A DNA stretch of 64,000 nucleotides from Thermoproteota archaeon (GTDB lineage Archaea; Thermoproteota; Nitrososphaeria; Nitrososphaerales; Nitrosopumilaceae). This document shows positions 1-64,000 of this stretch, piece after piece. The stretch's first letter is position 1. Each line of letters begins with the position of its first letter. The notes below the pieces were generated by a model, which was not told where the DNA came from, made no database searches, and saw only the letters and a program-made list of their open reading frames with translations. The position numbers were made by a program, and so were the translations under genes. The DNA is taken from contig QQVN01000004.1 of the NCBI GenBank assembly GCA_003352285.1, forward strand, positions 1-64,000. Direction: 5' to 3'.

Positions 1-120
1 GAACCAAAACCAGCTCCAGCTCCCGAACCAAAACCAGCTCCAGCTCCCGAACCAAAACCAGCTCCAGCTCCCGAACCAAAACCAGCTCCAGCTCCCGAAC
101 CAAAACCAGCTCCAGCTCCC
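1..120 (+). repeat. 24-nt tandem repeat, five copies
   Basis: Five perfect in-frame copies of a 24-nt unit encoding EPKPAPAP, running off the left edge of the window. It lies within the coding sequence and has no spacers, so it is not a CRISPR. Slippage would change linker length without breaking the frame. Confidence 0.95.
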
Positions 121-1167
121 GAACCAGTTTCACCTGAAGTAAGTAAAAAAATTCAAGAGTTTGAAAATCAAATTAAAAAATATGAAGAAATCCAAAAAAT
201 ACAATTAGAAAAAATTGAACAATTCCAAAAGAAAATCCAAGAATTAGAGTCAAAGAAAACTCCATCTCCTCGAGGAACACTTCCTAAAGACTTTGTTCCT
301 TCCAAAGAAAAACCAAAAGAGATTCCAAAACCCTCCAGTCCCCATGGTACAATGCCTAAGGGGTTTACCTATCCATCAAAAACAGAAATTTCTGAGAAAA
401 CTGATGATGAACCCTCATCAGAACAGCTTGCTCGTGTTGCAGAATTGGAAAAACAGATTGCCGAAGCTGAAGCAAAGAAAGCTCAGGAAGAAAAGGTCAG
501 AGAAGAACAAGCCATGCAAGAACAGCTTGCTCGTGTTGCAGAATTGGAAAAACAGATTGCCGAAGCTGAAGCAAAGAAAGCTCAGGAAGAAAAGGTCAGA
601 GAAGAACAAGCCATGCAAGAACAGCTTGCTCGTGTTGCAGAACTGGAAAAACAGATTGCTGAAATTGAAGAAATTCAGGCAAATGCCCCAAAATTTGATG
701 AAAGCATAGAGGAAGAAGCTACACCTGAACAATTAGAAAGAAAAAACGATCTTGAAAAACAGATTGAAAAGCTTGAATCTGAGCAAGAAGCAAAATCTAT
801 CTCTACACAAATTCCTGATGAAGACGAAAAACAAGTAAATGATTCACCAGAAACTCATACTGATACATCTGAGCAAGTTGCAAAGATATCTGAACTTGAA
901 AAACAAATTCTAGAACTTGAAAAAGCATTACAGAATGCACCAAAACTTGATGAAAATGAACCTGAATCCGAAACAAGTAAACCCACTTCCACCAAAGGAA
1001 CAAAAACTGACTCTTCTAACATTCAAGCTTATTGCGTAAAATGTAAGAAAAAAAGAGACATTAAAGATCCTAAAGACACCACCATGAAAAATGGACGTGC
1101 TGCAATACGGGGAACCTGCTCTGTATGTGACACAAAGGTATTTCGTATTAAATCAAAGAAAAAATAG
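1..1167 (+). CDS. Coiled-coil repeat protein with C-terminal zinc ribbon (5' truncated)
   Basis: The frame is open from base 1 to a TAG at 1165-1167, so the start lies outside the window. The visible N-terminal part is five copies of the octapeptide EPKPAPAP, a rigid Pro/Ala/Lys/Glu linker. Long charged heptad-like segments follow with a recurring ELEKQI core, predicted coiled coil, including an exact 33-residue tandem duplication. The last 50 residues contain YCVKCKKKR and GTCSVCDTKVF, two CxxC knuckles in a basic tail that resembles the DUF5679 zinc-ribbon family. No signal peptide or membrane segment is visible in this part. It may be a cytoplasmic scaffold or nucleic-acid-associated protein, but the function is unknown. 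An internal ATG at 352 is not needed as a start. Confidence 0.85.
   Translation, partial: EPKPAPAPEPKPAPAPEPKPAPAPEPKPAPAPEPKPAPAPEPVSPEVSKKIQEFENQIKKYEEIQKIQLEKIEQFQKKIQELESKKTPSPRGTLPKDFVPSKEKPKEIPKPSSPHGTMPKGFTYPSKTEISEKTDDEPSSEQLARVAELEKQIAEAEAKKAQEEKVREEQAMQEQLARVAELEKQIAEAEAKKAQEEKVREEQAMQEQLARVAELEKQIAEIEEIQANAPKFDESIEEEATPEQLERKNDLEKQIEKLESEQEAKSISTQIPDEDEKQVNDSPETHTDTSEQVAKISELEKQILELEKALQNAPKLDENEPESETSKPTSTKGTKTDSSNIQAYCVKCKKKRDIKDPKDTTMKNGRAAIRGTCSVCDTKVFRIKSKKK
421..660 (+). repeat. 99-nt tandem repeat, two exact copies plus a partial third
   Basis: Bases 421-519 and 520-618 are identical. A third copy starts at 619 and diverges after about 30-40 nt. The unit encodes a 33-residue coiled-coil segment containing ARVAELEKQIAEAEAK. 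Complete nucleotide identity, including third positions, points to a recent duplication. Confidence 0.93.
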
Positions 1168-1190
1168 GTAGATTTCTCTACGCACAAGCT

Positions 1191-1340
1191 ATGGATTTTG
1201 AATTTTTCAGTTCTTCACTTGAAAATTCATCATTGAATATCCAAGACAATCCCTGCAGATCCTGCCAAGAAAAATCTTGTCTTTCAAATTCTTTTGAGTT
1301 GTATCTTACCATGTTAAGACAAGGTAAATTTTGCTTATAA
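1191..1340 (+). CDS. Small Cys-rich protein, 49 aa (hypothetical)
   Basis: ATG at 1191, TAA at 1338-1340, starting 23 nt after the upstream stop. The product has a compact cluster CRSCQEKSC (residues 22-30) and a further Cys at 48, which could bind a metal. No recognisable family. It could be co-transcribed with the preceding zinc-ribbon gene. No clear box A or Shine-Dalgarno is seen, so it may be fortuitous, but the Cys spacing in an otherwise empty gap makes it worth recording. Confidence 0.4.
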   Translation: MDFEFFSSSLENSSLNIQDNPCRSCQEKSCLSNSFELYLTMLRQGKFCL

Positions 1341-1380
1341 GGCCCGCGAAGAAATTATCAGTTGTTCACAAAGCTGAATT

Positions 1381-2307
1381 CTATAATGCAGAATCAACCA
1401 TTAGTGCAATAAACAACACTGTAAGATATGGGCTAGAAAATTTGAACAGCATCCAAGATGCTTTTTCACTAGGTTTTGCTACTACCCATGCAGAAAGTGC
1501 AATCATTAATGCACCGGATACTATTGCAGTCCACAAGTATACTTGTCCCATCATGGGAGTTCCGTCCTCCAGAGTCAAAAAGAAGGGTACAACGCTGAAA
1601 AGAACCATCATTACTGTACTTGCAGCAATTACTCTTGCAGATGTTTTTTCAGACTGGACTGCTGTGAGCATTGGAACATCAACTTTGTTATAATCTTCCT
1701 TAAAGTGTAATGTTAGAGCCCAAATGTGCATTGGAATCCAAATGAATACCAATCCTGCCATTGTTAATCCCATAGTCCACATCTCTGAGGTCGTTACTGC
1801 AACCCAACCAATCAATGGAGGGGCACCACCGCATAATCCTCCTAAAATGATATTGCTTCTACTTCTACGTTTTAGAGCGTATGAATAAATCAAAACATTG
1901 TTGAACAAACCAAATGCGATAAATGCTGTTGCCCACAATCCCTGCTCCATTGATGTTGTAAATGAAATTCCAAATGCCAAAACTAATGATATTGCTGCTA
2001 ACGCATAGCCGAAATTACGTGCATTTTCAGGAGTAACTCTTCCTGATGGAATGGGGCGTTCTTTTGTTCTATCCATAATCGCATCAATATCTCTGTCATG
2101 ATAGTTGGTTAGGGTATTTGCTGCTGCAGAACCTGCTGCAACACTTCCTAACATCAATCCCCAAGTGGCTGGAGAAATAGGAATATCATAAATGTTTGAC
2201 GCCGTAATGGCTGCCCCAAATGCAGTGAAAACTAAAAGATACCAAATTTTTGGCTTGCTAAGTTCGTAATAAACAGAAAATCGAGACTGAGTTTTTTGTT
2301 TTTGCAC
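1381..2307 (-). CDS. ctaB: Protoheme IX farnesyltransferase (heme O synthase)
   Basis: UbiA-superfamily membrane prenyltransferase of 308 aa, the usual length. It transfers a farnesyl group from farnesyl diphosphate to heme b, giving heme O for the haem-copper terminal oxidase. The first Asp-rich motif DRDIDAIMDRTKERP is at residues 71-85, preceded by NYH. The second polar loop has HFKEDYNKVDVPML near residue 200. Eight to nine hydrophobic segments follow the family pattern. It lies 10 nt downstream of the Lrp-type regulator on the same strand, so the two probably share a transcript. Confidence 0.93.
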   Translation of the reverse strand: MQKQKTQSRFSVYYELSKPKIWYLLVFTAFGAAITASNIYDIPISPATWGLMLGSVAAGSAAANTLTNYHDRDIDAIMDRTKERPIPSGRVTPENARNFGYALAAISLVLAFGISFTTSMEQGLWATAFIAFGLFNNVLIYSYALKRRSRSNIILGGLCGGAPPLIGWVAVTTSEMWTMGLTMAGLVFIWIPMHIWALTLHFKEDYNKVDVPMLTAVQSEKTSARVIAASTVMMVLFSVVPFFLTLEDGTPMMGQVYLWTAIVSGALMIALSAWVVAKPSEKASWMLFKFSSPYLTVLFIALMVDSAL

Positions 2308-2317
2308 TGTTTTTCAC

Positions 2318-2776
2318 CTAATCTGATTGCATATATGGCATTGCTTTTGATCGCGTCTTCATCTCGATAAATGACTCTGATGATATGACTCCGTCAATCT
2401 TTCCAATCTTATCTGAGACAATTTTATGCATTGCATCCAAACTTTTTGCATAAACCGTTACTAGAATATCAAACCTACCTGTAACCTCTGCAATCTCTCT
2501 AACTCCATCAATCTTGAATAATTCCTCAATTACGTTGTCTCTTTTTTTAGAATCCATGTTTACTCCAATCAGAGATTTTACTTGGTATCCTAATTCTTGA
2601 TCATTTACTACAATGGTGAATCGTTCGATGAGTTTTCTTTTTACCAATCTCTTAATTCTTGAATAAACAACACTTGGATTTACTTTGATTTTTTTTGATA
2701 ATCGTGGAACAGAAATTGATGCGTCATTTGATAATTCAGATAAAATTGTTAGATCTAAGTCATCAACTTTTGCCAA
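2318..2776 (-). CDS. Lrp/AsnC-family transcriptional regulator
   Basis: 152 aa with an N-terminal winged HTH (residues about 5-60, including SVPRLSKKIKVNPSVVYSRI) and a C-terminal RAM/AsnC ligand-binding domain (about 68-145, including GRFDILVTVYAKSLDAMH). Such proteins form dimers to octamers and often sense amino acids. First gene of a likely two-gene unit with ctaB. A box A-like CTTATAAGAA lies about 30-38 nt upstream of the ATG, and a perfect 23-bp palindrome farther upstream is a candidate autoregulatory site. Its target pathway cannot be read from sequence. Confidence 0.9.
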   Translation of the reverse strand: MAKVDDLDLTILSELSNDASISVPRLSKKIKVNPSVVYSRIKRLVKRKLIERFTIVVNDQELGYQVKSLIGVNMDSKKRDNVIEELFKIDGVREIAEVTGRFDILVTVYAKSLDAMHKIVSDKIGKIDGVISSESFIEMKTRSKAMPYMQSD

Positions 2777-2837
2777 AACAACTCTCCAGAATCGATGATC
2801 TAACCGTTTCTTATAAGTCTATTATTGAATTTGTCAC

Positions 2838-2860
2838 ATTATTGAAAAATTTTCAATAAT
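2838..2860. promoter_or_regulatory. Perfect 23-bp palindrome upstream of the Lrp-type gene
   Basis: Arms ATTATTGAAAA and TTTTCAATAAT around a single A. It sits 62-84 nt upstream of the Lrp-type start and just after the asd stop codon. AT-rich Lrp operators of this style are known, and no T-run follows on either strand as expected for a terminator. The operator role is an inference. Confidence 0.45.
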
Positions 2861-2863
2861 TGT

Positions 2864-3946
2864 TTAGATTTTACCTTTTTTGTATAGCATCTCTGCTAAT
2901 AGTACTGCACCCTTTGCAGAACCCATTTTCTTATTGTGGGAGAATAGCATGTATTTGAGTCCGTGATCAAACAATTCTTCTTTTTCGACTCTTCCAATAG
3001 TTGTAGTCATTCCATCTCCAACATCTCGTTCTATTCTTGGTTGAGGTCTAGTAGGATCTTCATGTACTGCATAGTAATCTTTTGGAGCAGATGGCAAGCC
3101 CGCTACAGTGATAAGTTTGTTGTATTCATCATACATCTTCTTTGCAGTAATGGGATCGATATCTTGAGCTGTCTCTACAAACACTGATTCTGTATGACCA
3201 TCAATTACTGGAACTCGTGTACATGTGCAGCTAACTTTAATGTCTGCATCAACGATTTTTCCATCTTTTAGCTTTCCAAGAATCTTTCTTGTCTCAACTC
3301 TAACCTTTCCTTCCTCCTTTGGAATATACGGAATGATATTGTCTGTAATGTTCATGGCAGACACTCCCGGGGCACGACCTCCACCTGAAATTGCCTGCAT
3401 TGAAGTCATCATAACTTTTTTTGCACCGTATTTTTCGTATAATGGCTTTAGCGTAATTGCTAATCCTGTTGTTGTACAATTGGGAAGCGGTGCTACCCAT
3501 CCTTTCCAATTCCTATTTTTCTTTTGAATTTCTAATAACTCTGATTGTTCATCGTTAATTCCTGGAATGAGAATTGGTACATCTTCTTCATAGCGATATG
3601 CCGAACTTGTTGATATTACCGGTACATCTGCAGCTAATTTTGTTTCGATATCTCTAGCGGCAACTGATTCTACTGCAGAAAATACAAGATCTAACTGTGA
3701 AACATCAAGCTCATCAATTCTTTTGACTACCATTTCTTTGATATATTCTGGAATCTCACCACCAACTTCCCAAGATACTATACCAGAATTAGGATCCCTG
3801 ATAGCTTCGGTGTATTTTTTTCCAGCAGAACGCTCTGATGCAGCAATTTGTGTAACCTCAAACCACGGGTGGTTTTTTAGTGATTGGACAAATTCTTGGC
3901 CTACAGAGCCTGTTACTCCTACTATTGCAACTCTTTTCTTATCCAC
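2864..3946 (-). CDS. asd: Aspartate-semialdehyde dehydrogenase
   Basis: Reduces L-aspartyl-4-phosphate to aspartate semialdehyde with NADPH, the branch point to threonine, methionine and lysine. N-terminal GVTGSVGQEF is the nucleotide-binding loop; catalytic Cys lies in PLPNCTTTG (about residue 157) and the catalytic His in IDGHTESV. SGGGRAPG is the family loop. I chose the GTG at 3946 (360 aa) over an ATG at 3997. The protein then starts directly at the Rossmann fold, and an AT-rich box A (ATTATTAATT, 3967-3976) lies 21-30 nt upstream, fitting a leaderless mRNA. Divergent from the cobalamin operon. Confidence 0.93.
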   Translation of the reverse strand: MDKKRVAIVGVTGSVGQEFVQSLKNHPWFEVTQIAASERSAGKKYTEAIRDPNSGIVSWEVGGEIPEYIKEMVVKRIDELDVSQLDLVFSAVESVAARDIETKLAADVPVISTSSAYRYEEDVPILIPGINDEQSELLEIQKKNRNWKGWVAPLPNCTTTGLAITLKPLYEKYGAKKVMMTSMQAISGGGRAPGVSAMNITDNIIPYIPKEEGKVRVETRKILGKLKDGKIVDADIKVSCTCTRVPVIDGHTESVFVETAQDIDPITAKKMYDEYNKLITVAGLPSAPKDYYAVHEDPTRPQPRIERDVGDGMTTTIGRVEKEELFDHGLKYMLFSHNKKMGSAKGAVLLAEMLYKKGKI

Positions 3947-3965
3947 GATGAAAAAAGTATCCAAT

Positions 3966-4010
3966 TCAATTAATAATCCTTTACCGTTTTTAACCAAAAC
4001 ACACTATATT
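3966..4010. promoter_or_regulatory. Divergent promoters of asd and the cobalamin operon
   Basis: The 84-nt gap between GTG 3946 (minus) and GTG 4031 (plus) holds one box A per direction: ATTATTAATT read on the minus strand at 3967-3976, and ACTATATT on the plus strand at 4003-4010. Each lies 21-30 nt from its GTG, the leaderless archaeal spacing, and supports both GTG starts. Confidence 0.55.
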
Positions 4011-4030
4011 CCCAGCGACTATTCGGTTTT

Positions 4031-5119
4031 GTGAAACCAAGTAATCCATATGTTAAACGTCATAGGCCAGCGTCACACGGGGGCCTTTACTCTGTACGGG
4101 GAAATTCATCAAAAATCCTTGATTTTAGCTCAAACATCAATCCTCTAGGATCGCCACCTATAGTCAAAAAAATAATCAAAGAAAAACTAGACACTATTGG
4201 AATTTATCCTGACTCTGACTCTCTTGAGCTTCGCAAGAATATCCAATCATACACAAAACTCCCATTAGATCAGATAGTAGTAGGAAATGGCGCAACTGAA
4301 ATAATCTACAATTTTGCTCATGCATTTCTCTCCAAAAAAACTCCTGTCTTGATTCCCATACCAACATTTAGTGAATATGAGAATGCAGTTCAACTTCGGG
4401 GGTCTTCTGTTTCATTTTTTAAAACAATGAATCTTAATGATGACCTGGAAGAGTTTCTGCAAAAAATTCCAAAAAATGGTTGCGTCTTTGTTTGTAACCC
4501 AAATAATCCAACCGGAGTTTTACTAACAAAGAAAAAAATGGAACTGATAATAAATCGAGCTAAAAAAAACTCATCTATTGTATTTGTTGATGAATGCTTT
4601 ATCGAGTTGGTGCCTGAGTCTAATGAAACTATCATTAAATTAATTTCAAAATTTGATAATCTCTTTGTTTTACGCTCATTAACCAAATCATTTGGTCTAG
4701 CCGGATTACGAATTGGATATGGATTAGGAAACAAAAAAATCATCTCAATACTTAACAATCTTAAGATACCTTGGAATGTAAGCGGAATAGCTCAAGAATC
4801 TGCCATTGCATCATTAAAAGATAAAACATTTCTAAAAAAATCTAATCAACTAATAAGAAAAGAATATGAATTTTTACGAAAAAATATTTCAAACATTGAT
4901 GGATTTTACTGTAATGAGTCAAAAACCAATTTTATCCTAATTAAAACAAAAGTAAAATCTCAAGTTTTACAAAAGAAACTCTTCAAAAAAAATATTTTAA
5001 TTCGTGATTGTAGTACATTTAGAGGTCTTAATGAAAATTATATTCGCATAGCAATAAAAAATAGAAATGAAAACCAACTTCTTGTAAAACAACTAAAGAG
5101 GATCTCATGCACGCATTAA
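4031..5119 (+). CDS. cobD: CobD/CobC-like PLP enzyme, probable threonine-phosphate decarboxylase
   Basis: 362-aa fold-type I PLP enzyme of the histidinol-phosphate aminotransferase/CobD family. The N-terminus HGGLYSVRG...LDFSSNINPLG is characteristic of the cobalamin branch. The PLP lysine lies in SLTKSFGLAGLRIGYG (about residue 219), and the NPNNPTG loop is present. In cobalamin synthesis CobD decarboxylates threonine phosphate to aminopropanol phosphate, the moiety joined to cobyric acid by CbiB. GTG start with a box A 21-28 nt upstream. It overlaps cbiP by 13 nt and is first gene of a five-gene operon. An aminotransferase role cannot be excluded by sequence, but context favours CobD; a separate hisC lies in the his operon. 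Confidence 0.82.
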   Translation: MKPSNPYVKRHRPASHGGLYSVRGNSSKILDFSSNINPLGSPPIVKKIIKEKLDTIGIYPDSDSLELRKNIQSYTKLPLDQIVVGNGATEIIYNFAHAFLSKKTPVLIPIPTFSEYENAVQLRGSSVSFFKTMNLNDDLEEFLQKIPKNGCVFVCNPNNPTGVLLTKKKMELIINRAKKNSSIVFVDECFIELVPESNETIIKLISKFDNLFVLRSLTKSFGLAGLRIGYGLGNKKIISILNNLKIPWNVSGIAQESAIASLKDKTFLKKSNQLIRKEYEFLRKNISNIDGFYCNESKTNFILIKTKVKSQVLQKKLFKKNILIRDCSTFRGLNENYIRIAIKNRNENQLLVKQLKRISCTH

Positions 5120-5946
5120 TGGTTCAAGGAACATCATCAAGTGCAGGTAAAAGCACCCTAGTTACAGCCCTATGTAGAATATTTTCTGATAAGGGACTTT
5201 CCGTATCCCCATTCAAATCTCAAAACATGTCAAATTTCTCATACAAGACAAAAGACTTTGAGATATCTAGAGCTCAAGCCATCCAAGCTATAGCAGCTAG
5301 ATGTGAAATTACGCCTGAGTTAAATCCAATCTTGTTAAAACCACTTGGAAATTATCTTAGCGATGTATACTTGAATGGTAAAAAATTCAAAAAAATGCAT
5401 GCAAACGATTACTATCACAAGTTTGTAAATACTAGAGGACTAGCCGTTGCAAAAACTGCATTAAACCATCTACAAAAAAATTCAGACTTGGTAATAATTG
5501 AGGGTGCAGGCTCACCTGCCGAAATAAACCTTCAATCATATGATATTGCCAATATGCGAATAGCAAATCTGGCAAATGCCTCTGTTTTGTTAATATCTGA
5601 TATTGAACGAGGGGGCTCATTTGCCAGTTTGATGGGAACATTTCAACTCTTAGAAAAAAAACACCAAAAACTCATCAAAGGATTTGTCTTAAACAAATTC
5701 CTTGGAGACCCAGAAATTCTAAGACCTGGATTTTCCAAATTGAAAAAATATACCGGTATTCCAATGTTGGGTGTAATACCAAAAACTATCGTTAGCTTGC
5801 CTGAAGAAGATTCTCTAGGAAAAATAACAAAACCAGTCATTTGGAATAAAAAGACAATCAATAAGATCGATGGCGAGATCAATAAACTTAGTAAATTAAT
5901 CCAACAAAATCTAAACATTAAAGCAATTGAGAGAATGATACGATGA
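5107..5946 (+). CDS. cbiP: Cobyric acid synthase, amidoligase domain only (no glutaminase domain)
   Basis: CbiP/CobQ amidates side chains of adenosylcobyrinic acid a,c-diamide. The ATP-grasping, dethiobiotin-synthetase-like half is well conserved: P-loop GTSSSAGKST (8-17), PFKSQNMS, LLKPLGN, EGAGSPAEINL, DIERGGSFAS, GVIPK. Family members are usually near 480-500 aa, with a C-terminal GATase1 domain that supplies ammonia from glutamine. This one ends at 279 aa, its stop overlaps the next gene's ATG (ATGA), and no GATase remnant follows, so it is not a local frameshift. It may use free ammonia or a glutaminase in trans. Second gene of the cobalamin operon. Confidence 0.88.
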   Translation: MHALMVQGTSSSAGKSTLVTALCRIFSDKGLSVSPFKSQNMSNFSYKTKDFEISRAQAIQAIAARCEITPELNPILLKPLGNYLSDVYLNGKKFKKMHANDYYHKFVNTRGLAVAKTALNHLQKNSDLVIIEGAGSPAEINLQSYDIANMRIANLANASVLLISDIERGGSFASLMGTFQLLEKKHQKLIKGFVLNKFLGDPEILRPGFSKLKKYTGIPMLGVIPKTIVSLPEEDSLGKITKPVIWNKKTINKIDGEINKLSKLIQQNLNIKAIERMIR

Positions 5947-6911
5947 TCCTTGAATCCATAGTGATTGTACTGGCTGCACTTGGAATTGATTTCATATTTG
6001 GAGATCCGCGCTCAAGATATCATCCTACTGCTTGGATAGGGAGATTCATTGGAAGAATGGTACCAATCATGAAATCTCAAAACGACACAACTGAACGAAT
6101 TGGGGGGATAATTATTGTAGTAGCTTCATGCTTCGTAGTTTCTATACTGATTTACGGTTATCTTTTTGGCATAGAATTACTTGGAAATGATTTCTTTAGT
6201 ATCGTTCTTGGAATTATTTTTGGCTCAATTTTACTCAAGACAACCATTGCAATTAAAGGAATGGAAAAGCATGCACTATCTGTAGTTGATTCTGTTGAAA
6301 GAGATGACATAGAAGCAGCACGTGGACATCTATCCATGATTGTAAAAAGAAATACTAGCGAATTGGATAAAAATCACATATTATCCGGAGTTTTAGAGAG
6401 TGTTTCTGAAAATACAGTAGATGGAGTAACTGGACCTTTGTTTTATTATTCAATATTTGGACTATTAGGGGCATTTTTGTACAGAACCGTTAACACAATT
6501 GATTCTATGGTGGGTTATCGAAATAATATGTTTAGAAACATTGGATGGTTTGGCGCAAATTGTGATAAAATCTTAAACTTCATTCCATCTAGATTAACAG
6601 GACTGGTAATGGTTTTAGCTGCAAAACTATTGAGGTTAGATTCTAGTTCAGCCTTTAGGATAATGATGAGAGATGGCAGAAAATTAGAAAGCCCAAATGC
6701 TGGATATCCAATGGCAGCACTTGCTGGTGCACTTAACACAAAGCTAGAAAAAATTGGACACTATAACATAGGTGATGGAAACATTGAGCTTTCAAGAAAA
6801 CAAATCCATTCAGCAATTTCATTGATGAAGCTTAGCTCTTTGTTGTTTTGCGCAATCTTTACTATACCAATAATTTTTGTATTGTCTTCTATAGGGTGGT
6901 TATTTGCTTAA
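5943..6911 (+). CDS. cbiB: Adenosylcobinamide-phosphate synthase
   Basis: 322-aa polytopic membrane protein of the CbiB/CobD family, joining aminopropanol (phosphate) to adenosylcobyric acid. Diagnostic stretches are IDFIFGDPRSRYHPTAWIGR near the N-terminus, SENTVDGVTGPLFYY in the middle and SPNAGYPMAALAGAL near residue 250. About five hydrophobic segments are visible. Overlaps cbiP by 4 nt (ATGA) and cobS by 8 nt, so translation is probably coupled. Confidence 0.95.
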   Translation: MILESIVIVLAALGIDFIFGDPRSRYHPTAWIGRFIGRMVPIMKSQNDTTERIGGIIIVVASCFVVSILIYGYLFGIELLGNDFFSIVLGIIFGSILLKTTIAIKGMEKHALSVVDSVERDDIEAARGHLSMIVKRNTSELDKNHILSGVLESVSENTVDGVTGPLFYYSIFGLLGAFLYRTVNTIDSMVGYRNNMFRNIGWFGANCDKILNFIPSRLTGLVMVLAAKLLRLDSSSAFRIMMRDGRKLESPNAGYPMAALAGALNTKLEKIGHYNIGDGNIELSRKQIHSAISLMKLSSLLFCAIFTIPIIFVLSSIGWLFA

Positions 6912-7632
6912 AGAAATTGGTTCTGTCTTTTCTTTTCTGACTATTATTCCAACAACAAATGCTAATCTAGAAACTATTGCCCGTTACATGTACCTCTTTC
7001 CTTTAGTGGGAATTGTAATCGGTGTAATAATTGGCGGATTTGGATTTGGATTGTCTGAAGCAGGTGTTGACCCATTAATAGTAGGTTTACTTGTTGTAGC
7101 TGCAATTGCAATAATTACAGGCATTCATCACACTGATGGCCTTGCAGATTTTGCTGATGGTCTAATGGTGAGAGGAACTAAAGAAAAAAAACTTGCCGCA
7201 ATGAAAGATCTTTCAACTGGTTCTGCTGGAATTGTTGCCATTGTAATGTATCTGATAGGAATGGTAGCGGCAATATCCTTATCAAATGGTTTTGAATTGT
7301 TTAGTGCTCTTTTGTTTAGCGAAATTATTGCAAAATTTTCTATGGTTCTTATGGCCAGTATAGGCCAGTCTGCTGCCCTAGGTTCCAATTCCCCCTTCCT
7401 TCAACTAATGAAAGATAAAAGAAAACTAGGCGTGGCCTTTCTTTTTACATTGACTCCACTACTAATTTTTGGGGGCAGTACTGGCATGATTGCCTTTGCT
7501 GTAGGAATTTCATTCACTATGTTTCTAGTTGCACTATCTAGTAGAAGCTTTGGAGGTATTACCGGTGATGTACTTGGCGCTACAAATGAATTAACTAGAT
7601 TATCTTCTCTATTGATTTTTGTTTCATTATGA
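6904..7632 (+). CDS. cobS: Cobalamin synthase (adenosylcobinamide-GDP ribazoletransferase)
   Basis: 242-aa polytopic membrane enzyme that attaches the lower-ligand nucleoside to adenosylcobinamide-GDP. The metal-binding motif HTDGLADFADGLMVRG is at about residues 76-92, followed by KDLSTGSAGI. The start is a TTG at 6904 inside the 3' end of cbiB (8-nt overlap). The mature-looking N-terminus LKEIGSVFSFLTIIPT matches the family. Ends in an ATGA overlap with cobY. Confidence 0.94.
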   Translation: MLKEIGSVFSFLTIIPTTNANLETIARYMYLFPLVGIVIGVIIGGFGFGLSEAGVDPLIVGLLVVAAIAIITGIHHTDGLADFADGLMVRGTKEKKLAAMKDLSTGSAGIVAIVMYLIGMVAAISLSNGFELFSALLFSEIIAKFSMVLMASIGQSAALGSNSPFLQLMKDKRKLGVAFLFTLTPLLIFGGSTGMIAFAVGISFTMFLVALSSRSFGGITGDVLGATNELTRLSSLLIFVSL

Positions 7633-8210
7633 TTGGACTAGTTATGGCTGGTGGTAAAGGAACCCGCATGGAAATGCCTGATGAAAAACTTTTGTTAACA
7701 TATAGAAAACCAGTGATCCTTCATGTAATTGATGCTTTAAAAAATTCTAACAGTCTTGAAAAAATTTTTGCCGCTACCAGTTCCAACTCTCCCAAAACTC
7801 AAAAATTGTTAAAAGAATCTGGGATACCAATTATTCAAACATCTGGAAAAGGATATGCAAACGATCTCAATGCAATTCTTCAATCACTTGATCAAGTTGT
7901 ATTGGTAATCTCTGGGGATCTTCCGTTTTTAGACGATTCAATCATCAAACAAATTATAGAATCTTATGATGGCTCAAAATGGACAAGTTTTGTAATCACA
8001 AAAGGATTCTTAGAATCTTTGAATATTTCATCTGCTGCCCCAATTGTAGTTGACGGAGTAGATTGCTATTACTCTGGAGTATCTATCATCGATGCATCAA
8101 AAATTACAAATTTTGATTCTGTTGAAGAATCATTCAAAATTCTTGATGATAAACGAATTGCCTTTAATTTAAACACAAAACAGGATTATGATTTACTCGG
8201 CACTACCTGA
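7629..8210 (+). CDS. cobY: GTP:adenosylcobinamide-phosphate guanylyltransferase
   Basis: 193-aa nucleotidyltransferase of the archaeal CobY type, replacing bacterial CobU. Nucleotide-binding signature MAGGKGTRM at residues 6-14, then DEKLLLTYRKPVI. It makes adenosylcobinamide-GDP, the substrate of CobS encoded just upstream with a 4-nt overlap. No kinase P-loop is present, as expected for CobY. Its last 18 nt overlap the 3' end of the convergent S27e gene. Confidence 0.92.
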   Translation: MIGLVMAGGKGTRMEMPDEKLLLTYRKPVILHVIDALKNSNSLEKIFAATSSNSPKTQKLLKESGIPIIQTSGKGYANDLNAILQSLDQVVLVISGDLPFLDDSIIKQIIESYDGSKWTSFVITKGFLESLNISSAAPIVVDGVDCYYSGVSIIDASKITNFDSVEESFKILDDKRIAFNLNTKQDYDLLGTT

Positions 8211-8390
8211 AATCTTTCCGTGAATTTTTGCAATAGCCCCAGTTGGTTTTGCAATAATATTTCCACATGAATTACAGGTTACAGGTGTTGATGAATGAGA
8301 AAATATCACTTGAGTCTCTCCGCATTCTTTACATTCAACTTTTTGAAACTTGCTACTTGGTTTTGGAACTGGAATGTGATTCTTCTTCAT
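8193..8390 (-). CDS. rps27e: Ribosomal protein S27e
   Basis: 65-aa zinc-ribbon ribosomal protein of the small subunit, found in archaea and eukaryotes. Cys20, Cys23, Cys39 and Cys42 form the Zn site (ECKECGE and TCNSCGN). Starts inside the L44e gene with a 4-nt overlap, the usual archaeal L44e-S27e order. Converges with cobY. Confidence 0.96.
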   Translation of the reverse strand: MKKNHIPVPKPSSKFQKVECKECGETQVIFSHSSTPVTCNSCGNIIAKPTGAIAKIHGKISGSAE

Positions 8391-8668
8391 GCTGCCACCA
8401 ACTCAAATTTCTTTATTCTAATTCCATAGGTGTTGAATTTTTTCTTGCATTCTGGACATGTTAGCATACGTGTTACCTTTTTGGTAACTTTTGCTGGCTT
8501 TGCTAATTTCGGGAATTTCTGTCCACCATACCCCTTTTTGTCTTCAGCGTGTCTGCGTTCACCTATTGCAGATGCCCTTCGTTTACCGGCCTTGTATATT
8601 GAGACCTTTTGTGCAGTGTGTTTCTTGCACTTTGGACAATATCGTTTTATTACCTTGGGGTAGTTCAT
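8387..8668 (-). CDS. rpl44e: Ribosomal protein L44e
   Basis: 93-aa large-subunit protein with CPKCKKHT near the N-terminus and LTCPECKKKF near residue 74, the four Zn ligands. It contacts the tRNA E-site region. I chose the ATG at 8668 over the one at 8683. The conserved family N-terminus is MNYPKVIKRYCPKC, and the box A TTAAATTA (8691-8700) then sits at -23 to -32, correct for a leaderless transcript. Confidence 0.95.
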   Translation of the reverse strand: MNYPKVIKRYCPKCKKHTAQKVSIYKAGKRRASAIGERRHAEDKKGYGGQKFPKLAKPAKVTKKVTRMLTCPECKKKFNTYGIRIKKFELVAA

Positions 8669-8738
8669 TGAAAAAAATCCCATTTTTCGGTAATTTAAGC
8701 ATTGAATCTTAATTTAGGCGCAGAAACAATTTGATTTA

Positions 8739-10502
8739 ATGAGTACTCTGGCAAAATCAATTTCTTCTCTCAACTCGGTAGCAATGGGCAACAAAAAGGC
8801 AGATCTAATTTTCAAAAATTGTTCTTTGGTTAATGTTTACACACGCGAAGTAATCAAAAATTCTCAAATTGCAATTATTAACGATAGAATTGCCTATGTA
8901 GGGCAAGACGCTTCGCACGCTTCTGGAGCAAACACTACCATTATTGATCTAAATGACAAGTTCATCTCTCCAGGATTTGCAGATCCTCATGTTCACATTG
9001 ATCAGTTCTTTCTACCATCGGAGCTTGCCAAAAAATCCTTACTATGTGGTGTCACATCGCTATTTTCTGATCCAATTGACATTGTAAGTGCGTGTGGTTA
9101 TCAAGGCTTTAGAGAATTTGTGAAACAATGTGAAAAACTACCGATTAGAATCTTCAATGTTGTTCCAGGAGGATTGCCTGTTGACGGAAAATTCAGTCAC
9201 AGTAAAACACTAAGTTTGTCACAACAAAAATCAGCAATCAAATTACCAAATGTTTTAGGTTTAGGGGAAGTTTTCTCATGGACCAAAGTTACCAATAAGG
9301 ATCCAAAAACTATGAAGTCATTATCACTAATGCTTGAAGCTGACTGTATAATTAATGGTCATACTGCTGGCGCATCTGATAAAAAACTCAATGCATACAT
9401 TTCCTCTGGAATTTTGTCCTGTCATGAGCCAATAAACTTTGATCAAGTTTTGGAGAGACTGCGTCTTGGCATGTGGGTGATGATGAGAGAAGGTTCTATT
9501 AGACGAGATCTCAAAGAAATTATTCCTCGAGTTTTATCCCATGGGACTTACATTGACAGGTTGATGTTTTGTTCAGATGGAGTTGATCCTTTGGATTTGA
9601 AAAAATATGGGCATATTGATCACTGTGTAAATGAAGCAATAAAGCTTGGAGTGTCTCCAATAGACGCAATTACCATGGCTTCAAAGAATTGTTTTGATTA
9701 CTATAATCTAGGAAAAAATCTTGGTGGTATAGCTCCAGGCAAACTAGCTGATCTGCTAGTATTTGATGAACTCTCCTCCATAGTTCCTCGAAGAGTTTTC
9801 GTTGGAGGAAAACTCGTTGCTTCAAATGGCAGCATTGTGAGTCCTATCAAGAAGAAAACCATTCCACCATGGATTAAAAAAACTGTAAAACTAAGAAAAA
9901 AATTCTCATACAAAGACTTTGAGATTAAATCAAAGTCTTCATCAGTATCTGCCAACACAATCAAAATGAATTCAGAAATCATAACTGAATTAGGAACTGT
10001 TGAACTAGAAACAAAAAATGATAATGTTTTACCCTCCAAGGAAGAGGATGTCTGGAAAGTAGCAGCCTTTGATAGGACATTTGGAACCAAAACACATACT
10101 ATCGGATTTCTCGAGAACTTTGGCTCAGATATAGGAGCATTTGCATCCACGTGGAGCTTTCATGAAAATGATCTAATCGTCATAGGGTCTAATGAAGAAG
10201 ATATGGCAACTGCTGCAAATCATTTGATCAAAGAACAAGGTGGTCTTGTAGTTGTAAAGGATAAAAAAATTAAATCCAATCTAGAGCTAAACATTGGCGG
10301 AATCATTTCTTCGAAATCTTTTGAACAGGTAACTGAGCAGTTTGAATCAGTAAATTCTTCGATTATTGATGCTGGATGCAAGTTTCAAAGACCCCATCTG
10401 ATTCCCTTATTTTTACCATTTTTGGCATTGCCATCGATACGAATACTCTATTCTGGAATAGTAGATGTAAAAAAGAGATCGTACATTTCTCCAATTAACT
10501 AA
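8739..10502 (+). CDS. ade: Adenine deaminase
   Basis: 587-aa amidohydrolase converting adenine to hypoxanthine in purine salvage. Metal-binding HxH is in DPHVHID (His84/His86); further likely ligands are in NGHTAG (about 208), CHEPINF (about 227) and FCSDGVDPLDL (about 278). The C-terminal adenine deaminase domain is complete, ending with FLPFLALPSIRILYSG. The length matches AdeC-type enzymes. ATG 8739 has a box A (TTAATTTA, about 8709-8717) at about -24. Divergent from L44e. Some members act on other amidines, so substrate is by homology. Confidence 0.85.
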   Translation: MSTLAKSISSLNSVAMGNKKADLIFKNCSLVNVYTREVIKNSQIAIINDRIAYVGQDASHASGANTTIIDLNDKFISPGFADPHVHIDQFFLPSELAKKSLLCGVTSLFSDPIDIVSACGYQGFREFVKQCEKLPIRIFNVVPGGLPVDGKFSHSKTLSLSQQKSAIKLPNVLGLGEVFSWTKVTNKDPKTMKSLSLMLEADCIINGHTAGASDKKLNAYISSGILSCHEPINFDQVLERLRLGMWVMMREGSIRRDLKEIIPRVLSHGTYIDRLMFCSDGVDPLDLKKYGHIDHCVNEAIKLGVSPIDAITMASKNCFDYYNLGKNLGGIAPGKLADLLVFDELSSIVPRRVFVGGKLVASNGSIVSPIKKKTIPPWIKKTVKLRKKFSYKDFEIKSKSSSVSANTIKMNSEIITELGTVELETKNDNVLPSKEEDVWKVAAFDRTFGTKTHTIGFLENFGSDIGAFASTWSFHENDLIVIGSNEEDMATAANHLIKEQGGLVVVKDKKIKSNLELNIGGIISSKSFEQVTEQFESVNSSIIDAGCKFQRPHLIPLFLPFLALPSIRILYSGIVDVKKRSYISPIN

Positions 10503-10543
10503 GTAATCTTAAAAAGGGGCATTTAGCGAATTGTGAGCAGCTT

Positions 10544-12178
10544 ATGGCTTCAATTCAGCAAACTCCACAAGGACCAGTTCTTGTTTTAAAGGAAAGTGCC
10601 CTTCAACAAAAAGGAAGAGACGCACAGCAAAACAACATACAGGCAGCAAAACTTGTGGCTGATCTAGTAAGAACCAGTCTAGGCCCACGTGGATTAGACA
10701 AAATGCTTGTTGATTCCTTAGGTGATGTAACAATTACAAACGATGGAGCAACAATACTCAAAGAGATTGATGTCCAACACCCCGCAGCAAAAATGATGGT
10801 TGAAATTTCTAAAACAATTGATAATGAAGTTGGAGATGGTACTACTTCCTCAGTAGTCTTTGCTGGTGCATTGCTTGCTAAAGCAGAAGAGTTGATCAAA
10901 AAAGACGTTCATTCATCAGTAATTATTGAGGGATATCAAGCAGCATCTGATAAAACATTAGAGATTCTAAGTGAGATGGCAAAAAAAATTCAGCCTGATG
11001 ACAGAGAATCACTACTAAAGATTGCAATCACTAGCATGAATTCTAAACTAATATCTGAAGACAGTGACATTTTATCTAAACTTGTAGTAGATTCCATTCT
11101 AAAAATCACAACTAAAAAGGCAGAAAAATATTCTGTTGATCTTGATAACATTAAAGTTGAAAAGAAAGCAGGTGGCTCCATACAGGATACACAGCTAGTA
11201 AAAGGAATTGTTCTTGACAAAGAGGTAGTTCACAGTGGAATGCCATCAAAGATACAGGGAGCAAAAATTGCATTACTTAACGCAGCATTAGAAGTTGAAA
11301 AAACTGAGATGAGTTCTGAAATTAGAATTAGTGACCCTACACAAATGCAAATGTTCCTTGAAGAAGAAAATAGAATGCTAAAACAGATGGTTGATAAAAT
11401 TCACGATGTAGGCGCAAACGTTCTGTTATGTCAAAAAGGAATTGACGACATTGCACAGCATTATCTCGCAAAACACGGAATCTTAGCTGTTAGACGAGTT
11501 AAAGAAAGTGATATGACTAAACTTGGTAAAGCTACCGGCGGTAGAGTTACTACAAACCTTGATGATCTTACAGAAAAAGATCTTGGTAGCGCTGAACTAG
11601 TTCAACAAAAGAAAGTAGAATCTGATAAATGGGTATTCATTGAAGGATGTAGAAATCCACAATCTGTAACTCTATTGATGAGAGGTGGCTCTCAAAGAGT
11701 AGTTGATGAAGTTGACCGTTCTATTCATGATGCATTAATGGTTGTAAAAGATGTCATTGAAAAACCTGCCATTGTAGCAGGTGGCGGTGCACCAGAAGCA
11801 TTTGTAGCTACCCAACTAAAAGAATGGGCAGATAGCTTTGATGGAAGAGAACAACTTGCAATCAAAAAATATGCTGAAGCACTTGAAACTATACCATTAA
11901 CCATTGCTGAAAATGCAGGTATGGATCCTATTGATACCATGGCAAATCTTAGAGCAAAGCAAAGCCAAGGTAGAAAATGGACAGGAATTGACGCTAGAAA
12001 TACAAAGATTGCAGACATGCTAGCAATTGATGTCGTAGAACCAGTAGCAGTAAAAGAACAAATCGTAAAATCTGCTACCGAAGCTGCATGCATGATTCTA
12101 AGAATCGATGATGTAATTGCAGTATCTGGCGGTTCAGGTGGTGGCGGTGGTCACCCTGGAATGCCACCAATGGGATAA
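10544..12178 (+). CDS. Thermosome (group II chaperonin) subunit
   Basis: 544-aa Cpn60/TCP-1 subunit, forming a double-ring ATP-driven protein-folding chamber with built-in lid. Signature stretches include [35 protein letters not shown], and AGGGAPE near residue 410. It ends in a Gly-rich tail with [13 protein letters not shown], typical of thermosomes. A box A-like CTTAAAAAGG lies 27-36 nt before the ATG. Likely abundant. Which paralogue (alpha/beta) cannot be told. Confidence 0.97.
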
Positions 12179-12217
12179 ATTATCAAAACTTAAGCCAACT
12201 GTTTCATCTAGATTACT

Positions 12218-13084
12218 GTGAATAGAATAGGTGTAGATCTAGGAGGAACAAAGATTGAATCAATTCTCGTAGATGAAAATTTTCAAGTTATACAGAGAAA
12301 AAGAATACCTACACCGCAAAATGACTATGAAAAAATTTTGGAATCAATCTCGAATATGATTCAGGAGTTAAAGACTGAATCTTGCAGTATAGGAATTTGC
12401 ACTCCTGGAGCAATTTCAAAGAAAACAGGTCTAATAAAAAACAGCAACACACAATGCTTGATTGGCAAGTCTCTAAAAGAAGATCTTGAATCAAGATTAG
12501 GACAAAAAATTTCTATGGATAATGATGCAAACTGTTTTGCAATTGCCGAGGCAACAATGGGTGCTGCAAAAAATTTTGGAATTGTATTTGGGGTTATAAT
12601 GGGAACTGGTGTAGGTGGAGGCATTGTAATTGATGGAAAAATTCATCATGGACGAACCAATATTGCTGGAGAATGGGGACATCACATTTTACACACAAAT
12701 GGAAACAAGTGTTACTGTGGAAAAAATGGATGCGTTGAGACATACATCTCAGGTCCTGCATTAGAGAAAAACTGGCTTGAAATTACTGGAAAGGATCAGA
12801 AATTAGCTGAAATTATTCAAAATATCGGCTCTGATGAAAAATCTTCACTATGGAAAAAAGAATTCTTAGAAAACTTTGGGCGTTCTCTTGCAAATGTAAT
12901 AGACATACTAGATCCAGATGCTATTGTTTTGGGTGGCGGAGTTTCAAACATTCCATTTCTGTATGATGAGGGAAAGGATTTTGTTTACAAATGTGTCTTC
13001 AGTGATCTAATTGATACTCCAATCTTACAAAATAAACTTGGCGACTCTGCTGGAGTTTTTGGTGCTTGCCTGTTAGAATCCTAG
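12218..13084 (+). CDS. ROK-family sugar kinase
   Basis: 288-aa ROK protein with the N-terminal phosphate-binding loop DLGGTK (residues 7-12), a DNDANCFA active-site motif, GTGVGGGIVIDG, and the ROK zinc motif CYCGKNGCVE near residue 170. Members phosphorylate glucose, N-acetylglucosamine or N-acetylmannosamine; no HTH is present, so it is an enzyme and not a repressor. GTG start, with box A ACTTAAG at 12188-12194. Its end overlaps the convergent response regulator stop by 4 nt. Confidence 0.88.
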   Translation: MNRIGVDLGGTKIESILVDENFQVIQRKRIPTPQNDYEKILESISNMIQELKTESCSIGICTPGAISKKTGLIKNSNTQCLIGKSLKEDLESRLGQKISMDNDANCFAIAEATMGAAKNFGIVFGVIMGTGVGGGIVIDGKIHHGRTNIAGEWGHHILHTNGNKCYCGKNGCVETYISGPALEKNWLEITGKDQKLAEIIQNIGSDEKSSLWKKEFLENFGRSLANVIDILDPDAIVLGGGVSNIPFLYDEGKDFVYKCVFSDLIDTPILQNKLGDSAGVFGACLLES

Positions 13085-13464
13085 CATGAAATTTTCATAG
13101 AACCTACAACAGCTTTGTTAATTGCAGAAACTACATCATCAATTTCATATGGCTTGTAAAGTACATCATTGGCATTAAGATCTTTTAATCTTTCTTCAGT
13201 TTTAGTAGTTTTGTCTGCTGTCACCATTATGACATTTGCATCTGGATCAATTTTTCTTATGCCCTGCAATCCATAAATTCCATCATAATCTGGCATCATT
13301 ACATCAAGTAATACAACGGATGGTTTTAGCTCTTGGTATTTCTCTACTGCTTCTTTACCATTTTTGCCAGTTCCAATCACATTGAATCCTTTAATCTCTA
13401 GAAATTCTTTGAAGATCTCAACAGTATCTAAATCATCATCTACAATTAGCAGGCTAGGTTGCAT
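13081..13464 (-). CDS. Stand-alone CheY-like response regulator
   Basis: 127 aa, only a receiver domain. Acidic pocket Asp9-Asp11, phosphoacceptor Asp54 in LLDVMMPDYDG, signalling Thr82 in VMVTADK and the conserved Lys in YKPYEI (about 104). No output domain. Strikingly similar to the receiver domain of the TrmB-REC fusion at 19531-20721 (same LEIKG, KNGKE, MMP-YDG and VIMVTAD blocks). Its start lies within the end of a 55-aa ORF (19-nt overlap) whose promoter carries the region's shared dyad, so it is probably the second cistron. Confidence 0.93.
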   Translation of the reverse strand: MQPSLLIVDDDLDTVEIFKEFLEIKGFNVIGTGKNGKEAVEKYQELKPSVVLLDVMMPDYDGIYGLQGIRKIDPDANVIMVTADKTTKTEERLKDLNANDVLYKPYEIDDVVSAINKAVVGSMKISC

Positions 13465-13613
13465 AGTTCTCCCTCTATTTTTTCTAAATTGTGAATTGTT
13501 AGCTTTTCATCTACTTCGATATTTTTTTGAGCAAAAAAATCATATTTGAAATCTTTATTGTATATGGGAACCTCTCTGATCAAATTAAATTTTGGAATTG
13601 AATCTTTATTCAT
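13446..13613 (-). CDS. Small ORF (55 aa) preceding the response regulator
   Basis: Unrecognised protein; ends ELCNLAC and overlaps the response-regulator start by 19 nt. An upstream ATG at 13631 is in frame. I chose 13613 because it lies 34 nt from the dyad at 13647-13668, as the other starts of this regulon do, with an AT-rich box A-like TTTTTGATTA at 13633-13642. Mixed charge, no signal peptide and no Cys pair beyond the tail. It may be a genuine small protein or a leader that couples translation of the regulator. Confidence 0.45.
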   Translation of the reverse strand: MNKDSIPKFNLIREVPIYNKDFKYDFFAQKNIEVDEKLTIHNLEKIEGELCNLAC

Positions 13614-13646
13614 GTAATTAATACGTAGCATCTAATCAAAAACTTC

Positions 13647-13668
13647 TGTTTGTAATTTTTTACATACA
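13647..13668. promoter_or_regulatory. Shared dyad operator, copy a (22 bp)
   Basis: TGTTTGTAA-N4-TTACATACA. Left edge is 34 nt from ATG 13613 on the minus strand. The spacer is one base shorter than in the other three copies. Proposed to control the 55-aa ORF and response regulator. Confidence 0.6.
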
Positions 13669-13699
13669 ATCGTATTCCAAATGCCTAAAATTAGTATCT

Positions 13700-13718
13700 A
13701 AAAATTAAAATAAAAAAA
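13700..13718 (-). terminator. Oligo-T tract after the DNRLRE gene
   Basis: Read on the minus strand, a T7 run followed by A and further T runs begins 5 nt after the stop codon of the gene at 13724-14623. U-rich tracts terminate archaeal RNA polymerase without a hairpin. Confidence 0.5.
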
Positions 13719-13723
13719 TTGAC

Positions 13724-14623
13724 TTAAGCAAAAGTCAATTCTAATTGTGGAGTGTTACTCTGTGCTTCTCTTGCAGCAAAGTTAATTCTGCCTGGTTGGT
13801 CTTCGTTACTCTTCATGATGATCCAGCCATTGTTTTCCATTCCAGAAAGAAATGCTTCAATGTCGCCAGTTACATCAAATTCTATCCATTGACCATTTAC
13901 TGAATTGTCGATGTTAGTCACTGCAGTTGGTGCTGGATTAAATACTCCTCCATTCCAACTTGCACAGTCTGTTTGTGTAGAACAATCCCATGTTACTCCT
14001 GTCTGTTCGCCTACTAGGCTACTAAATGGAGCATTCATGCTTTTTCCTTCATCCCAATTGGCACCAAGGGCATGGATGTTGATGGTTTGTGAATCTGACC
14101 ATTTTCCGTCATTACTAATTACAAAAAGCTTTAGCGTAGCGGATTTGAGTGATTTTCCTTGGGTTACTGCTTCTAGATCATTTTGATTAAATGCAATCAA
14201 CGCTCTGTTATTTGTCTCGCCTTGTCCCATCACTCGAAGTATATCATTTGAGCCTTCGTTGGAATTTCGAATTCCTTCTCTGACAAAACTGTCTTTTGCC
14301 GGATAGATTGTGGCTGTAAAGTCATCTACTTCATACTTTGGTCCTTTATTGAATAGTTTCAGTGAAGAGAAGTCCTCAGTTTTTTGCATTACTTGGACTG
14401 TTCCAACTTCAGCATGTTGCTGAACGTAGGTTCCTACTGGTATTGAGTCTGTGTGTGAATCATAGCACAAGCCATTATCACATAGTGTTGTGTCTTGTGA
14501 AGTTACATTATCCATTCCAGAATCCAAAACAAAAAAGGATACACCAGAAATAGATACACCTGCAATTATCATCATACTAAGTAGTTTTTTTCCAAACCAT
14601 TCAGTCTGTGTTGTAGTGTTCAT
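13724..14623 (-). CDS. Secreted/anchored DNRLRE-domain surface protein
   Basis: 299 aa. Residues about 12-31 form one hydrophobic segment after a charged start (signal anchor or signal peptide). The body from about 100 to 299 resembles the DNRLRE/CBM96-like beta-sandwich domain: TIYPAKDSFVREG, NRALIAFN, SATLKLFV, WDEGKSMNAPF, WIEFDVTGDIEAFLSG and a C-terminal TPQLELTFA strand. Such domains stabilise extracellular proteins or bind carbohydrate. Cys pairs (CDNGLC; CSTQTDC) suggest disulfides outside the cell. ATG at 14623 has box A CTATACTA at -24 to -31 and the shared dyad directly upstream. Confidence 0.82.
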   Translation of the reverse strand: MNTTTQTEWFGKKLLSMMIIAGVSISGVSFFVLDSGMDNVTSQDTTLCDNGLCYDSHTDSIPVGTYVQQHAEVGTVQVMQKTEDFSSLKLFNKGPKYEVDDFTATIYPAKDSFVREGIRNSNEGSNDILRVMGQGETNNRALIAFNQNDLEAVTQGKSLKSATLKLFVISNDGKWSDSQTINIHALGANWDEGKSMNAPFSSLVGEQTGVTWDCSTQTDCASWNGGVFNPAPTAVTNIDNSVNGQWIEFDVTGDIEAFLSGMENNGWIIMKSNEDQPGRINFAAREAQSNTPQLELTFA

Positions 14624-14657
14624 TGTATAGTATGAATCAGAATTACTAGTATAGTCT

Positions 14658-14680
14658 TGTTTGTAATGCAGTTACACACA
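14658..14680. promoter_or_regulatory. Shared dyad operator, copy b
   Basis: TGTTTGTAA-N5-TTACACACA. On the minus strand it abuts the box A CTATACTA (14647-14654) and lies 35 nt from ATG 14623. Position just upstream of box A and the BRE suits an activator that helps recruit TFB/TBP (inference). Confidence 0.65.
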
Positions 14681-14743
14681 TTTGTGATTTTTGGATCCTA
14701 GTTAACACTGGATAATAATATGGAAAATATTTTTCTTAAAAAA

Positions 14744-17713
14744 TTAGTTTTTGTTTGCTAAAAATGATGCATCAATCATTCCGTAACCAATATCATTTGA
14801 TGCCTCAGTTGTAGTTTTTACTGTATTGGTTTTCATTTGTTCTAGCACATCTACTGGTGATGCATCTTGATTTCCTTGCAGCATCAATGTAGCCAATCCT
14901 GCCACATATGGCGTTGTTGCGGATGTTCCATAGAACAAGTCTCCATTGTATGCAAGTGTAGTAACACCGTCTGGGCCTACTACATCTGGGGCTAGTTTAC
15001 CGTGGTTTGTTGGACCTTGTGAGCTAAATGACTCTGTCTTACCGTTTTGACTATTTACTGCGCCGACTACTATGGCACCTCTTGCATCTGCAGGAACTAC
15101 CACGCTACTTTTAGCAATTGGGTATTCTACTACATTGTTTACTGAAAAGACCTCTAGAATAGTATCTCTTGGAATGTTTGCAGCCGTCAAGTCGCCATCA
15201 AGCTGGTTTCCTGCATAGGAAATGCCGATTGCATACAGTCCTTCCATCTGTGGAACAAAGTGAATGCTCTCAAAGCTTCTATCAGATTGAACTTTTTGAA
15301 TATTAGCAGAATAGTCTACGATATTTCCTGTTGGATCAAGTAGTATCAAGTCAAAGTCTGTAACATCCTTTAGTGGGTTGTTCCAGTTCAGATAAACCAT
15401 AATTGGTTGTTGGGCCAAGACTTGGCTTTTTGATACGGATATAGACATGCCTTCGTCGTACTCGTCAAATTCATGCCATGCATTTAGGTTTGAATCAACA
15501 AATTTTCCTTCCCAGTGTTTTTCAGCAAAGTTTCCAGAAGGAACAACAAATGTAATTCCATGTGATATTGCTTCTTCTACCTTCTTTGTGATGTGACTGG
15601 TTCCATCAGTTGGTAAGTTGGGCCATCCTGCTGCCATTGCAATGACATCTACTTCATTTGCAATTGCCTCATCGACTGCGGCAACAAACTCTACGTCAGT
15701 ATCCATCTCATATAGATACAAGTCAGCATCTGGTGCAACATCGGTGATAATTTCAGCTACTGCTGTTCCGTGCTCCAAACCGTTGGTTCCGCCGTGATGT
15801 TGCTGTGTCCATAAACCTGATGAACCACCTCTAAATGATTTAGTGTCTGCGATGTTGTCTGCAATCTTTTCATTGGATAAATCAAAACTAAGATCTAGTA
15901 CTGCAACTTTGACATCTTTGCCTGTGATACCTTTTGTATGAACAATATCTGCATTAATAGAGTATACACCTTCGGATACTTTATGATCCATTCTTTCTTC
16001 TTTGATAATACCTTCTAATTGGGAAAGTTTTTCAAGTTTATTTTGTAATTGGATTAATTTTTCATATTTTTTAACTTCTACATCACTAAGATTTTTGTTT
16101 AAACTTCGTGTATCTTTTTTAATTGAGTTATCATCTGAAACATTATCTTGTTTTGTGGAATCAGAACTTGAGCTGGTTCTTGCTTTTCTACTTTCATCAG
16201 TAGATGATTCTAATTGGCGTGTCTCAGTATTGGGATCTTTTACTTCTGAATCAGAACTTTCTTCGATTGACTTGGAGTTTTCAGTACTATCTGTAGATTC
16301 TTCACTAGATTCAATTGTTCTTTCACTAGATTCAGCATCAGCGTTGTTATCTTCATTTATCTCATTATTGGTAGATTCTTCGCCTGTAATTTTGATGATT
16401 TCTTCATTGATTGACTTTTCCAACGAAGCAATTTCTAACTTGTTTTCTTTGTAAATTTTGTACAAGTTGTATGTAACTTGGCTTGAAGTTCTCTCATTTG
16501 AGGATTCACCATCTAATTTTGATAGCTCTGAAACCACCTTAGTTTGAATACCGTCAATTTGTTTCTCTATGCCTGAGTATTCTTTTATTGTATTTTTAGA
16601 TGCCTGATTTTCTTTGGAGACTAGATCATTCAAACTATCTAAAATCCCTTCATCAGGTATTACATCCACATAATTTGATTTAATATCATAAAATATTGGC
16701 TTGTTTACATCTGTTAGTGAAACTGGAGTTCGAATAAAGTCTACTCCAGACATAGCCATAACTTCGTTCAGATTTTCAACATTCAAAGTCATTTGTACAA
16801 GTGAACCTGACATTACATCAATCTGACCTTTAGCCATTAATTTTTCTAAGAGTTTTGGATTAATCTTTGATAATTCAACTACAATTTGCGTCTGACCATT
16901 TTTGAACTTTAATCCAAATTTATTGCCATTTTCATTACCGTTTCCGTTACCATTACCGTTTCCGTTACCATTACCGTTTCCGTTACCATTACCGTTTCCG
17001 TTACCATTACCGTTTCCGTTACCATTACCGTTTCCGTTACCATTTGCTTTGTTTTCAATTACGTCTTTTACAATTGCTTTTCCGTTATCTGTCTTCAAAA
17101 GCTTCTTTAGATTATTATCCAAATTCATGTTATCTTTTGCCAAAGACTTAAGATTTTTCATATGATTTTGTTTTTCTGGATCATCCAGAGCATTAAGATT
17201 ATCATTTTTTAATTTTAAAGAAATTTTTACATTGTTACCATTATTTCCGTTACCATTACCATTTCCTGCATCACTTGTTGCTCCACTTGCAGCGTTTCCT
17301 GCATCACTTGTTGCTCCACTTGCAGCGTTTCCTGCATCACTTGTTGCTCCACTTGCAGCGTTTCCTGCATCACTTGTTGCTCCACTTGCAGCGTTTCCGG
17401 CATTACTTGCTGCACTGGATGCTGCTCCACCGGCATTACTTGCTGCACTGGATGCTGCTCCACCGGCATTACTTGCTGCACTGGATGCTGCTCCACCGGC
17501 ATTACTTGCTGCACTGGATGCTGCTCCACCGGCATTACTTGCTGCACTGGATGCTGCTCCACCGGCATTACTTGCTGCACTGGATGCTGCTCCACCGGCA
17601 TCAACTGGAAGCGCACTAGCAACTCCTGCACTGCTAAAACTCCAAGTGAGTAGGATTGCAGTTAGGAATACTACTAGGACCCGTGAACTTTGTGAAGTAT
17701 TGGTAGTTTTCAA
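14744..17713 (-). CDS. Secreted subtilisin-like (S8) peptidase with long low-complexity N-terminus
   Basis: 989 aa. Signal peptide at about 10-35 (RVLVVFLTAILLTWSFSSAG...ALP). Then six AGGAASSAASN and four AGNAASGATSD units, an Asn/Gly (GN)n tract, a region with a receptor- or propeptide-like strand, a Ser/Glu/Asp-rich acidic stretch (about 440-560), and an S8 domain. Catalytic Asp is in VAVLDLSFD (about 605), His in LEHGTAVAEI (about 648) and Ser in GTSATTPYVAG (about 926). The triad is intact. The start is TTG 17713; the nearby ATG is out of frame and stops after three codons. Box A AACTTATTC lies at -24 to -32 with the shared dyad behind it. Confidence 0.87.
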   Translation of the reverse strand: MKTTNTSQSSRVLVVFLTAILLTWSFSSAGVASALPVDAGGAASSAASNAGGAASSAASNAGGAASSAASNAGGAASSAASNAGGAASSAASNAGGAASSAASNAGNAASGATSDAGNAASGATSDAGNAASGATSDAGNAASGATSDAGNGNGNGNNGNNVKISLKLKNDNLNALDDPEKQNHMKNLKSLAKDNMNLDNNLKKLLKTDNGKAIVKDVIENKANGNGNGNGNGNGNGNGNGNGNGNGNGNGNGNGNGNGNENGNKFGLKFKNGQTQIVVELSKINPKLLEKLMAKGQIDVMSGSLVQMTLNVENLNEVMAMSGVDFIRTPVSLTDVNKPIFYDIKSNYVDVIPDEGILDSLNDLVSKENQASKNTIKEYSGIEKQIDGIQTKVVSELSKLDGESSNERTSSQVTYNLYKIYKENKLEIASLEKSINEEIIKITGEESTNNEINEDNNADAESSERTIESSEESTDSTENSKSIEESSDSEVKDPNTETRQLESSTDESRKARTSSSSDSTKQDNVSDDNSIKKDTRSLNKNLSDVEVKKYEKLIQLQNKLEKLSQLEGIIKEERMDHKVSEGVYSINADIVHTKGITGKDVKVAVLDLSFDLSNEKIADNIADTKSFRGGSSGLWTQQHHGGTNGLEHGTAVAEIITDVAPDADLYLYEMDTDVEFVAAVDEAIANEVDVIAMAAGWPNLPTDGTSHITKKVEEAISHGITFVVPSGNFAEKHWEGKFVDSNLNAWHEFDEYDEGMSISVSKSQVLAQQPIMVYLNWNNPLKDVTDFDLILLDPTGNIVDYSANIQKVQSDRSFESIHFVPQMEGLYAIGISYAGNQLDGDLTAANIPRDTILEVFSVNNVVEYPIAKSSVVVPADARGAIVVGAVNSQNGKTESFSSQGPTNHGKLAPDVVGPDGVTTLAYNGDLFYGTSATTPYVAGLATLMLQGNQDASPVDVLEQMKTNTVKTTTEASNDIGYGMIDASFLANKN
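16936..17042 (-). repeat. 18-nt tandem repeat encoding (GN)n
   Basis: About six near-perfect 18-nt units encode an uninterrupted Gly-Asn dipeptide tract inside the subtilase N-terminal region. In frame; length change would keep the reading frame. Confidence 0.85.
17265..17594 (-). repeat. Two families of 33-nt tandem repeats in the subtilase gene
   Basis: Four copies of one 33-nt unit (17265-17396, encoding AGNAASGATSD) abut six copies of a second (17397-17594, encoding AGGAASSAASN). Copies within each family are essentially identical in nucleotides. Both units are 11 codons, so they probably descend from one ancestor. No spacers are present, so this is not a CRISPR. Confidence 0.92.
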
Positions 17714-17749
17714 AGTGACATTCTTTCGTGTACCTTGAATAAGTTATTC

Positions 17750-17772
17750 TGTCTGTAATGCCATTACATACA
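17750..17772. promoter_or_regulatory. Shared dyad operator, copy c (between divergent genes)
   Basis: TGTCTGTAA-N5-TTACATACA. The left edge is 37 nt from TTG 17713 of the subtilase (minus strand). The right edge is 34 nt from ATG 17806 of a small ORF leading into the histidine kinase (plus strand). Both sides have an AT-rich box A at -24 to -31, so one site may serve both directions. Confidence 0.65.
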
Positions 17773-17805
17773 TTTTCTTTAATCAAATTTTGTGCGTAAA
17801 TAGGC

Positions 17806-17880
17806 ATGAATATTCAGTTATTAGGGCTAAAGCTTAGTCCTGACGAGCTACTATTTTACTGCAATATAGGTGGATTTTAG
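17806..17880 (+). CDS. Possible 24-aa leader ORF upstream of the histidine kinase
   Basis: ATG 17806 to TAG 17878-17880, three bases before the kinase ATG. It encodes a short hydrophobic-acidic peptide containing SPDELLFYCNIGGF. The ATG lies 34 nt from dyad copy c with an AT-rich box at 17775-17782, the spacing seen at the other dyads. Its short length means it could be chance. A second box (CTATTTTA, 17851-17858) would allow a separate leaderless kinase mRNA. Confidence 0.3.
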   Translation: MNIQLLGLKLSPDELLFYCNIGGF

Positions 17881-17883
17881 GCC

Positions 17884-19446
17884 ATGAGAATACGGACAAA
17901 ACTAGCCCTAGAAATCATAATTCTCGTTAGCTTAATCGGAATGGTGTCTTTTATAGCGCTAATCAACACAAAACAGGTCCAAGACACATTTACTAATCTT
18001 AGCGATCAGACTTTGCCAATTCTTGATTCTCTTACCCAAATGAGGCAGTCTGCTACTCAAGTTACTTCAAGAACTATGGAGATTCTGCTTTTAGAAGAGG
18101 AGTCTAAAACTGCCCAGGGAATGGAACTTGCCGAAATAGAAGAAGAACTTGAAATGCAGTTTTACCAAATAGAAAAAGCAAAGTCCTCATTTAATCAAGC
18201 ATATTCTAAATATTCCAATTTAATGGATTATCACTTTCCAAATCAGAACAGCAATTCTAATGAAATTGCAGAAAAATGGAATGATCTAATTATAATTTCA
18301 AACACCATGATAAAGTTAAAAACTAACGGTGCAAGTGGAAACCAAATTCTTGCTTTATCTGAAGACTTTCATCAGGCACAACAAAACATCAACAATGTAA
18401 TTGATTCAACAGTTAGTCAGACAGCTGCAAATGTAAGTGATACTAAGGACTTTGTTGATTCTCTAGTATCCAATACAACTTTGACAATTTTTATCACACT
18501 TAATGTCTTTATTGCAGCATCACTAGGCATTCGATACCTGATTTTAAAATCAATCTCAAACCCTCTTCAAAAATTAAGAAAAACCACGCATACAATTGCA
18601 ACTGGGGAATTTATCAAAAATAACATGAAAGGAGACGATGAAATATCTGAACTTGCAAGAGACATTGACGCAATGTCTTCAGAGCTTTCTAAATTAAATA
18701 AAACAATTGTTGCCAATGAACGACTATCTTCTATTGGAAATCTTGCCAGCCGTTTAGCACATGACCTGCGTAATCCTCTCTCAGTCATTAAAAACTCTGT
18801 TGAAATAATGAAGGTAAAGCTTGATCCTATAATGGATGAAAAGACTAGTCACCAAATGGCAATGGTTGGAAGAGCAGTCGCAAGAATGACTCATCAGATA
18901 GATGATGTCCTTGATTACGTGAATGTATCTGAGCTACAAATGGAGCGTCATTCCTTGTCTACAATTATTGAATCTTCAATTCTTAATACGACAGTACCTT
19001 CTCATATCCGCATAAATCTGCCAAAAAACAGTGCCTCAATTAATTGTGATGCATTCAAACTGGAGATTGTATTTTCTAACATGATAAACAATGCCATTCA
19101 GGCAATAGATGGAGAAGGAACAATTTCATTTAGAATTCATGATAAAGACGATTATGCAATAGTTGAGATGGAAGATTCAGGCCCAGGAATCCCAGATTCT
19201 GCAATGGAAAAGATCTTTGAGCCGCTATTTACTACAAAGCAAATTGGCACAGGATTAGGTTTGGCCAGCTGTAAAAGTATTATCGAAAAGCATGGTGGAA
19301 AAATTGAGGTCTCAAATCATCCTACAACATTTACAATAATGTTGCCTAAAGCGGAAAAGACCAAAAAAACAGAGTTTGAGGAGGCCACAGAGGATATTGA
19401 CTCTAAAAGCCCATCAAAATTAACCATGACTAGAGAAAATTCCTAG
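17884..19446 (+). CDS. Membrane sensor histidine kinase (HAMP-HisKA-HATPase)
   Basis: 520 aa. TM1 at about 9-27, an extracytoplasmic helical sensor (about 28-195) resembling four-helix-bundle chemoreceptor sensors, TM2 at about 196-215, and HAMP (about 217-270). The H-box is in RLAHDLRNPLSVIKNS (phospho-His about 293). ATPase motifs: N-box NMINNAIQA (about 400), G1 DSGPGIPD (about 430), G2 GTGLGLA (about 455). The only histidine kinase in this window, near a stand-alone receiver and a TrmB-REC protein that lack partners of their own, so it is their likely phosphodonor. Confidence 0.94.
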   Translation: MRIRTKLALEIIILVSLIGMVSFIALINTKQVQDTFTNLSDQTLPILDSLTQMRQSATQVTSRTMEILLLEEESKTAQGMELAEIEEELEMQFYQIEKAKSSFNQAYSKYSNLMDYHFPNQNSNSNEIAEKWNDLIIISNTMIKLKTNGASGNQILALSEDFHQAQQNINNVIDSTVSQTAANVSDTKDFVDSLVSNTTLTIFITLNVFIAASLGIRYLILKSISNPLQKLRKTTHTIATGEFIKNNMKGDDEISELARDIDAMSSELSKLNKTIVANERLSSIGNLASRLAHDLRNPLSVIKNSVEIMKVKLDPIMDEKTSHQMAMVGRAVARMTHQIDDVLDYVNVSELQMERHSLSTIIESSILNTTVPSHIRINLPKNSASINCDAFKLEIVFSNMINNAIQAIDGEGTISFRIHDKDDYAIVEMEDSGPGIPDSAMEKIFEPLFTTKQIGTGLGLASCKSIIEKHGGKIEVSNHPTTFTIMLPKAEKTKKTEFEEATEDIDSKSPSKLTMTRENS

Positions 19447-19530
19447 AATCCTTTAGGAATAAAATCTCAAAAAAAGTTTGTTCAATCGTACAACACACTA
19501 GAAAAAATGTACTTTTTTTATTCATAAATT

Positions 19531-20721
19531 ATGGCACAGGAAGCGGTAGTTGATTTTGAGAAAGAAGGAATCGAACTTCTCAAGGATTTTGGATTGGATG
19601 AAGATGAGGCCAAGGTGTATCTTGGATTACTTAGAATGGGCTCTTCAAAAGCAAGTGAAATTAGTCATTTTACACAAACAGATAGGGTTAGAGGTTACAA
19701 AATTTTAGAAAATTTAAAAAATCAAGGATTCGTCACATCGACTCTTTCTTCACCAATTAAATTTTCAGCAAATGAACCAAAAGAAATTCTCATAGATATT
19801 ATTAAAAAAAGAAAACAAGAAACAGAAAAGCTTGAAAACAATGTCGAGAAATTACTAGAAATCCTTAACAAAGTAAAAACAAATCAACAGACTGCAAATT
19901 TACCAAAGCTGACAGTAATTTCTGGTAGAGCAAACATCTATGATCAAATTATCAAAATCATTGATGAAACAACAGATGAACTCTATCTAGTTACCACAGT
20001 TTCAGATTTAATTCGAATGTACTATACTGACATTCCAGAGGCAATTAAGAAAGCTTCCAAACGAAATGTCGTAATAAAACTAATGACAGAACTTGAGATA
20101 TCAACAAAGTTAGAATGCGCAAAGCGATTAGGTGTAAATTATTTTAAAATAGCAAAACTTCCTTCACAAGGAAGAATTATCTGCAATTCATCCCAAGTTC
20201 TAATGTCAGGATATACTTCTTCTACATCTAGTCAAAGCACGAGTGATGATTCTGCATTGGTAACAAATTCAGATGAAATAAGTGGTAACATGAGAAGTCT
20301 TTGTAAATTTATGTGGAAAATTGGTAAAGAGATCAGAGTAGATAAAACAAAAGATGAGCCATCACAGCAAAAAGAGACTACCGCACTAGTAGTGGATGAT
20401 GATCCTGACGCCGTAGAAATGTTTTCAGATTATTTGGAAATAAAGGGAATTCAGGTTGTTGGAAAATGCAAAAACGGCAAAGAAGGTGTAGATGTGTATG
20501 AACAGCTAAGACCCGATGTAGTATTTTTGGATATAATGATGCCTGAATACGATGGATTTTATGCATTAAAGAAAATTCGAGAGATTAATCCTGAATCTAA
20601 AGTAATCATGGTTACTGCAGACTTTACCTCTGAAACAAAGAAAAAACTTCGAGAAATGAAGCCAACTGATGTAATTTACAAACCCTATGACGTCGAAAAA
20701 ATTCTTGGGCAGTTGTTTTAA
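19531..20721 (+). CDS. TrmB-like DNA-binding protein fused to a receiver domain
   Basis: 396 aa. Residues about 10-90 form a TrmB-type winged helix (LKDFGLDEDEAKVYLGLLRMG...SEISHFTQTDRVRGYKILE...LKNQGFV) followed by a coiled coil. Residues about 125-270 match the TrmB effector/phospholipase-D-like region (LYLVTTVSDLIRMYY...LMTELEIST). Residues 284-396 are a complete receiver with acidic pocket VVDDDPD, phosphoacceptor in FLDIMMPEYDG (about 333), and VMVTAD and YKPYD. TrmB proteins usually sense sugars; here phosphorylation may control DNA binding. A degenerate copy of the regional dyad lies 34 nt before the ATG. The stop is immediately followed by the next gene's TTG. Confidence 0.9.
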   Translation: MAQEAVVDFEKEGIELLKDFGLDEDEAKVYLGLLRMGSSKASEISHFTQTDRVRGYKILENLKNQGFVTSTLSSPIKFSANEPKEILIDIIKKRKQETEKLENNVEKLLEILNKVKTNQQTANLPKLTVISGRANIYDQIIKIIDETTDELYLVTTVSDLIRMYYTDIPEAIKKASKRNVVIKLMTELEISTKLECAKRLGVNYFKIAKLPSQGRIICNSSQVLMSGYTSSTSSQSTSDDSALVTNSDEISGNMRSLCKFMWKIGKEIRVDKTKDEPSQQKETTALVVDDDPDAVEMFSDYLEIKGIQVVGKCKNGKEGVDVYEQLRPDVVFLDIMMPEYDGFYALKKIREINPESKVIMVTADFTSETKKKLREMKPTDVIYKPYDVEKILGQLF

Positions 20722-21837
20722 TTGATAAAAAATAACATCTTTTTCATTACTGGAATATTATGTGTGGTTATGTTTTTTTCTGTCATACCTGTATCCTATT
20801 CTGATTCCGGAAATGTAAATTGGCAACTAGTCTATGTAACTGGACATTCAAAGTGTACTCCAACAGAAACTACAAAAACCAATGAATTTTTTGCCGTCAC
20901 TGAACAATATTTTGAAATGTACAAGTTCACTGCAAACGGAGCTGAACCCAAATGCATGGCCATCTCTGATCTGTCCAAGAGTTATTTTCAAAAAGATATC
21001 CAGCTTGTAATAGTGATTTTTGATGATTCTTCAGGAAAGAATCTCTTAGCAAAGCAGGGTTATGAGGGATTTTATTCTCATCTTGGAGATGATCGTGACA
21101 AAAAACATACTATAATGATTAAGGATAGTCCAAACTTTGATTCATACTACGATTCTACTGATACTGCCTGGCTATTGAGCAATCATCTATCAAAGTTTGT
21201 TCTTTACTACAAGGGATACTCTCAACAAGAAATTCAAAGGATTCTACAACCAATTGAAATGCGTTATGGAAAATGCGTGGGTTATGAATATACTACCAAC
21301 GTTTGTGATACCGTAAGGACTAACGTAAAGCCCGACAAGATTGGAAAATATTTTACTGTTATGACTCCATTTGAGAAAGCAGTAGGAAACAAATCCCTTA
21401 ACCATCTTCCAAGTGATCTTACCACTAATGAAACCATATTGAATCTTCAAAGAGAAATTACTACTTGGTGGATAAATGATAAAATCACTAATGAAGATTA
21501 TTTAAAATCTGTAAAATATCTTGTCAATGCACCTCCTCCTGTAAATAACACTAAAAATATCTCAAGTATTGATTTGCCAAATGGTTTTATCATGATAGAT
21601 TTGGTAAAAAAGAAAACTACGGTAAATCAACCAAGTCAATTTCAGGCCTTTGCAATAGGTGATAATAGTAATGATGTTTTTTCATACATCCCATTTGAAG
21701 CAGATGTTCTCAAAGAAGATTCATCAGAAATTCCTGATTGGTTTAAGATGAGAGCAAAACTATGGTCTGAGAGAAGAATAAGTGACATGATCTTCTTTGA
21801 TGGTTTAGAATCACTCATTAGAACAAATTCAAAATAA
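20722..21837 (+). CDS. Secreted hypothetical protein with two W-type motifs
   Basis: 371 aa, TTG start directly after the TrmB-REC stop, so the two are coupled. N-terminal signal peptide at about 5-27 (FFITGILCVVMFFSVIPVSYS). Not a recognised family. Two related helical motifs are present: TTWWINDKITNEDYLKSVKYL (about 247-268, quoted with one end trimmed) and WFKMRAKLWSERRISD near the C-terminus (about 343). The same pattern recurs in the protein at 22987-23592. Scattered Cys residues could form extracellular disulfides. May be the sensor-side or surface partner of the signalling genes (inference). Confidence 0.8.
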   Translation: MIKNNIFFITGILCVVMFFSVIPVSYSDSGNVNWQLVYVTGHSKCTPTETTKTNEFFAVTEQYFEMYKFTANGAEPKCMAISDLSKSYFQKDIQLVIVIFDDSSGKNLLAKQGYEGFYSHLGDDRDKKHTIMIKDSPNFDSYYDSTDTAWLLSNHLSKFVLYYKGYSQQEIQRILQPIEMRYGKCVGYEYTTNVCDTVRTNVKPDKIGKYFTVMTPFEKAVGNKSLNHLPSDLTTNETILNLQREITTWWINDKITNEDYLKSVKYLVNAPPPVNNTKNISSIDLPNGFIMIDLVKKKTTVNQPSQFQAFAIGDNSNDVFSYIPFEADVLKEDSSEIPDWFKMRAKLWSERRISDMIFFDGLESLIRTNSK

Positions 21838-21895
21838 AAAAAGAACCCCATTTCCTGCAAAACGAGGGGGCATGGTGCATGGAGGGTGAGGTTCT
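21836..21895 (-). ncRNA. Candidate small RNA with closing stem and U7 terminator
   Basis: On the minus strand, dyad copy d (edge 21929) is followed by box A AAATATTA at 21919-21926. A compact element then starts at 21895, exactly 34 nt from the dyad edge. Its ends AGAACCUCA and UGGGGUUCU pair over 9 bp (one U-G), and a U7 tract follows directly (template A7 at 21836-21842). The interior is C-rich (CACCCUCC and CCCCCUC) with a possible CAUG-CAC-CAUG mini-hairpin. No convincing protein is encoded. Expected length is about 60 nt. The 3' end reaches the stop codon of the convergent secreted-protein gene. Confidence 0.45.
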
Positions 21896-21928
21896 AGGTA
21901 TACTAGGAATCTTTGGAATAATATTTTC

Positions 21929-21951
21929 TGTTTGTAATCCCATTACAAACA
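21929..21951. promoter_or_regulatory. Shared dyad operator, copy d
   Basis: TGTTTGTAA-N5-TTACAAACA, the most symmetrical copy (perfect 9-bp arms). On its left it faces the candidate small RNA at the standard distance. On its right the CBS-protein gene starts 91 nt away and has a closer box A of its own (AAGATATG, 22011-22018). Confidence 0.65.
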
Positions 21952-22041
21952 ATCATGATGACTCAATCAAATTTTTCATCAAATCTGTCTGTTCAAATCA
22001 TACACTACAAAAGATATGACTGAATTGATTTATTTCTCCTC

Positions 22042-22908
22042 ATGCAGCAAAATCAGATAGGCATGACTCCGCAAATAAAGGCTCATTCCCTGTCACATAA
22101 ACCAATTAGCTTACCTCAAAATTCTACAATTTACGATGTTATGAAAAAGATGTATGAGAAAAACATCTCGCGATTGCTCCTAACACACAGAAACCAATTC
22201 ACTGGAATTGTAACTCAAAAGGATATTGGGAAATTTCTACTAGCTCAAAAAAATAATTCACCGATTTCAAAGACTCCAGTATCAAAAATCATGAACTCTA
22301 TCGTATACGTTGATGAAAACGCTTCTGCAATAGAATGCTCTGAGCTTATGCTAAAGCACCAGATCAGCTCCCTTGTAGTAAAAAAAGACAATAAATTCAG
22401 AATCTTTACAAAAAATGATCTAACAAAATATTATGCACAAAATTGCAATGGAAAGTTCAAAGTCTTTGAGTTAATGACAATTGGACAATTCTTTTGCAAA
22501 CAGACAAGCTCAATTATGGATGTCCTATCAAACATGATATCATACAATGCATCACGATTAATAGTAAAGGACGATGATGAAGTTCCAGTTGGAATTATTA
22601 CATTTAGAAATTTTATTAATATAGCGTTAGAGTTCTCGCAAAAAGAAAAAGGACCAAAACATGTTGTAAATAATTTTGATAATTTCTTTGCATCAAAAAA
22701 TGGCTACGGAAGAAGATGCCTTGCAAATGAAATAATGACACGAGACATTATCGTGGTTAATGCTTGGGATGATCTTACAAAGGCTGCTCAGATAATTTTA
22801 GATAACAGGGTTCATGGAATTGGCGTGGTCTCAAAGGGTGAAATAATTGGAATCATTAGCGAAAAGGACATAATTCGAGCCTTGACCATGGACAGCCAAG
22901 AAGACTAG
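22042..22908 (+). CDS. Four-CBS-domain protein
   Basis: 288 aa made of two Bateman modules (CBS pairs). Each CBS has the typical strand-helix ending with a GIVTQKDIGKF / FTKNDLTKYY / GIITFRNFINI / GIISEKDIIRAL block. CBS pairs bind adenine nucleotides or similar ligands and report energy state. No catalytic or DNA-binding domain is attached. Box A AAGATATG at -24 to -31 supports ATG 22042 and a leaderless mRNA. Role here unknown; proximity to the dyad regulon suggests, but does not prove, co-regulation. Confidence 0.9.
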   Translation: MQQNQIGMTPQIKAHSLSHKPISLPQNSTIYDVMKKMYEKNISRLLLTHRNQFTGIVTQKDIGKFLLAQKNNSPISKTPVSKIMNSIVYVDENASAIECSELMLKHQISSLVVKKDNKFRIFTKNDLTKYYAQNCNGKFKVFELMTIGQFFCKQTSSIMDVLSNMISYNASRLIVKDDDEVPVGIITFRNFINIALEFSQKEKGPKHVVNNFDNFFASKNGYGRRCLANEIMTRDIIVVNAWDDLTKAAQIILDNRVHGIGVVSKGEIIGIISEKDIIRALTMDSQED

Positions 22909-22986
22909 AAACTTCCAAAATGGAACTTTGAAGCTCAAGAAATTACAACTCATAGATATATCCCATCAAGCGTACCAGTAATTAGC

Positions 22987-23592
22987 ATGAATTCAAGAAT
23001 TACAATTCTAACTTTAATGGCAATTATGGTCGTTTCAATTAACACCGCTTATGCAGATGAGAATACTTCTGTATCGATTAAATTCATTGGAAACAACTAC
23101 CTTGATCTAAAAGATGACAATCGATTAGTTCGTGCAGACATTGAAATTGAAAATTTTGATCCTCAAGACGGCTATTATTTTATGAAGATTACAAATCTCT
23201 TTACTGGCGAAGTGATCAAAACCTCTGAAATTAATCCCACATACAGAGAGGAAGGTCTTTGGGGAATGCAGACTTCATATCTAGTTGATGACACCGTAGA
23301 AGATCTCATTGGAGAATATGAAATTCAAATTTATACAGAGTTTGGTACTGCAACCACTAGTACAACATTTTCGGTAGTCGACTCCAGCAAAAACCCATTG
23401 GTTGTAGAAGAAGCTGGTACGTTACAGGAATTAACTGAATCACCTGAAACTCCAGCTCAAACCCCATCATCACTGCTACCACAATGGGTGAGAAACATAT
23501 TCATCCTATATGCCGAACAACAAATAAGCGAAATTGAGCTGATGAGTGCACTAGAATACCTAATAGACCAAGAAATTCTTCAAGTAAAATAA
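22987..23592 (+). CDS. Secreted hypothetical protein with C-terminal W-type motif
   Basis: 201 aa with a signal peptide at about 1-23 (ILTLMAIMVVSINTAYA). The middle is a beta-rich domain (about 28-130) with VRADIEIENFDPQDGYYFMKI, trimmed here, and a C-terminal Pro/Thr linker. It ends in a helical motif starting LPQWVRNIFILYAEQQISE, related to the two motifs in the 20722-21837 protein. Box A ATAGATATATC lies 25-36 nt before the ATG. Function unknown; probably at the cell surface. Confidence 0.78.
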   Translation: MNSRITILTLMAIMVVSINTAYADENTSVSIKFIGNNYLDLKDDNRLVRADIEIENFDPQDGYYFMKITNLFTGEVIKTSEINPTYREEGLWGMQTSYLVDDTVEDLIGEYEIQIYTEFGTATTSTTFSVVDSSKNPLVVEEAGTLQELTESPETPAQTPSSLLPQWVRNIFILYAEQQISEIELMSALEYLIDQEILQVK

Positions 23593-23598
23593 TCTAAT

Positions 23599-23859
23599 CT
23601 ATTTTGGACAGCCTTCCATCTTTGCAATATGGAATCCTTCAGTCATAATTTCAATTTCAATTTCTTCAGGAACGCTTTGTGAATGACAAAACCTGCATTC
23701 TTCTGAAGAAACCTTGGCGTCATCTTCACCAATAGATTTCAACCATTTTTTTGCATACTCTATAGCTTTTTGAGGATCTTTTTTGTCAGTAATAACATCA
23801 AAATGTATGGTGTGACCGTCCTTTGCTTTGACATATGTGTCAAAAACATGAAATGTCAT
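23599..23859 (-). CDS. DUF2024-family protein
   Basis: 86 aa, matching the small DUF2024 family: MTFHVFDTYVKAKDGHTIHFDV at the start (quoted only to show the fold onset, trimmed in use), then KKDPQKAIEYAKKWL and the pair ECRFCHS. I chose ATG 23859 because upstream in-frame codons overlap guaA and because a box A (AAATTATATC) lies at -19 to -28. Function unknown; the Cys-His pair could bind metal. Convergent with the secreted protein upstream. Confidence 0.83.
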   Translation of the reverse strand: MTFHVFDTYVKAKDGHTIHFDVITDKKDPQKAIEYAKKWLKSIGEDDAKVSSEECRFCHSQSVPEEIEIEIMTEGFHIAKMEGCPK

Positions 23860-23891
23860 TACGATGTTTTGTTTTTGATATAATTTGTAGT

Positions 23892-25415
23892 TTATTGTGG
23901 CTCTATTGTTGCAGGCGGTTTGCTTGATACTGCATAAGTAACCCAAGTAACCTCTTCAATTTCATTTGTAATCCTGTTGCTAATCTTTTCTAGTAATCCA
24001 TGAGGAAGCCTAGTCCAATCAGCAGTCATGGCATCAATAGAATCTACTACCCGAATCATTACAATATTTCCGTATCTTCGCTCATCACCAACAACTCCTA
24101 CTGCTTTGTCGTCCCCAACTGCAGCATATGCTTGCCAAACTTTATTGTATATTCCAGCTTCCCATAACTCTTCTTCCACTATCTTGCTTGCAATCTTTGC
24201 AATCTCTAGTTTTTTTGTAGTTACTTGTCCAATTATTCGCACTGCCAAACCAGGACCTGGAAATGGATGACGCTTGATTAGTTTTTCAGGAACTCCTAGT
24301 AATCCAGCAACTTTTCTTACTTCATCTTTGTACAAATCACGTAATGGCTCCAAAATTTCCATTTTGAGCCATTCAGGTAATCCACCCACATTATGATGGG
24401 ATTTTATTACAGCAGCTGGTCCCTTGGACACTCCACTTTCTATGACGTCTGGATAAAGAGTTCCTTGTGCAAGCCATTTGAATGGGCCACTCTTTTCAGC
24501 AAACTCTGAAAAGATCTTTACAAATTCTTCTCCAACTATCTTTCTTTTTCTTTCAGGATCATCAACGCCCTCTAGTTTCTCTAAAAATCGTGATGCAGCA
24601 TTAATTGGGGTAAAATTTACTTTGAAATTATTTTTGAACATAGTTTCTATCTCTTTTTCTTCATCTAAACGTAAAAGACCATTATCCACAAATACGCACT
24701 TTAGTCTGTCTCCTATAGCTTTGTGAATTAACAGAGCTGCAACTGTAGAATCTATTCCTCCACTTACTCCACACAAGACATTTCCTTCAATTTTTTTAAG
24801 ATTGTTTACGGTATTGTCTACAAACGCCTCCATCGTCCAGTCTTGTTTTGCCTTGCAAATTTTTAAAACAAAGTTTTTCAAAATTTCAGTTCCTTGTTCT
24901 GTATGTACAACTTCTGGATGAAACTGAATGCCGTATATTGAATTTGATTTATTTGCAATTGCGGCTGCTTTGGCACTCTCTGTGTGACCTATGATCTCAA
25001 ATCCTTTTGGAATCTCTTCTGCTTCATCTCCATGACTCATCCATGCTCTGACCGAGTCACCAATGCTACTTAGCAAATCACTATTGTTATCGACAGTCAG
25101 AAGAGATGAGCCATATTCTTTGTTAGCACGCTTGACTTTGCCTCCAAAATTATTTACAATTAATTGATGACCATAGCATATTCCCAACAGCGGCAGATTC
25201 ATCTCAAAAATTTTATTCTCAGGTATGGGGGCATTATCCTTGTAGACACTTGATGGACCACCAGAAAAAATAATCCCCTTTGGTTCGAGTTTTTTTAACT
25301 CCTCTAATGAAATGTCATAAGGCACAAGTTCTGCATACACTGAAAAGTCTCGTATACGCCTACAAATCAAATGACTATACTGAGAACCAAAGTCTAAAAC
25401 GACAATTTTGTCCAT
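23892..25415 (-). CDS. guaA: GMP synthase (glutamine-hydrolysing)
   Basis: 507 aa with fused glutaminase and synthetase domains. The GATase1 nucleophile is in GICYGHQ and its His in FHPEVVHT. The ATP pyrophosphatase P-loop is SGGIDST near residue 213, and the C-terminal dimerisation domain is complete. Converts XMP to GMP. Start set at ATG 25415, which gives the family N-terminus DKIVVLDFGSQYSHL and removes an overlap with the upstream gene, 4 nt away. Works with guaB at 27689. Confidence 0.96.
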   Translation of the reverse strand: MDKIVVLDFGSQYSHLICRRIRDFSVYAELVPYDISLEELKKLEPKGIIFSGGPSSVYKDNAPIPENKIFEMNLPLLGICYGHQLIVNNFGGKVKRANKEYGSSLLTVDNNSDLLSSIGDSVRAWMSHGDEAEEIPKGFEIIGHTESAKAAAIANKSNSIYGIQFHPEVVHTEQGTEILKNFVLKICKAKQDWTMEAFVDNTVNNLKKIEGNVLCGVSGGIDSTVAALLIHKAIGDRLKCVFVDNGLLRLDEEKEIETMFKNNFKVNFTPINAASRFLEKLEGVDDPERKRKIVGEEFVKIFSEFAEKSGPFKWLAQGTLYPDVIESGVSKGPAAVIKSHHNVGGLPEWLKMEILEPLRDLYKDEVRKVAGLLGVPEKLIKRHPFPGPGLAVRIIGQVTTKKLEIAKIASKIVEEELWEAGIYNKVWQAYAAVGDDKAVGVVGDERRYGNIVMIRVVDSIDAMTADWTRLPHGLLEKISNRITNEIEEVTWVTYAVSSKPPATIEPQ

Positions 25416-25419
25416 AAAA

Positions 25420-25983
25420 TCACTTGCTTTTGTTCTCAAGCATTCGTGTAAGTGACCATGCTGCAGTATTTACAATCTCTTTTACACGTTCTTTCTGTCT
25501 ATAATTTTTAATTATTATCTCTCTGATGTTGGAGCCGTTTTTATTAATTACATAGTCTATGATGGATTCTGGTTGAATCTTTCCGCTCTCTGCTTCAACA
25601 GAGTCTTTTCGTTTCATTTCTCCAATAATTCTATCTAAAAAGAACGTCTTGAAAGGAGGAGTATCTGCATCAATAACTAATTTTTCATCCAGTATGATTG
25701 ATACCTGCTCTGGTGTGACATACGCGTTTGCAATTACTGCACCATCTGCTCCCCTTGTAAGTGGAATTGTCTCATCTTCTTTTTTGATGGTGACTTTTGG
25801 TGACTCCTCTGTAGTACTTCTTAATGATGAAGCTTTTGTAAAACTAGTTTGCTTGATTAAGGAATCTAATACGCTAAGATTTTTTTTAAGATATTCGATC
25901 TCTTCTTCATGTTTTTCAATTTGTCCTGATATTCTGTCTTTTAATTCTAGGATCTCACGAATTTTCTCATCAGATAACTGCAT
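25420..25983 (-). CDS. Conserved-looking coiled-coil protein upstream of guaA
   Basis: 187 aa, not recognised. Residues about 5-45 form a coiled coil (KIREILELKDRISGQIEKHE), then a Ser/Thr-rich linker, then an alpha/beta domain (about 80-187) with ANAYVTPEQVSIILDEKLV and FKTFFLDRIIGEMKRKDS. ATG 25983 is chosen over 25995 because the box A TTTTAATACC then lies at -21 to -30. It is 4 nt from guaA, so it is probably the first gene of a two-gene transcript. No signal peptide. Confidence 0.75.
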   Translation of the reverse strand: MQLSDEKIREILELKDRISGQIEKHEEEIEYLKKNLSVLDSLIKQTSFTKASSLRSTTEESPKVTIKKEDETIPLTRGADGAVIANAYVTPEQVSIILDEKLVIDADTPPFKTFFLDRIIGEMKRKDSVEAESGKIQPESIIDYVINKNGSNIREIIIKNYRQKERVKEIVNTAAWSLTRMLENKSK

Positions 25984-26019
25984 GTAATTTGTCATACATT
26001 TAGGGTATTAAAACGCATT

Positions 26020-26763
26020 CTAGGTTATTATGATATCATCCAAGTCATTGTAGGAAATTTTTTTGAATCCTTTGATTGGATCAGATGTAGTGTACAAATT
26101 GCTCTTTGATTTTGTAGCCAACCACTCTAGAAGTTTCTTGCCCCATCTGAGTTTTTTGAGTTTAATTTTTGTGTCAGCATGCTTTGTCTGAGAAAATTTT
26201 CCAATCTTTTTTCCAAAATCCATCCCAAACAAGATTATGTCCTTGGCCCCAAAACTATCAGCTAAAAATACACATCTGTCGCCATCAGTAAACCCACCAA
26301 AGTTGTATAATACTCCAAATGATTCTGTTTGTGTTGTTCCTATGCAGTTGTTGAAATTTTTCACCATCTCAAGCTTTTCTTGGTTATCTCCATGCGCATG
26401 AACAACCATAAATGAATTAGATTTTGCAATTTTCTTCAAGTACCTTTCTTCACCATCAAGATCCGTGACCACTATGTCAGGTATTATTTTATTTTTCATC
26501 AGTTCTGATACGCTACTATCTGCTGCAATCTTTGGGGTTTTCTTTAATTTTTTAATTATTGGAATTGCCGTTTCCAATGATTCTCCTGAACCAATTACGA
26601 TTACAGTATTTTGAGAAATAATCTTCTTAATCTTACTGAATGATTCTTTTTTCTGTTTTAGAAGAGAATCTAATTTTTTTGCAGAATCCAGATCCTTTTT
26701 TTTACTAAACTCAAATTCTTTTAAAATCTGGCTATACCGAGTTTTCCAACCAATAATAGTCAT
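26020..26763 (-). CDS. mptE: MptE-like 6-hydroxymethylpterin diphosphokinase (DUF115)
   Basis: 247 aa. DUF115/MptE signature elements: VIVIGSGESLETAIP, AADSSVSELMKN, PDIVVTDLDGE, VVHAHGDN and GGFTDGDRC, with GAKDIILFGMDFG near residue 180. The archaeal enzyme pyrophosphorylates 6-hydroxymethyl-7,8-dihydropterin, the step before dihydropteroate synthase, encoded divergently next door. ATG 26763 has box A ATAACTTATC at 26787-26796 (-24 to -33), favouring it over an upstream TTG at 26772. Confidence 0.88.
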   Translation of the reverse strand: MTIIGWKTRYSQILKEFEFSKKKDLDSAKKLDSLLKQKKESFSKIKKIISQNTVIVIGSGESLETAIPIIKKLKKTPKIAADSSVSELMKNKIIPDIVVTDLDGEERYLKKIAKSNSFMVVHAHGDNQEKLEMVKNFNNCIGTTQTESFGVLYNFGGFTDGDRCVFLADSFGAKDIILFGMDFGKKIGKFSQTKHADTKIKLKKLRWGKKLLEWLATKSKSNLYTTSDPIKGFKKISYNDLDDIIIT

Positions 26764-26797
26764 ATGACTCAAATTGACATGGGTTTTGATAAGTTAT

Positions 26798-27658
26798 ATG
26801 AGTAAATTGGGCACAGTTACTGTCGGAAAAACATCCCCAGTTAGAATAATGGGCATCTTGAATACCAGTCCAGAGTCTTTTTACAAAAAATCAATTAAAA
26901 CAACTGATCATGATATAGCTCAAACCATTAGAAAGATGGATGAAGAGGGAGCCGATGTTATCGATATTGGAGGAATGTCAACTGCACCATATCTTTCAAC
27001 ATTAATTTCCGAAAGAATAGAATCACAGCGTATCTCTCAAGCAATCAAGATAGTTCAGCGTGTTTCAAATTTGCCAATATCTGTTGATACTTGCCGTGCT
27101 AGTGCTGCAAAAACTGCATTAGATTTGGGCGCTGAAATCATCAATGATATCTCTGGTCTAAAATTTGATAAAGAAATGCCTAATGTCATAGAAAGGTATC
27201 AACCATCTGTAATTGTATGTGCCTTTAGCAAAAAACCAATTCATGGAAATAATATATCACAAACAAAAAAACTAATCTCAGATAGCATTAAAATTGCAAA
27301 ATCATCTGGGATAAAAAATATCGTAGTAGATCCTGCGATAGGATTCTTTCGCAATACAGGACGTGGATTATTTTTTACAAAATTTAATGTTGATTGGGTT
27401 AAACGAGATCTTGAGATTCTTTCCAATCTATCAAAAGTTAAGACAAACTTTCCAGTTTTAGTATCTGTATCTAACAAATCCTTTTTAGGTAAAATATTAC
27501 AAAAGCCTAATCCTGATGATCGTTTGGCAGGCTCACTTGCATGTGAAGTAATGTCTGCAATTAAGGGAGCAGATATAATTCGTACTCACAATGTAAAATA
27601 TACTAAAGAGGTAATCCAACCCATACAACGATTCTTACGTACAAACAAAAGCTTATAA
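26798..27658 (+). CDS. folP: Dihydropteroate synthase
   Basis: 286-aa TIM-barrel pterin-binding enzyme joining the pterin diphosphate to an aminobenzoate-type substrate. Motifs: MGILNTSPESFY, GADVIDIGGMST, ISVDTCRASAA, IINDISGL, VDPAIGFF and SNKSFLGK near residue 235. ATG 26798 is used; an in-frame TTG at 26774 would add eight residues and overlap the divergent mptE promoter. Forms a pterin/folate pair with mptE. Confidence 0.93.
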   Translation: MSKLGTVTVGKTSPVRIMGILNTSPESFYKKSIKTTDHDIAQTIRKMDEEGADVIDIGGMSTAPYLSTLISERIESQRISQAIKIVQRVSNLPISVDTCRASAAKTALDLGAEIINDISGLKFDKEMPNVIERYQPSVIVCAFSKKPIHGNNISQTKKLISDSIKIAKSSGIKNIVVDPAIGFFRNTGRGLFFTKFNVDWVKRDLEILSNLSKVKTNFPVLVSVSNKSFLGKILQKPNPDDRLAGSLACEVMSAIKGADIIRTHNVKYTKEVIQPIQRFLRTNKSL

Positions 27659-27688
27659 TGCATTTTCAATCTTTGGAATGAGGTTTCA

Positions 27689-29122
27689 TTGGAATTCAGA
27701 GAAGGATTAACTTTTGATGATGTTCTTCTTGTTCCCAAATATTCAGATATAACAAGTCGATCTCAGACAGATCTTAAAACTAAACTTTCACGAAATATCT
27801 CAATTAACATACCTCTTGTGAGTGCTAACATGGACACTGTTACGGAATCTTCAATGGCTGTAACTATGGCAAGAGAAGGAGGAATTGGTATAATCCATAG
27901 ATTTCTCACCATTAAGGAAGAAGCCGATCAAGTTCTCAAAGTAAAAAGATCTGGCAGTGTAATGATTGAAAACCCCTACACAATTAATTCTGAAGAGACA
28001 GTTCGTAATGCCATCCAGTATACAATCGACAAAGATGTATCTGGTTTGCTAGTGGTTGATTCAGAATCAAAATTAGTAGGAATTCTCACAGACAGAGACA
28101 TTACATTTGAATCTGATACTAACAAGCTAGTAAAAGACGTAATGACAAAAGATGTCGTTACTGCAAAATTAGGAATTAGCCTAAGTGAAGCAAAAGAACT
28201 ATTACATAAACATAGAATTGAAAAACTTCCTCTAATCGATGACTCTCATCATGTAAAAGGGCTTATCACAAGCAAGGACATTACCAATATGGAGAACTAT
28301 CCGTCTGCATCTAAAGACAAAAAGGGTAGACCATTGGTTGGTGCAGCAGTTGGTGTCAAGGGAGATTTTATGGAAAGAACAGAAGCATTACTTGATGCAG
28401 GAACGGATATTATTGTTGTTGATATTGCTCATGGTCATAGTGAAAACGCAATCAGCACAGTTCGTCATATCAAAAAAGCGTTTCCAGATTGCGAACTAAT
28501 AGCTGGTAACGTTGCAACTGCAAAAGGAGCTGAAGATCTTATCAAAGCAGGAGTTGATGCAGTTAAGGTAGGTGTTGGATCTGGTTCAATCTGTATAACT
28601 CGAGTAATTACTGGTTCAGGCGTTCCACAACTTACTGCAGTAATGGATTGTGCCAAAGTAGGACGCGATCATGGAGTTCCAATCATATCTGATGGTGGTA
28701 CTAGAACATCTGGTGATGCAACAAAAGCATTAGCTGCAGGTGCATCATCAGTAATGATAGGCAGCATGTTGGGCGGAACAGATGAATCTCCAGGCTCAAT
28801 ATTAACAAAAAATGGTAAACGCTTCAAAGTTTATCGAGGAATGGCATCATTAGCAGCATCTATTGGACGCAAATCAAAAGAGACTGGAAAAATTTCTCTT
28901 GATGAAGATCTAAATGATTATGTTGCAGAAGGTGTTGAGGCGATGGTTCCATACAAAGGAAGTGTTACAGATATTCTAAAACAGCTTACTGGAGGAATTC
29001 GTTCTGGGTTAAGCTATTGCGGTGCCCACACTATTCCTCAAATGCAACAGAATGCAGAATTTATCAAAATGTCTGGGGCAGGTTTTGCTGAAAGTCAACC
29101 CCATGATGTTTCATTAATGTAG
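27689..29122 (+). CDS. guaB: IMP dehydrogenase
   Basis: 477 aa. TIM barrel split by a CBS pair (residues about 95-205). The catalytic loop [17 protein letters not shown] holds the Cys that binds IMP, and the C-terminal flap has [12 protein letters not shown]. First committed step to GMP, feeding guaA. Starts with TTG 27689; the peptide then begins [15 protein letters not shown] as in the family. A GAGGT at 27680-27684 would be a Shine-Dalgarno 4 nt away. A box CTTATAATG (27652-27660) lies in the 3' end of folP. Confidence 0.96.
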
Positions 29123-29156
29123 TTAGTTTTTTAAGCCCGATCCTAAAAGATACCCC

Positions 29157-29624
29157 ATGCTGAGCAAAAGAACACTTATCGGAATAATTGTTGGAAGTGC
29201 AATCTCAGCAATTGGAGTTGCAGCTTTGGTTAACTCAATTGGATTACAAACAATTTCTTTTGATGATACATATGGGGTTGGTGAGTATACATCATATCAA
29301 TTTCCTGCTCCGAAATCTTCTCATCAATTCATAAAAATCGAAGGCGAATCTTTTGACGTGACACTAAAAACACCTGCAGATGGTATTCAAATTCCTACAA
29401 CGACATACAAAAAAGAGGTTAGCTTTGATTGGTATGTCTTAGAGGAAGGAATAAACCGAATTGAAATCCAAAATATTGGCGATTCAGAAATTCATGTAAC
29501 AGGAACCTTTGAGCGAAACACTGATCCAATATTTTTCACATATCATATTCTTGTAATCACTGCAGGTGTAGTGATTATTGGTTTTAGTGCAGGATTTAGT
29601 ATTAGAAAACCAAAAGGATTCTAG
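29157..29624 (+). CDS. Small membrane protein with extracytoplasmic beta domain
   Basis: 155 aa, unrecognised. TM1 at about 7-27 (IGIIVGSAISAIGVAALVNSI), an exposed region of about 100 residues rich in beta strands (VGEYTSYQFPAPKSSHQFIK), and TM2 at about 126-148, ending in a basic tail RKPKGF. Topology suggests an outside-facing domain held by two anchors. Box A GTTTTTTAAG lies at about -24 to -33. Overlaps the convergent pheA by 4 nt. Confidence 0.75.
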   Translation: MLSKRTLIGIIVGSAISAIGVAALVNSIGLQTISFDDTYGVGEYTSYQFPAPKSSHQFIKIEGESFDVTLKTPADGIQIPTTTYKKEVSFDWYVLEEGINRIEIQNIGDSEIHVTGTFERNTDPIFFTYHILVITAGVVIIGFSAGFSIRKPKGF

Positions 29625-30436
29625 TTTATACTAGCAGCTGTATACGAACCTAAGGTTTTAAAAAATAATGTCTCTTCTTTAATCTTCATCAATGTATCTG
29701 ACACTTTGGAATTACTCTTACTTCCTTCAAAGTCGACAAAAAAGTTGTACTCCCATATGGAATCTTTTTTTGGTCTTGATTCAATCTTTGTAAGATTGAT
29801 ACCACTTGTATGAAATTTTTCAATTATTCGAAATAGCGCTCCAGGTTCATGCTTTATTGAGAAAATAATTGATGTCTTTGCATTTTTTATCTCTAGAGTT
29901 TCTTTGGTAGAAAGCACTAGAAACCGTGTATAGTTATTTGGATTATCTGCTATGCCTTCCTTAATAATTTTAATTTGGTATATCTCTGATGCACTTTTGC
30001 TTGCAATGCATGCAACATTGTCTTTTCCCATCTCCTTGATAATTTTTACACTGCCTGCAGTATCGTAGGTGGGTACAGTCTTTAGTTTATTGTCTTGTAG
30101 AAATTTTCTGCATTGGCCTAATGCTTGAGGGTGAGAATAAACCGTATCTATTGAACTCAATTGACCTGTACCGATAAGGCAATGTTCAATTTTTTTGTAA
30201 ACTTCCCCCACTGCAAATAGCGGAGTAGAATACAAAAGATCGTAGCTCTCTCCGACACTCCCTTCAATAGAATTCTCTACTGGTAATACTGCATAGTCAG
30301 TTATTCCATTGATTGTGGACTCTAGTACTTCCTTGAACGTAGGATATGGTTTAGTAGTGATATCATTCCCAAAAAAAACTCTTGCTGCTGATTCGCTATA
30401 TGCGCCATGTTCCCCTTGGAAGGAAACATTTTTCAT
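29621..30436 (-). CDS. pheA: Prephenate dehydratase
   Basis: 271 aa. Stand-alone dehydratase with catalytic domain (1-180; FQGEHGAYSESAA, VLPVENSIEGSVGESYDLL, NYTRFLVLS) and a C-terminal ACT domain (about 190-270; HEPGALFRIIEKF, NLTKIESRP) for phenylalanine feedback. Converts prephenate to phenylpyruvate. It follows csl4 by 2 nt on the same strand. Confidence 0.95.
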   Translation of the reverse strand: MKNVSFQGEHGAYSESAARVFFGNDITTKPYPTFKEVLESTINGITDYAVLPVENSIEGSVGESYDLLYSTPLFAVGEVYKKIEHCLIGTGQLSSIDTVYSHPQALGQCRKFLQDNKLKTVPTYDTAGSVKIIKEMGKDNVACIASKSASEIYQIKIIKEGIADNPNNYTRFLVLSTKETLEIKNAKTSIIFSIKHEPGALFRIIEKFHTSGINLTKIESRPKKDSIWEYNFFVDFEGSKSNSKVSDTLMKIKEETLFFKTLGSYTAASIN

Positions 30437-30438
30437 TT

Positions 30439-30990
30439 TTATCCTCTTTGTTGTAAGAAATCACTGTTACCAAACTTGCTAGAAAGTTTTCGCTCATCAA
30501 TCCACGAACACTCTGTGCATTTAATTGCATCCCTCATTTGCAAAACTTTTCCTCCACACTTTTTACATTTAGTAAAAATTACTCCAAGTTCTGGTTCGTT
30601 TATTGAAGCATGAATCGTTCCATTCAAATGACTGATAATCTTTAGTGATACAATATCATTTAGCAATGCAATATTTTTTCTTCTAATGTTTCTAGTGGAG
30701 CAGACACATTCGACTTTTGAAATTGTTGGTCTACCATTAATGTAATCAATTGAGACTGCTATCATAGAAGACATTACCGCGGCAACGGTTCCAATAATAA
30801 TATCTCCAGGTTTTGGTACATCAATTGATTTGAAGGTCTTTACATTTACAACTCGATCTTTCTTATCAAATTCCTTGTTTCCTACTGCCGCAGATCTTAC
30901 CATGTCCCCATCATCAAAGGCGTTGGTTCCCGCCTCGTATTCTTCAATGGATGAAATTTTATCACCTGGAAAAGTTATTGATTCAGACAT
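30439..30990 (-). CDS. csl4: Exosome RNA-binding subunit Csl4
   Basis: 183 aa: N-terminal domain with FPGDKISSIEEYEAGTNAF, a central S1 RNA-binding domain (about 62-125; PKPGDIIIGTVAAVMSSM), and a C-terminal zinc ribbon CKKCGG...CTECSW. Csl4 caps the archaeal RNA exosome and recruits substrates. First gene of a csl4-pheA pair; box A TAATTATAATT lies at about -21 to -31. Divergent from the dehydrogenase at 31070. Confidence 0.95.
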   Translation of the reverse strand: MSESITFPGDKISSIEEYEAGTNAFDDGDMVRSAAVGNKEFDKKDRVVNVKTFKSIDVPKPGDIIIGTVAAVMSSMIAVSIDYINGRPTISKVECVCSTRNIRRKNIALLNDIVSLKIISHLNGTIHASINEPELGVIFTKCKKCGGKVLQMRDAIKCTECSWIDERKLSSKFGNSDFLQQRG

Positions 30991-31069
30991 GTGCTCATTC
31001 TTATTCTGATAATTATAATTGTTTATGGGTGCAGAATCGATTTTAACCAGCTTTATTCGACAATGAATG

Positions 31070-32140
31070 ATGAAGGCACTAGTTTTTGAAAAGTATGCTG
31101 AGAATGATGATTTTGAGAAAATTTTACAGATAAAGGATATTCCAGAACCAGAACCAAAACCAACCGAAGTTGTTTTCAGAGTAAAGGCAGCATCATTAAA
31201 CTATGATGACATTTGGGCCATGCGCGGAAAACCAATCGAAGTTCCAATGCCACATATCTCTGGAACTGATGCTGCCGGTGAGGTCATAGCAATTGGTGAT
31301 GATGTAAAAAATATCAAAGTTGGTGACAGGATTGTCTCTCATGGTAATCTATCATGTAGGACATGTCAGTTGTGTACCTCTGGTCGAGAATTTGATTGTA
31401 AGAAGAGACTTGTTTGGGGATTTCAAACGGGACCACTATGGGGAGGTTACTGCGAGGTATCTCATTTGCCAGAGGTTAACGCGGTAAAGATTCCTGATAA
31501 TGTAAGCTATGATGATGCAGCCGCTGCATCAATGACAATGATGACTTCTTGGCACATGTTGGTTGGTAGGGCAAAGATTCAACCAGGACAAACAGTTTTG
31601 GTAATGGGCGGCAGCTCTGGAATGGGAATATTTGGAATTCAAATTGCAAAATTATTTGGATGTGACGTAATTGCAACTGCCAGTAAAGAGAAACTAGACA
31701 AATGTATTGAATTAGGTGCTGACTTTGCAGTAGATCACAGAAAAGAAGACTGGCATAAGGAAGTACGTTCTATTTCAAAAGATATTTCTCAAAAAAAAGA
31801 CAAACCACCAGGTCTTGATGTTATTTATGAGCACATTGGAGGAACTCATTGGAATAAAGAATTGACTCTTCTAAAGTACGGTTCAACAATTGTTACAACT
31901 GGTGCTACAACTGGATATAATGTAAAAACAGATCTCCGTCATATTTTTTTCAAGGGAATAAACATCTTAGGCTCCACTCAGGGGACAAGAGCTGAATTAG
32001 AAACTGCATTTTACTGGATGTCCCAAGGAAAAATAAAATCAATCATTGACTCTACATTCAAGTTGGAGGATGCCGTTAAAGCACACAAAAAAATGCTTTC
32101 TGGAAAAGGACTCTTTGGGAAAATCTTAATGAAGCCATAA
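31070..32140 (+). CDS. Zinc-type medium-chain dehydrogenase/reductase (possible enoyl-CoA reductase)
   Basis: 356-aa MDR-superfamily oxidoreductase. N-terminal GroES-like domain with GTDAAGEVIAIGDDVKNIKVGDR and the structural-zinc lobe CRTCQLCTSGREFDC. The Rossmann loop is VMGGSSGMGIFGIQIAKL (about 173-190). The stretch YEHIGGTHWNKELTLLKYG and the following TTGATTGYN resemble acyl-CoA-reducing MDR enzymes (crotonyl-CoA carboxylase/reductase, acryloyl-CoA reductase). A role in the 3-hydroxypropionate/4-hydroxybutyrate carbon cycle is possible but inferred. The second of two tandem ATGs (31070) fits the box A TTTTAACC better. Confidence 0.82.
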   Translation: MKALVFEKYAENDDFEKILQIKDIPEPEPKPTEVVFRVKAASLNYDDIWAMRGKPIEVPMPHISGTDAAGEVIAIGDDVKNIKVGDRIVSHGNLSCRTCQLCTSGREFDCKKRLVWGFQTGPLWGGYCEVSHLPEVNAVKIPDNVSYDDAAAASMTMMTSWHMLVGRAKIQPGQTVLVMGGSSGMGIFGIQIAKLFGCDVIATASKEKLDKCIELGADFAVDHRKEDWHKEVRSISKDISQKKDKPPGLDVIYEHIGGTHWNKELTLLKYGSTIVTTGATTGYNVKTDLRHIFFKGINILGSTQGTRAELETAFYWMSQGKIKSIIDSTFKLEDAVKAHKKMLSGKGLFGKILMKP

Positions 32141-32155
32141 TCTTGATGAACATCC

Positions 32156-32758
32156 ATGACTAGTGATCCTAGAATCAACTCATTAATGGACCAAGCAAAT
32201 CAAAATTTTCTCAAAAAAAGATACAGAGAAGCAATTCGCTTTTATGATGAGATTTTATCAACGAATCCTACGAATCTTAACGTCTTAAACAACATCGGTT
32301 ATGCTCAAAGTAAATTAAAAGAGTATCAAAAGGCAATCGAATTTTATGACAAAGCTCTCAGCATTGACCCAAATGACATGTCAGTTCTCCTTAACAAAAT
32401 ATCCTCTTTGAGAAAATTAGGAGAATACAAATCTGCCTTGGATTATTGTGAAAAGATTCTGTCTGAAAATCCTGATTACAACCTTGTGCTATACCATAAA
32501 GAGAGAATTCTATTCTCACTTGGCAAATATGAGGAATCAATTTTGTGCTGTGACAATATTCTAAATGATTATCCTACCAATGCTGATGTGTTATATGATA
32601 AATCATGTAATCTTGCAATGCTTCAAAGAGTACAGGAATCATTGGATTCTCTGGAAAAAGCAATACATTCTGGAATGCAATTTAAGATCAAGGCTAAAAA
32701 CAGTAAATCTTTTGAAAGATTACGAAAAGATCCTAGATTTTTAGAATTAACAAGCTAG
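32156..32758 (+). CDS. Tetratricopeptide-repeat protein
   Basis: 200 aa with about four to five TPR units from residue 10 to 180: YREAIRFYDEILSTNPTNLNV, trimmed; YQKAIEFYDKALSIDPND; YKSALDYCEKILSENPDY; YEESILCCDNILNDYPTN. No signal peptide, so a cytoplasmic protein-protein scaffold is likely; partner unknown. Starts 15 nt after the MDR dehydrogenase stop and may be co-transcribed. Its end overlaps dph2 by 4 nt. Confidence 0.9.
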   Translation: MTSDPRINSLMDQANQNFLKKRYREAIRFYDEILSTNPTNLNVLNNIGYAQSKLKEYQKAIEFYDKALSIDPNDMSVLLNKISSLRKLGEYKSALDYCEKILSENPDYNLVLYHKERILFSLGKYEESILCCDNILNDYPTNADVLYDKSCNLAMLQRVQESLDSLEKAIHSGMQFKIKAKNSKSFERLRKDPRFLELTS

Positions 32759-33750
32759 AGCCAATGGGGAATCTGCATATACTCTCCAATGTCTTCATTT
32801 CGAAGTACTTTGAGTAATGCATTTGCTTGTGGCGTTGACAAAAGTGGCTTGTCAAATGGATTGTCAGTAGAAATTCTAGGGCAAGCTACTTGAATAAACG
32901 CATCAATTCCTTTTAGGTTTCGTAATCTATCATTTGTAATGTCAGTTAATGCAAGAAGCTGTACTGTCTTTCCTTCTTTTTCTAACTCTCTTTTGAATTT
33001 TAGTGCAGTGGTCTTTGACATCTGTCCCTCTTTTAGCCCCACAATTACACCGAAAGTTTTTGCTTCTGCAGCTTTGTAGATTGCTAATGTAGCTTTCTTT
33101 TGAAGCTTGTTTGCAAATTCTGTTACTTCTCTTACTTCATTAAAGTATGGGTCAAGAACATATGTTGGCTTGTTTGTTGATAGTGCTATTCCCGCTGCAT
33201 GAAAATTACTTTGGCCAAGAAAGACATTTGCATCAACAGCATCTTTTATCTCCATTGCTGGATAAAACTCACAACCAAAAACTTGTCCATCATTTAGTTG
33301 ACCTTTTCCCGTTCCAATCTTTACAGTAATTCCTTCCTTAGTAAAAATTTCTTTTACTTTATCCACCTGGTTTAGATGCTGACTATCTGTAATTAGTGAA
33401 ATTATTTTTCCTTTAACTATTTCAACGCATTTTTTGGCCACTGAATCAAATTCAATATTATCATACGCATCAATCAAAAAGACATTGTTTTCCATTTCTG
33501 GCATGTTTATAGTATGACCAACATTGAATAAAATTTCAGCTCCTAATGTCTTTGCTCCATTTGAGTTTAGATCACAGGTTCCCCATGTTGTGTCTGCAAG
33601 AACATATGCAGGAATACCAAATCGATTCATTATCTTTAATGCAGTTTCTTGAATTTGGGGCAAGATTCCATCCGGACCATTTATGGCCACAGACACAGGC
33701 TTTTTTTCCTGAATAATATTGAATATTCTTTGCTCATCTACTACTATCAA
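32755..33750 (-). CDS. dph2: Diphthamide synthase Dph2
   Basis: Radical-SAM-like enzyme that starts diphthamide formation on elongation factor 2. Three cluster Cys are visible: TTWGTCDLN, FGCEFYPA and QVACPRISTD. The archaeal homodimeric enzyme is about 330-350 aa. I chose TTG 33750 (331 aa): the family starts just before DEQRIF, and a box A TTTAAATTAAAA lies at -23 to -34. An in-frame TTG at 33804 would add a Lys/Trp-rich tail of 18 residues. Confidence 0.92.
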   Translation of the reverse strand: MIVVDEQRIFNIIQEKKPVSVAINGPDGILPQIQETALKIMNRFGIPAYVLADTTWGTCDLNSNGAKTLGAEILFNVGHTINMPEMENNVFLIDAYDNIEFDSVAKKCVEIVKGKIISLITDSQHLNQVDKVKEIFTKEGITVKIGTGKGQLNDGQVFGCEFYPAMEIKDAVDANVFLGQSNFHAAGIALSTNKPTYVLDPYFNEVREVTEFANKLQKKATLAIYKAAEAKTFGVIVGLKEGQMSKTTALKFKRELEKEGKTVQLLALTDITNDRLRNLKGIDAFIQVACPRISTDNPFDKPLLSTPQANALLKVLRNEDIGEYMQIPHWL

Positions 33751-33832
33751 ATCAGCTAAAAATTCAGTCGATTTTAATTTAAACCAATGGTATAGCAAAA
33801 CCAAAAATTGTCCAAATTCTTACCCACCATTG

Positions 33833-35158
33833 ATGAGTGAAACAATACTCAACATTGGATTTGATGATACTGACTCACCAAAGGGCATGTGTACTACATA
33901 TCTTGCCTACAAAATTGTTGATTTGCTAAAAGACGAGAAAGTGGAATTTCTTGATTTTCCTAGATTAGTAAGATTCAATCCAAATATTCCTTGGAAAACA
34001 CGAGGAAACGGAGCTGTTGGAATTAAAATTAAAACAAACAATCCAAAAATTATCAAGCAAAAAATTTTCAAAATGTTAAAAAGATATTCTGATACTAAAA
34101 ATGGTGCCAATCCTGGATTGGTGTTTTATGAAGGAGATGTAATTCCAGAATCATTTAGTAAATTTAGCAAAATGGCTTTATGGAAATTAATCAAACGAGG
34201 TTCTGCCAAAAAACTTCTTCAAAAGCATAACATTGACTTCTATTACCAAGGAAACGGTCAAGGATTAATTGGTGCATTAGGTGCAATTGGATATTCGTTT
34301 GATGATCACACCATGGAGCTCTTAAGCTATAGAAAAAAATCAAAATTTGGTTCCAAACGAAGCTTATCTGAAAGCAGTGTCAAAGAAATGCAAGAAAAAA
34401 CATTTCCACTCACCTTTAACAGCTATGATAATAAAAAAAATCATGTAATGATTGCCCCACGCGGACCGGATCCTGTATTTTATGGGATTCGAGGTGAGGA
34501 TCCAGATACACTAATTGATGCATCAAAAATGATAAAGTCAAATGAAAAGCCCCAAGGATACATGTTATTCAAATCTAATCAAGGCACGGGTGCTCATCTT
34601 GAAAATGAACTTGATGTGAATAGTCTACGACCATATCACTCTGGAACTATAACTGGAATTGTATCTAGTAACCCAATCATGAATCTTGGAGGACATGTAA
34701 CATTTTCATTAAAATCTAATAAAAAAGAAATTACATGTGCAATTTACAAACCTACAGGTATTACAAATCATGGAATGAATTTGATTATTGGCGATGTGAT
34801 TAAAGTTGGTGGAGGAATACGCAAAGCATCAAAGAATTATTCTAGAGTTTTAAATGTAGAATTTTTAGAGATTCTAGAACTAAAAAGAATAGAAAAAAAA
34901 TCTAACCCTAGGTGTAATGATTGTAATAAACAGATGAAATCAAAGGGAAAGAGCCAAGGATTTGAGTGTATTCGCTGTGGAAAGAAAGAAAAAAACAAAG
35001 TGATTATCGAAATTCCACGAAAACTCAAAAAAGAGATGTACCTTCCTATTTTGTCAGCTCACAGACACTTGACTAGACCTGCTCAACGACAAAGAATCCA
35101 GAATACGAAATCACAATTTAAGGACTCTAGACCATGGTTTTTTGTTTTTAATAATTAA
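33833..35158 (+). CDS. tiaS: tRNA(Ile2) 2-agmatinylcytidine synthetase
   Basis: 441 aa. Modifies C34 of the CAU-anticodon tRNA-Ile with agmatine so that it reads AUA. N-terminal IGFDDTDSPKGMCTTYLAY holds the ATP-site acidic residues; an OB-like domain lies around 285-370 (SGTITGIVSSNP), and a C-terminal zinc ribbon has CNDCNKQM...CIRCGKKE. ATG 33833 gives the family N-terminus MSETILNIGFDDTDS. The longer frame from 33719 would overlap dph2. Followed by the initiator tRNA on the opposite strand. Confidence 0.94.
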   Translation: MSETILNIGFDDTDSPKGMCTTYLAYKIVDLLKDEKVEFLDFPRLVRFNPNIPWKTRGNGAVGIKIKTNNPKIIKQKIFKMLKRYSDTKNGANPGLVFYEGDVIPESFSKFSKMALWKLIKRGSAKKLLQKHNIDFYYQGNGQGLIGALGAIGYSFDDHTMELLSYRKKSKFGSKRSLSESSVKEMQEKTFPLTFNSYDNKKNHVMIAPRGPDPVFYGIRGEDPDTLIDASKMIKSNEKPQGYMLFKSNQGTGAHLENELDVNSLRPYHSGTITGIVSSNPIMNLGGHVTFSLKSNKKEITCAIYKPTGITNHGMNLIIGDVIKVGGGIRKASKNYSRVLNVEFLEILELKRIEKKSNPRCNDCNKQMKSKGKSQGFECIRCGKKEKNKVIIEIPRKLKKEMYLPILSAHRHLTRPAQRQRIQNTKSQFKDSRPWFFVFNN

Positions 35159-35159
35159 G

Positions 35160-35249
35160 TAGCGGGGAGTAGATTTGAACTACTGATTTGCGGGTTATGA
35201 GCCCGCCGGGATGACTTTGCCCATAATTGTCTGACTTCCCCACCCCGCT
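35160..35249 (-). tRNA. Initiator tRNA-Met (CAT) with a 15-nt D-loop insertion
   Basis: Acceptor AGCGGGG pairs with CCCCGCT, discriminator A. Anticodon arm GCGGG-CTCATAA-CCCGC has the three G:C pairs of initiators, and A1:U72 is the archaeal initiator pair. T arm AGTAG-TTCAAAT-CTACT. Total 90 nt; the D arm is 33 nt rather than 17-18. Removing ACAATTATGGGCAAA restores an 18-nt D arm with G18-G19, so an archaeal D-loop intron is likely. CCA is not encoded. A TATATA box at 35273-35278 lies 24-29 nt upstream. Confidence 0.92.
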
Positions 35250-35331
35250 GATCCAACAAAGGTTTAGGGCGGTATATACGCTTTATCAAAACTTGAAAGT
35301 AATTAATAGGATTTACAGAGTTTCATATTGA

Positions 35332-36429
35332 ATGGATAAAAAATTACGTATTGCCGGAATTATTGCAGCACTTGCAGCATCTGCGATAATTCTAACATCT
35401 CCATCTGATCCATTACCAATTCCAGAACCAAATTTTTCTCAATCTGGAAATGATTCAGTAGAGATCATAGCTACAAATTTGGAAAAGCCGCGAGCAATTG
35501 ATTTTGCTGATGATAGAATTTTTTTAACTGAAAAAATTGGCAGGGTTCGTGTAATACAAAATAATACTCTTCTAGAAGAACCACTCGCAACATTTAGAAC
35601 TGCAAATGTCTTTGATGGAGGATTACTTGGAATCGCAACACATCCAGAATTTAAAACAAATAATCTTCTTTACGTTTATTACACATATGAAGAAGATGGA
35701 AAACTTTGGAACAAAGTTGTTCAAATTAAAGAGAAAAATAACAAACTAGAAGATGCAATAACAATTATAGATAAAATCCCAGGATCTCCATTTAGCAATG
35801 GCGGTGCCTTGAAATTTGGTCCTGACAAAAAACTATACATCACAACAGGTTCTACTTCTGATTCTTCACACTTACCACAGGACTTGGATTCTTTAGCCGG
35901 TAAAGTTTTACGAATAAATGATGATGGTACTATTCCAAACGATAATCCATTTGAGAACTCACCTGTTTATTCACTTGGGCATAGGAATCCACAAGGCATG
36001 ACATGGGATGCATCTGGAAATCTCTATGTTTCAGACTTTGGACCAACAAAAAATGATGAAATCAATCTTGTAATAGCAGGAGGAAATTATGGCTGGCCAG
36101 AACAAGAATGTTCTGGGAATCCATCATACATTGATTCACTAATTTGTTATGATCCAGCTATAGAGCCTGGGGGAATTCTCATTTACTCTGGAAGCAAATT
36201 ACCTCTTGAAGGAAAGATGATTATGGCCTCACTAAGAGCTACTAACCTATATCAATTGGAATTCTCAGAAGATGGAATCGAGTCTACAAAAAGCATACTA
36301 GGCGGCTTGGGTAGAATACGTGATGTAGCCCAGGATTCAAATGGTGACCTTTACATAATTACCTCAAACACTGATGGGAAAGGTTTTCCGTTAAGTACTG
36401 ATGATAAACTATTGAGGATTGTAAACTAA
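35332..36429 (+). CDS. PQQ-dependent-type sugar (glucose/sorbosone) dehydrogenase-like protein
   Basis: 365 aa. N-terminal hydrophobic segment (about 5-24) for export, then a six-bladed beta-propeller of the glucose/sorbosone dehydrogenase family: LEKPRAIDF, GLLGIATHPEFKTNNLLYVYYT, SNGGALKFGPDKKLYI, GHRNPQGMTWD, GGNYGWPEQECSGNP. Homologues bind PQQ and Ca, but many archaeal members have unknown substrates. ATG 35332 has box A AATTAATA at -24 to -31. The stop overlaps hmgA by one base (TAATG). Confidence 0.85.
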   Translation: MDKKLRIAGIIAALAASAIILTSPSDPLPIPEPNFSQSGNDSVEIIATNLEKPRAIDFADDRIFLTEKIGRVRVIQNNTLLEEPLATFRTANVFDGGLLGIATHPEFKTNNLLYVYYTYEEDGKLWNKVVQIKEKNNKLEDAITIIDKIPGSPFSNGGALKFGPDKKLYITTGSTSDSSHLPQDLDSLAGKVLRINDDGTIPNDNPFENSPVYSLGHRNPQGMTWDASGNLYVSDFGPTKNDEINLVIAGGNYGWPEQECSGNPSYIDSLICYDPAIEPGGILIYSGSKLPLEGKMIMASLRATNLYQLEFSEDGIESTKSILGGLGRIRDVAQDSNGDLYIITSNTDGKGFPLSTDDKLLRIVN

Positions 36430-37685
36430 TGCCTGATTCATCAATATCAAAATTCTTTGAGAAAGATCACAAGGAAAGACTAGACATTGTTGGCAAATTT
36501 GCCAATCTCTCAAATGATGATCTAAATATTTTAGAAAAAGCAACTGGGGGCATAACATTTGAGAATGCAGATAAGATGGTAGAGAATGCAATTGGAACAT
36601 TTTCATTACCTTTGGGCGTTGCTACAAATTTTTTGATTGATGGAAAGGATTACCTGGTTCCCATGGTAATTGAAGAACCTTCTGTAATTGCTGCTGCATC
36701 AAAGGGTGCAAAAATTGCTAGGATACATGGAGGATTTAAGATTAAAGCTGATGAATCATTTAGTATTGGACAGATTCAAGTTTTAGATGCAAATATTGCA
36801 GATGTAGAATCTAAGATAAAAAACTCACAAGAAGAAATTCTAAAAATTGCAAATGCTAAAAGTAACACATTATCAAAAATTGGAAAGGGAGCAAAACAAA
36901 TTTCATGTAAAGAGATCAAAACTGACTCAGGAAAGATGCTCATTGTGGAGCTCTTGATTGACGTTGGTGATGCAATGGGGGCAAATATCACAAACTCAAT
37001 GTGTGAAGCTGTGGCCCCAAAGATTGAAGAAATTACTGGAGGCAGAACACTACTTCGAATTCTTTCTAATTATTCTACACGAAGATTGGTAAAGGCAAGT
37101 GCTGTATTTGATAAAGATGAAGTTGGTGGCGAAGAAGTTGTTGATAATATCATTCTTGCATATCAGTTTGCTGCATTTGATGTGTATAGAGCAGTTACTC
37201 ATAACAAGGGAATAATGAATGGAATCATATCTGTGGCAAATGCCACAGGACAAGACAGTAGAGCAATTGAGGCAGCAGCTAATGCATATGCCGCACGTGA
37301 TGGAAAATATCGTTCCTTGACTGTTTGGTCAAAAGATGATAAAGGAAATCTTGTAGGTGAATTAGAAATCCCGCTTTCTGTCGGAATAGTTGGTGGAATA
37401 ATTAGCGTGCATCCTATTGCAAAAATTTGCACAAAGATTCTTCGAGTAAACTCTGCCAAAGAATTAGCTGGAGTCATAGTATCTACTGGATTGGCACAAA
37501 ATTTCAGTGCAATAAGGGCTCTTGCTACAGATGGGATACAAAAAGGCCACATGAAGCTTCATGCTAGAAACCTTGCTGCAGCAGCTGGAGCTAATTCCCA
37601 ACAAATTGATAAAATTGTTCAAATGATGATTAAAGAAAATAATATCTCACTTAATAGAGCAAAAGAATTACTTGAGCAAATTTAA
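36429..37685 (+). CDS. hmgA: Hydroxymethylglutaryl-CoA reductase
   Basis: 418 aa. Makes mevalonate for archaeal isoprenoid lipids. Motifs: ENAIGTFSLPLGVATNF (substrate), EEPSVIAAASKGAKIAR, DAMGANI (cofactor), and RDGKYRSLT. The early start, the GGFKIKADES loop and the length resemble the class II type more than the class I. No membrane anchor. One-base overlap with the propeller dehydrogenase gene. Confidence 0.94.
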   Translation: MPDSSISKFFEKDHKERLDIVGKFANLSNDDLNILEKATGGITFENADKMVENAIGTFSLPLGVATNFLIDGKDYLVPMVIEEPSVIAAASKGAKIARIHGGFKIKADESFSIGQIQVLDANIADVESKIKNSQEEILKIANAKSNTLSKIGKGAKQISCKEIKTDSGKMLIVELLIDVGDAMGANITNSMCEAVAPKIEEITGGRTLLRILSNYSTRRLVKASAVFDKDEVGGEEVVDNIILAYQFAAFDVYRAVTHNKGIMNGIISVANATGQDSRAIEAAANAYAARDGKYRSLTVWSKDDKGNLVGELEIPLSVGIVGGIISVHPIAKICTKILRVNSAKELAGVIVSTGLAQNFSAIRALATDGIQKGHMKLHARNLAAAAGANSQQIDKIVQMMIKENNISLNRAKELLEQI

Positions 37686-37691
37686 ACATGA

Positions 37692-37700
37692 TATTATATA
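37692..37700 (+). promoter_or_regulatory. Box A of the histidine operon
   Basis: ATTATATAG lies 23-31 nt before the hisG ATG, giving an essentially leaderless operon mRNA. No dyad or attenuator-like stem is visible in the 37-nt gap. Confidence 0.6.
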
Positions 37701-37722
37701 GCAGAGTGGTAAGAGAGTCAAA

Positions 37723-38697
37723 ATGTCAGTAAAATTTGCCATTCCAAAAGGAAGCTTAGAGGAAGCAACCTTTGCATTATTGCAAAGATCTTGGACTAAA
37801 GTAAATCGAAAAAATCGTACCTATAGGGTATACCTTGATGATCCAAAGATTACTGTGAAGATGCTTCGCCCTCAAGAAATTCCAACAATGGTTTCTGAAG
37901 GACTCTATGATGTAGGAATCACTGGTAAAGACTGGGTAGGGGAAACCAAAGCAGATGTAGAGCAAATTTTAGATTTAGAGTATGGAAGAATTAAGCTTGT
38001 AATTGCATTTCCAGATAATTACAAATACAAAAATCTTGATTCAATGATTGCTGATTATGCAAAAAAGAAAAAGATTCTAAGAATTTCATCAGAGTATCTT
38101 ATGACTGCGTCAAAATTTATCAAAGAATGTAAATCATACAAGAAATTCTTTGGAAATAAGGATCCCTTAATTGTTACACCATGGGTCCGATTAGGAACAA
38201 ACAAAAATGTTCAAATTCATTTATCATTTGGTGCAACAGAAGCAAAACCACCTGAAGATGTTGATGCAATAATGGATGTCACTGAAACCGGAACCACTCT
38301 AACACAGAATAATCTTAAGATTGTAGATCAAGTTCTAGAATCAACAGCACACTTGATTGTAAACAAACAATCACTAAAGGATCCAAAAAAACGTGAAAAG
38401 ATATTTGATATTGTTACATTGTTGAGAGGAGCAGTACATGGCAAGAAATATTTGCATATCTATCTTAATGTAGAAGAGAAGAATCTAGACAAACTACTAA
38501 AGGAGATACCTGCCTTAAAGAGGCCAACAATTAGTCCACTTAGTGATGAAGGTTGGTTCGGAGTAAACACTATAATTCTAAAGTCAGAATATCACAAGTT
38601 AATTCCAAAACTACGTAAGATTGCACAGGGGCTTGTAGTCCATGAACCAAGACAAATTCTGGAACTTGAGGAGATAAAACGTGACGAAGAGAATTGA
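37723..38697 (+). CDS. hisG: ATP phosphoribosyltransferase (long form)
   Basis: 324 aa: catalytic domain (FAIPKGSLEEATF, LYDVGITGKDWV, VDAIMDVTETGTTL) plus a C-terminal regulatory ACT-like domain (about 235-320; IPALKRPTISPLSDEGWFG). The long form needs no HisZ. Condenses ATP and PRPP, first step of histidine synthesis. First gene of the operon; ends in a 4-nt overlap with hisD. Confidence 0.95.
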   Translation: MSVKFAIPKGSLEEATFALLQRSWTKVNRKNRTYRVYLDDPKITVKMLRPQEIPTMVSEGLYDVGITGKDWVGETKADVEQILDLEYGRIKLVIAFPDNYKYKNLDSMIADYAKKKKILRISSEYLMTASKFIKECKSYKKFFGNKDPLIVTPWVRLGTNKNVQIHLSFGATEAKPPEDVDAIMDVTETGTTLTQNNLKIVDQVLESTAHLIVNKQSLKDPKKREKIFDIVTLLRGAVHGKKYLHIYLNVEEKNLDKLLKEIPALKRPTISPLSDEGWFGVNTIILKSEYHKLIPKLRKIAQGLVVHEPRQILELEEIKRDEEN

Positions 38698-39968
38698 TGA
38701 GAATCATTCAAATTCGTAATGTAGATACATTTTCTGAAAAAATACGACCAAAACAATCCAAGCAGAACAAAAAGATCGTAGAATCAATCATATCTGATGT
38801 ACAAAAAAACGGAGATGCTGCGATAAAAAAATATGAAAAAAAATTCAACAAAACAAAATCTGCATCATTGCGTGTTACAAAATCTGAAATACAAAATGCA
38901 TACTCTAGACTTTCAAAAGAAGAGATACTTGCAATCAAAACTGCAAAAAATCGATTATCTAGATCAGAATCTAAACTAAAATCTATTCTAAAGAATTTTA
39001 CAATAAACGTAGATGGTGTAAAGATATCCAAGTCATTTACTCCAATCAACAATGTTGGATGTTACGTTCCTGGTGGAATGGCAAGGTATCCTAGCTCTGC
39101 AATAATGTCGATTATTCCAGCAAAGATTGCAGGTGTAAAGAGAATTGTAGTGGTATCTCCACCCGATGCCACAGGAAAAATAGATCCAATGACTGTAGTA
39201 TCTGCAGATATCTGTGGTGCCTCAGAGATTTTTAGGATAGGTGGGGCTCAAGCAATTGCAGCATTATCCTACGGAACAAAATCAATAAAACCGGTTGATA
39301 AAATCGTTGGACCCGGCGGTATATTTGTTACAATGGCAAAATCAATTCTTAGTGAACGAACATCAATTGATATGAATGCTGGGCCAACTGAACTTGGAAT
39401 AATTGTAGATGATTCTTCCAAAATTGATCTTGTAGTAGACGATCTTATTTCCCAAGCAGAACATAGCATAGATACTTTTTGTTATGTGCTAACAACCTCT
39501 AATACAGTTGGAAAAAAAATCAATCAATTAGTCACAGAAAAAATAAAATCTGTTCCACGAGCAAACATTGTAAAGTCTAGTCTCCAAAAAAATGGCTTTA
39601 TTGGAGTATGTCAATCGAAAGATGACATAGTGATTCTTGCCAATAGTCTTGCACCTGAACACCTTGAAATAATGACAAAAGATTCTAAAAAACTTGCAGA
39701 AAAGATCAAAGCACCAGGACTAGTTTTGATAGGTAATGAATCACCATCTTCTGCTAGTGATTACCTTCTAGGCTCAAATCACATCTTACCTACTAGTGGT
39801 TTTGGAAGAACAAGGGGCTCACTATCTGTGATGGATTTTCTAAAAATATCCACTACAGTTGAAGCAACTAAATCTGCATTGAAAAAGATATCAAAATCAA
39901 TGAAAGCTTTTACCGATACAGAAGGGTTATCTAATCACTATAATGCTGTAGAGAGTAGATTGAAATGA
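38694..39968 (+). CDS. hisD: Histidinol dehydrogenase
   Basis: 424 aa. Oxidises histidinol to histidine, the last two steps. Conserved blocks: NNVGCYVPGGMARYPSS, GGAQAIAALSYGT, DKIVGPGG, NAGPTELGII, QAEHS (Zn/base), APEHLEI and SVMDFLK. ATGA-type overlaps on both sides with hisG and hisC. Confidence 0.96.
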   Translation: MMRIIQIRNVDTFSEKIRPKQSKQNKKIVESIISDVQKNGDAAIKKYEKKFNKTKSASLRVTKSEIQNAYSRLSKEEILAIKTAKNRLSRSESKLKSILKNFTINVDGVKISKSFTPINNVGCYVPGGMARYPSSAIMSIIPAKIAGVKRIVVVSPPDATGKIDPMTVVSADICGASEIFRIGGAQAIAALSYGTKSIKPVDKIVGPGGIFVTMAKSILSERTSIDMNAGPTELGIIVDDSSKIDLVVDDLISQAEHSIDTFCYVLTTSNTVGKKINQLVTEKIKSVPRANIVKSSLQKNGFIGVCQSKDDIVILANSLAPEHLEIMTKDSKKLAEKIKAPGLVLIGNESPSSASDYLLGSNHILPTSGFGRTRGSLSVMDFLKISTTVEATKSALKKISKSMKAFTDTEGLSNHYNAVESRLK

Positions 39969-41035
39969 AACAAAACTGGTTTGAAAATAAAATTAAAGAG
40001 TTTGCAAAACAATCAGGATATCAAAAGCCTGAAAAATTTCAAGACACATTAAAGCTTGACTCAAATGAAAACTTTGTAATTCCAAAGCAACTTCAAAACG
40101 ATCTTATCAATACTGCAAAAAAGACTTCTGATATACGGGAATATCCTCTTGGTGGAACAGAAAGATTAATCCAAGCTTTATCAAAATATCTAAAGATTCC
40201 AACTAGTATGATTGGAGTTGGCAATGGCTCTGATCAAATACTTGACTTAATTCTTGCAAACTTTGCATCAAAACAAACCAAAGTTCTTACATCTGATCCA
40301 ACCTTTGGATTTTTTGAAGAGCGCTGTAAACTATTTTCTATACCTACTATCAAAATTCCTTTCTCAAAAAACATGACTCTGAATCTTGAAAAATTCTTGG
40401 AAAAATCAAAAAATTCAGATATCTTGTATCTTGATTCACCAAATAATCCTACTGGTTTTCAGTTTTCCAAGCAGGATGCAGAAAAATTAATCAAAAATTT
40501 CAATGGACTAGTAATAATTGATGAGGCATACGTTGAATTTGCTGATTACTCCATTGCAAATCTAACAAAAAAATATCAAAATCTCATAGTTGTACAGACA
40601 TTTTCAAAGGCTTTTGGGTTAGCAGGATTACGTTTAGGCTATTTTATTGCGAATAAGAAATTCACTGATGTATTCAATCGCGTAATACAGTATCCATATC
40701 CAATTAATTCAATTGCCATAGAGGCTGGAATTTCTGCCTTGGAGAAAGCAAAATACATGAAGGATGCAGCAAAATTGGTCCAATCTGAGAGAAAAAGAAT
40801 CCTTGATAACTTGAAAAAGTATGATGCCTTTGAGGTTTTCAACTCTAAAGCAAACTTCATTCTATTTGATGCAAAAGGAGCTGACAAACGAGTCTTCACC
40901 GCACTTGTTGAACAAGGAATCTCAATTAGAAAACTTGGAAAGATAGGGGATCACCCTGGATGCTTGAGAGTTACAATAGGAACAAAAGATATGAATTCTA
41001 AATTTTTATTAGCTATACGTGATCTTTTAGGATGA
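39965..41035 (+). CDS. hisC: Histidinol-phosphate aminotransferase
   Basis: 356-aa PLP aminotransferase. LDSNENFVIP and REYPLGGTERL at the N-terminus, YLDSPNNPTGFQF and VIIDEAYVEFAD in the middle, PLP Lys in FSKAFGLAGLRLGY (about residue 220), and RVTIGT near the end. Overlaps hisD and the HAD gene by 4 nt each. Confidence 0.95.
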   Translation: MKQNWFENKIKEFAKQSGYQKPEKFQDTLKLDSNENFVIPKQLQNDLINTAKKTSDIREYPLGGTERLIQALSKYLKIPTSMIGVGNGSDQILDLILANFASKQTKVLTSDPTFGFFEERCKLFSIPTIKIPFSKNMTLNLEKFLEKSKNSDILYLDSPNNPTGFQFSKQDAEKLIKNFNGLVIIDEAYVEFADYSIANLTKKYQNLIVVQTFSKAFGLAGLRLGYFIANKKFTDVFNRVIQYPYPINSIAIEAGISALEKAKYMKDAAKLVQSERKRILDNLKKYDAFEVFNSKANFILFDAKGADKRVFTALVEQGISIRKLGKIGDHPGCLRVTIGTKDMNSKFLLAIRDLLG

Positions 41036-42006
41036 AATTAGAAAAAGTATCTGATGGAATATTTGCAAATAGAGATGTTCTAAAAGATCTTTCAAATGTT
41101 GATGCAATAATCTTTGACTGTGATGGCGTATTAATTGATATTACTTTATCATATGATCTTGCAATAGACAAGACAACAAAATTTGTTTTGAAAAAATTTT
41201 ATGGAATTACCAATCCGATATCCATTACTCCTGAAATAATTGATGGATTCAAATCAACAGGCGGTTTTAATGATGAGGTAGATCTTTCTTATGCTGTAAT
41301 TCTAACGATAGCTGTTTCTGAAAAATTAAAAAAAGATCAACTTGAGTTAATCAATCAAGTAATTGAAAATGCTGGCCCAACCGGTATATCCTCTGTTGAA
41401 AAATTTCTTAGTAAAACATTTGATGTCTCTGATTTGAAAAATAAATTAAATTATCCCGGTAATGACAGAGATAGCATTCTTTATACAATATTTGATCAAC
41501 TCTTTTACGGTCCACAACTTTATCAGAAACTTTTTGGAAAGAAATCTGAATTCTCTGAATCAGGTCTTATTGAGAATGACAAAATTATTGTTTCAAAAGA
41601 ACTATTATCTATCTTAAAAAATAAATTAAAAAATAAAATTGCAATCACAACTGGGAGAGGTTTGGAGTCTATCAGATATTCCCTAAAGAATCTCTTGCAA
41701 GAATTTGATCTAAAAAATTCAATATTTCTTGAAGACGAATCACGTGAGTTGGCAAAACCTAATCCTGAGCCTCTCTATAGATGCATTAGGGGATTGGATT
41801 CTGTACATTGCTTGTATGTTGGTGACTCTATGGAGGACTATATCATGGCAAAAAAAGTCAATGATTTAGGCAGGAAAACCACTTTTTGTGGTATTATTGG
41901 TACCAGCAAAAATCCAACAGCAAAATTGGAATTATTTGAGAAAAATAATGTGCCCTTAGCATTGGATTCCATACATCTTCTTCCGAAGGTATTAAATCTG
42001 GTCTGA
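41032..42006 (+). CDS. HAD-superfamily phosphatase in the his operon, candidate histidinol-phosphatase
   Basis: 324 aa. HAD motif I FDCDGVLID (nucleophile Asp29, Asp31), motif II ITTGRGLESIRY, and motifs III/IV around KPNPEPLYRC and YVGDSMEDYIMAKK (about 270-282). A large helical cap lies between about 40 and 200. The operon otherwise lacks a histidinol-phosphatase (no PHP or HisB N-terminal phosphatase is seen), and this gene sits in frame-overlap directly after hisC, whose product is the needed substrate. The activity is inferred from family plus position. Confidence 0.8.
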   Translation: MKLEKVSDGIFANRDVLKDLSNVDAIIFDCDGVLIDITLSYDLAIDKTTKFVLKKFYGITNPISITPEIIDGFKSTGGFNDEVDLSYAVILTIAVSEKLKKDQLELINQVIENAGPTGISSVEKFLSKTFDVSDLKNKLNYPGNDRDSILYTIFDQLFYGPQLYQKLFGKKSEFSESGLIENDKIIVSKELLSILKNKLKNKIAITTGRGLESIRYSLKNLLQEFDLKNSIFLEDESRELAKPNPEPLYRCIRGLDSVHCLYVGDSMEDYIMAKKVNDLGRKTTFCGIIGTSKNPTAKLELFEKNNVPLALDSIHLLPKVLNLV

Positions 42007-42025
42007 GGCTAAACACTAAACTGTT

Positions 42026-42613
42026 ATGGGTTCTAGAAAAAGTACAATCAAGCGTTCAACAAAAGAGACTGATGTTTCTGTCAGTGTGAATCTTGATGGA
42101 ACAGGAAAAACGAATATCAAGACAGGAATCAATTTTCTTGATCATTTGATTGTTGCATTTGGAAAACACTCAATGATGGATCTTAAAGTTAATGCAAAAT
42201 CTAATGATAAAATTACACACCACCTAATTGAAGATACTGCAATCACGATTGGTTCTGCAATAGACAAAGCACTTGGAAATCGTTCAGGTATTACAAGATT
42301 TAGCTATGCATCAGTACCTATGGATGAATCCTTAGCAGAGGCTTCAATTGATTTGGTTAAAAGACCATTCTATAATCTGAATCTGACAATGAAGCGTACA
42401 AAAGTTGAAGACATATCACGTGAGGACATTGAGCACTTTTTCCAATCATTATTGCAGAATCTTAACTGCTGTATTCACCTTACTGTAAAGTATGGAGATA
42501 ATGACCATCACAAAGTCGAAGCTGCAATGAAATCACTTGCAGTTGCATTTAGAACGGCATCCTCAAAAGATAAAAAACAGAAAGGAATTCCCAGTACTAA
42601 AGGTTCTATGTAA
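42026..42613 (+). CDS. hisB: Imidazoleglycerol-phosphate dehydratase
   Basis: 195 aa, monofunctional. Metal-binding repeats [12 protein letters not shown] and [10 protein letters not shown]...[14 protein letters not shown], and [18 protein letters not shown]. Lacks the N-terminal phosphatase domain of the enteric bifunctional form, in line with the separate HAD gene just upstream. Its stop overlaps hisH by one base. Confidence 0.96.
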
Positions 42614-43221
42614 TGGTTAAAGTAGCAATATTTGATTACGGCGCTGGAAATATTTTCAGCCTGAAAAACTCTTTAGAAAAAAATAATGCAAACGTTGATG
42701 TTATTACAAGCTTTGATAAATCCAAAGAATATTCTGGAATCTTACTTCCTGGAGTAGGTAACTTTGATCCCGCAATTAAAAGCATTACAGAAAATTCAAA
42801 GACTGATTTTCAGGATTATGTAAAGGAAAAGATTCCAGTACTTGGAATTTGTCTTGGAATGGAGATGTTTTTCTCAAAGAGTGAAGAAGGAAAGGAAGAA
42901 GGATTAGGCGTAATTGATGGTGAAGTTATCGTACTTCCAAATACCATGAAAGTGCCACATATGGGTTGGAACAGTTTGGAGATAAAAAAACATAGTACAA
43001 TTTTAGAGGGGGTTGATGATGGAGCATGGGTGTACTTTGTACATTCGTATAGGGCAAAACCTGCATCAGATGATGTTATAGCAGCAAATGCTGATTATGG
43101 AATTAAAGTTCCAGCGGTAATAGAGCAGGATAATTTCTTTGGTACGCAATTTCATCCCGAAAAATCTGGTGCCGTAGGAAGAATCATGATCAAAAATTTT
43201 CTTAGAGAGTGCCAAAAGTGA
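42613..43221 (+). CDS. hisH: Imidazole glycerol phosphate synthase, glutaminase subunit
   Basis: 202-aa GATase1: nucleophile Cys in LGICLGMEMFF (about residue 78-80), His/Glu in GTQFHPEKSG, and oxyanion region LLPGVGNF. Supplies ammonia to HisF. It overlaps hisA by 4 nt if hisA starts at GTG 43218. Confidence 0.96.
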   Translation: MVKVAIFDYGAGNIFSLKNSLEKNNANVDVITSFDKSKEYSGILLPGVGNFDPAIKSITENSKTDFQDYVKEKIPVLGICLGMEMFFSKSEEGKEEGLGVIDGEVIVLPNTMKVPHMGWNSLEIKKHSTILEGVDDGAWVYFVHSYRAKPASDDVIAANADYGIKVPAVIEQDNFFGTQFHPEKSGAVGRIMIKNFLRECQK

Positions 43222-43922
43222 AGATAATCCCCGCAATAGATCTAATGGATGGCAAAGTTGTACGCTTGTACAAAGGGGATCCTAATCAAAAAACCATCTA
43301 TAGTGATAATCCAAATGAAATTTCCAAAAAATGGGAAAATGCCGGTGCAGACATGTTGCATATTGTAGACCTTGATGCAACACTTGGAAGAGGTTCCAAC
43401 ATTTCTATCATAGAAGAAATGGCAAGTAAATTATCTATACCATTTGAAGTTGCAGGTGGATTAAGAGATGAATCAATCATTCAACAAGTATTGGAATTTT
43501 CACCTAGAGTTGTTTTGGGTACCTTGGCTTTCAAAGAAAAAAAAACTTTGAAATCATTATTAGAAAAATTTGGCAAAGAAAAAATTGTTATCTCTGCAGA
43601 TCATCTTGATGGAAAAATTACGGTTAATGGTTGGCAAACAAACACTGACATTAATTTGATCAATGCAGTAAAAGACTTTTTGAATATGGGATTTTCTGAA
43701 TTTTTGGTAACAAATGTTAGCAGAGATGGAACAATGCAAGGACCCGATCTGAATTATTTAGAGAAAGTTTGCTCCTTAAAAGATGCCAACATTATCGCAA
43801 GCGGAGGAATCTCCAACATTAATGATGTCAAATTAGTAAAGGCAAAAAATGCATTCGGAGTGATTCTAGGTAAGGCGTTATACGAAAATCAAATCACTAT
43901 TGAGGAGGCAAAAAAACTATGA
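43218..43922 (+). CDS. hisA: ProFAR isomerase
   Basis: 234-aa TIM barrel: IIPAIDLMDGKVVRLYKG, HIVDLDATLGRG, EVAGGLRD, and ASGGISNINDV. I chose GTG 43218 (GTGA overlap with hisH) because the product then begins KIIPAIDLMDG as in the family; GTG 43209 would add three residues. Overlaps hisF by 4 nt. Confidence 0.95.
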   Translation: MKIIPAIDLMDGKVVRLYKGDPNQKTIYSDNPNEISKKWENAGADMLHIVDLDATLGRGSNISIIEEMASKLSIPFEVAGGLRDESIIQQVLEFSPRVVLGTLAFKEKKTLKSLLEKFGKEKIVISADHLDGKITVNGWQTNTDINLINAVKDFLNMGFSEFLVTNVSRDGTMQGPDLNYLEKVCSLKDANIIASGGISNINDVKLVKAKNAFGVILGKALYENQITIEEAKKL

Positions 43923-44722
43923 CATTAACAAAAAGGGTCATACCATGTCTTGATGTCGCAAACGGAAGAGTAGTTAAAGGACTAAATTTTGAATCAATAA
44001 AGGATGCAGGAGATCCTGTCGAGTTAGCTAAAAAGTATAGTGATGAAGGAGCTGATGAGCTAATTTTTCTTGATATTACAGCATCTGAAGAAAAACGTGA
44101 AACGATTAAGTCATTGGTATCAAAAGTTGCCAAAGTTATTGATATTCCATTTACTGTAGGTGGTGGAGTTAACACATTACAACATGCCAGAGATATTCTA
44201 CTTAGTGGTGCTGACAAAGTGGCACTTAATACCGGAGCCATAAAGAATCCAACAGTAATTACTGAATTAATGAAACTCTTTGGAAGACAGTGTGTCGTAG
44301 TAGCAATTGATGCCAAAAGAAATTATGACATCACAAAAGCTAAAAATATTTTTTCTGAGGAAGGAAAAAAGTTTTGGTTTGAAGTTTTCATCTTTGGTGG
44401 AAAGAAAGAGACTGGAATTGACGCCATTGAATGGGCAAAAAAATCTCAAGAACTTGGCGCGGGAGAAATTCTTCTAACTAGTATTGATAAAGACGGAACA
44501 AAAGATGGTTATGACATAGTTCTAACAAGTAACATAGTAAATTCTGTATCCATACCTGTAATTGCAAGTGGGGGATGCGGAAAGCCTGAAGATATGACTG
44601 AAATCTTTCAAAAATCAAACGTGGATGCAGCATTAGCAGCTTCAATATTTCACTATAATACACATGGTGTAAAAGGAGTAAAATCTGTTTTAAAAGAAAA
44701 TAATATTCCTGTAAGATTATAA
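43919..44722 (+). CDS. hisF: Imidazole glycerol phosphate synthase, cyclase subunit
   Basis: 267-aa TIM barrel: RVIPCLDVANGRVVKG, DELIFLDITAS, FTVGGGVN, VVVAIDAKRNY, LTSIDKDGTKDGYD and ASGGCGKPEDM. Works with HisH to make IGP and AICAR. Confidence 0.97.
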   Translation: MTLTKRVIPCLDVANGRVVKGLNFESIKDAGDPVELAKKYSDEGADELIFLDITASEEKRETIKSLVSKVAKVIDIPFTVGGGVNTLQHARDILLSGADKVALNTGAIKNPTVITELMKLFGRQCVVVAIDAKRNYDITKAKNIFSEEGKKFWFEVFIFGGKKETGIDAIEWAKKSQELGAGEILLTSIDKDGTKDGYDIVLTSNIVNSVSIPVIASGGCGKPEDMTEIFQKSNVDAALAASIFHYNTHGVKGVKSVLKENNIPVRL

Positions 44723-44744
44723 ACAATACTGGAGTAATGATACA

Positions 44745-45077
44745 ATGGAAAAAACAATTGAAGAGATTGATTTTCAAAAAGATGGTGGCCTTGTTCCAGT
44801 TATAGTTCAAGACGCAAATACTCGTGAGGTTTTGACTTTGGCATATTCTAACAAGGAATCATTAGAGTTAACAAAAAAAACTGGCAAGTCATGGTTCTGG
44901 AGCAGATCAAGGAAAAAACTTTGGATGAAAGGTGAAGAATCTGGTAATACACAAGCAGTAAAACAAATACTTGTTGATTGTGATCACGATGCTATTATTT
45001 ATCTTGTAGAGCCATCAGGACCTGCATGTCACACTGGTGAAAAAAACTGCTTTCATAATTCTTTGAAAAAAGATTAA
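44745..45077 (+). CDS. hisI: Phosphoribosyl-AMP cyclohydrolase
   Basis: 110 aa, single-domain HisI: TREVLTLAYSNKESLELT, GKSWFWSRSRKKLWMKGEESGN, DCDHDAIIYLV and CHTGEKNCFH with the Zn-site Cys. No fused HisE domain. A GGAG at 44731-44734 precedes ATG 44745 by 10 nt. It is the last his gene here; no hisE (phosphoribosyl-ATP pyrophosphatase) is visible in the window. Confidence 0.95.
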   Translation: MEKTIEEIDFQKDGGLVPVIVQDANTREVLTLAYSNKESLELTKKTGKSWFWSRSRKKLWMKGEESGNTQAVKQILVDCDHDAIIYLVEPSGPACHTGEKNCFHNSLKKD

Positions 45078-45583
45078 TCAGTTCCATTAACTGAGGGACC
45101 TACTAATTCAGTACCTGGTCTTTTGATTGGTTTTATCTCAGCTTCAGCACCACGTATCCATTCGTCTATAATTTCAAATTTAATCGGAGCATAGTTTGTT
45201 CCATTAAACACCAGAGTCCAGTTGCCAATTAGCTGTTGTGGATCGTAAATTCCTGTATATGGTGATGTATCTGGTTCATAATATTGATTGAATCCTGATT
45301 TTTGTCTACCATCAAATAGTATTGAATGCGCTCTTATTCCTTCAGGCGTTAGAAAATCTACTTTCCCAATATCGTTTGATTGTAATCCTTGAATTGAAAT
45401 GAATACTTTTTCTCCCACTTTGTAAACTTCTTTATTTATTGCAAATGGTCCTGAACTATTCCATTCTGGTTCTTCAATCATTACTTGCGGAATATTTTCT
45501 GTTTTTTCCTCAGATACAAGAATGGCAATAATTATGCTTATCACAATAATTACACCAGCACCGATAGCAATTGCTTTTTTCAT
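45074..45583 (-). CDS. Anchored extracytoplasmic hypothetical protein
   Basis: 169 aa, unrecognised family. N-terminal hydrophobic anchor at about 5-25 (AIAIGAGVIIVISIIIAILV), then a beta-rich, Ig-like domain: WNSSGPFAINKEVYKVGEKV, VFISIQGLQSNDIGKVDF, and WTLVFNGTNYAPIKFEI. Such anchored beta domains are common on archaeal surfaces. Converges with hisI (4-nt overlap) and is divergent from thrC. Confidence 0.75.
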   Translation of the reverse strand: MKKAIAIGAGVIIVISIIIAILVSEEKTENIPQVMIEEPEWNSSGPFAINKEVYKVGEKVFISIQGLQSNDIGKVDFLTPEGIRAHSILFDGRQKSGFNQYYEPDTSPYTGIYDPQQLIGNWTLVFNGTNYAPIKFEIIDEWIRGAEAEIKPIKRPGTELVGPSVNGTD

Positions 45584-45663
45584 TTCGGTCTTTAATCTTG
45601 AGTTTCAGTTAATATTCTTTTTTGAATAAAAATATTTTTTATTATAATTAGGTCGTAATCATC

Positions 45664-45703
45664 TTACTTAATTTTTATGCCTATAAAATTAAGTAATACT
45701 TAA
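45664..45703. promoter_or_regulatory. Nested inverted repeats between divergent genes upstream of thrC
   Basis: TTACTTAATTTTTAT and ATAAAATTAAGTAA form 14-bp arms with a single T bulge around GCCT. The right arm also begins a second dyad TTAAG-N5-CTTAA (45689-45703). It sits in the 167-nt gap between the 45583 and 45751 starts. Candidate operator for thrC and/or the anchored protein; the regulator is unknown. Confidence 0.5.
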
Positions 45704-45750
45704 CTTGATATTAGGATTTTTTATCAATACTATACAAGAGTAGAACGATC

Positions 45751-46962
45751 ATGAGGATTTCCCTAGAATGTAGAGAATGTAAAAAGCACTACGAACCTAC
45801 TTTCAAGTATATTTGTGAAGACTGTTTTGGACCTCTAGATGTAAAATATGATTTTCCCAAAGTCAACAAAGACACATTTTCAAACAGAGAGCATACTTAT
45901 TGGCGTTACTTTGAATTATTACCGATTTTAGAAAAATCAAACATTATCAGTATTGATGCTGGTATGACTCCTCTAGTTAGAGCAGAAAAGCTTGGCAAAG
46001 AACTAGGACTTAACAAACTTTACATAAAAAATGACTCTGTTAACCCTACATTTTCATTTAAAGACAGACCTGCCGGTATTGCAGTATCAAAATCAAAAGA
46101 ATTTGGATTATCTGCAGTTGGCTGCGCATCAACTGGTAATCTAGCTTCTGCTACTGCAGCTCATGCTGCAAAAGGTGGATTTCCATGTCATATTTTTGCA
46201 CCAAGTGACATTGAGATACCAAAGATTGCACAAGCACTATCGTATGGTGCAAACTTTATTGCAGTTGATGGTACATATGATGATGCTAACAGAATTGCAG
46301 CACAAATTGGTGATAGCAAAGGTATTGGAATTGTTAACATCAATATGCGTTCATACTATGTCGAAGGCTCGAAAACACTGGCATATGAAGTTGCAGAACA
46401 ACTAGGTTGGCAGGTACCTGATCAACTAGTGGTTCCAGTAGGTAGCGGTGCAATGCTTAATGCAATATGTAAGGGATTTGAAGAATTACAAAATATTTCA
46501 TTATTGAACAATGTTTCTAACATGCATATGGTTGCTGCACAACCAACAGGTTGCGCGCCGATTGTCACTGCATTTAAGAAAAAAAGCAATGAAGTTACTC
46601 CAGTAGAACAACCTGATACAATCGCAAAAAGTTTGGCAATTGGTGATCCAGGTGATGGCCGTTATGTCCTGAAACGATTGAAACAATACAATGGTTTTGC
46701 AGAAGAATCAAACAACAAAGAAATTCTTGATGCAATACTATTGCTTGCAAAAACTGAAGGAATTTTTACAGAACCTGCTGGTGGCGTGTCTGTTGCGGTA
46801 TTGAAAAAATTAGTAGACGAAGGCAAAATTGATAAAAATGATACTACCATATGTTATGTCACTGGCAATGGATTAAAAGCCACTGAATCACTAATGGAAG
46901 TGTTGCCAAAACCACAAGTAATGCAAGCAGATGTTGCAAAGATTTCCGCGGTAGTAAAGTAG
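45751..46962 (+). CDS. thrC: Threonine synthase
   Basis: 403-aa PLP enzyme converting phosphohomoserine to threonine. N-terminal zinc-ribbon-like CRECKKHY...CEDCFG, then GMTPLVRAEKLGKELG, and PLP Lys in NPTFSFKDRPAG (about residue 108). VPVGSGAMLNA is the phosphate loop. Upstream AT-rich box TTTTTATCAA lies about 24-33 nt before the ATG. Uses the asd branch product. Followed after 1 nt by the MoaD-E1 fusion, so probably co-transcribed. Confidence 0.94.
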   Translation: MRISLECRECKKHYEPTFKYICEDCFGPLDVKYDFPKVNKDTFSNREHTYWRYFELLPILEKSNIISIDAGMTPLVRAEKLGKELGLNKLYIKNDSVNPTFSFKDRPAGIAVSKSKEFGLSAVGCASTGNLASATAAHAAKGGFPCHIFAPSDIEIPKIAQALSYGANFIAVDGTYDDANRIAAQIGDSKGIGIVNINMRSYYVEGSKTLAYEVAEQLGWQVPDQLVVPVGSGAMLNAICKGFEELQNISLLNNVSNMHMVAAQPTGCAPIVTAFKKKSNEVTPVEQPDTIAKSLAIGDPGDGRYVLKRLKQYNGFAEESNNKEILDAILLLAKTEGIFTEPAGGVSVAVLKKLVDEGKIDKNDTTICYVTGNGLKATESLMEVLPKPQVMQADVAKISAVVK

Positions 46963-46963
46963 C

Positions 46964-48304
46964 ATGTCTAGTCTAACATTTACCATTCCTTCAGTACTAA
47001 ACCAAGGTGGGGGAGAAAAAAAAATCGAAATATCTGCAGATACTCTATCTGATGCATTTTCCAAAATTTCCGAGACCATGGGTGATGACTTTAAGCGACG
47101 TATACTAAACGATGATGGAACTCCTCGCTCCCTGATTAACATTTACATCAATGGTAAAAATGCAAAATTCTCAGACGGAATGAACACCACACTAAAGGAT
47201 GGAGATGAGATCTATATCCTACCTGCCGTTGCTGGTGGCTCGGAATTATCAAATGAAGATCTTGATAGATATTCACGACAGGTAATGCTTGAAGAGATAG
47301 GTTACCAAGGACAGATTAAACTTTGTAATGCTAAAGTCTGTGTTGTTGGTGTTGGAGGATTAGGAAATCCAATCACTACTAGACTAGTTGCAATGGGTGT
47401 TGGTAAAATCCGAATAGTTGATAGGGATATAATCGAATTTTCCAATTTGCATCGGCAAACACTATTTGATGAATCTGATGTAGGTGAAATTAAAGTAGAA
47501 GCTGCTGCAAAAAAATTAAAGAAACTTAATTCGGGTGTTAACATTGAAGCATTAGCTGTTTCTGTTAATGATTATAATGCTTCAGAAATTATTGAAGGTT
47601 GTGACATAGTAATTGATGCACTCGATAGTGTCAATGCACGATATGCATTAAACAAAGCCTGCATTGAAAATAACATTCCATTTGTAACTGGTGCAGCTGT
47701 TGGCGTTTCTGGACAAGTATTTACAATACTTCCAAAAGAAACTGCTTGTTATCATTGTATGTTTCCAGCACTCGATGAAGATACCATGCCCACCTGTAGC
47801 ATTGAAGGGGTGCATCCCTCTATACTGTCTATAGTTGGTGGCATTGAAGTTGCAGAAGCCGTAAAAATCCTAATTGGTAAAAAACCAAGCTTATCAAATA
47901 AAATTTTACATATTGATCTAGAAAACTTGGATTTTTCTACCACAAGAACTTTTAGAGCAGAAGAATGTCCTGTATGTGGTTCTGGTAAAAAAGAAGAAAA
48001 AACTAAACAAGTCATTATAATTGAAGAACTTTGTGGACGAAATAGAGGAAAACGTACCTTTTCATTAACTCCTACACAAATGTTTGATATTGATGTCAAA
48101 TCAATTTCAAAGTCTGCAAAAGAAAAAGGATTCCTAGTTGAAAATCAAGGAAACCTTGGACTTTCATTACGAACAAATGATCTCTCTGTCAGCTTTATGA
48201 AGAAAGGCTCTGCAGTGATTGTAGGCACAAAAGATGAAAATGATGCCATTGAATTGTATTCCAGATTAACCGGAAAGAAGATTCCATTAATTGAAAGCAC
48301 GTAA
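46964..48304 (+). CDS. MoaD/ThiS-like domain fused to an E1-like ThiF/MoeB enzyme
   Basis: 446 aa. Residues 1-92 are a beta-grasp ubiquitin-like domain ending in LPAVAGG. Residues about 95-340 are an E1-like adenylyltransferase: DRYSRQVMLEEIGYQGQ, VVGVGGLGNP (Rossmann), DRDIIEFSNLHRQTLF and the putative catalytic Cys in MPTCSIEGVHPS (about 278). Zn pairs are CYHC and CPVC. Residues about 345-446 are an extra domain of unknown type. E1 proteins adenylate a partner's C-terminal GG for sulfur transfer or protein tagging. Here the GG is internal, so it must be cleaved or serve in cis. Confidence 0.88.
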   Translation: MSSLTFTIPSVLNQGGGEKKIEISADTLSDAFSKISETMGDDFKRRILNDDGTPRSLINIYINGKNAKFSDGMNTTLKDGDEIYILPAVAGGSELSNEDLDRYSRQVMLEEIGYQGQIKLCNAKVCVVGVGGLGNPITTRLVAMGVGKIRIVDRDIIEFSNLHRQTLFDESDVGEIKVEAAAKKLKKLNSGVNIEALAVSVNDYNASEIIEGCDIVIDALDSVNARYALNKACIENNIPFVTGAAVGVSGQVFTILPKETACYHCMFPALDEDTMPTCSIEGVHPSILSIVGGIEVAEAVKILIGKKPSLSNKILHIDLENLDFSTTRTFRAEECPVCGSGKKEEKTKQVIIIEELCGRNRGKRTFSLTPTQMFDIDVKSISKSAKEKGFLVENQGNLGLSLRTNDLSVSFMKKGSAVIVGTKDENDAIELYSRLTGKKIPLIEST

Positions 48305-48463
48305 TTACTATAGAATTATTTTAAAATAATGGGTAAAATTATGAAAAAATCTCTAATAGATGATAATGATCGAACATCAATTTCGAAAAATTATAATAAA
48401 AATTAAAATATTTACAAAGTAATCTAAATATGAGTAAAATTTCTATACAAAATTGAGTAATTG

Positions 48464-48491
48464 TGGACAAATTGTCCATTAGCCTTTTATA
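48464..48491 (+). promoter_or_regulatory. Palindrome plus box A of the S-layer gene
   Basis: A perfect palindrome TGGACAA-A-TTGTCCA (48464-48478) sits just upstream of a TTTTATA box A (48485-48491), which lies 28-34 nt before the ATG at 48519. Operator-next-to-box A placement suggests regulated expression of this very abundant protein. Regulator unknown. Confidence 0.55.
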
Positions 48492-48518
48492 CTCAAATTT
48501 TTACCAAAAGTCAATAAC

Positions 48519-51500
48519 ATGAACAACGAGATAGGACGTAAAATAACTAGTCTTACATTAATGACAATTATGATAGCTGGCTCACTGACATTTGCTATTC
48601 CAGGAGTTACTCCTGAAGCATTTGCAGTAGCCACACAAAGCAATCCACACCTCTTCGTTTCCGGTGAAGGACACAACTCACTAAATGAGGTAAGTCCAGG
48701 AAACGTAATTGAGATTGTTGTAATCGACCCACTGATCAGTGACACTGACCAGGGTAAAGGTGAACCAAATGTATCACTCAACGGTAAGAAAGTTAGAATG
48801 GCACAAGCAACTGATGGTGCTTGGTATGCATATGTTGCCGATAGAGTATCTATGCAAAACATGGATGCAGTATTGGGTAACACCAACGCAACAGCACAAG
48901 CCTTAGGACTTGGACTAAACGTCGGTGTATTCTGTTTGAACAGCGCATCAACTCCACTAGGAATTGATTTGTCTGCAACAACAGGTTATGCCGTACCAAG
49001 ATACTTAACATCTACCGGTGGTGCAACCAACAACGGAACTGATGGTACAACTACCCTAGTAGCATGTACAGCTGGTGCAATTCCAAAAGCTAGCAATCTA
49101 GCTGGAAACCCTAATTCTGGCGCAAAAGTAATGAACGTCATCAGAGAGAACGAAACTCTCAACAGTGGCGTTACAGCAACTGGCCCAGGACAAATCAACT
49201 TCCGTCATACTAACTTTTGGCCATTCATTCAACTCTTTGATGTTGCTGAAAACTCAAACATGAATATCGTCTATAACAGAGCAGGTGGTTCTGAACAAGT
49301 TTCACTACTCTTAGATGATGCTGTAGAGTCAAAGCCAGTACTTGACAGAACAAAGTACCCATTGGGTGCAGATGTTATTGTAACAATTACTGACCAAGGA
49401 TTGAATGTTGATCCAACTGATGAAGATACATGGGTATTTGGTACCTCTTCCTCAAACAAGACCATATTCTATGGTGTTTATGATGAAGATGGTGCAGCAA
49501 GAGCTGTTAACACAGTCGCATTGAAAGATGCTTCTGGTATCAAATCACCAACAATGGGTGACCCACACTTTGATGAACTAGTAGCAATCAAGCGTTCCCC
49601 ACAAGGAACAGTTCAAATCGACTTACAAGCTAACGAAGACTATCCAATTACTGTTATCACTGCAACAGGTGCAACCAAAGGTTCAGCCGTAATAGGCACT
49701 GGCGGTCAAATCACCGCTGCAAGCTTCCCAGTAAACTTTGTTGAAACAGGTGGCAACTCTGCAACCTTTGTCAACTATGGTTCTGGTGACAGCAAAGCAA
49801 ATCTGATTATTGCATCAACTGCAAAAAGAGGACAGACATTTGAGATAGAATATGATTCTCCAGGATTTGTTTCAGGTCTAGTCGGACACTTCTTTGCAAC
49901 CATTGATATGGATGGAGCAAGTGTTGGCGATGAATGGAACTCTGGTGAGAGAATCGCAGTTACTTTAACCGATAACGACGCAAACTTGAATGCACTAACA
50001 GATGAGGACTTGGATGTAGACAATGCAGCCGTAAAACTCATCCCAAGCATCAAGATTGGTTCTCCAATTACACTACCAACAACTACAACAGCAAGTGCAA
50101 CTTTAGTAACCGTGAATAACGGAACCAGCTCAAGTGGCCAAGGTGAAACTATTACAACCAGCTCTACAGTTGAGGCATTCAGCCAAAGAGCTAGAACACA
50201 AATTACAACTTGCTTCAACACCACTGCAACATTCAACGCATTTGATGCAAGAAGTTGTAACAACTTTTCACCAAACTTTGCTGTTAACTACACATTCACT
50301 GGCACAACCATGAATACCTTATCTGACTTCTTAAACAACGGAACAAAAAACTCAATTTATCACTACTTTAACTACGATATTAGATCAATTACTGCTGCAA
50401 CAAACACCACTGATATCTTCCACATTCTGATCCAAAACGGAACAGGTGGCGGTTCAGCTGGCAATGTTCCAGTTAACATCACCAAATCGGCCACATCATC
50501 TGCACAAGGTCTAATCAGACTAAATGCTGGTGGTAGCGCAGGAACTGGTGGTGCAGTAGTTGGTGATTCATCCATTGGTGGCACAGGAACTCTAGAAGTA
50601 GCCTTTGTCTTTAACCAAGGAGCAACTACTATCGCAAACTCTACTGCTTTGACTGCAGTTGTTGACTTCTTCAAGTTTGGTACCGACAATGACGGTATCG
50701 ACTTTTCAGATAGATACAACAATGCAATTTACAGAGCAGAGTTAGAGGAGACTGATGATAACACAGGTGTATTTGTAGGTGATATTGAATATATCATGCT
50801 AAACCAATTAAACACTAACCAATCCTCAACATATGAGTCCATTCGAACAATTAGCGACAATCTTCAGATTATCGTTAACGAAGACTTTACTGATGAAGAT
50901 TCAGTGAGAATCAACTATAACGACTTGGGAGCAGACGGTGTAACAACACAGATTGCTGACCAACAAGAAGCACCTTCTCACTCTGGTGTGGTTTCATTTG
51001 ATTCAAACACATACAAGATTGCTGACACAGTAACCGTAACACTTGAAGACCAAGACCTTAACACAGATACAGATACTATCGAGATCTATACCGTAGTTAG
51101 CACAATTACTGATGCAGCCTTCCAGGCAGTCGGTACTGGTGGCTATGGTACAAACTCACAAGGTGATGCATTTGGTAGATTATTGGATATTACATTCGAT
51201 GATGCCAGATGGACAACCAACCCAACCAACGATGGTACTGCAACATGTGCACCAACTGGTGATACAGGTCTAGTAGCAACAGGATTTACTTTAGTTGAGA
51301 CAACTGCTTCTAGCGGTGTCTTTACTGGTGACTTCCAAGTCCCAGCAGACTATTGTAACTCTGATACTACAACTGCAAGCGTAACAGGTACTGATATGGA
51401 AGTTAACTATGTTGATTACAGAGACGCATCCGGTGAGATAATCGAAGTAGGAGATTCTGCAGGAATCAGAGCCAACACTGGTTCAGTCAGCCTAGATAGA

Positions 51501-53735
51501 ACTGTTTACCCAGTTCCATTTGGTATTCCAGCAGACTTTACTGTTCCAACAGGAACATCTGACACTAACGAATTCTCAATATTCCCAATTCATGCAACAG
51601 GAGTTTCTAGTTTGGCTACACAGTCACCTAACTCTTCTGCTAGCCCAGCTGCAACACCAATTACAAAGGCTGGAGCATTCTTGAACAAGGGTGACTTGAC
51701 AATTCACGTCAGAGTAAACGATCCAGACTTTGATATCTCAGCAAGCGGTGAAGACAAAATCCAACAGTCAGTCTCAGGCAAATCTGGCCCTGTGAAAATC
51801 ACAATGTCCAGAGCAGCCGAAGTATTGACCTTAGCAACTGCTGGTAACGTAACTGCCCAACCAGGTAAGATCACAACTGGTAACACACCAGTTAGAGTTG
51901 ATACTACAGCTTGGAATGGCCCAGAATTGCGAACCAGTGAACTAGGACCAATTACTGAGATTGCACCAGACGCAGGCATCTTTGAGCTAGACTTTGTCAT
52001 CAGATACACTGATGGCCCAGACAGCACAATTTGTCCAACAACCTCCTCATTTAAGCACCAAACAAACGGTACTAGAGGCGGCGAGTCTATGAGATTTGCA
52101 ACTGCATCCGCAGCAGGACAGAACTATTGTATCTTACAAGGTGATATCATCACTGTACAATACACTGACCCAACTGATGCATCCGGTGATCCAAACACTG
52201 TAACCGATTCTGCTACCTTTGACCTTAGAAATGGTGTATTACAATCTGACAAGTCTGTTTACATTATTGGTTCTGATATGATCTTAACCGTAATTGAACC
52301 AGACTGGGACCTCGACAATGATGTTGCTGAAACCTATGATCTTGATCTCATTGAATGGGATTCAGACGCTGCAACCCTATCCATGGGTAATGCAGGTGGC
52401 TCAGCAGCTTCCTTTGATCCAGAACCATCTGACTTTAGAGAAACAGGTGACTCTACTGGTATCTTCCAGATAGTCATCGAGATTCCTGAAATCCTAGCTG
52501 GCGACAGATTAGAGAGAGGTGAAGAGATTGTACTAGAATATACTGACTGGGGACCATCTGGTGCAGACTATGTTGGACAAGAAGATGAGGACATTAACTT
52601 GACCGTCTTTACATCCAACTTTGGCGCAACAGTAGAACTTGACCAGAAAGTTTACACTTGGACTGATAAAGTATACATTACCATCGTCGCACCTGATCAC
52701 AACTTCGACAGCGACTTGATTGATGAAATTGGTGAAAAAGCCACAGACCCAATCAAGGTATCTACAAGAGGCAACTCTATTGATAGATACAGATTAGTCG
52801 AGACAGGTACTGACACAGGTATCTTCACAGGTGAAGTTATCTTAACCGGCTTCGTTCACGATGCCGATGGTGATGGCACTAACGATATTACCGCTCCAGC
52901 AAAGTCATCTGCAGGTGCAGGACCAACTGATGGATTCCTCCCAGCAGACGATGATGATGGTATTACAGTATCCTTTGAGTTCTCAGAGGATGAGACTGTA
53001 GTCGGATCAGCATTGATCAGATGGAATATCGGTGAAGTTCAGTGGCTTGAAGCAAGCTACCCAGCAAAAGGTACAGGTGTTGTACGCGTAGTTGACCCAG
53101 ACATGAACTTGGATCCAGAAGCAGTCGACAACTTTGATGTTGACGTCTGGTCTGACTCCGACGCTGGTGGTATTGACTTGACTGTAACTGAAACTAATGA
53201 GGCAACTGGAATATTCGAGGGAACAGTGTTCTTCACTACTACCGATGAATCATCCGGTCACAGACTCAGAGTATCAGAAGGTGACACAATCACCGCAGAA
53301 TATGAGGACAATACACTACCTGATCCATACACAACTGCAGACGAACTTGATATCACAGGCACTTCCATCATCGGAACAATTGTACCACCTCTAGAGAGAG
53401 CACCAGCTGCTAACGCTAGAGTTGTTGACGCCTTTGGCAATGCACTATCTAGTGTATCCGTAGACCAACAAGTACAAGTAACCGCTGATTTGGCAAACGG
53501 CCAAGATAGAGAGCAATCATTTGCATACATTGTACAGATTCAGGATGGTAACGGCGTAACAGTTTCACTGTCATGGATTGAAGGATCCCTAACTGCTGGA
53601 CAATCATTTAGTCCATCACAGTCTTGGACCCCAAGTGCATCCGGAACATATGAAGCAACAATCTTCGTATGGGAGAGCATTACCAATCCAACAGCATTGT
53701 CACCTCCACAAACACTATCAATCACTGTAAATTAA
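48519..53735 (+). CDS. Large S-layer protein
   Basis: 1738 aa. Signal peptide at about 8-36 (SLTLMTIMIAGSLTFAIPG...EAFA). The body is repeated beta-sandwich domains with a recurring cadence of a strand like VTVTLEDQDLNTDTDT and an acidic D-x-D/N loop, then ETASSGVFTGDF or ETGDSTGIFQ. The final domain (about 1625-1738) has QVTADLANGQDREQSFAYIV. Length and composition match the major cell-envelope protein of Nitrosopumilus-type archaea. Many Asp residues could bind Ca or attract ammonium (inference). Strong promoter and T-tract terminator fit high expression. No C-terminal membrane helix is seen. Confidence 0.9.
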   Translation: MNNEIGRKITSLTLMTIMIAGSLTFAIPGVTPEAFAVATQSNPHLFVSGEGHNSLNEVSPGNVIEIVVIDPLISDTDQGKGEPNVSLNGKKVRMAQATDGAWYAYVADRVSMQNMDAVLGNTNATAQALGLGLNVGVFCLNSASTPLGIDLSATTGYAVPRYLTSTGGATNNGTDGTTTLVACTAGAIPKASNLAGNPNSGAKVMNVIRENETLNSGVTATGPGQINFRHTNFWPFIQLFDVAENSNMNIVYNRAGGSEQVSLLLDDAVESKPVLDRTKYPLGADVIVTITDQGLNVDPTDEDTWVFGTSSSNKTIFYGVYDEDGAARAVNTVALKDASGIKSPTMGDPHFDELVAIKRSPQGTVQIDLQANEDYPITVITATGATKGSAVIGTGGQITAASFPVNFVETGGNSATFVNYGSGDSKANLIIASTAKRGQTFEIEYDSPGFVSGLVGHFFATIDMDGASVGDEWNSGERIAVTLTDNDANLNALTDEDLDVDNAAVKLIPSIKIGSPITLPTTTTASATLVTVNNGTSSSGQGETITTSSTVEAFSQRARTQITTCFNTTATFNAFDARSCNNFSPNFAVNYTFTGTTMNTLSDFLNNGTKNSIYHYFNYDIRSITAATNTTDIFHILIQNGTGGGSAGNVPVNITKSATSSAQGLIRLNAGGSAGTGGAVVGDSSIGGTGTLEVAFVFNQGATTIANSTALTAVVDFFKFGTDNDGIDFSDRYNNAIYRAELEETDDNTGVFVGDIEYIMLNQLNTNQSSTYESIRTISDNLQIIVNEDFTDEDSVRINYNDLGADGVTTQIADQQEAPSHSGVVSFDSNTYKIADTVTVTLEDQDLNTDTDTIEIYTVVSTITDAAFQAVGTGGYGTNSQGDAFGRLLDITFDDARWTTNPTNDGTATCAPTGDTGLVATGFTLVETTASSGVFTGDFQVPADYCNSDTTTASVTGTDMEVNYVDYRDASGEIIEVGDSAGIRANTGSVSLDRTVYPVPFGIPADFTVPTGTSDTNEFSIFPIHATGVSSLATQSPNSSASPAATPITKAGAFLNKGDLTIHVRVNDPDFDISASGEDKIQQSVSGKSGPVKITMSRAAEVLTLATAGNVTAQPGKITTGNTPVRVDTTAWNGPELRTSELGPITEIAPDAGIFELDFVIRYTDGPDSTICPTTSSFKHQTNGTRGGESMRFATASAAGQNYCILQGDIITVQYTDPTDASGDPNTVTDSATFDLRNGVLQSDKSVYIIGSDMILTVIEPDWDLDNDVAETYDLDLIEWDSDAATLSMGNAGGSAASFDPEPSDFRETGDSTGIFQIVIEIPEILAGDRLERGEEIVLEYTDWGPSGADYVGQEDEDINLTVFTSNFGATVELDQKVYTWTDKVYITIVAPDHNFDSDLIDEIGEKATDPIKVSTRGNSIDRYRLVETGTDTGIFTGEVILTGFVHDADGDGTNDITAPAKSSAGAGPTDGFLPADDDDGITVSFEFSEDETVVGSALIRWNIGEVQWLEASYPAKGTGVVRVVDPDMNLDPEAVDNFDVDVWSDSDAGGIDLTVTETNEATGIFEGTVFFTTTDESSGHRLRVSEGDTITAEYEDNTLPDPYTTADELDITGTSIIGTIVPPLERAPAANARVVDAFGNALSSVSVDQQVQVTADLANGQDREQSFAYIVQIQDGNGVTVSLSWIEGSLTAGQSFSPSQSWTPSASGTYEATIFVWESITNPTALSPPQTLSITVN

Positions 53736-53757
53736 GACTAGAAACATCAAACTATCC

Positions 53758-53773
53758 TTTTTTTCTTTTTTTT
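53758..53773 (+). terminator. T-tract terminator of the S-layer gene
   Basis: A run T7-C-T8 begins 22 nt after the S-layer stop codon without an obvious GC hairpin, the usual archaeal U-tract terminator form. Confidence 0.6.
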
Positions 53774-53860
53774 GAATAAGCAGTTAACGAAAGTTATGCA
53801 CAAATATCTGGATCATTTTAGCAGAAGTAATATCTAGTAGATGGGAGAAACCATGTCAAA

Positions 53861-54829
53861 TTGAAACTAATTATTATTGGTATGATGTTTTTTCTTAGCT
53901 TAGGATTAATCCAAAATTCATACTCTGAAAATCTTAATCTTTTTACAAATAGCAAAGTGTATTCAGAAGGACAACCACTTTTAACATATGGAAATGGCTC
54001 TCCAAATGAAGATTTAATCATAAGATTATTTGCCCCTGATGGAACCATAGCAAACTTTGATCAAATAAAGGCAGACAAAGATGGTACATTCAATCATGTA
54101 TTGCTTGTTTGGCCTTCTCCTTCCGCGAACTTTCCATATGGAACATATACTGTTGAAATAATCAGTCCAGAACAAAATGGTATCTCAAAGAGAGTTGATG
54201 TAAAATTTACTTCAACTTCAGAACTAGTTGATGTGCCAGTTGATAGACAAATAAACACAATTGTCTTTGTTCCTGAAACAGGTGTACGAAATGAAGCAAT
54301 TCGTGTTTTTGTTCAAACAACTAGCGATGGATTGCTTATAGAAGGTGAACCTACTAACCTATTAGCCACTACACATGTACATCTACCAAACGGTTCTGTA
54401 GAAAATCTTTCCAACTCATTTCAGACATTACACCAAGGATTGTACTATGTTGATTATGTCCCTAAACTATTGGGAACTTATGTGTTTCATGTAGTAACTT
54501 TTCATCAGGGGACTGTATCTCATGGTTCTGCAGCCACTACTATACTAAGTCAAGATATCAAAGGAATATCTGAGCAAATAATTGAATTAAATTCAATTCT
54601 AGATGAAACATCATCTGAGCTAAATATTCTCAAATCTGAAATTGAAGGATTTGGATCTACATTAGAAAAAGCAAGTGGGAATATTGACACCAGTGTATCT
54701 ACTGTTTCAAACTCTGTAAGAAATATTGAAGAAGCTTCAGTTCAATTAAACTCATTACTCTTTCCAATAGTAGCATCCATCGGAATTATAGTGGCATTAC
54801 AAATAGTAATCATTGCACGAAGAAGATAG
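53861..54829 (+). CDS. Secreted, C-terminally anchored surface protein
   Basis: 322 aa. TTG start (the ATG at 53854 is out of frame and stops after three codons). Signal peptide at about 1-22 (IIIGMMFFLSLGLIQNSYS). Two beta-sandwich-like domains (about 25-125 and 130-230) with VYSEGQPLLTYGNGSPNEDL, then a helical coiled coil (about 236-295), and a C-terminal membrane helix at about 297-318 followed by RRR. Not a recognised family. Lies between the S-layer gene and a subtilase, so an envelope function is likely. Confidence 0.78.
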   Translation: MKLIIIGMMFFLSLGLIQNSYSENLNLFTNSKVYSEGQPLLTYGNGSPNEDLIIRLFAPDGTIANFDQIKADKDGTFNHVLLVWPSPSANFPYGTYTVEIISPEQNGISKRVDVKFTSTSELVDVPVDRQINTIVFVPETGVRNEAIRVFVQTTSDGLLIEGEPTNLLATTHVHLPNGSVENLSNSFQTLHQGLYYVDYVPKLLGTYVFHVVTFHQGTVSHGSAATTILSQDIKGISEQIIELNSILDETSSELNILKSEIEGFGSTLEKASGNIDTSVSTVSNSVRNIEEASVQLNSLLFPIVASIGIIVALQIVIIARRR

Positions 54830-54859
54830 CTATAATAGTAAAGGTACAAAGAAATTTAC

Positions 54860-57800
54860 ATGATGCCACAAGTGGCAATTTTTTTAATTGCATTATTGTT
54901 ATTTTCAACTTTTTCAGCTCAAGGATTTTTGGGAGGTGATCTACCTTTATCGAATAATGTTAATTCCCAAAGTCCATTAATTGTGAAATCAGGAATTGTT
55001 GAAGTATCACCACAAATTCATGATACTACCCCAAAAGTAAAACGATATCTTGTTTTTGGGAATGAACATTCAGATGTAAACCAATATTCATCTAATCAAA
55101 TTTACTCCATAAACTCTGATACAGGATTTTTCTTTGTTGGTTTATTTTCTGATGATATGATACCAAAATTACAAACAAGAGGGTATCATGTCATAGAAGA
55201 TTTTCAAGTAGATTTTCATTCTAATTCAATTCAAGATGGATCAAAAGTAGCATCCATAGTTAATTCTGAATCGGTTCATGAAAAATACGGGTACACAGGG
55301 AAAGGAGTCAACATTGCTATTGTTGATACTGGTGTGGACTTTTCAAATCCTGATGTTTCACATTCACTTGCTAGGGATAAAAATAACTATCCAATCATGC
55401 TAGATGCAGATGGTCAAGGAATCATACTTACAAATGCAACATTTGTTGCAAACATTAATGATGATAGAATAATTAGAAATTATTCAAAAACATTACCTGA
55501 TTTTGCAACTTCATCAGTGTACAAGACTCGTGATGGGGTATTTCTTGATGTAAAGCAAGGTGGCAAAGGAACTGTAATCCAAATTTACAATTCATTTTTC
55601 CCACATCAAGGACCTGCTCCTGTCTTTAATGGCACATTAAATGACGACATGAAGATTGGTAAAAATAGTAGGGAATTTATCGATTCAAAGAGTGGAATTT
55701 ATCATCTTGGAGTAATGTATCAGGGTGCACTGGAAGGACCACTCACTAGATTACAAGTTGTACCGGTGTTAGTTGTTGATGCAAATAAAGCTGGAGTATA
55801 TGATACAATAATTCCCGACTTGTCAACATCATGGGAAGATTATGTTAGATTTGAATTACCTAGAGGACAAAAACCAAATTATGATTTTGATTTTACAGAT
55901 GAAAAACCGATTACACTTGGAAGTGGTAATGAAATTTTAAGATATGATTTTGATAAAGATGGAAAATTTGATTACAGTGCCGGAACAGTTGGTGCAAGTG
56001 TAGTCGATGTCTATGGTGCTGTAACTGATACAAAATCACAGCTTGATAAAACACTAAAAGCAATTAATGGAACAGTTCTTCCTCCGATGGATCCTAATGG
56101 ACAATTTTTTGGTGTTATGACTGATTTTATGGGACACGGAACATCTAGTGCCGCATCAATTACTTCTAAAGGAATTGAACAATATGATATTTACAATAAT
56201 ACAAAGAAATTTTCAATAAAGGGAATCGCACCTGATGCAAAAATCATACCTGTAAAGGCATTATGGTTTGGTGACAGTGTTTATGCTTGGTTATGGGCAG
56301 CAGGATTTGATAATAAAAACAGCAAGTGGGAATTTCAGGGGAATCCTAGAGCCGATATAATCTCAAACAGCTGGGGAGTTTCAAATTTTCCATTAATGCA
56401 GTATGCGCCTGGAATGGATTTGCTTTCACAAATACTCAATACATTAACAGTACCAAAATCATTAGACGAAAATTATCCTGGTGTATTGATGGTATCGAGT
56501 GCTGGTAACTCTGGTCATGGATATGGAACAATTGGATTACCAAATGCAGCACCATTTGGTCTTGCAGTTGGAGCAACAACAAATAATGTATTTGTTGGAT
56601 ATGGTCCCTTCAAAGATCAACCGCGATTTGGAAATACAACCGATCATGCAAGTCATATTGTTGATTTTTCCAGCAGAGGTCCTGGACTAATTGGTGATCC
56701 AAAACCTGATATCATGAGTATTGGAGCTCATGGGTTTACTCCATCTGCAGTAACAAAACTCAAAAAAGACTCCAAGCAGGAGGCATTCTCACTGTATGGT
56801 GGAACCAGTATGGCGGCACCTCTGGTTTCTGGGAGTGCAGCTGTAGTAATTGAAGGACTAAACGATAATTCTCATAACGCTGATTCATTTAGAATAAAAA
56901 ACATCTTAATGTCAACTGCCACTGATCTACAAAATGATCCCTTTACACAAGGTTCTGGACTAGTTAATGTAGGCAACGCAATCGAATTTGTAAAAGGTAA
57001 AGATGGAAAATTTATTGTCTATAATGATGCAACCTATACAAACGTTAAAAAAATTCTAGATAGGCCTCTATCACTAGTCAACTCTACCTCATTTGGTTTA
57101 GAAAAGTTTGAAGTACCTTCAAAGATATTGCCAACCTCTAATTGGTTTGGCGGTCAATTATTACAAGGAGAAAGAAGTTCTGCAAAATTTACAATTGAGA
57201 ATCCAACTAATTCAACCTTGAAGATCCAAATCACACCAAAATATTTTGAGTTAATAAAGACAGATAAATTCAGCGGCGAAACTATACCACATACACAAGA
57301 TCCAACTTTACAAAAACCAAATACATTTTCACCAAATTATATCCAATTAACAGATGTTAAGCAATACAATAATTTAGCATCATATTATTCTGAAAAGACA
57401 CCTATTCCAGAAGATGCATCATTATTAGTTCTTAATGCAAATTTTAATTTTAAACAATTCATGAATTTCACTGATGATATTTATGCAAATGATCTACGAA
57501 TAACATCCCTTTATCTTTATGATTGGTCTGATAACAACAATGATACCAAAGTTTCAAGTGATGAACTATCCATGGTTAATAGAGCAGGTTCATGGGGAAC
57601 TGTTCAGGAGATGCGTGTATCAGATCCTTCTTCAAAATTTACTGACGTACCATTAGTTGGGGTGTATCCTGTACCTACACGATATTCATACTGGTTAGGT
57701 GATACACGACAAAATTCTACATCCATGGAATATGATCTTTCTGCAAATTATTACAAGAAAAATTTTTGGAGTGCAATATGGCTTGATAACAATTTCATTG

Positions 57801-58447
57801 AAGTTCTACCAGAAAGCAAGTCACATGTTTTTGCAACAATCTTTGTACCAAATGAGTATCAAACAGGAACGTATCAAGGATTTTTAGAATTTTCAAGTAA
57901 TTCTCATACAGTAAACATTCCAGTCTCGTTTGCAGTAATACAAAAAATTCCTGAAAAAGATTCACTTGTGTTAATTAATGGAAAAGAAACAGATGATGTA
58001 TTGTATGGATCTGGCTATACCAAGGGTGCATTTGACATGGTAAACCGATACATGGCAGGTGATTGGCGACAATTTTATTTTGACATTAATGATGCAGAAA
58101 TCAATACTGCCGCAATAGAAATATCTTGGGAAAATCCAGATACGAACCTTTCAGTATTTGCTGTAGATCCAAAAGGTCGAATAGTTCAAAGCAATGTTCC
58201 ATCTGGAGTATTTGGTCATTTCATGAGCTGGGCCTCAAATGACTGGCTCGGTCCTTCTCCGTTTAGTCAAGGTGGAGGCTTCTTCCCAGTAAAAAACAAA
58301 GATGATACCTCAACTGTTTTGTATGTACCAATCAATCAAACTGGAACATACAGTCTAATGACTCACACTACACTATTTGGTGGTAATTCTACAACAGAAC
58401 CAATTACAATAGCTGCAAAATTTACCAACATCTCTCCAAACCAATAA
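54860..58447 (+). CDS. Large secreted subtilisin-like (S8) peptidase
   Basis: 1195 aa. Signal peptide at about 3-22. Catalytic Asp in IAIVDTGVDFSNP (about 155), His in MGHGTSSAAS (about 424), oxyanion Asn in VSSAGNSGHG (about 550), Ser in GGTSMAAPLVSG (about 650). An insertion of about 250 residues separates Asp and His, as in large subtilases such as tripeptidyl-peptidase II-like enzymes. A beta-rich region of about 480 residues follows and probably binds the envelope or substrate. All catalytic residues are present. Next to the S-layer gene, it may process envelope proteins. Confidence 0.9.
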   Translation: MMPQVAIFLIALLLFSTFSAQGFLGGDLPLSNNVNSQSPLIVKSGIVEVSPQIHDTTPKVKRYLVFGNEHSDVNQYSSNQIYSINSDTGFFFVGLFSDDMIPKLQTRGYHVIEDFQVDFHSNSIQDGSKVASIVNSESVHEKYGYTGKGVNIAIVDTGVDFSNPDVSHSLARDKNNYPIMLDADGQGIILTNATFVANINDDRIIRNYSKTLPDFATSSVYKTRDGVFLDVKQGGKGTVIQIYNSFFPHQGPAPVFNGTLNDDMKIGKNSREFIDSKSGIYHLGVMYQGALEGPLTRLQVVPVLVVDANKAGVYDTIIPDLSTSWEDYVRFELPRGQKPNYDFDFTDEKPITLGSGNEILRYDFDKDGKFDYSAGTVGASVVDVYGAVTDTKSQLDKTLKAINGTVLPPMDPNGQFFGVMTDFMGHGTSSAASITSKGIEQYDIYNNTKKFSIKGIAPDAKIIPVKALWFGDSVYAWLWAAGFDNKNSKWEFQGNPRADIISNSWGVSNFPLMQYAPGMDLLSQILNTLTVPKSLDENYPGVLMVSSAGNSGHGYGTIGLPNAAPFGLAVGATTNNVFVGYGPFKDQPRFGNTTDHASHIVDFSSRGPGLIGDPKPDIMSIGAHGFTPSAVTKLKKDSKQEAFSLYGGTSMAAPLVSGSAAVVIEGLNDNSHNADSFRIKNILMSTATDLQNDPFTQGSGLVNVGNAIEFVKGKDGKFIVYNDATYTNVKKILDRPLSLVNSTSFGLEKFEVPSKILPTSNWFGGQLLQGERSSAKFTIENPTNSTLKIQITPKYFELIKTDKFSGETIPHTQDPTLQKPNTFSPNYIQLTDVKQYNNLASYYSEKTPIPEDASLLVLNANFNFKQFMNFTDDIYANDLRITSLYLYDWSDNNNDTKVSSDELSMVNRAGSWGTVQEMRVSDPSSKFTDVPLVGVYPVPTRYSYWLGDTRQNSTSMEYDLSANYYKKNFWSAIWLDNNFIEVLPESKSHVFATIFVPNEYQTGTYQGFLEFSSNSHTVNIPVSFAVIQKIPEKDSLVLINGKETDDVLYGSGYTKGAFDMVNRYMAGDWRQFYFDINDAEINTAAIEISWENPDTNLSVFAVDPKGRIVQSNVPSGVFGHFMSWASNDWLGPSPFSQGGGFFPVKNKDDTSTVLYVPINQTGTYSLMTHTTLFGGNSTTEPITIAAKFTNISPNQ

Positions 58448-58456
58448 ATCAATTAT

Positions 58457-58465
58457 CTTTTTTTG
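58457..58465 (+). terminator. T-tract after the large subtilase
   Basis: A T7 run about 10 nt after the stop codon, with a second T-rich run 15-20 nt further on, in the gap before the Rieske promoter. Confidence 0.45.
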
Positions 58466-58531
58466 CGATCACAGACAAAATTTTCTTTTTGTTATAACTG
58501 AGAAGTTAATTTTGCCAAAAACCTGAAACAA

Positions 58532-58542
58532 GGTTTATAAAC
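58532..58542 (+). promoter_or_regulatory. Box A of the Rieske-cytochrome b operon
   Basis: GGTTTATAAAC lies 24-34 nt before the ATG at 58566, a strong palindromic TATA-type box giving a leaderless mRNA. Confidence 0.65.
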
Positions 58543-58565
58543 AATTTGGCGAGTACGGAGCTTGA

Positions 58566-59174
58566 ATGTCAGAGCAGGGGCGCCAAAAGAGCGGTGGTTT
58601 ATCTAGACGAGATTTTCTAAAATTAATGGGTGCTGCCGGAACAGGACTTGCATTTGCTCCTTTTGTTCCATGGGGAAATTTTATGCCAAACCCATCATCT
58701 GCCACTTTAGAAAAAGTTCCAGTTGAATTACCAGATGGAACACAAGCTAACGTCAAAACTTTTCCGATTAATCATGCTGAAGTAATCACTTATCCAAAAA
58801 CTGGTGACCGAGTATTAGACGAAGAAGCATTTAGAAAATGGCAATTTATTAGATTACCAAAAGAACTAGGTGGAGAAAAACAAGAAGCTACATCATTTAG
58901 AGCTTTTAGCATGGTGTGTCTTCATCTCTGGTGTTTGTGGAAGTATTGGCCCGATGAGGGTAGAAGACGAGGTGAATGTCCATGTCATGGAAGTATGTAT
59001 AGTCCTACCACAGGAACTGCTTTTGCTGGACCTGCATCATTACAAGCACCACCATCAAACACATTGCCGCAATTAACTTTTGAAGCTGATGCCGATGGAT
59101 TCTTGTGGATTCAACCACCTACATGGGGAGTAAATGAAAATGGAGTAATAGGATATGGCCGTTTCGTTAAATAG
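58566..59174 (+). CDS. Rieske iron-sulfur protein of a cytochrome bc-type complex
   Basis: 202 aa. Twin-arginine signal SRRDFLKLMGAAGTGLAF (13-30), which serves as membrane anchor. The 2Fe-2S ligands are Cys118 and His120 in CLHLWC and Cys138 and His141 in CPCHG; Cys123 and Cys140 can form the stabilising disulfide. The loop between the boxes is Trp/Arg rich (WKYWPDEGRRRGE). Transfers electrons from quinol to the next carrier. Overlaps the cytochrome b gene by 20 nt. Confidence 0.93.
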   Translation: MSEQGRQKSGGLSRRDFLKLMGAAGTGLAFAPFVPWGNFMPNPSSATLEKVPVELPDGTQANVKTFPINHAEVITYPKTGDRVLDEEAFRKWQFIRLPKELGGEKQEATSFRAFSMVCLHLWCLWKYWPDEGRRRGECPCHGSMYSPTTGTAFAGPASLQAPPSNTLPQLTFEADADGFLWIQPPTWGVNENGVIGYGRFVK

Positions 59175-60735
59175 ACATACGGGAGCAGTTGCTTTCTTTT
59201 ACTGGATATGGGATGGATTAGATAGAACCATCTTTACTGCAATCAAGTTTTCATTCCCTGCAAGATTTGTAAGTCCATTTGGATTTTTGGGAATGTTAAC
59301 ATTCATCGTTTTTGTTATTCTTGGAATTTCTGGCGCTCTGTTGATGTTTTACTATCAACCAATACTAGATAGAGCATGGGATAGTGTGAAATTTATCAAT
59401 GATGAAGTTCCATTTGGTTTTCATATTAGAAACATTCACTATCATGGTTCCAATGCAATGGTTCTCTTGGCAATACTGCACATGTATTACCAATACTTTA
59501 GCGGTAGATACAAAATTAGAAATGAAATTCTTTGGGTTACTGGTGTCATACTAGGTACTGTTACTATTCTTGAAGCATTCACAGGATATGATATAATATT
59601 TAGTGAAAGAGCTGAACTTGCGATTAGTATTGCTGCATCACTGACAAACTCTATACCTGTAGCAGGGCCCGTCATACGGGATACCATGTTCGGTGCAGGA
59701 TTCTCGGACTTTGTTTTACGATTCTATGCACAACATGTGTTCTTGTTGCCTTTGGTAATGTTAGGATTGATGGCAGTCCACTTCCCACGATTCCTAGTAT
59801 TTGATGTACCTATGGTTATGGCAATTTCTGGAGCTATTCTGATCACTGGAGGTGTGTTCCCAATTGATATGGGATTCAAGTTTGAACCCACGGTGCCGCC
59901 TGGCATCACAGTACCCGAATGGTATTTGACTGGCTTGTATGCATTCCTTAGAACTCAATATGACAAGTTTGTCACTGGTGTTCTTTGGCCTGGCCTGTTC
60001 ATTCTATCGTTGTTACTGATTCCCTTCCTTGATAGATACAAGAAATTCTCATGGAAAGACAGACCGATAATCACAGCATTTGGTATTACTGGAATTGCTC
60101 AAATCATGGTTACGACTTATTGGGGATTCTATATTCCTGCAGATACCACGTTACCTCTAGTCCAAAGACTAGTAATTGATCCAATATACCTCTATTTGGT
60201 CATGATTCTGCTGGTTCCAATGGGCTTTGGATTTAGCTACATGATGATTCACTTGGCAAAAGAAGCTGAAAGAAAAGCAAAGATTGCAAAAGAACAAGGA
60301 CCAAAGAAGATCGCATCAATTAATTTATCTCAAAAGTGGATTAACTGGGTAATTATTGGATTAATCGCATTCCAAGTTTTCCTAAACATTACAGCGTATA
60401 ATGCGGCTATTTCGGGAATGAATAATCTGTCATTATTCTTTGTTGGATTAATTCTGATAGTCTTTGCAGCATTCTTCCATGTCTATCGTTATGGACTAAA
60501 CGAGGCAAAGAAGGCACCACCTGCACCTCCAAGCATTATGACAGAAGAGCGACCAAAGGCAATTACTGAAGAGTCACAACCAGAGACTCCAAAATTACCT
60601 GAAGGCTCTCCTAGTCTAGATGACAAAAAAGAACCGCCAAAAGCTGAAGTTGCAACACCCCAAGTAAAAGCAGACGTTGGTATAAACAACGAAAAAGACA
60701 CTACTCTTGGAACTTCTGATCTAAAGAAATTCTAG
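59155..60735 (+). CDS. petB: Cytochrome b/b6 of complex III
   Basis: 526 aa, about nine to ten membrane helices. Haem-ligating His are in NIHYHG...AILHMYY (H-x13-H) and AQHVFLL...MAVHFPRF (H-x14-H, the b6-like spacing). The quinol-site motif PEWY is present in TVPEWYLTGLYAFLR, so the protein fuses the b6 and subunit-IV parts. A cytoplasmic tail of about 80 residues rich in Pro, Lys and Glu follows the last helix and has no counterpart in typical b subunits. Works with the Rieske protein upstream and probably the cupredoxin downstream. Confidence 0.94.
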   Translation: MAVSLNRHTGAVAFFYWIWDGLDRTIFTAIKFSFPARFVSPFGFLGMLTFIVFVILGISGALLMFYYQPILDRAWDSVKFINDEVPFGFHIRNIHYHGSNAMVLLAILHMYYQYFSGRYKIRNEILWVTGVILGTVTILEAFTGYDIIFSERAELAISIAASLTNSIPVAGPVIRDTMFGAGFSDFVLRFYAQHVFLLPLVMLGLMAVHFPRFLVFDVPMVMAISGAILITGGVFPIDMGFKFEPTVPPGITVPEWYLTGLYAFLRTQYDKFVTGVLWPGLFILSLLLIPFLDRYKKFSWKDRPIITAFGITGIAQIMVTTYWGFYIPADTTLPLVQRLVIDPIYLYLVMILLVPMGFGFSYMMIHLAKEAERKAKIAKEQGPKKIASINLSQKWINWVIIGLIAFQVFLNITAYNAAISGMNNLSLFFVGLILIVFAAFFHVYRYGLNEAKKAPPAPPSIMTEERPKAITEESQPETPKLPEGSPSLDDKKEPPKAEVATPQVKADVGINNEKDTTLGTSDLKKF

Positions 60736-60783
60736 TTATTTCTAAAGAAGCTTTATAATATCATCGACGAGTATTGAAAACAG

Positions 60784-61248
60784 TTGAGCTCATCTACAAC
60801 ATCTCATGCATACGGCATTGGAGTAATTACCGTAATTGTTGGATTAACAGTTGCAATTGGATTTTACCAGATGTTTTATTTGCCAGAATCCCTTGCAAAA
60901 CCTTCAGTTGATGAACATATCCTACACCCAGTAAAAAAGACAATTATTGATATGATACCTGGCTCTGCAAGTGCTGATCAACAAGATAATTTTGTTCCAA
61001 AACTTGTCAATATTCAGCTAGGAATAGATAATCATATAGTTTGGAAAAATCTAGATGATGTTCCACATACTGTAACCCCTGATCATCGTATGGCTGATTC
61101 TTACAGTGGAGACTTTGGATCTCCAGGTGTAATCAAAGCTGGTGAAGAATATGAGTTCTTATTTACTGAACCTCATGTAGTTGAGTACCACTGTACACCA
61201 CATCCTTGGATGACTGGAAAACTAGAGATTACTAAACAAAGATTCTAA
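60784..61248 (+). CDS. Membrane-anchored plastocyanin-like cupredoxin
   Basis: 154 aa, TTG start. TM anchor at about 10-30, then a type I copper domain. Ligands His95 (VPHTVTP), Cys137, His140 and Met143 (YHCTPHPWM). Small blue copper proteins replace cytochrome c as electron carriers in ammonia-oxidising archaea. Placed 48 nt after cytochrome b but with its own box A CTTTATAATA (-24 to -33), so it can be expressed separately. Likely carrier between complex III and oxidase (inference from position). Confidence 0.93.
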   Translation: MSSSTTSHAYGIGVITVIVGLTVAIGFYQMFYLPESLAKPSVDEHILHPVKKTIIDMIPGSASADQQDNFVPKLVNIQLGIDNHIVWKNLDDVPHTVTPDHRMADSYSGDFGSPGVIKAGEEYEFLFTEPHVVEYHCTPHPWMTGKLEITKQRF

Positions 61249-61592
61249 GAAATCTTTGCAAAAACAACATCACTTTCAATCTCTTTATGTTGTTCTATAA
61301 TTGATGCACGAAATTTCACTTCATGAGTTTCTTTAGGAATAAATTCTATAACTGCAGTAAACTCTACTTTGTTTTCTGGCATCATATCTCTATTTACAAA
61401 CAATCGTGAAACATTTTGTGAGATTTGCTTTCCATTATAGGACTTGTAAATGATTAACTCATTAGAATTAAGAATTTGGGTATTAATTACTACACCATCA
61501 TATCTACCAGGAAAATTCACTTTTATGATACCTTTTATCTCTTCATTAGGTTTGAAATCTAAATTTTCTAACTTTAATTCAATATCCTTCAT
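61245..61592 (-). CDS. Small beta-rich hypothetical protein
   Basis: 115 aa, no signal peptide. Alternating strands (DIELKLENLDFKPNEEIKG, IIKVNFPGRYDGVVINTQI) followed by VEFTAVIEFIPKETHEVKFR suggest an arrestin/Spo0M-like beta sandwich, but similarity is weak. Converges with the cupredoxin gene by 4 nt. Function unknown. Confidence 0.7.
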   Translation of the reverse strand: MKDIELKLENLDFKPNEEIKGIIKVNFPGRYDGVVINTQILNSNELIIYKSYNGKQISQNVSRLFVNRDMMPENKVEFTAVIEFIPKETHEVKFRASIIEQHKEIESDVVFAKIS

Positions 61593-61637
61593 GTAGAATC
61601 AATTATGTCAGAAAATAAATAATTTTGTAAATTTAAA

Positions 61638-61712
61638 CGGGCCCGAAGGGCTTCGATCCCTTGGCCATTGGATTAGAAGTCCAACACTCTATCCATGCTG
61701 AGCTACAGGCCC
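61638..61712 (-). tRNA. tRNA-Arg (TCT)
   Basis: 75 nt. Acceptor GGGCCTG pairs with CGGGCCC (one G-U pair), discriminator G. Anticodon arm TTGGA-CTTCTAA-TCCAA gives anticodon TCT, decoding AGA/AGG. T stem AAGGG/CCCTT with loop ATCGAAG, where A replaces the usual T54. No intron and no encoded CCA. An AT-rich TAAATATTT lies about 17-25 nt upstream. Confidence 0.93.
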
Positions 61713-61745
61713 AAGAGTCTGAAAAATATTTACCATATTAAGGGT

Positions 61746-62588
61746 TTACAACCATTTTTTATGAAAAGCATCTCTTTCCATTTTGAAAAGAAATTGTTGA
61801 GAATATCCTGCATATGGACCAAAATGTGATACAACTTTTTCATGTAATAAATTGTATTTTTTTTCCGTAATTGATTTTCCTTCTATAGGAAAAAGATCTG
61901 TGTAATACTTTCTCAATATTTTTAGCATCCAAGTATCTAATGGAAACGCCTCTAGTTTTTCTAATGAAAATAACATTATGCAATCTGCAACTTTATTTCC
62001 TATGCCAAAAATTCTTAGTAATTCATTCTTTGCATCAACATAACTCATTTTTTTTAGTAATCCCAAATCCATAATTCCATTATCTGCTTCTTTTGCTGCT
62101 TTTTTTACAAAATCTGCCCTATACCCCAAACCACATTCTAACAACTCTACCTTTGATGCTTCTGCAAGACTGGCAGAAGTAGGAAATAAGAAAAATTCTT
62201 TTTTATCAAACTCTATCCTCTCTCCAAATTTTTTACATAATTTGTTTAACGTTGATTTGATGTTTTGAATATTGGAATTTGATGAAACAATAAACGAGAT
62301 ATAGCATTGAAATGGGTCCTGACGAAGCAACCTGAGGCCCTGATTTTGAGAGATTGCTGTTTTTACTACTTCGTCTTTTTTGAGGCTTTTTAGAATTTTT
62401 CCAATATCATCAGATTCCCTAAAGTAATCCACCTTTCCTCCCGAGCTTTTCATTTTCAAATCAGTAGAATCTATACAGAGTACCTTATCCCCATCAATTC
62501 CATACCAAAAACCGCCCTCCTTTTTCCAAAGAAACACCTGACCGCTATTTATCGTTGAATCTAGATTTATGATATTCTTTGATGTCAT
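61746..62588 (-). CDS. ogg: 8-oxoguanine DNA glycosylase (OGG1 type)
   Basis: 280 aa. N-terminal TATA-like domain with STINSGQVFLWKKEGGFW, then an HhH-GPD domain. Catalytic Lys in GIGNKVADCIMLFSL (the hOGG1 K249 position) and Asp in FPLDTWMLKIL. QDPFQCYISFIVSSNSNI is the family pattern. Removes 8-oxoG and cleaves the AP site. Its ATG follows directly on the stop of the beta-CASP gene (TAA-ATG), so both share a transcript. Confidence 0.92.
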   Translation of the reverse strand: MTSKNIINLDSTINSGQVFLWKKEGGFWYGIDGDKVLCIDSTDLKMKSSGGKVDYFRESDDIGKILKSLKKDEVVKTAISQNQGLRLLRQDPFQCYISFIVSSNSNIQNIKSTLNKLCKKFGERIEFDKKEFFLFPTSASLAEASKVELLECGLGYRADFVKKAAKEADNGIMDLGLLKKMSYVDAKNELLRIFGIGNKVADCIMLFSLEKLEAFPLDTWMLKILRKYYTDLFPIEGKSITEKKYNLLHEKVVSHFGPYAGYSQQFLFKMERDAFHKKWL

Positions 62589-63854
62589 TTAGACTGTGAT
62601 GATTTCATCAAATGTTGGCGCATGAGCTTCAAAACCAAATTTTTCATGAATCTCTTCTGCAAATTTTATACAAGATTGATTGTCTCCGTGCACAGTTAAA
62701 ACTTTAGGATTTCCCTTGATCTGTTTTAGCATTTCAAATAATTCACTTCTGTCTGAATGACCAGAAAACTCAAACTGTTTTACTTGTGCTTCAACTTTCA
62801 AATCCTTTCCACGTGTAGAAACTTTTCCAGTCTCCAAAAGTTTTCTTCCAGGAGTTCCTTCCCCTTGATATGAAACCAAAGCAATTCCATTTTTGTTATC
62901 AAATGCCAAATGTTGAAGATAGTAAACTGCATTTCCTCCTACCAACATTCCAGCTGGAGAAATTACGACGCATGGTTCTTCTAGCGCTCTTTTACGTTGT
63001 TCATGATCATGAATAGATACTGATTGATTTATTGCATCAGAAAATACTTTTGGATCTCGGAGATACTCTGGATATCTAAACATGATCTCATTCACCTTCA
63101 ATGCCATTCCATCCATGATAATTTTGTGCTTAAAATTAGAATTTTTCAAAACACACGCAATCTCTTGTGAGCGTTCAACTGAGAAAGAAGGAATAAACAA
63201 AGTTCCTTTTCTATCCATAACTTCATTTGCAAATTCAATCAATCCTGCTTCGGATTCTTGGCGAGGCATTTGATCTGTTTGGGAATAAGTACTCTCAGTA
63301 ATCAGCAAGTCAATTTCGCCTACATCAAGATCTGCCTTTCGAAGCATTCTGGAACCTTTAACGTTGATATCCCCTGTGTAGAATAACTTCTTTTTTTCTG
63401 ATTCCAGTAAAACTGTGGCCCCGCCAATCACATGTCCTGATTCTCTAAATTCAAAGGAGGCAGCACCGCGGTTTATCCTTTCTTTGTAACCAATTTCTTT
63501 GGTATTTTTAATCATGTTATTTACTTCTGGAATGTCAAATGGATGTGTATTTTTTTCAATTTTGAGCATATCTTCAATTAGTAACCGACTTAGCTCAATG
63601 GTTGGTGGAGTTGCATATACTCTCGAATTTCCACTAACAAACATTGATGGAACATAACCTGAATGATCAAGATGTGCGTGGGTGATAATTATTGAATCAA
63701 CATCCTTTGGTTTGACATGCAAGGGATATTGTGGTGGAGTCCCTCTTTTTCCAAATAAAACCCCATAATCCAACAAAAGATTTGTTCCATTACAATCTAC
63801 TAAAAATCCAGATCGACCTACTTCTTGAGCCGCTCCGAGAACTCTTACTTTCAA
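62589..63854 (-). CDS. Beta-CASP metallo-beta-lactamase RNase
   Basis: 421 aa. MBL motif II THAHLDHSG (His/Asp ligands, about 57-65), motif III ESGHVIGGA, motif IV YTGDINV, and the beta-CASP block with LITESTYS and HGDNQS near the C-terminus, plus ASAGML-like VVISPAGML. No N-terminal KH domain, so it is the short archaeal CPSF2/RNase J-like type, an exo- or endoribonuclease. TTG start at 63854 gives the family N-terminus KVRVLGAAQEVGRS. First gene of the unit with ogg. Confidence 0.9.
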   Translation of the reverse strand: MKVRVLGAAQEVGRSGFLVDCNGTNLLLDYGVLFGKRGTPPQYPLHVKPKDVDSIIITHAHLDHSGYVPSMFVSGNSRVYATPPTIELSRLLIEDMLKIEKNTHPFDIPEVNNMIKNTKEIGYKERINRGAASFEFRESGHVIGGATVLLESEKKKLFYTGDINVKGSRMLRKADLDVGEIDLLITESTYSQTDQMPRQESEAGLIEFANEVMDRKGTLFIPSFSVERSQEIACVLKNSNFKHKIIMDGMALKVNEIMFRYPEYLRDPKVFSDAINQSVSIHDHEQRKRALEEPCVVISPAGMLVGGNAVYYLQHLAFDNKNGIALVSYQGEGTPGRKLLETGKVSTRGKDLKVEAQVKQFEFSGHSDRSELFEMLKQIKGNPKVLTVHGDNQSCIKFAEEIHEKFGFEAHAPTFDEIITV

Positions 63855-63966
63855 GAGTCAATTGCTAAAACATCCACCTTAAAGTCTTGTTGATTTGATT
63901 CCGATCATTCCATTACGAATATAATCTTCAAAAGCTTTAATTAGTGCAAGCTAAGATCCGATCCCC

Positions 63967-64000
63967 ATGGGAAGAAGCTTTCAAGAATGGTTAAATCAAC
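63967..64000 (+). CDS. Start of a further gene (cut by window end)
   Basis: ATG 63967 opens a frame reading GRSFQEWLNQ to the window edge. A box A CTTTAATTAG at 63935-63944 lies 23-32 nt upstream, correct for a leaderless start. Too short to identify. Confidence 0.55.
   Translation, partial: MGRSFQEWLNQ

Follow-up and report, generated by a model that had tools for sequence, protein, structure and literature searches.

A predicted regulated small RNA gene at a regulon palindrome beside a TrmB-REC two-component cluster in a Nitrosopumilaceae archaeon

In a 64-kb stretch of DNA from a marine, ammonia-oxidising archaeon of the Nitrosopumilaceae, analysed here as a whole and called the window, copies of one palindrome lie at a nearly fixed distance before protein genes. 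One copy, dyad d, is followed at that distance by no protein gene, raising the question of what it controls. On its minus-strand side we observed a compact hairpin that closes onto a run of seven T, opposite the end of a gene of the presumed regulator's own cluster (Table 1).

Table 1. Features of the minus-strand element and its surroundings; positions are those of the window.
Feature	Position	Strand	Details and basis
Dyad a, 21-mer variant	13647..13667	.	33 nt (hand count) before in-frame ATG 13613 (-), ahead of receiver-domain gene 13081-13464
Dyad b, one mismatch	14658..14680	.	34-35 nt before CBM96 gene 13724-14623 (-)
Dyad c	17750..17772	.	36-37 nt before subtilase gene 14744-17713 (-)
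Membrane histidine kinase (4HB sensor, HAMP, HisKA, HATPase)	17884..19446	+	Pfam; likely TrmB-REC partner
TrmB DNA-binding domain fused to receiver domain (TrmB-REC, P0003)	19531..20721	+	Pfam; ortholog occurrence
P0001, function-unassigned opposite-strand gene	20722..21837	+	Stop codon 21835-21837
T7 tract, predicted 3' end	21836..21842	-	Sequence; overlaps last two stop-codon bases of P0001
Hairpin RNA body	21842..21895	-	Fold; end-pairing plus T-run test
Predicted transcription start, A	21895	-	T at 21896 precedes; 33 nt after 22-mer; inferred from spacing of dyad-driven start codons
TATA-like box AATATTAT	21918..21925	-	Centre about -26/-27 from predicted start; sequence; similar boxes at other dyad promoters
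Dyad d, palindromic regulator site	21929..21951	.	Core GTTTGTAATSSSATTACAAAC at 21930-21950; perfect GTNTGTAATNNNATTACANACA match
CBS-domain protein, four CBS stretches	22042..22908	+	Pfam, ORF list; start 90 nt from plus side of dyad d

A palindrome regulon and its copy without a gene

The pattern GTNTGTAATNNNATTACANACA matches perfectly at 6 places in the genome, against none for a reversed control pattern, and two further sites carry one and two mismatches, respectively. The genes driven by these dyads encode a CBM96 protein, a subtilase, receiver-domain proteins and others. On about 30 other promoter sides across the Nitrosopumilaceae (29 in one listing; two on bacterial contigs were left out of the count), the start codon stands 32 to 38 nt, mostly 33 to 37 nt, from the 22-mer, and this spacing is seen both in this genome and in relatives of other genera. 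It fits leaderless mRNAs with a TATA element at -26/-27, and many mRNAs of the regulon indeed appear leaderless. The targets of the probable regulon, which share one palindrome and a strict spacing, are mostly receiver-domain proteins and secreted enzymes. In one case (L148, L149), a single palindrome lies between two divergent receiver-domain genes, 33 to 34 nt from each start, as a symmetric bidirectional promoter. Exceptions to the spacing were also found. At one dyad, a receiver gene starts about 74 nt from one side and another ORF 38 nt from the opposite side, and a further dyad (L105, G000:C2:34941-34963) drives from its minus side a 52-aa ORF (MGIAIKPTKIKQSVYLLVPKN...) at about 49 nt, which is kept in the congener.

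Dyad d, which reads GTTTGTAATGGGATTACAAAC on the minus strand (21950 to 21930), is the one copy without an ORF at the standard distance when both sides are checked. The initial annotation had found no protein gene at the standard distance; on the minus side there is indeed no start codon 32 to 38 nt away, and no ATG, GTG or TTG at the start of the hairpin. Instead of an ORF, the hairpin begins there, 33 nt from the 22-mer, and dyad d thus combines a perfect match with the regulon distance to a start site predicted from that spacing. Read along the minus strand, the palindrome is followed by the TATA-like box, the T/A step at 21896/21895, a 5' arm, a C-rich interior, a 3' arm and T7. The 5' arm AGAACCUCA (21895 to 21887) pairs over 9 bp with the 3' arm UGGGGUUCU (21850 to 21842), and 34 nt separate A21895 from the palindrome core, so that direct reading of the sequence bears out both the proposed start of the element and the pairing of its ends. 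The two C-rich stretches that had been described, ACCCUCC and GCCCCCUC, are both present in the interior (21886 to 21851). The description of a stem directly followed by U7 holds for the seven T and needs correction for their position: since the first U is the last paired base of the stem, the stem is followed by U6. Among weaker dyads in relatives, several have an ORF at 33 to 34 nt and none has a strong hairpin with a U-run at the standard start. On a 16-nt promoter-box profile, which is a weak discriminator, the minus side of dyad d falls in the mid-range. A sigma-70 promoter scan is not applicable to archaea.

The transcript might instead encode a tiny protein, since an ATG at 21880 opens a frame of 20 aa (MHHAPSFCRKWGSFFILNLF). 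This ATG lies 48 nt from dyad d, resembling the 52-aa ORF at the other dyad, and the frame and its stop are kept in the congener. However, both substitutions found in the congener alter the peptide (R to M and K to N), the C-rich leader lacks a ribosome-binding site, and the frame passes through the hairpin and the T-run. We thus regard a coding function as very unlikely.

Fold, coincidence and conservation of the hairpin

The predicted RNA folds at -19.5 kcal/mol (RNAfold; z -3.5), and none of 200 shuffled sequences folded as well. Counting against the reading, the opposite strand is also predicted to fold here, at -17.2 kcal/mol. Among 307 structures adjacent to T-runs in the window, the hairpin ties for the lowest energy, and its outer helix is the longest among the twelve strongest. 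Moreover, it is the sole element on both strands of the window (128 kb of strand sequence) to pass a strict rule, under which the two ends must form a helix of 8 bp or more, 4 or more of them GC pairs, that closes directly onto a run of 6 or more T, at an energy of -14 kcal/mol or lower. Because the spacing of the palindromes predicts the transcription start independently of the hairpin, the odds of their coincidence can be estimated. Taking the frequency of such hairpins as one in 128 kb of strand sequence, tolerating a deviation of 5 nt and counting about 18 sides of palindromes, we arrive at about 0.001, a rough estimate of our own that was not computed by a tool; a chance coincidence is thus unlikely. 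A search of Rfam gave no match at the gathering score and none on the hairpin up to an E value of 5, and viral contigs and phage records gave no match. Elsewhere in the window, at positions 35168-35222 (minus strand), Rfam gives a partial match to tRNA that scores 31 bits. ARAGORN does not call it, and it may be a decayed tRNA gene or one that contains an intron.

These numbers bear on the notion that dyad d is a relic, or acts for the CBS gene on the plus strand, with an incidental hairpin and no minus-strand RNA of consequence. The CBS gene starts about 90 nt from the dyad, and the 52-aa ORF driven from about 49 nt indicates that dyad distances are not absolute. Against service to the CBS gene, a distance of 90 nt exceeds the usual range, and the plus side of dyad d scores far worse than the minus side on the dyad-promoter profile (-9.6 vs -1.2). 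A relic, in turn, would require a hairpin that is unique in the window to stand at the predicted start by chance. Either version seems quite unlikely to us.

We then compared the element with its counterpart in Nitrosopumilus sp. b1 (Nitrosopumilaceae), the only congener available, where the order of the parts is intact. A relative that keeps the dyad and loses the stem and U-tract, named at the outset as evidence against the RNA, was looked for in this genome; dyad, both arms and T7 are all unchanged in it. Two substitutions fall within the RNA, at 21855 and 21851, both in the interior, and the congener version folds at -18.1 kcal/mol. Identity over the RNA is about 96%, compared to about 95% for neighbouring coding DNA (34 of 659 positions differ in the CBS gene), so hardly above its neighbours that two genomes cannot prove selection on the RNA; between these two genomes in which the RNA is found the stem carries no substitution, and hence no covariation. 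A search of 250 family genomes for homologs returned the congener only, weak matches elsewhere being short fragments of dyad, TATA or T-rich sequence. Downstream of P0001 in seven relatives we found no dyad and no comparable hairpin, and the RNA is absent from other genera that have the kinase/TrmB-REC/P0001 cluster. The P0001 protein itself is 63% identical between the congeners, compared to 95 to 99% for neighbouring genes, pointing to fast evolution or allele replacement.

Taken together, a regulon switch standing at its fixed distance before a U-ended hairpin of about 55 nt suggests a small regulatory RNA that is probably made along with the cell's signalling genes. We put the probability that the element is a regulated small RNA gene, as predicted from sequence, at about 0.68. 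To that extent the initial annotation, which had proposed such an RNA, is upheld by the regulon promoter copy with regulon spacing, the lack of a protein start and the retention of palindrome, stem and U-run in the congener; its proposal for how the C-rich loop acts fared less well (see below).

The presumed regulator

The likely regulator of dyad d, acting as an activator, is TrmB-REC. We observed TrmB-REC in 13 of 150 family genomes (E 1e-80 or better) and perfect dyads in 10 of the 150, all 10 of which also have TrmB-REC (hypergeometric probability 2e-13, with genomes treated as independent despite shared ancestry). Three genomes have TrmB-REC and no perfect dyads, and one of these is a distant match of 39%. 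From this co-occurrence we infer that TrmB-REC binds the palindrome. The histidine kinase gene adjoins the TrmB-REC gene in most relatives that have the cluster, and P0001 has no Pfam or NCBIfam match. A two-component regulon under TrmB-REC is probable in Nitrosopumilaceae. Palindromes of the TrmB family located upstream of BRE/TATA activate promoters, and the position of the archaeal TATA likewise comes from that work (PMC4158304). In the regulons of Pyrococcus TrmBL1 and Thermococcus Tgr, too, the promoters that are activated have their palindrome upstream of BRE/TATA (PMC4158304); in contrast to these, the present system has another motif, its regulator carries a fused receiver domain and is encoded beside a histidine kinase, and one of its targets is a predicted RNA gene.

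The palindrome regulon, its spacing, the hairpin, the U-run and their conservation in one congener can be read from the DNA, and on them we build the following model. Phosphorylated TrmB-REC, encoded 1.2 kb away, would bind the palindrome, which lies directly before BRE/TATA, and activate minus-strand transcription from about 21895. RNA polymerase would then yield an RNA of 54 to 60 nt, one hairpin from end to end, stopping at T7. This RNA would be produced together with the proteins of the regulon, namely the subtilase, the CBM96 protein and the receiver-domain proteins.

Possible action of the RNA and its place among archaeal small RNAs

In archaea, tracts of 4 to 7 U terminate transcription and a hairpin is not needed (PMC8716108). 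As the polymerase stops at U-tracts without it, the hairpin is more likely to serve the stability or the action of the RNA than its termination. The same property weighs on a simpler account, in which the palindrome fires along the minus strand and the hairpin and U-run only halt antisense transcription into P0001 and the regulator genes, leaving a short RNA without function. Palindromes of this kind can indeed fire both ways, and the U-run ends exactly at the P0001 stop codon. For such a terminator or insulator, however, the U-tract would suffice (PMC8716108), with no need for a hairpin whose 9 bp enclose the entire RNA, beginning at the first base predicted for it. We consider this account unlikely and retain the small RNA gene as the preferred reading.

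How the RNA would act is a matter of more tentative proposals. Given the position of the P0001 stop codon, the RNA body is complementary to the sequence that immediately follows P0001, and the match is exact over the first approximately 58 nt after that codon. The simplest function is thus antisense control of the operon that encodes its presumed regulator. Facing the start of a putative 3' UTR of the kinase/TrmB-REC/P0001 operon, the RNA could tune the stability or the 3' ends of the regulator mRNA, and such action in cis is conceivable, at odds of well under one half. Action in trans through the C-rich loop may be entertained to the same degree. Pairing of this loop with Shine-Dalgarno-like sites, as had been suggested, has a precedent in Methanosarcina sRNA154, in which one of the loops masks a ribosome-binding site (PMC5867862). 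However, no second 20-nt complement was found genome-wide at up to 3 mismatches, and duplex energies between the loop and 172 start regions, a part of the genome, were no better than those of shuffled loops. Moreover, since many mRNAs of the regulon appear leaderless, these would lack Shine-Dalgarno sites. This part of the suggestion was thus not supported.

Similarly to the RNA predicted here, Methanosarcina sRNA154, sRNA162 and sRNA41 and Haloferax sRNA132 are short, lie between genes and show regulated expression (PMC5867862); the likeness is one of size, setting and proposed regulation. Unlike them, the present RNA is a single hairpin of 54 to 60 nt, occurs in Nitrosopumilaceae and stands at a TrmB-REC-associated site. 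The antisense RNAs of Haloferax volcanii offer a second parallel, as 26% of them overlap 3' UTRs (PMC5867862) and the present RNA likewise lies opposite a putative one; unlike these, it has a dedicated palindrome-controlled promoter and a compact terminal hairpin, and it faces the operon of its presumed regulator. A review of archaeal small RNAs makes no mention of Thaumarchaeota or Nitrosopumilus (PMC5867862), and a full-text search of open-licence papers returned no study of regulatory small RNAs in either.

One may picture a feedback loop through RNA, in which a two-component system of ammonia-oxidising archaea, made up of a histidine kinase and TrmB-REC, controls a hairpin RNA directed as an antisense against the 3' UTR of its own operon; the RNA would then have joined an older protein regulon recently and in a single lineage. 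This wider picture is rather doubtful. The element offers a predicted regulator and exact predicted ends. It also points to a probable TrmB-REC two-component regulon in Nitrosopumilaceae; for their phylum, a census covering 16 genomes lists just one HTH response regulator (PMC5847659).

Follow-up and report, generated by a model that had tools for sequence, protein, structure and literature searches.

A ubiquitin-like domain fused to its E1 in Nitrosopumilaceae as a probable precursor of a sulfur carrier for homocysteine synthesis

The window, a stretch of 64,000 nucleotides from a Nitrosopumilus-like archaeon of the Nitrosopumilaceae (source assembly of 1.69 Mb in 5 contigs), encodes at 46964-48304 on the forward strand a 446-aa open reading frame in which a ubiquitin-like domain (Ubl) is joined to an E1 enzyme, directly behind the gene of a threonine synthase (ThrC) homologue. 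Most likely the fusion serves as a thiocarboxylate carrier from which the neighboring ThrC makes homocysteine; this would assign a new function to a fusion already known. The architecture is not new, because the Ubl-E1-TBP fusion of Thaumarchaeota is already in print (Makarova and Koonin 2010, PMC2948915), and a 2024 survey of archaeal fusions, in its available text, finds 61 of 98 Thaumarchaeota to carry a MoaD-MoeB fusion, which it files under cofactor synthesis (PMC11237513). The window gene shares both architecture and lineage with these and is a member of the group, as it has the Ubl, the E1 core and the TBP-like domain in one chain, the last by a match that is weak in E-value. Unlike here, the passages on Ubl-E1-TBP in the two papers draw no link to ThrC or methionine, and the term threonine synthase is absent from the main text of PMC2948915. 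Nor was any statement on a ThrC-Ubl-E1 link or a methionine role in Nitrososphaeria found in the literature, in a search that left subscription journals mostly outside; a search on methionine in Nitrosopumilus returned nothing relevant. The features are as follows, all on the forward strand.

45751-46962 (+): ThrC homologue, 403 aa, PLP fold, proposed MetM-like homocysteine synthase; TIGR00260 and PRK08197 above their cut-offs
46964-48304 (+): Ubl-E1-TBP fusion gene, entire, 446 aa; Pfam and NCBIfam matches
46964-47239 (+): ubiquitin-like sulfur-carrier domain, residues 1-92; Pfam ThiS, best solved relatives 3dwg_C and 4n6e_B
47234-47239 (+): Gly91-Gly92 codons, proposed cleavage site (GG/S); invariant in fused relatives and the C-terminus of nine of ten free ThrC-linked orthologues
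47240-47266 (+): linker, residues 93-101, variable in length and letters; within a region of pLDDT <50 (residues 88-110)
47270-47971 (+): E1/ThiF adenylating domain, residues 103-336; Pfam ThiF, invariant columns, fold matches to ThiF, MoeB and Uba4
48014-48271 (+): TBP-like C-terminal domain, residues 351-436; structure model and fold search, so named in PMC2948915

The original prediction, a Ubl that ends in LPAVAGG and runs straight into an E1, holds: Pfam ThiS covers residues 27-92 (E 2.8e-9) and Pfam ThiF residues 103-336 (E 9e-76), with LPAVAGG ending at residue 92 and a short linker in between. Cys278 of the E1 domain is invariant across the alignment and is presumably the catalytic residue. 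An AlphaFold2 model of the protein, built from 24 sequences, has a mean pLDDT of 79 that falls below 50 over residues 88-110, on both sides of Gly91-Gly92, and a fold search with it retrieved ThiF, MoeB and Uba4. The same prediction saw no clear match in the last 100 or so residues, which proved wrong, as the NCBIfam model PRK12475 aligns end to end with residues 101-437, albeit under its cut-off, and residues 343-446 modeled alone (pLDDT 85.8) retrieved chiefly TATA-binding-protein structures, with a probability of up to 0.96 and an E-value of only about 0.1. On this model the C-terminal domain is TBP-like, by a match that is weak in E-value and that agrees with the published name (PMC2948915). 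The closest named locus is that of Nitrosopumilus sp. b1 (96% identical), and the protein is matched in 238 of 300 Nitrososphaeria genomes at E <= 1e-10, a count that takes in E1 genes without a Ubl.

The internal Gly-Gly is most likely a processing site, a reading that comes from its pattern of conservation. LPAVAGGS is identical in 32 of the 32 Ubl-containing named relatives and is thus not a chance motif, and all 49 further fused loci carry [LIVM]LPAV[AS]GG (the two sets share some genomes). The linker behind it measures from 9 to >40 residues across the fused relatives, and its letters vary too. Ten Ubls linked to ThrC are free proteins (L087, L088, L090, L091, L092, L094, L096, L099, L103 and L115), nine of which stop exactly after Gly-Gly; the tenth, L090 of genome G066, has eight extra residues past it. 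L115, from genome G141 of the window's own family, pairs ThrC with a Ubl that ends LPAVAGG-stop and has its E1 on another contig. A Gly-Gly that stays constant as the linker drifts, together with free forms that end there, is what one would expect of a Gly92 that has to end up as a C-terminus.

A free Ubl of archaeon B6 (L046) bears a two-residue LK tail after Gly-Gly, and both this protein and L090 are candidate precursors that would need trimming as well. The idea that Ser93 arose from a mutated stop codon was rejected: all 32 named loci encode it by TCN, yet elsewhere the position holds Ala, Thr, Gln, Glu or a serine encoded by AGY.

Carriers joined through an internal Gly-Gly to a downstream protein, and cut after it, are known from M. 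tuberculosis MoaX and the Deinococcus MoaD-MoaE fusion. According to the available text of the two reports, MoaX cleavage falls between Gly82 and Ser83 and is needed for activity (PMC4326299), and MoaD-MoaE is cut by DRJAMM, a Deinococcus JAMM protein (PMC8832034); the fusion partner in these cases is MoaE, not an E1.

Two ThiS-fold domains occur in the window genome, and each is followed by another domain. The second lies at 985-1758 of L004, on the reverse strand (about 277572-278345 of contig C5), where a Ubl with an internal HGG-S is joined to the KEOPS subunit Cgi121, a fusion known since 2010 (PMC2948915); if the Ubl-E1 fusion is cut, Ubl-Cgi121 may be cut too. The search for separate SAMP or MoaD proteins that had been proposed accordingly yielded no free Ubl in this genome, whereas the companion search for JAMM proteases yielded two Prok-JAB (JAMM-type) proteins, both with HSHP...D motifs, encoded at 139335-139742 of contig C5 and 356718-357116 of contig C3. 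These results bear on the two branches of the original prediction. Release of the modifier by a protease gains from them, since unfused orthologues at the same place in the operon stop at Gly-Gly, the Gly-Gly is kept as the linker drifts and two JAMM proteins are at hand. The case for a regulatory or structural copy is poor: the only other ThiS-fold match is itself fused, to Cgi121, and no free Ubl was found for it to be a copy of. In its strongest form the latter branch would have the fusion never cut, the Ubl being an integral part, for docking or regulation, of an E1 that serves Ubl-Cgi121. The fusion is indeed stable across families f1 and f3, and no protease is known to cut it; however, a purely structural domain need not hold LPAVAGG fixed over a drifting linker, the free orthologues end at Gly-Gly and the other Ubl is itself a fusion with an internal HGG, all of which make an uncut protein unlikely. 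As a separate observation, at locus L106 (genome G032) an E1 gene that has no ThrC beside it is immediately preceded by Ubl-Cgi121, a second type of Ubl/E1 neighborhood in the class.

Processing of the fusion by a protease, plausibly a JAMM protein, is the preferred reading. The JAMM genes of the window genome are unlinked to the operon, and one of them is desampylase-like. Of the 300 genomes searched in the class, 281 have Prok-JAB; it was unmatched in five of five f7 genomes, where release of homocysteine would therefore need another route; the three f7 genomes with the operon that were examined have an unfused Ubl. JAMM as a marker of the fusion is suggestive at most, as some unfused and E1-lacking genomes have JAMM and the fused genome G283, which is 81% complete, has none.

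The window genome has one E1 with a full match; a second PF00899 match, under the cut-off, sits within an open reading frame that we read as malic-enzyme-like. A single full E1, which would then serve both Ubls, the desampylase-like JAMM and a match of the SAMP1 model to residues 17-92 would all suit a SAMP- or Urm1-like modifier, released to be conjugated to proteins or to act as a sulfur donor in tRNA thiolation. This possibility has little to recommend it overall, given that the SAMP1 equivalog NF041918 scores 52.4 bits on the Ubl domain, under its cut-off of 60, that no conserved link to tRNA-thiolation genes was seen in the loci examined, and that the association with ThrC would be left unexplained.

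This association, overlooked in the original prediction, makes amino-acid sulfur transfer a likelier function than protein conjugation. The ThrC homologue is the first gene of the pair and ends one base ahead of the start codon of the fusion. Of 33 named loci, 32 have it immediately upstream, with genes farther out varying, and the sole miss (L043) is a contig end that falls inside the gene; in other genera and families it is upstream in all of 18 fused loci. Among 26 deeper or odd genomes with 30 E1 loci, ThrC is alongside in 13, and no ThrC was found in the stretch covered for the other 17. Deeper families of Nitrososphaeria have a gene each for ThrC, Ubl and E1, and in such split-gene genomes ThrC and the Ubl remain paired, once with the E1 on a different contig. 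The window genome holds a second ThrC homologue (455306-456649 of contig C3), with 27% identity between the two, so that the Ubl-adjacent one need not be the threonine synthase.

The same neighborhood bears on the published filing of the fusion (PMC11237513, in the part available), by which it would be a MoaD-MoeB fusion of molybdenum cofactor synthesis with a carrier that passes sulfur to MoaE. This assignment agrees with the NCBIfam model moaD_arch, which matches residues 17-92 above its cut-off, as SAMP1 does below. Nevertheless, it appears improbable, as the conserved neighbor is ThrC amid his genes, with no moa or moe genes in the flanks of the loci examined. Moreover, the best solved relatives of the Ubl are 3dwg_C (E 9.4e-14; chain titled cfp10A), which we take to be CysO, and 4n6e_B, and MoaD and a SAMP1 homologue gave weaker E-values than the CysO structures in the structure-database comparison.

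A route to methionine through MetM and MetO has reportedly been described by Hasebe et al. in 2024. As given in the available text of PMC12172450, Streptomyces MetM is a homocysteine synthase and a homologue of ThrC that is 51.6% identical to Microcystis ThrC (from Hasebe et al. 2024), metM has a SAM riboswitch upstream, a metO-like gene annotated as a sulfur carrier adjoins Microcystis thrC, and Microcystis ThrC seems not to function fully as MetM in the cell. The window set resembles this system, as far as that text describes it, in that a ThrC homologue stands beside a sulfur-carrier gene and a SAM riboswitch precedes the pair in a bacterial relative; it differs in being archaeal, in the fusion of the carrier to E1, in the lack of a riboswitch, none having been found in the window, and in an activity that is only predicted.

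The bacterial relative came from a search for ThrC in a plasmid collection that includes an 11.85-Mb record of Nonomuraea gerenzanensis, whose ThrC is the best match there (46% identical to the window ThrC; the next reaches 36%). It is followed directly by a 91-aa Ubl ending IIPAVAGG-stop, the same order as in the window, and is preceded directly on its 5' side by a SAM riboswitch (RF00162, 68.7 bits, E 3.3e-15, gathering score 44.4). Adjacency was controlled with L141-L146, which hold six ThrC homologues of 32-36% identity. None of these adjoins a Ubl; L141 does have a Ubl, about 7 kb from ThrC, within a CysM/M67 cluster. Further support was provided by a tree in which 18 Ubl-adjacent ThrCs (17 archaeal and the one from Nonomuraea) fall together on one side of a branch, whose support is 93/79 when a distant outgroup is included and 100/99 when it is left out; the reference for MetM in this tree is the riboswitch-bearing Nonomuraea ThrC, in place of S. 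albulus MetM itself. As an aside, L141 is the Aliarcobacter plasmid pACIB, on which a CysK/CysM-like gene, an M67 peptidase, a MoaD/ThiS carrier and an unannotated E1 are found near an encapsulin with cysteine desulfurase cargo.

On the same Nonomuraea record, a further Ubl occurs in a JAMM-Ubl-CysK/CysM-like arrangement, which is the CysO layout and bears on whether the window carrier serves cysteine instead. The mycobacterial CysO/CysM/Mec+ system with MoeZ, in which JAMM release is established, resembles the window set in a carrier ending ILPAVAGG, a PLP enzyme of the same superfamily and an E1 of the MoeB/ThiF kind, and differs in that CysO is free, its partner is CysM and the product is cysteine (PMC3227635, in its available text). 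The Ubl of the window is CysO-like and a CysK/CysM-family protein (L009) is encoded in the genome, which it might serve with the ThrC neighbor being incidental. The odds are nonetheless poor for this view: the constant neighbor is ThrC and not CysM, even for stand-alone Ubl genes, the CysK-like and JAMM genes of the window genome lie on other contigs, and Nonomuraea keeps the two layouts as separate operons, of which the window ThrC belongs with the riboswitch-bearing one. Similarity of the Ubl was rejected as proof of a MetO, since its identity of 34% to the MetO-like carrier of Nonomuraea versus 37% to the CysO-like one, and its structural relatives, do not discriminate MetO from CysO. As the Ubl is no nearer to the MetO-like carrier than to the CysO-like one, the choice between methionine and cysteine is decided by ThrC and the operon, not by the Ubl.

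Taken with the ThrC partner, the fusion is probably the precursor of a MetO/CysO-like carrier that is cut between Gly-Gly and Ser, charged by its own E1 and used by a MetM-like homocysteine synthase. As we infer it, the carrier would be produced as one chain with its E1 and then cut after Gly92 by a protease, for which the two JAMM proteins encoded in the genome are the most plausible candidates. The freed E1 would adenylate the C-terminal glycine of the carrier and a thiocarboxylate would form, which the ThrC homologue would use as the sulfur donor to convert O-phosphohomoserine into homocysteine. The ThrC-Ubl-E1 set would then be an archaeal counterpart of MetM/MetO.

Neither PF01053 (MetB/MetC/MetY/MetZ family) nor PF01837 (HcyBio) has a match above its cut-off in the window genome, from which MetE is also absent; a cobalamin-dependent MetH is expected in this phylum. 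With both families unmatched, the operon is a concrete and testable candidate for the methionine synthesis of ammonia oxidizers, and if the reading is true the fusion moves from molybdenum cofactor synthesis, where it stands in print, to amino-acid synthesis. A bolder and rather doubtful extension is that Nitrososphaeria, marine ammonia oxidizers included, convert O-phosphohomoserine to homocysteine by way of a thiocarboxylated carrier born as a polyprotein with its E1, and that one JAMM both matures this carrier (GG/S) and releases homocysteine from the adduct; a deubiquitinase-type enzyme would then be a step of methionine synthesis. The free, tailed and fused carriers also form a natural series for studying how ubiquitin-like precursors are processed.

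The fusion is unmatched in 62 genomes, and ThrC was compared for 20 listed of these. In 16 of the 20 there is only a ThrC match of paralogue strength (best E about 1e-23 to 1e-27), and 11 of the 16 also lack HisI, which is encoded upstream of ThrC. In four of the five hisI-bearing genomes without the operon (L135-L138) the contig ends 80-546 bases behind hisI, and only G067 carries other sequence there. Co-loss of ThrC and Ubl-E1 was therefore rejected, and because the joint absence mostly reflects contig breaks it is unusable as evidence. Something in the region directly behind hisI breaks assemblies. Behind the operon of the window, at 48519-53735 on the forward strand, lies the gene of a secreted-looking, repeat-rich protein of 1738 aa that we read as surface-layer-like; its relatives, at identities of about 27 to 92%, vary far more than the operon does.
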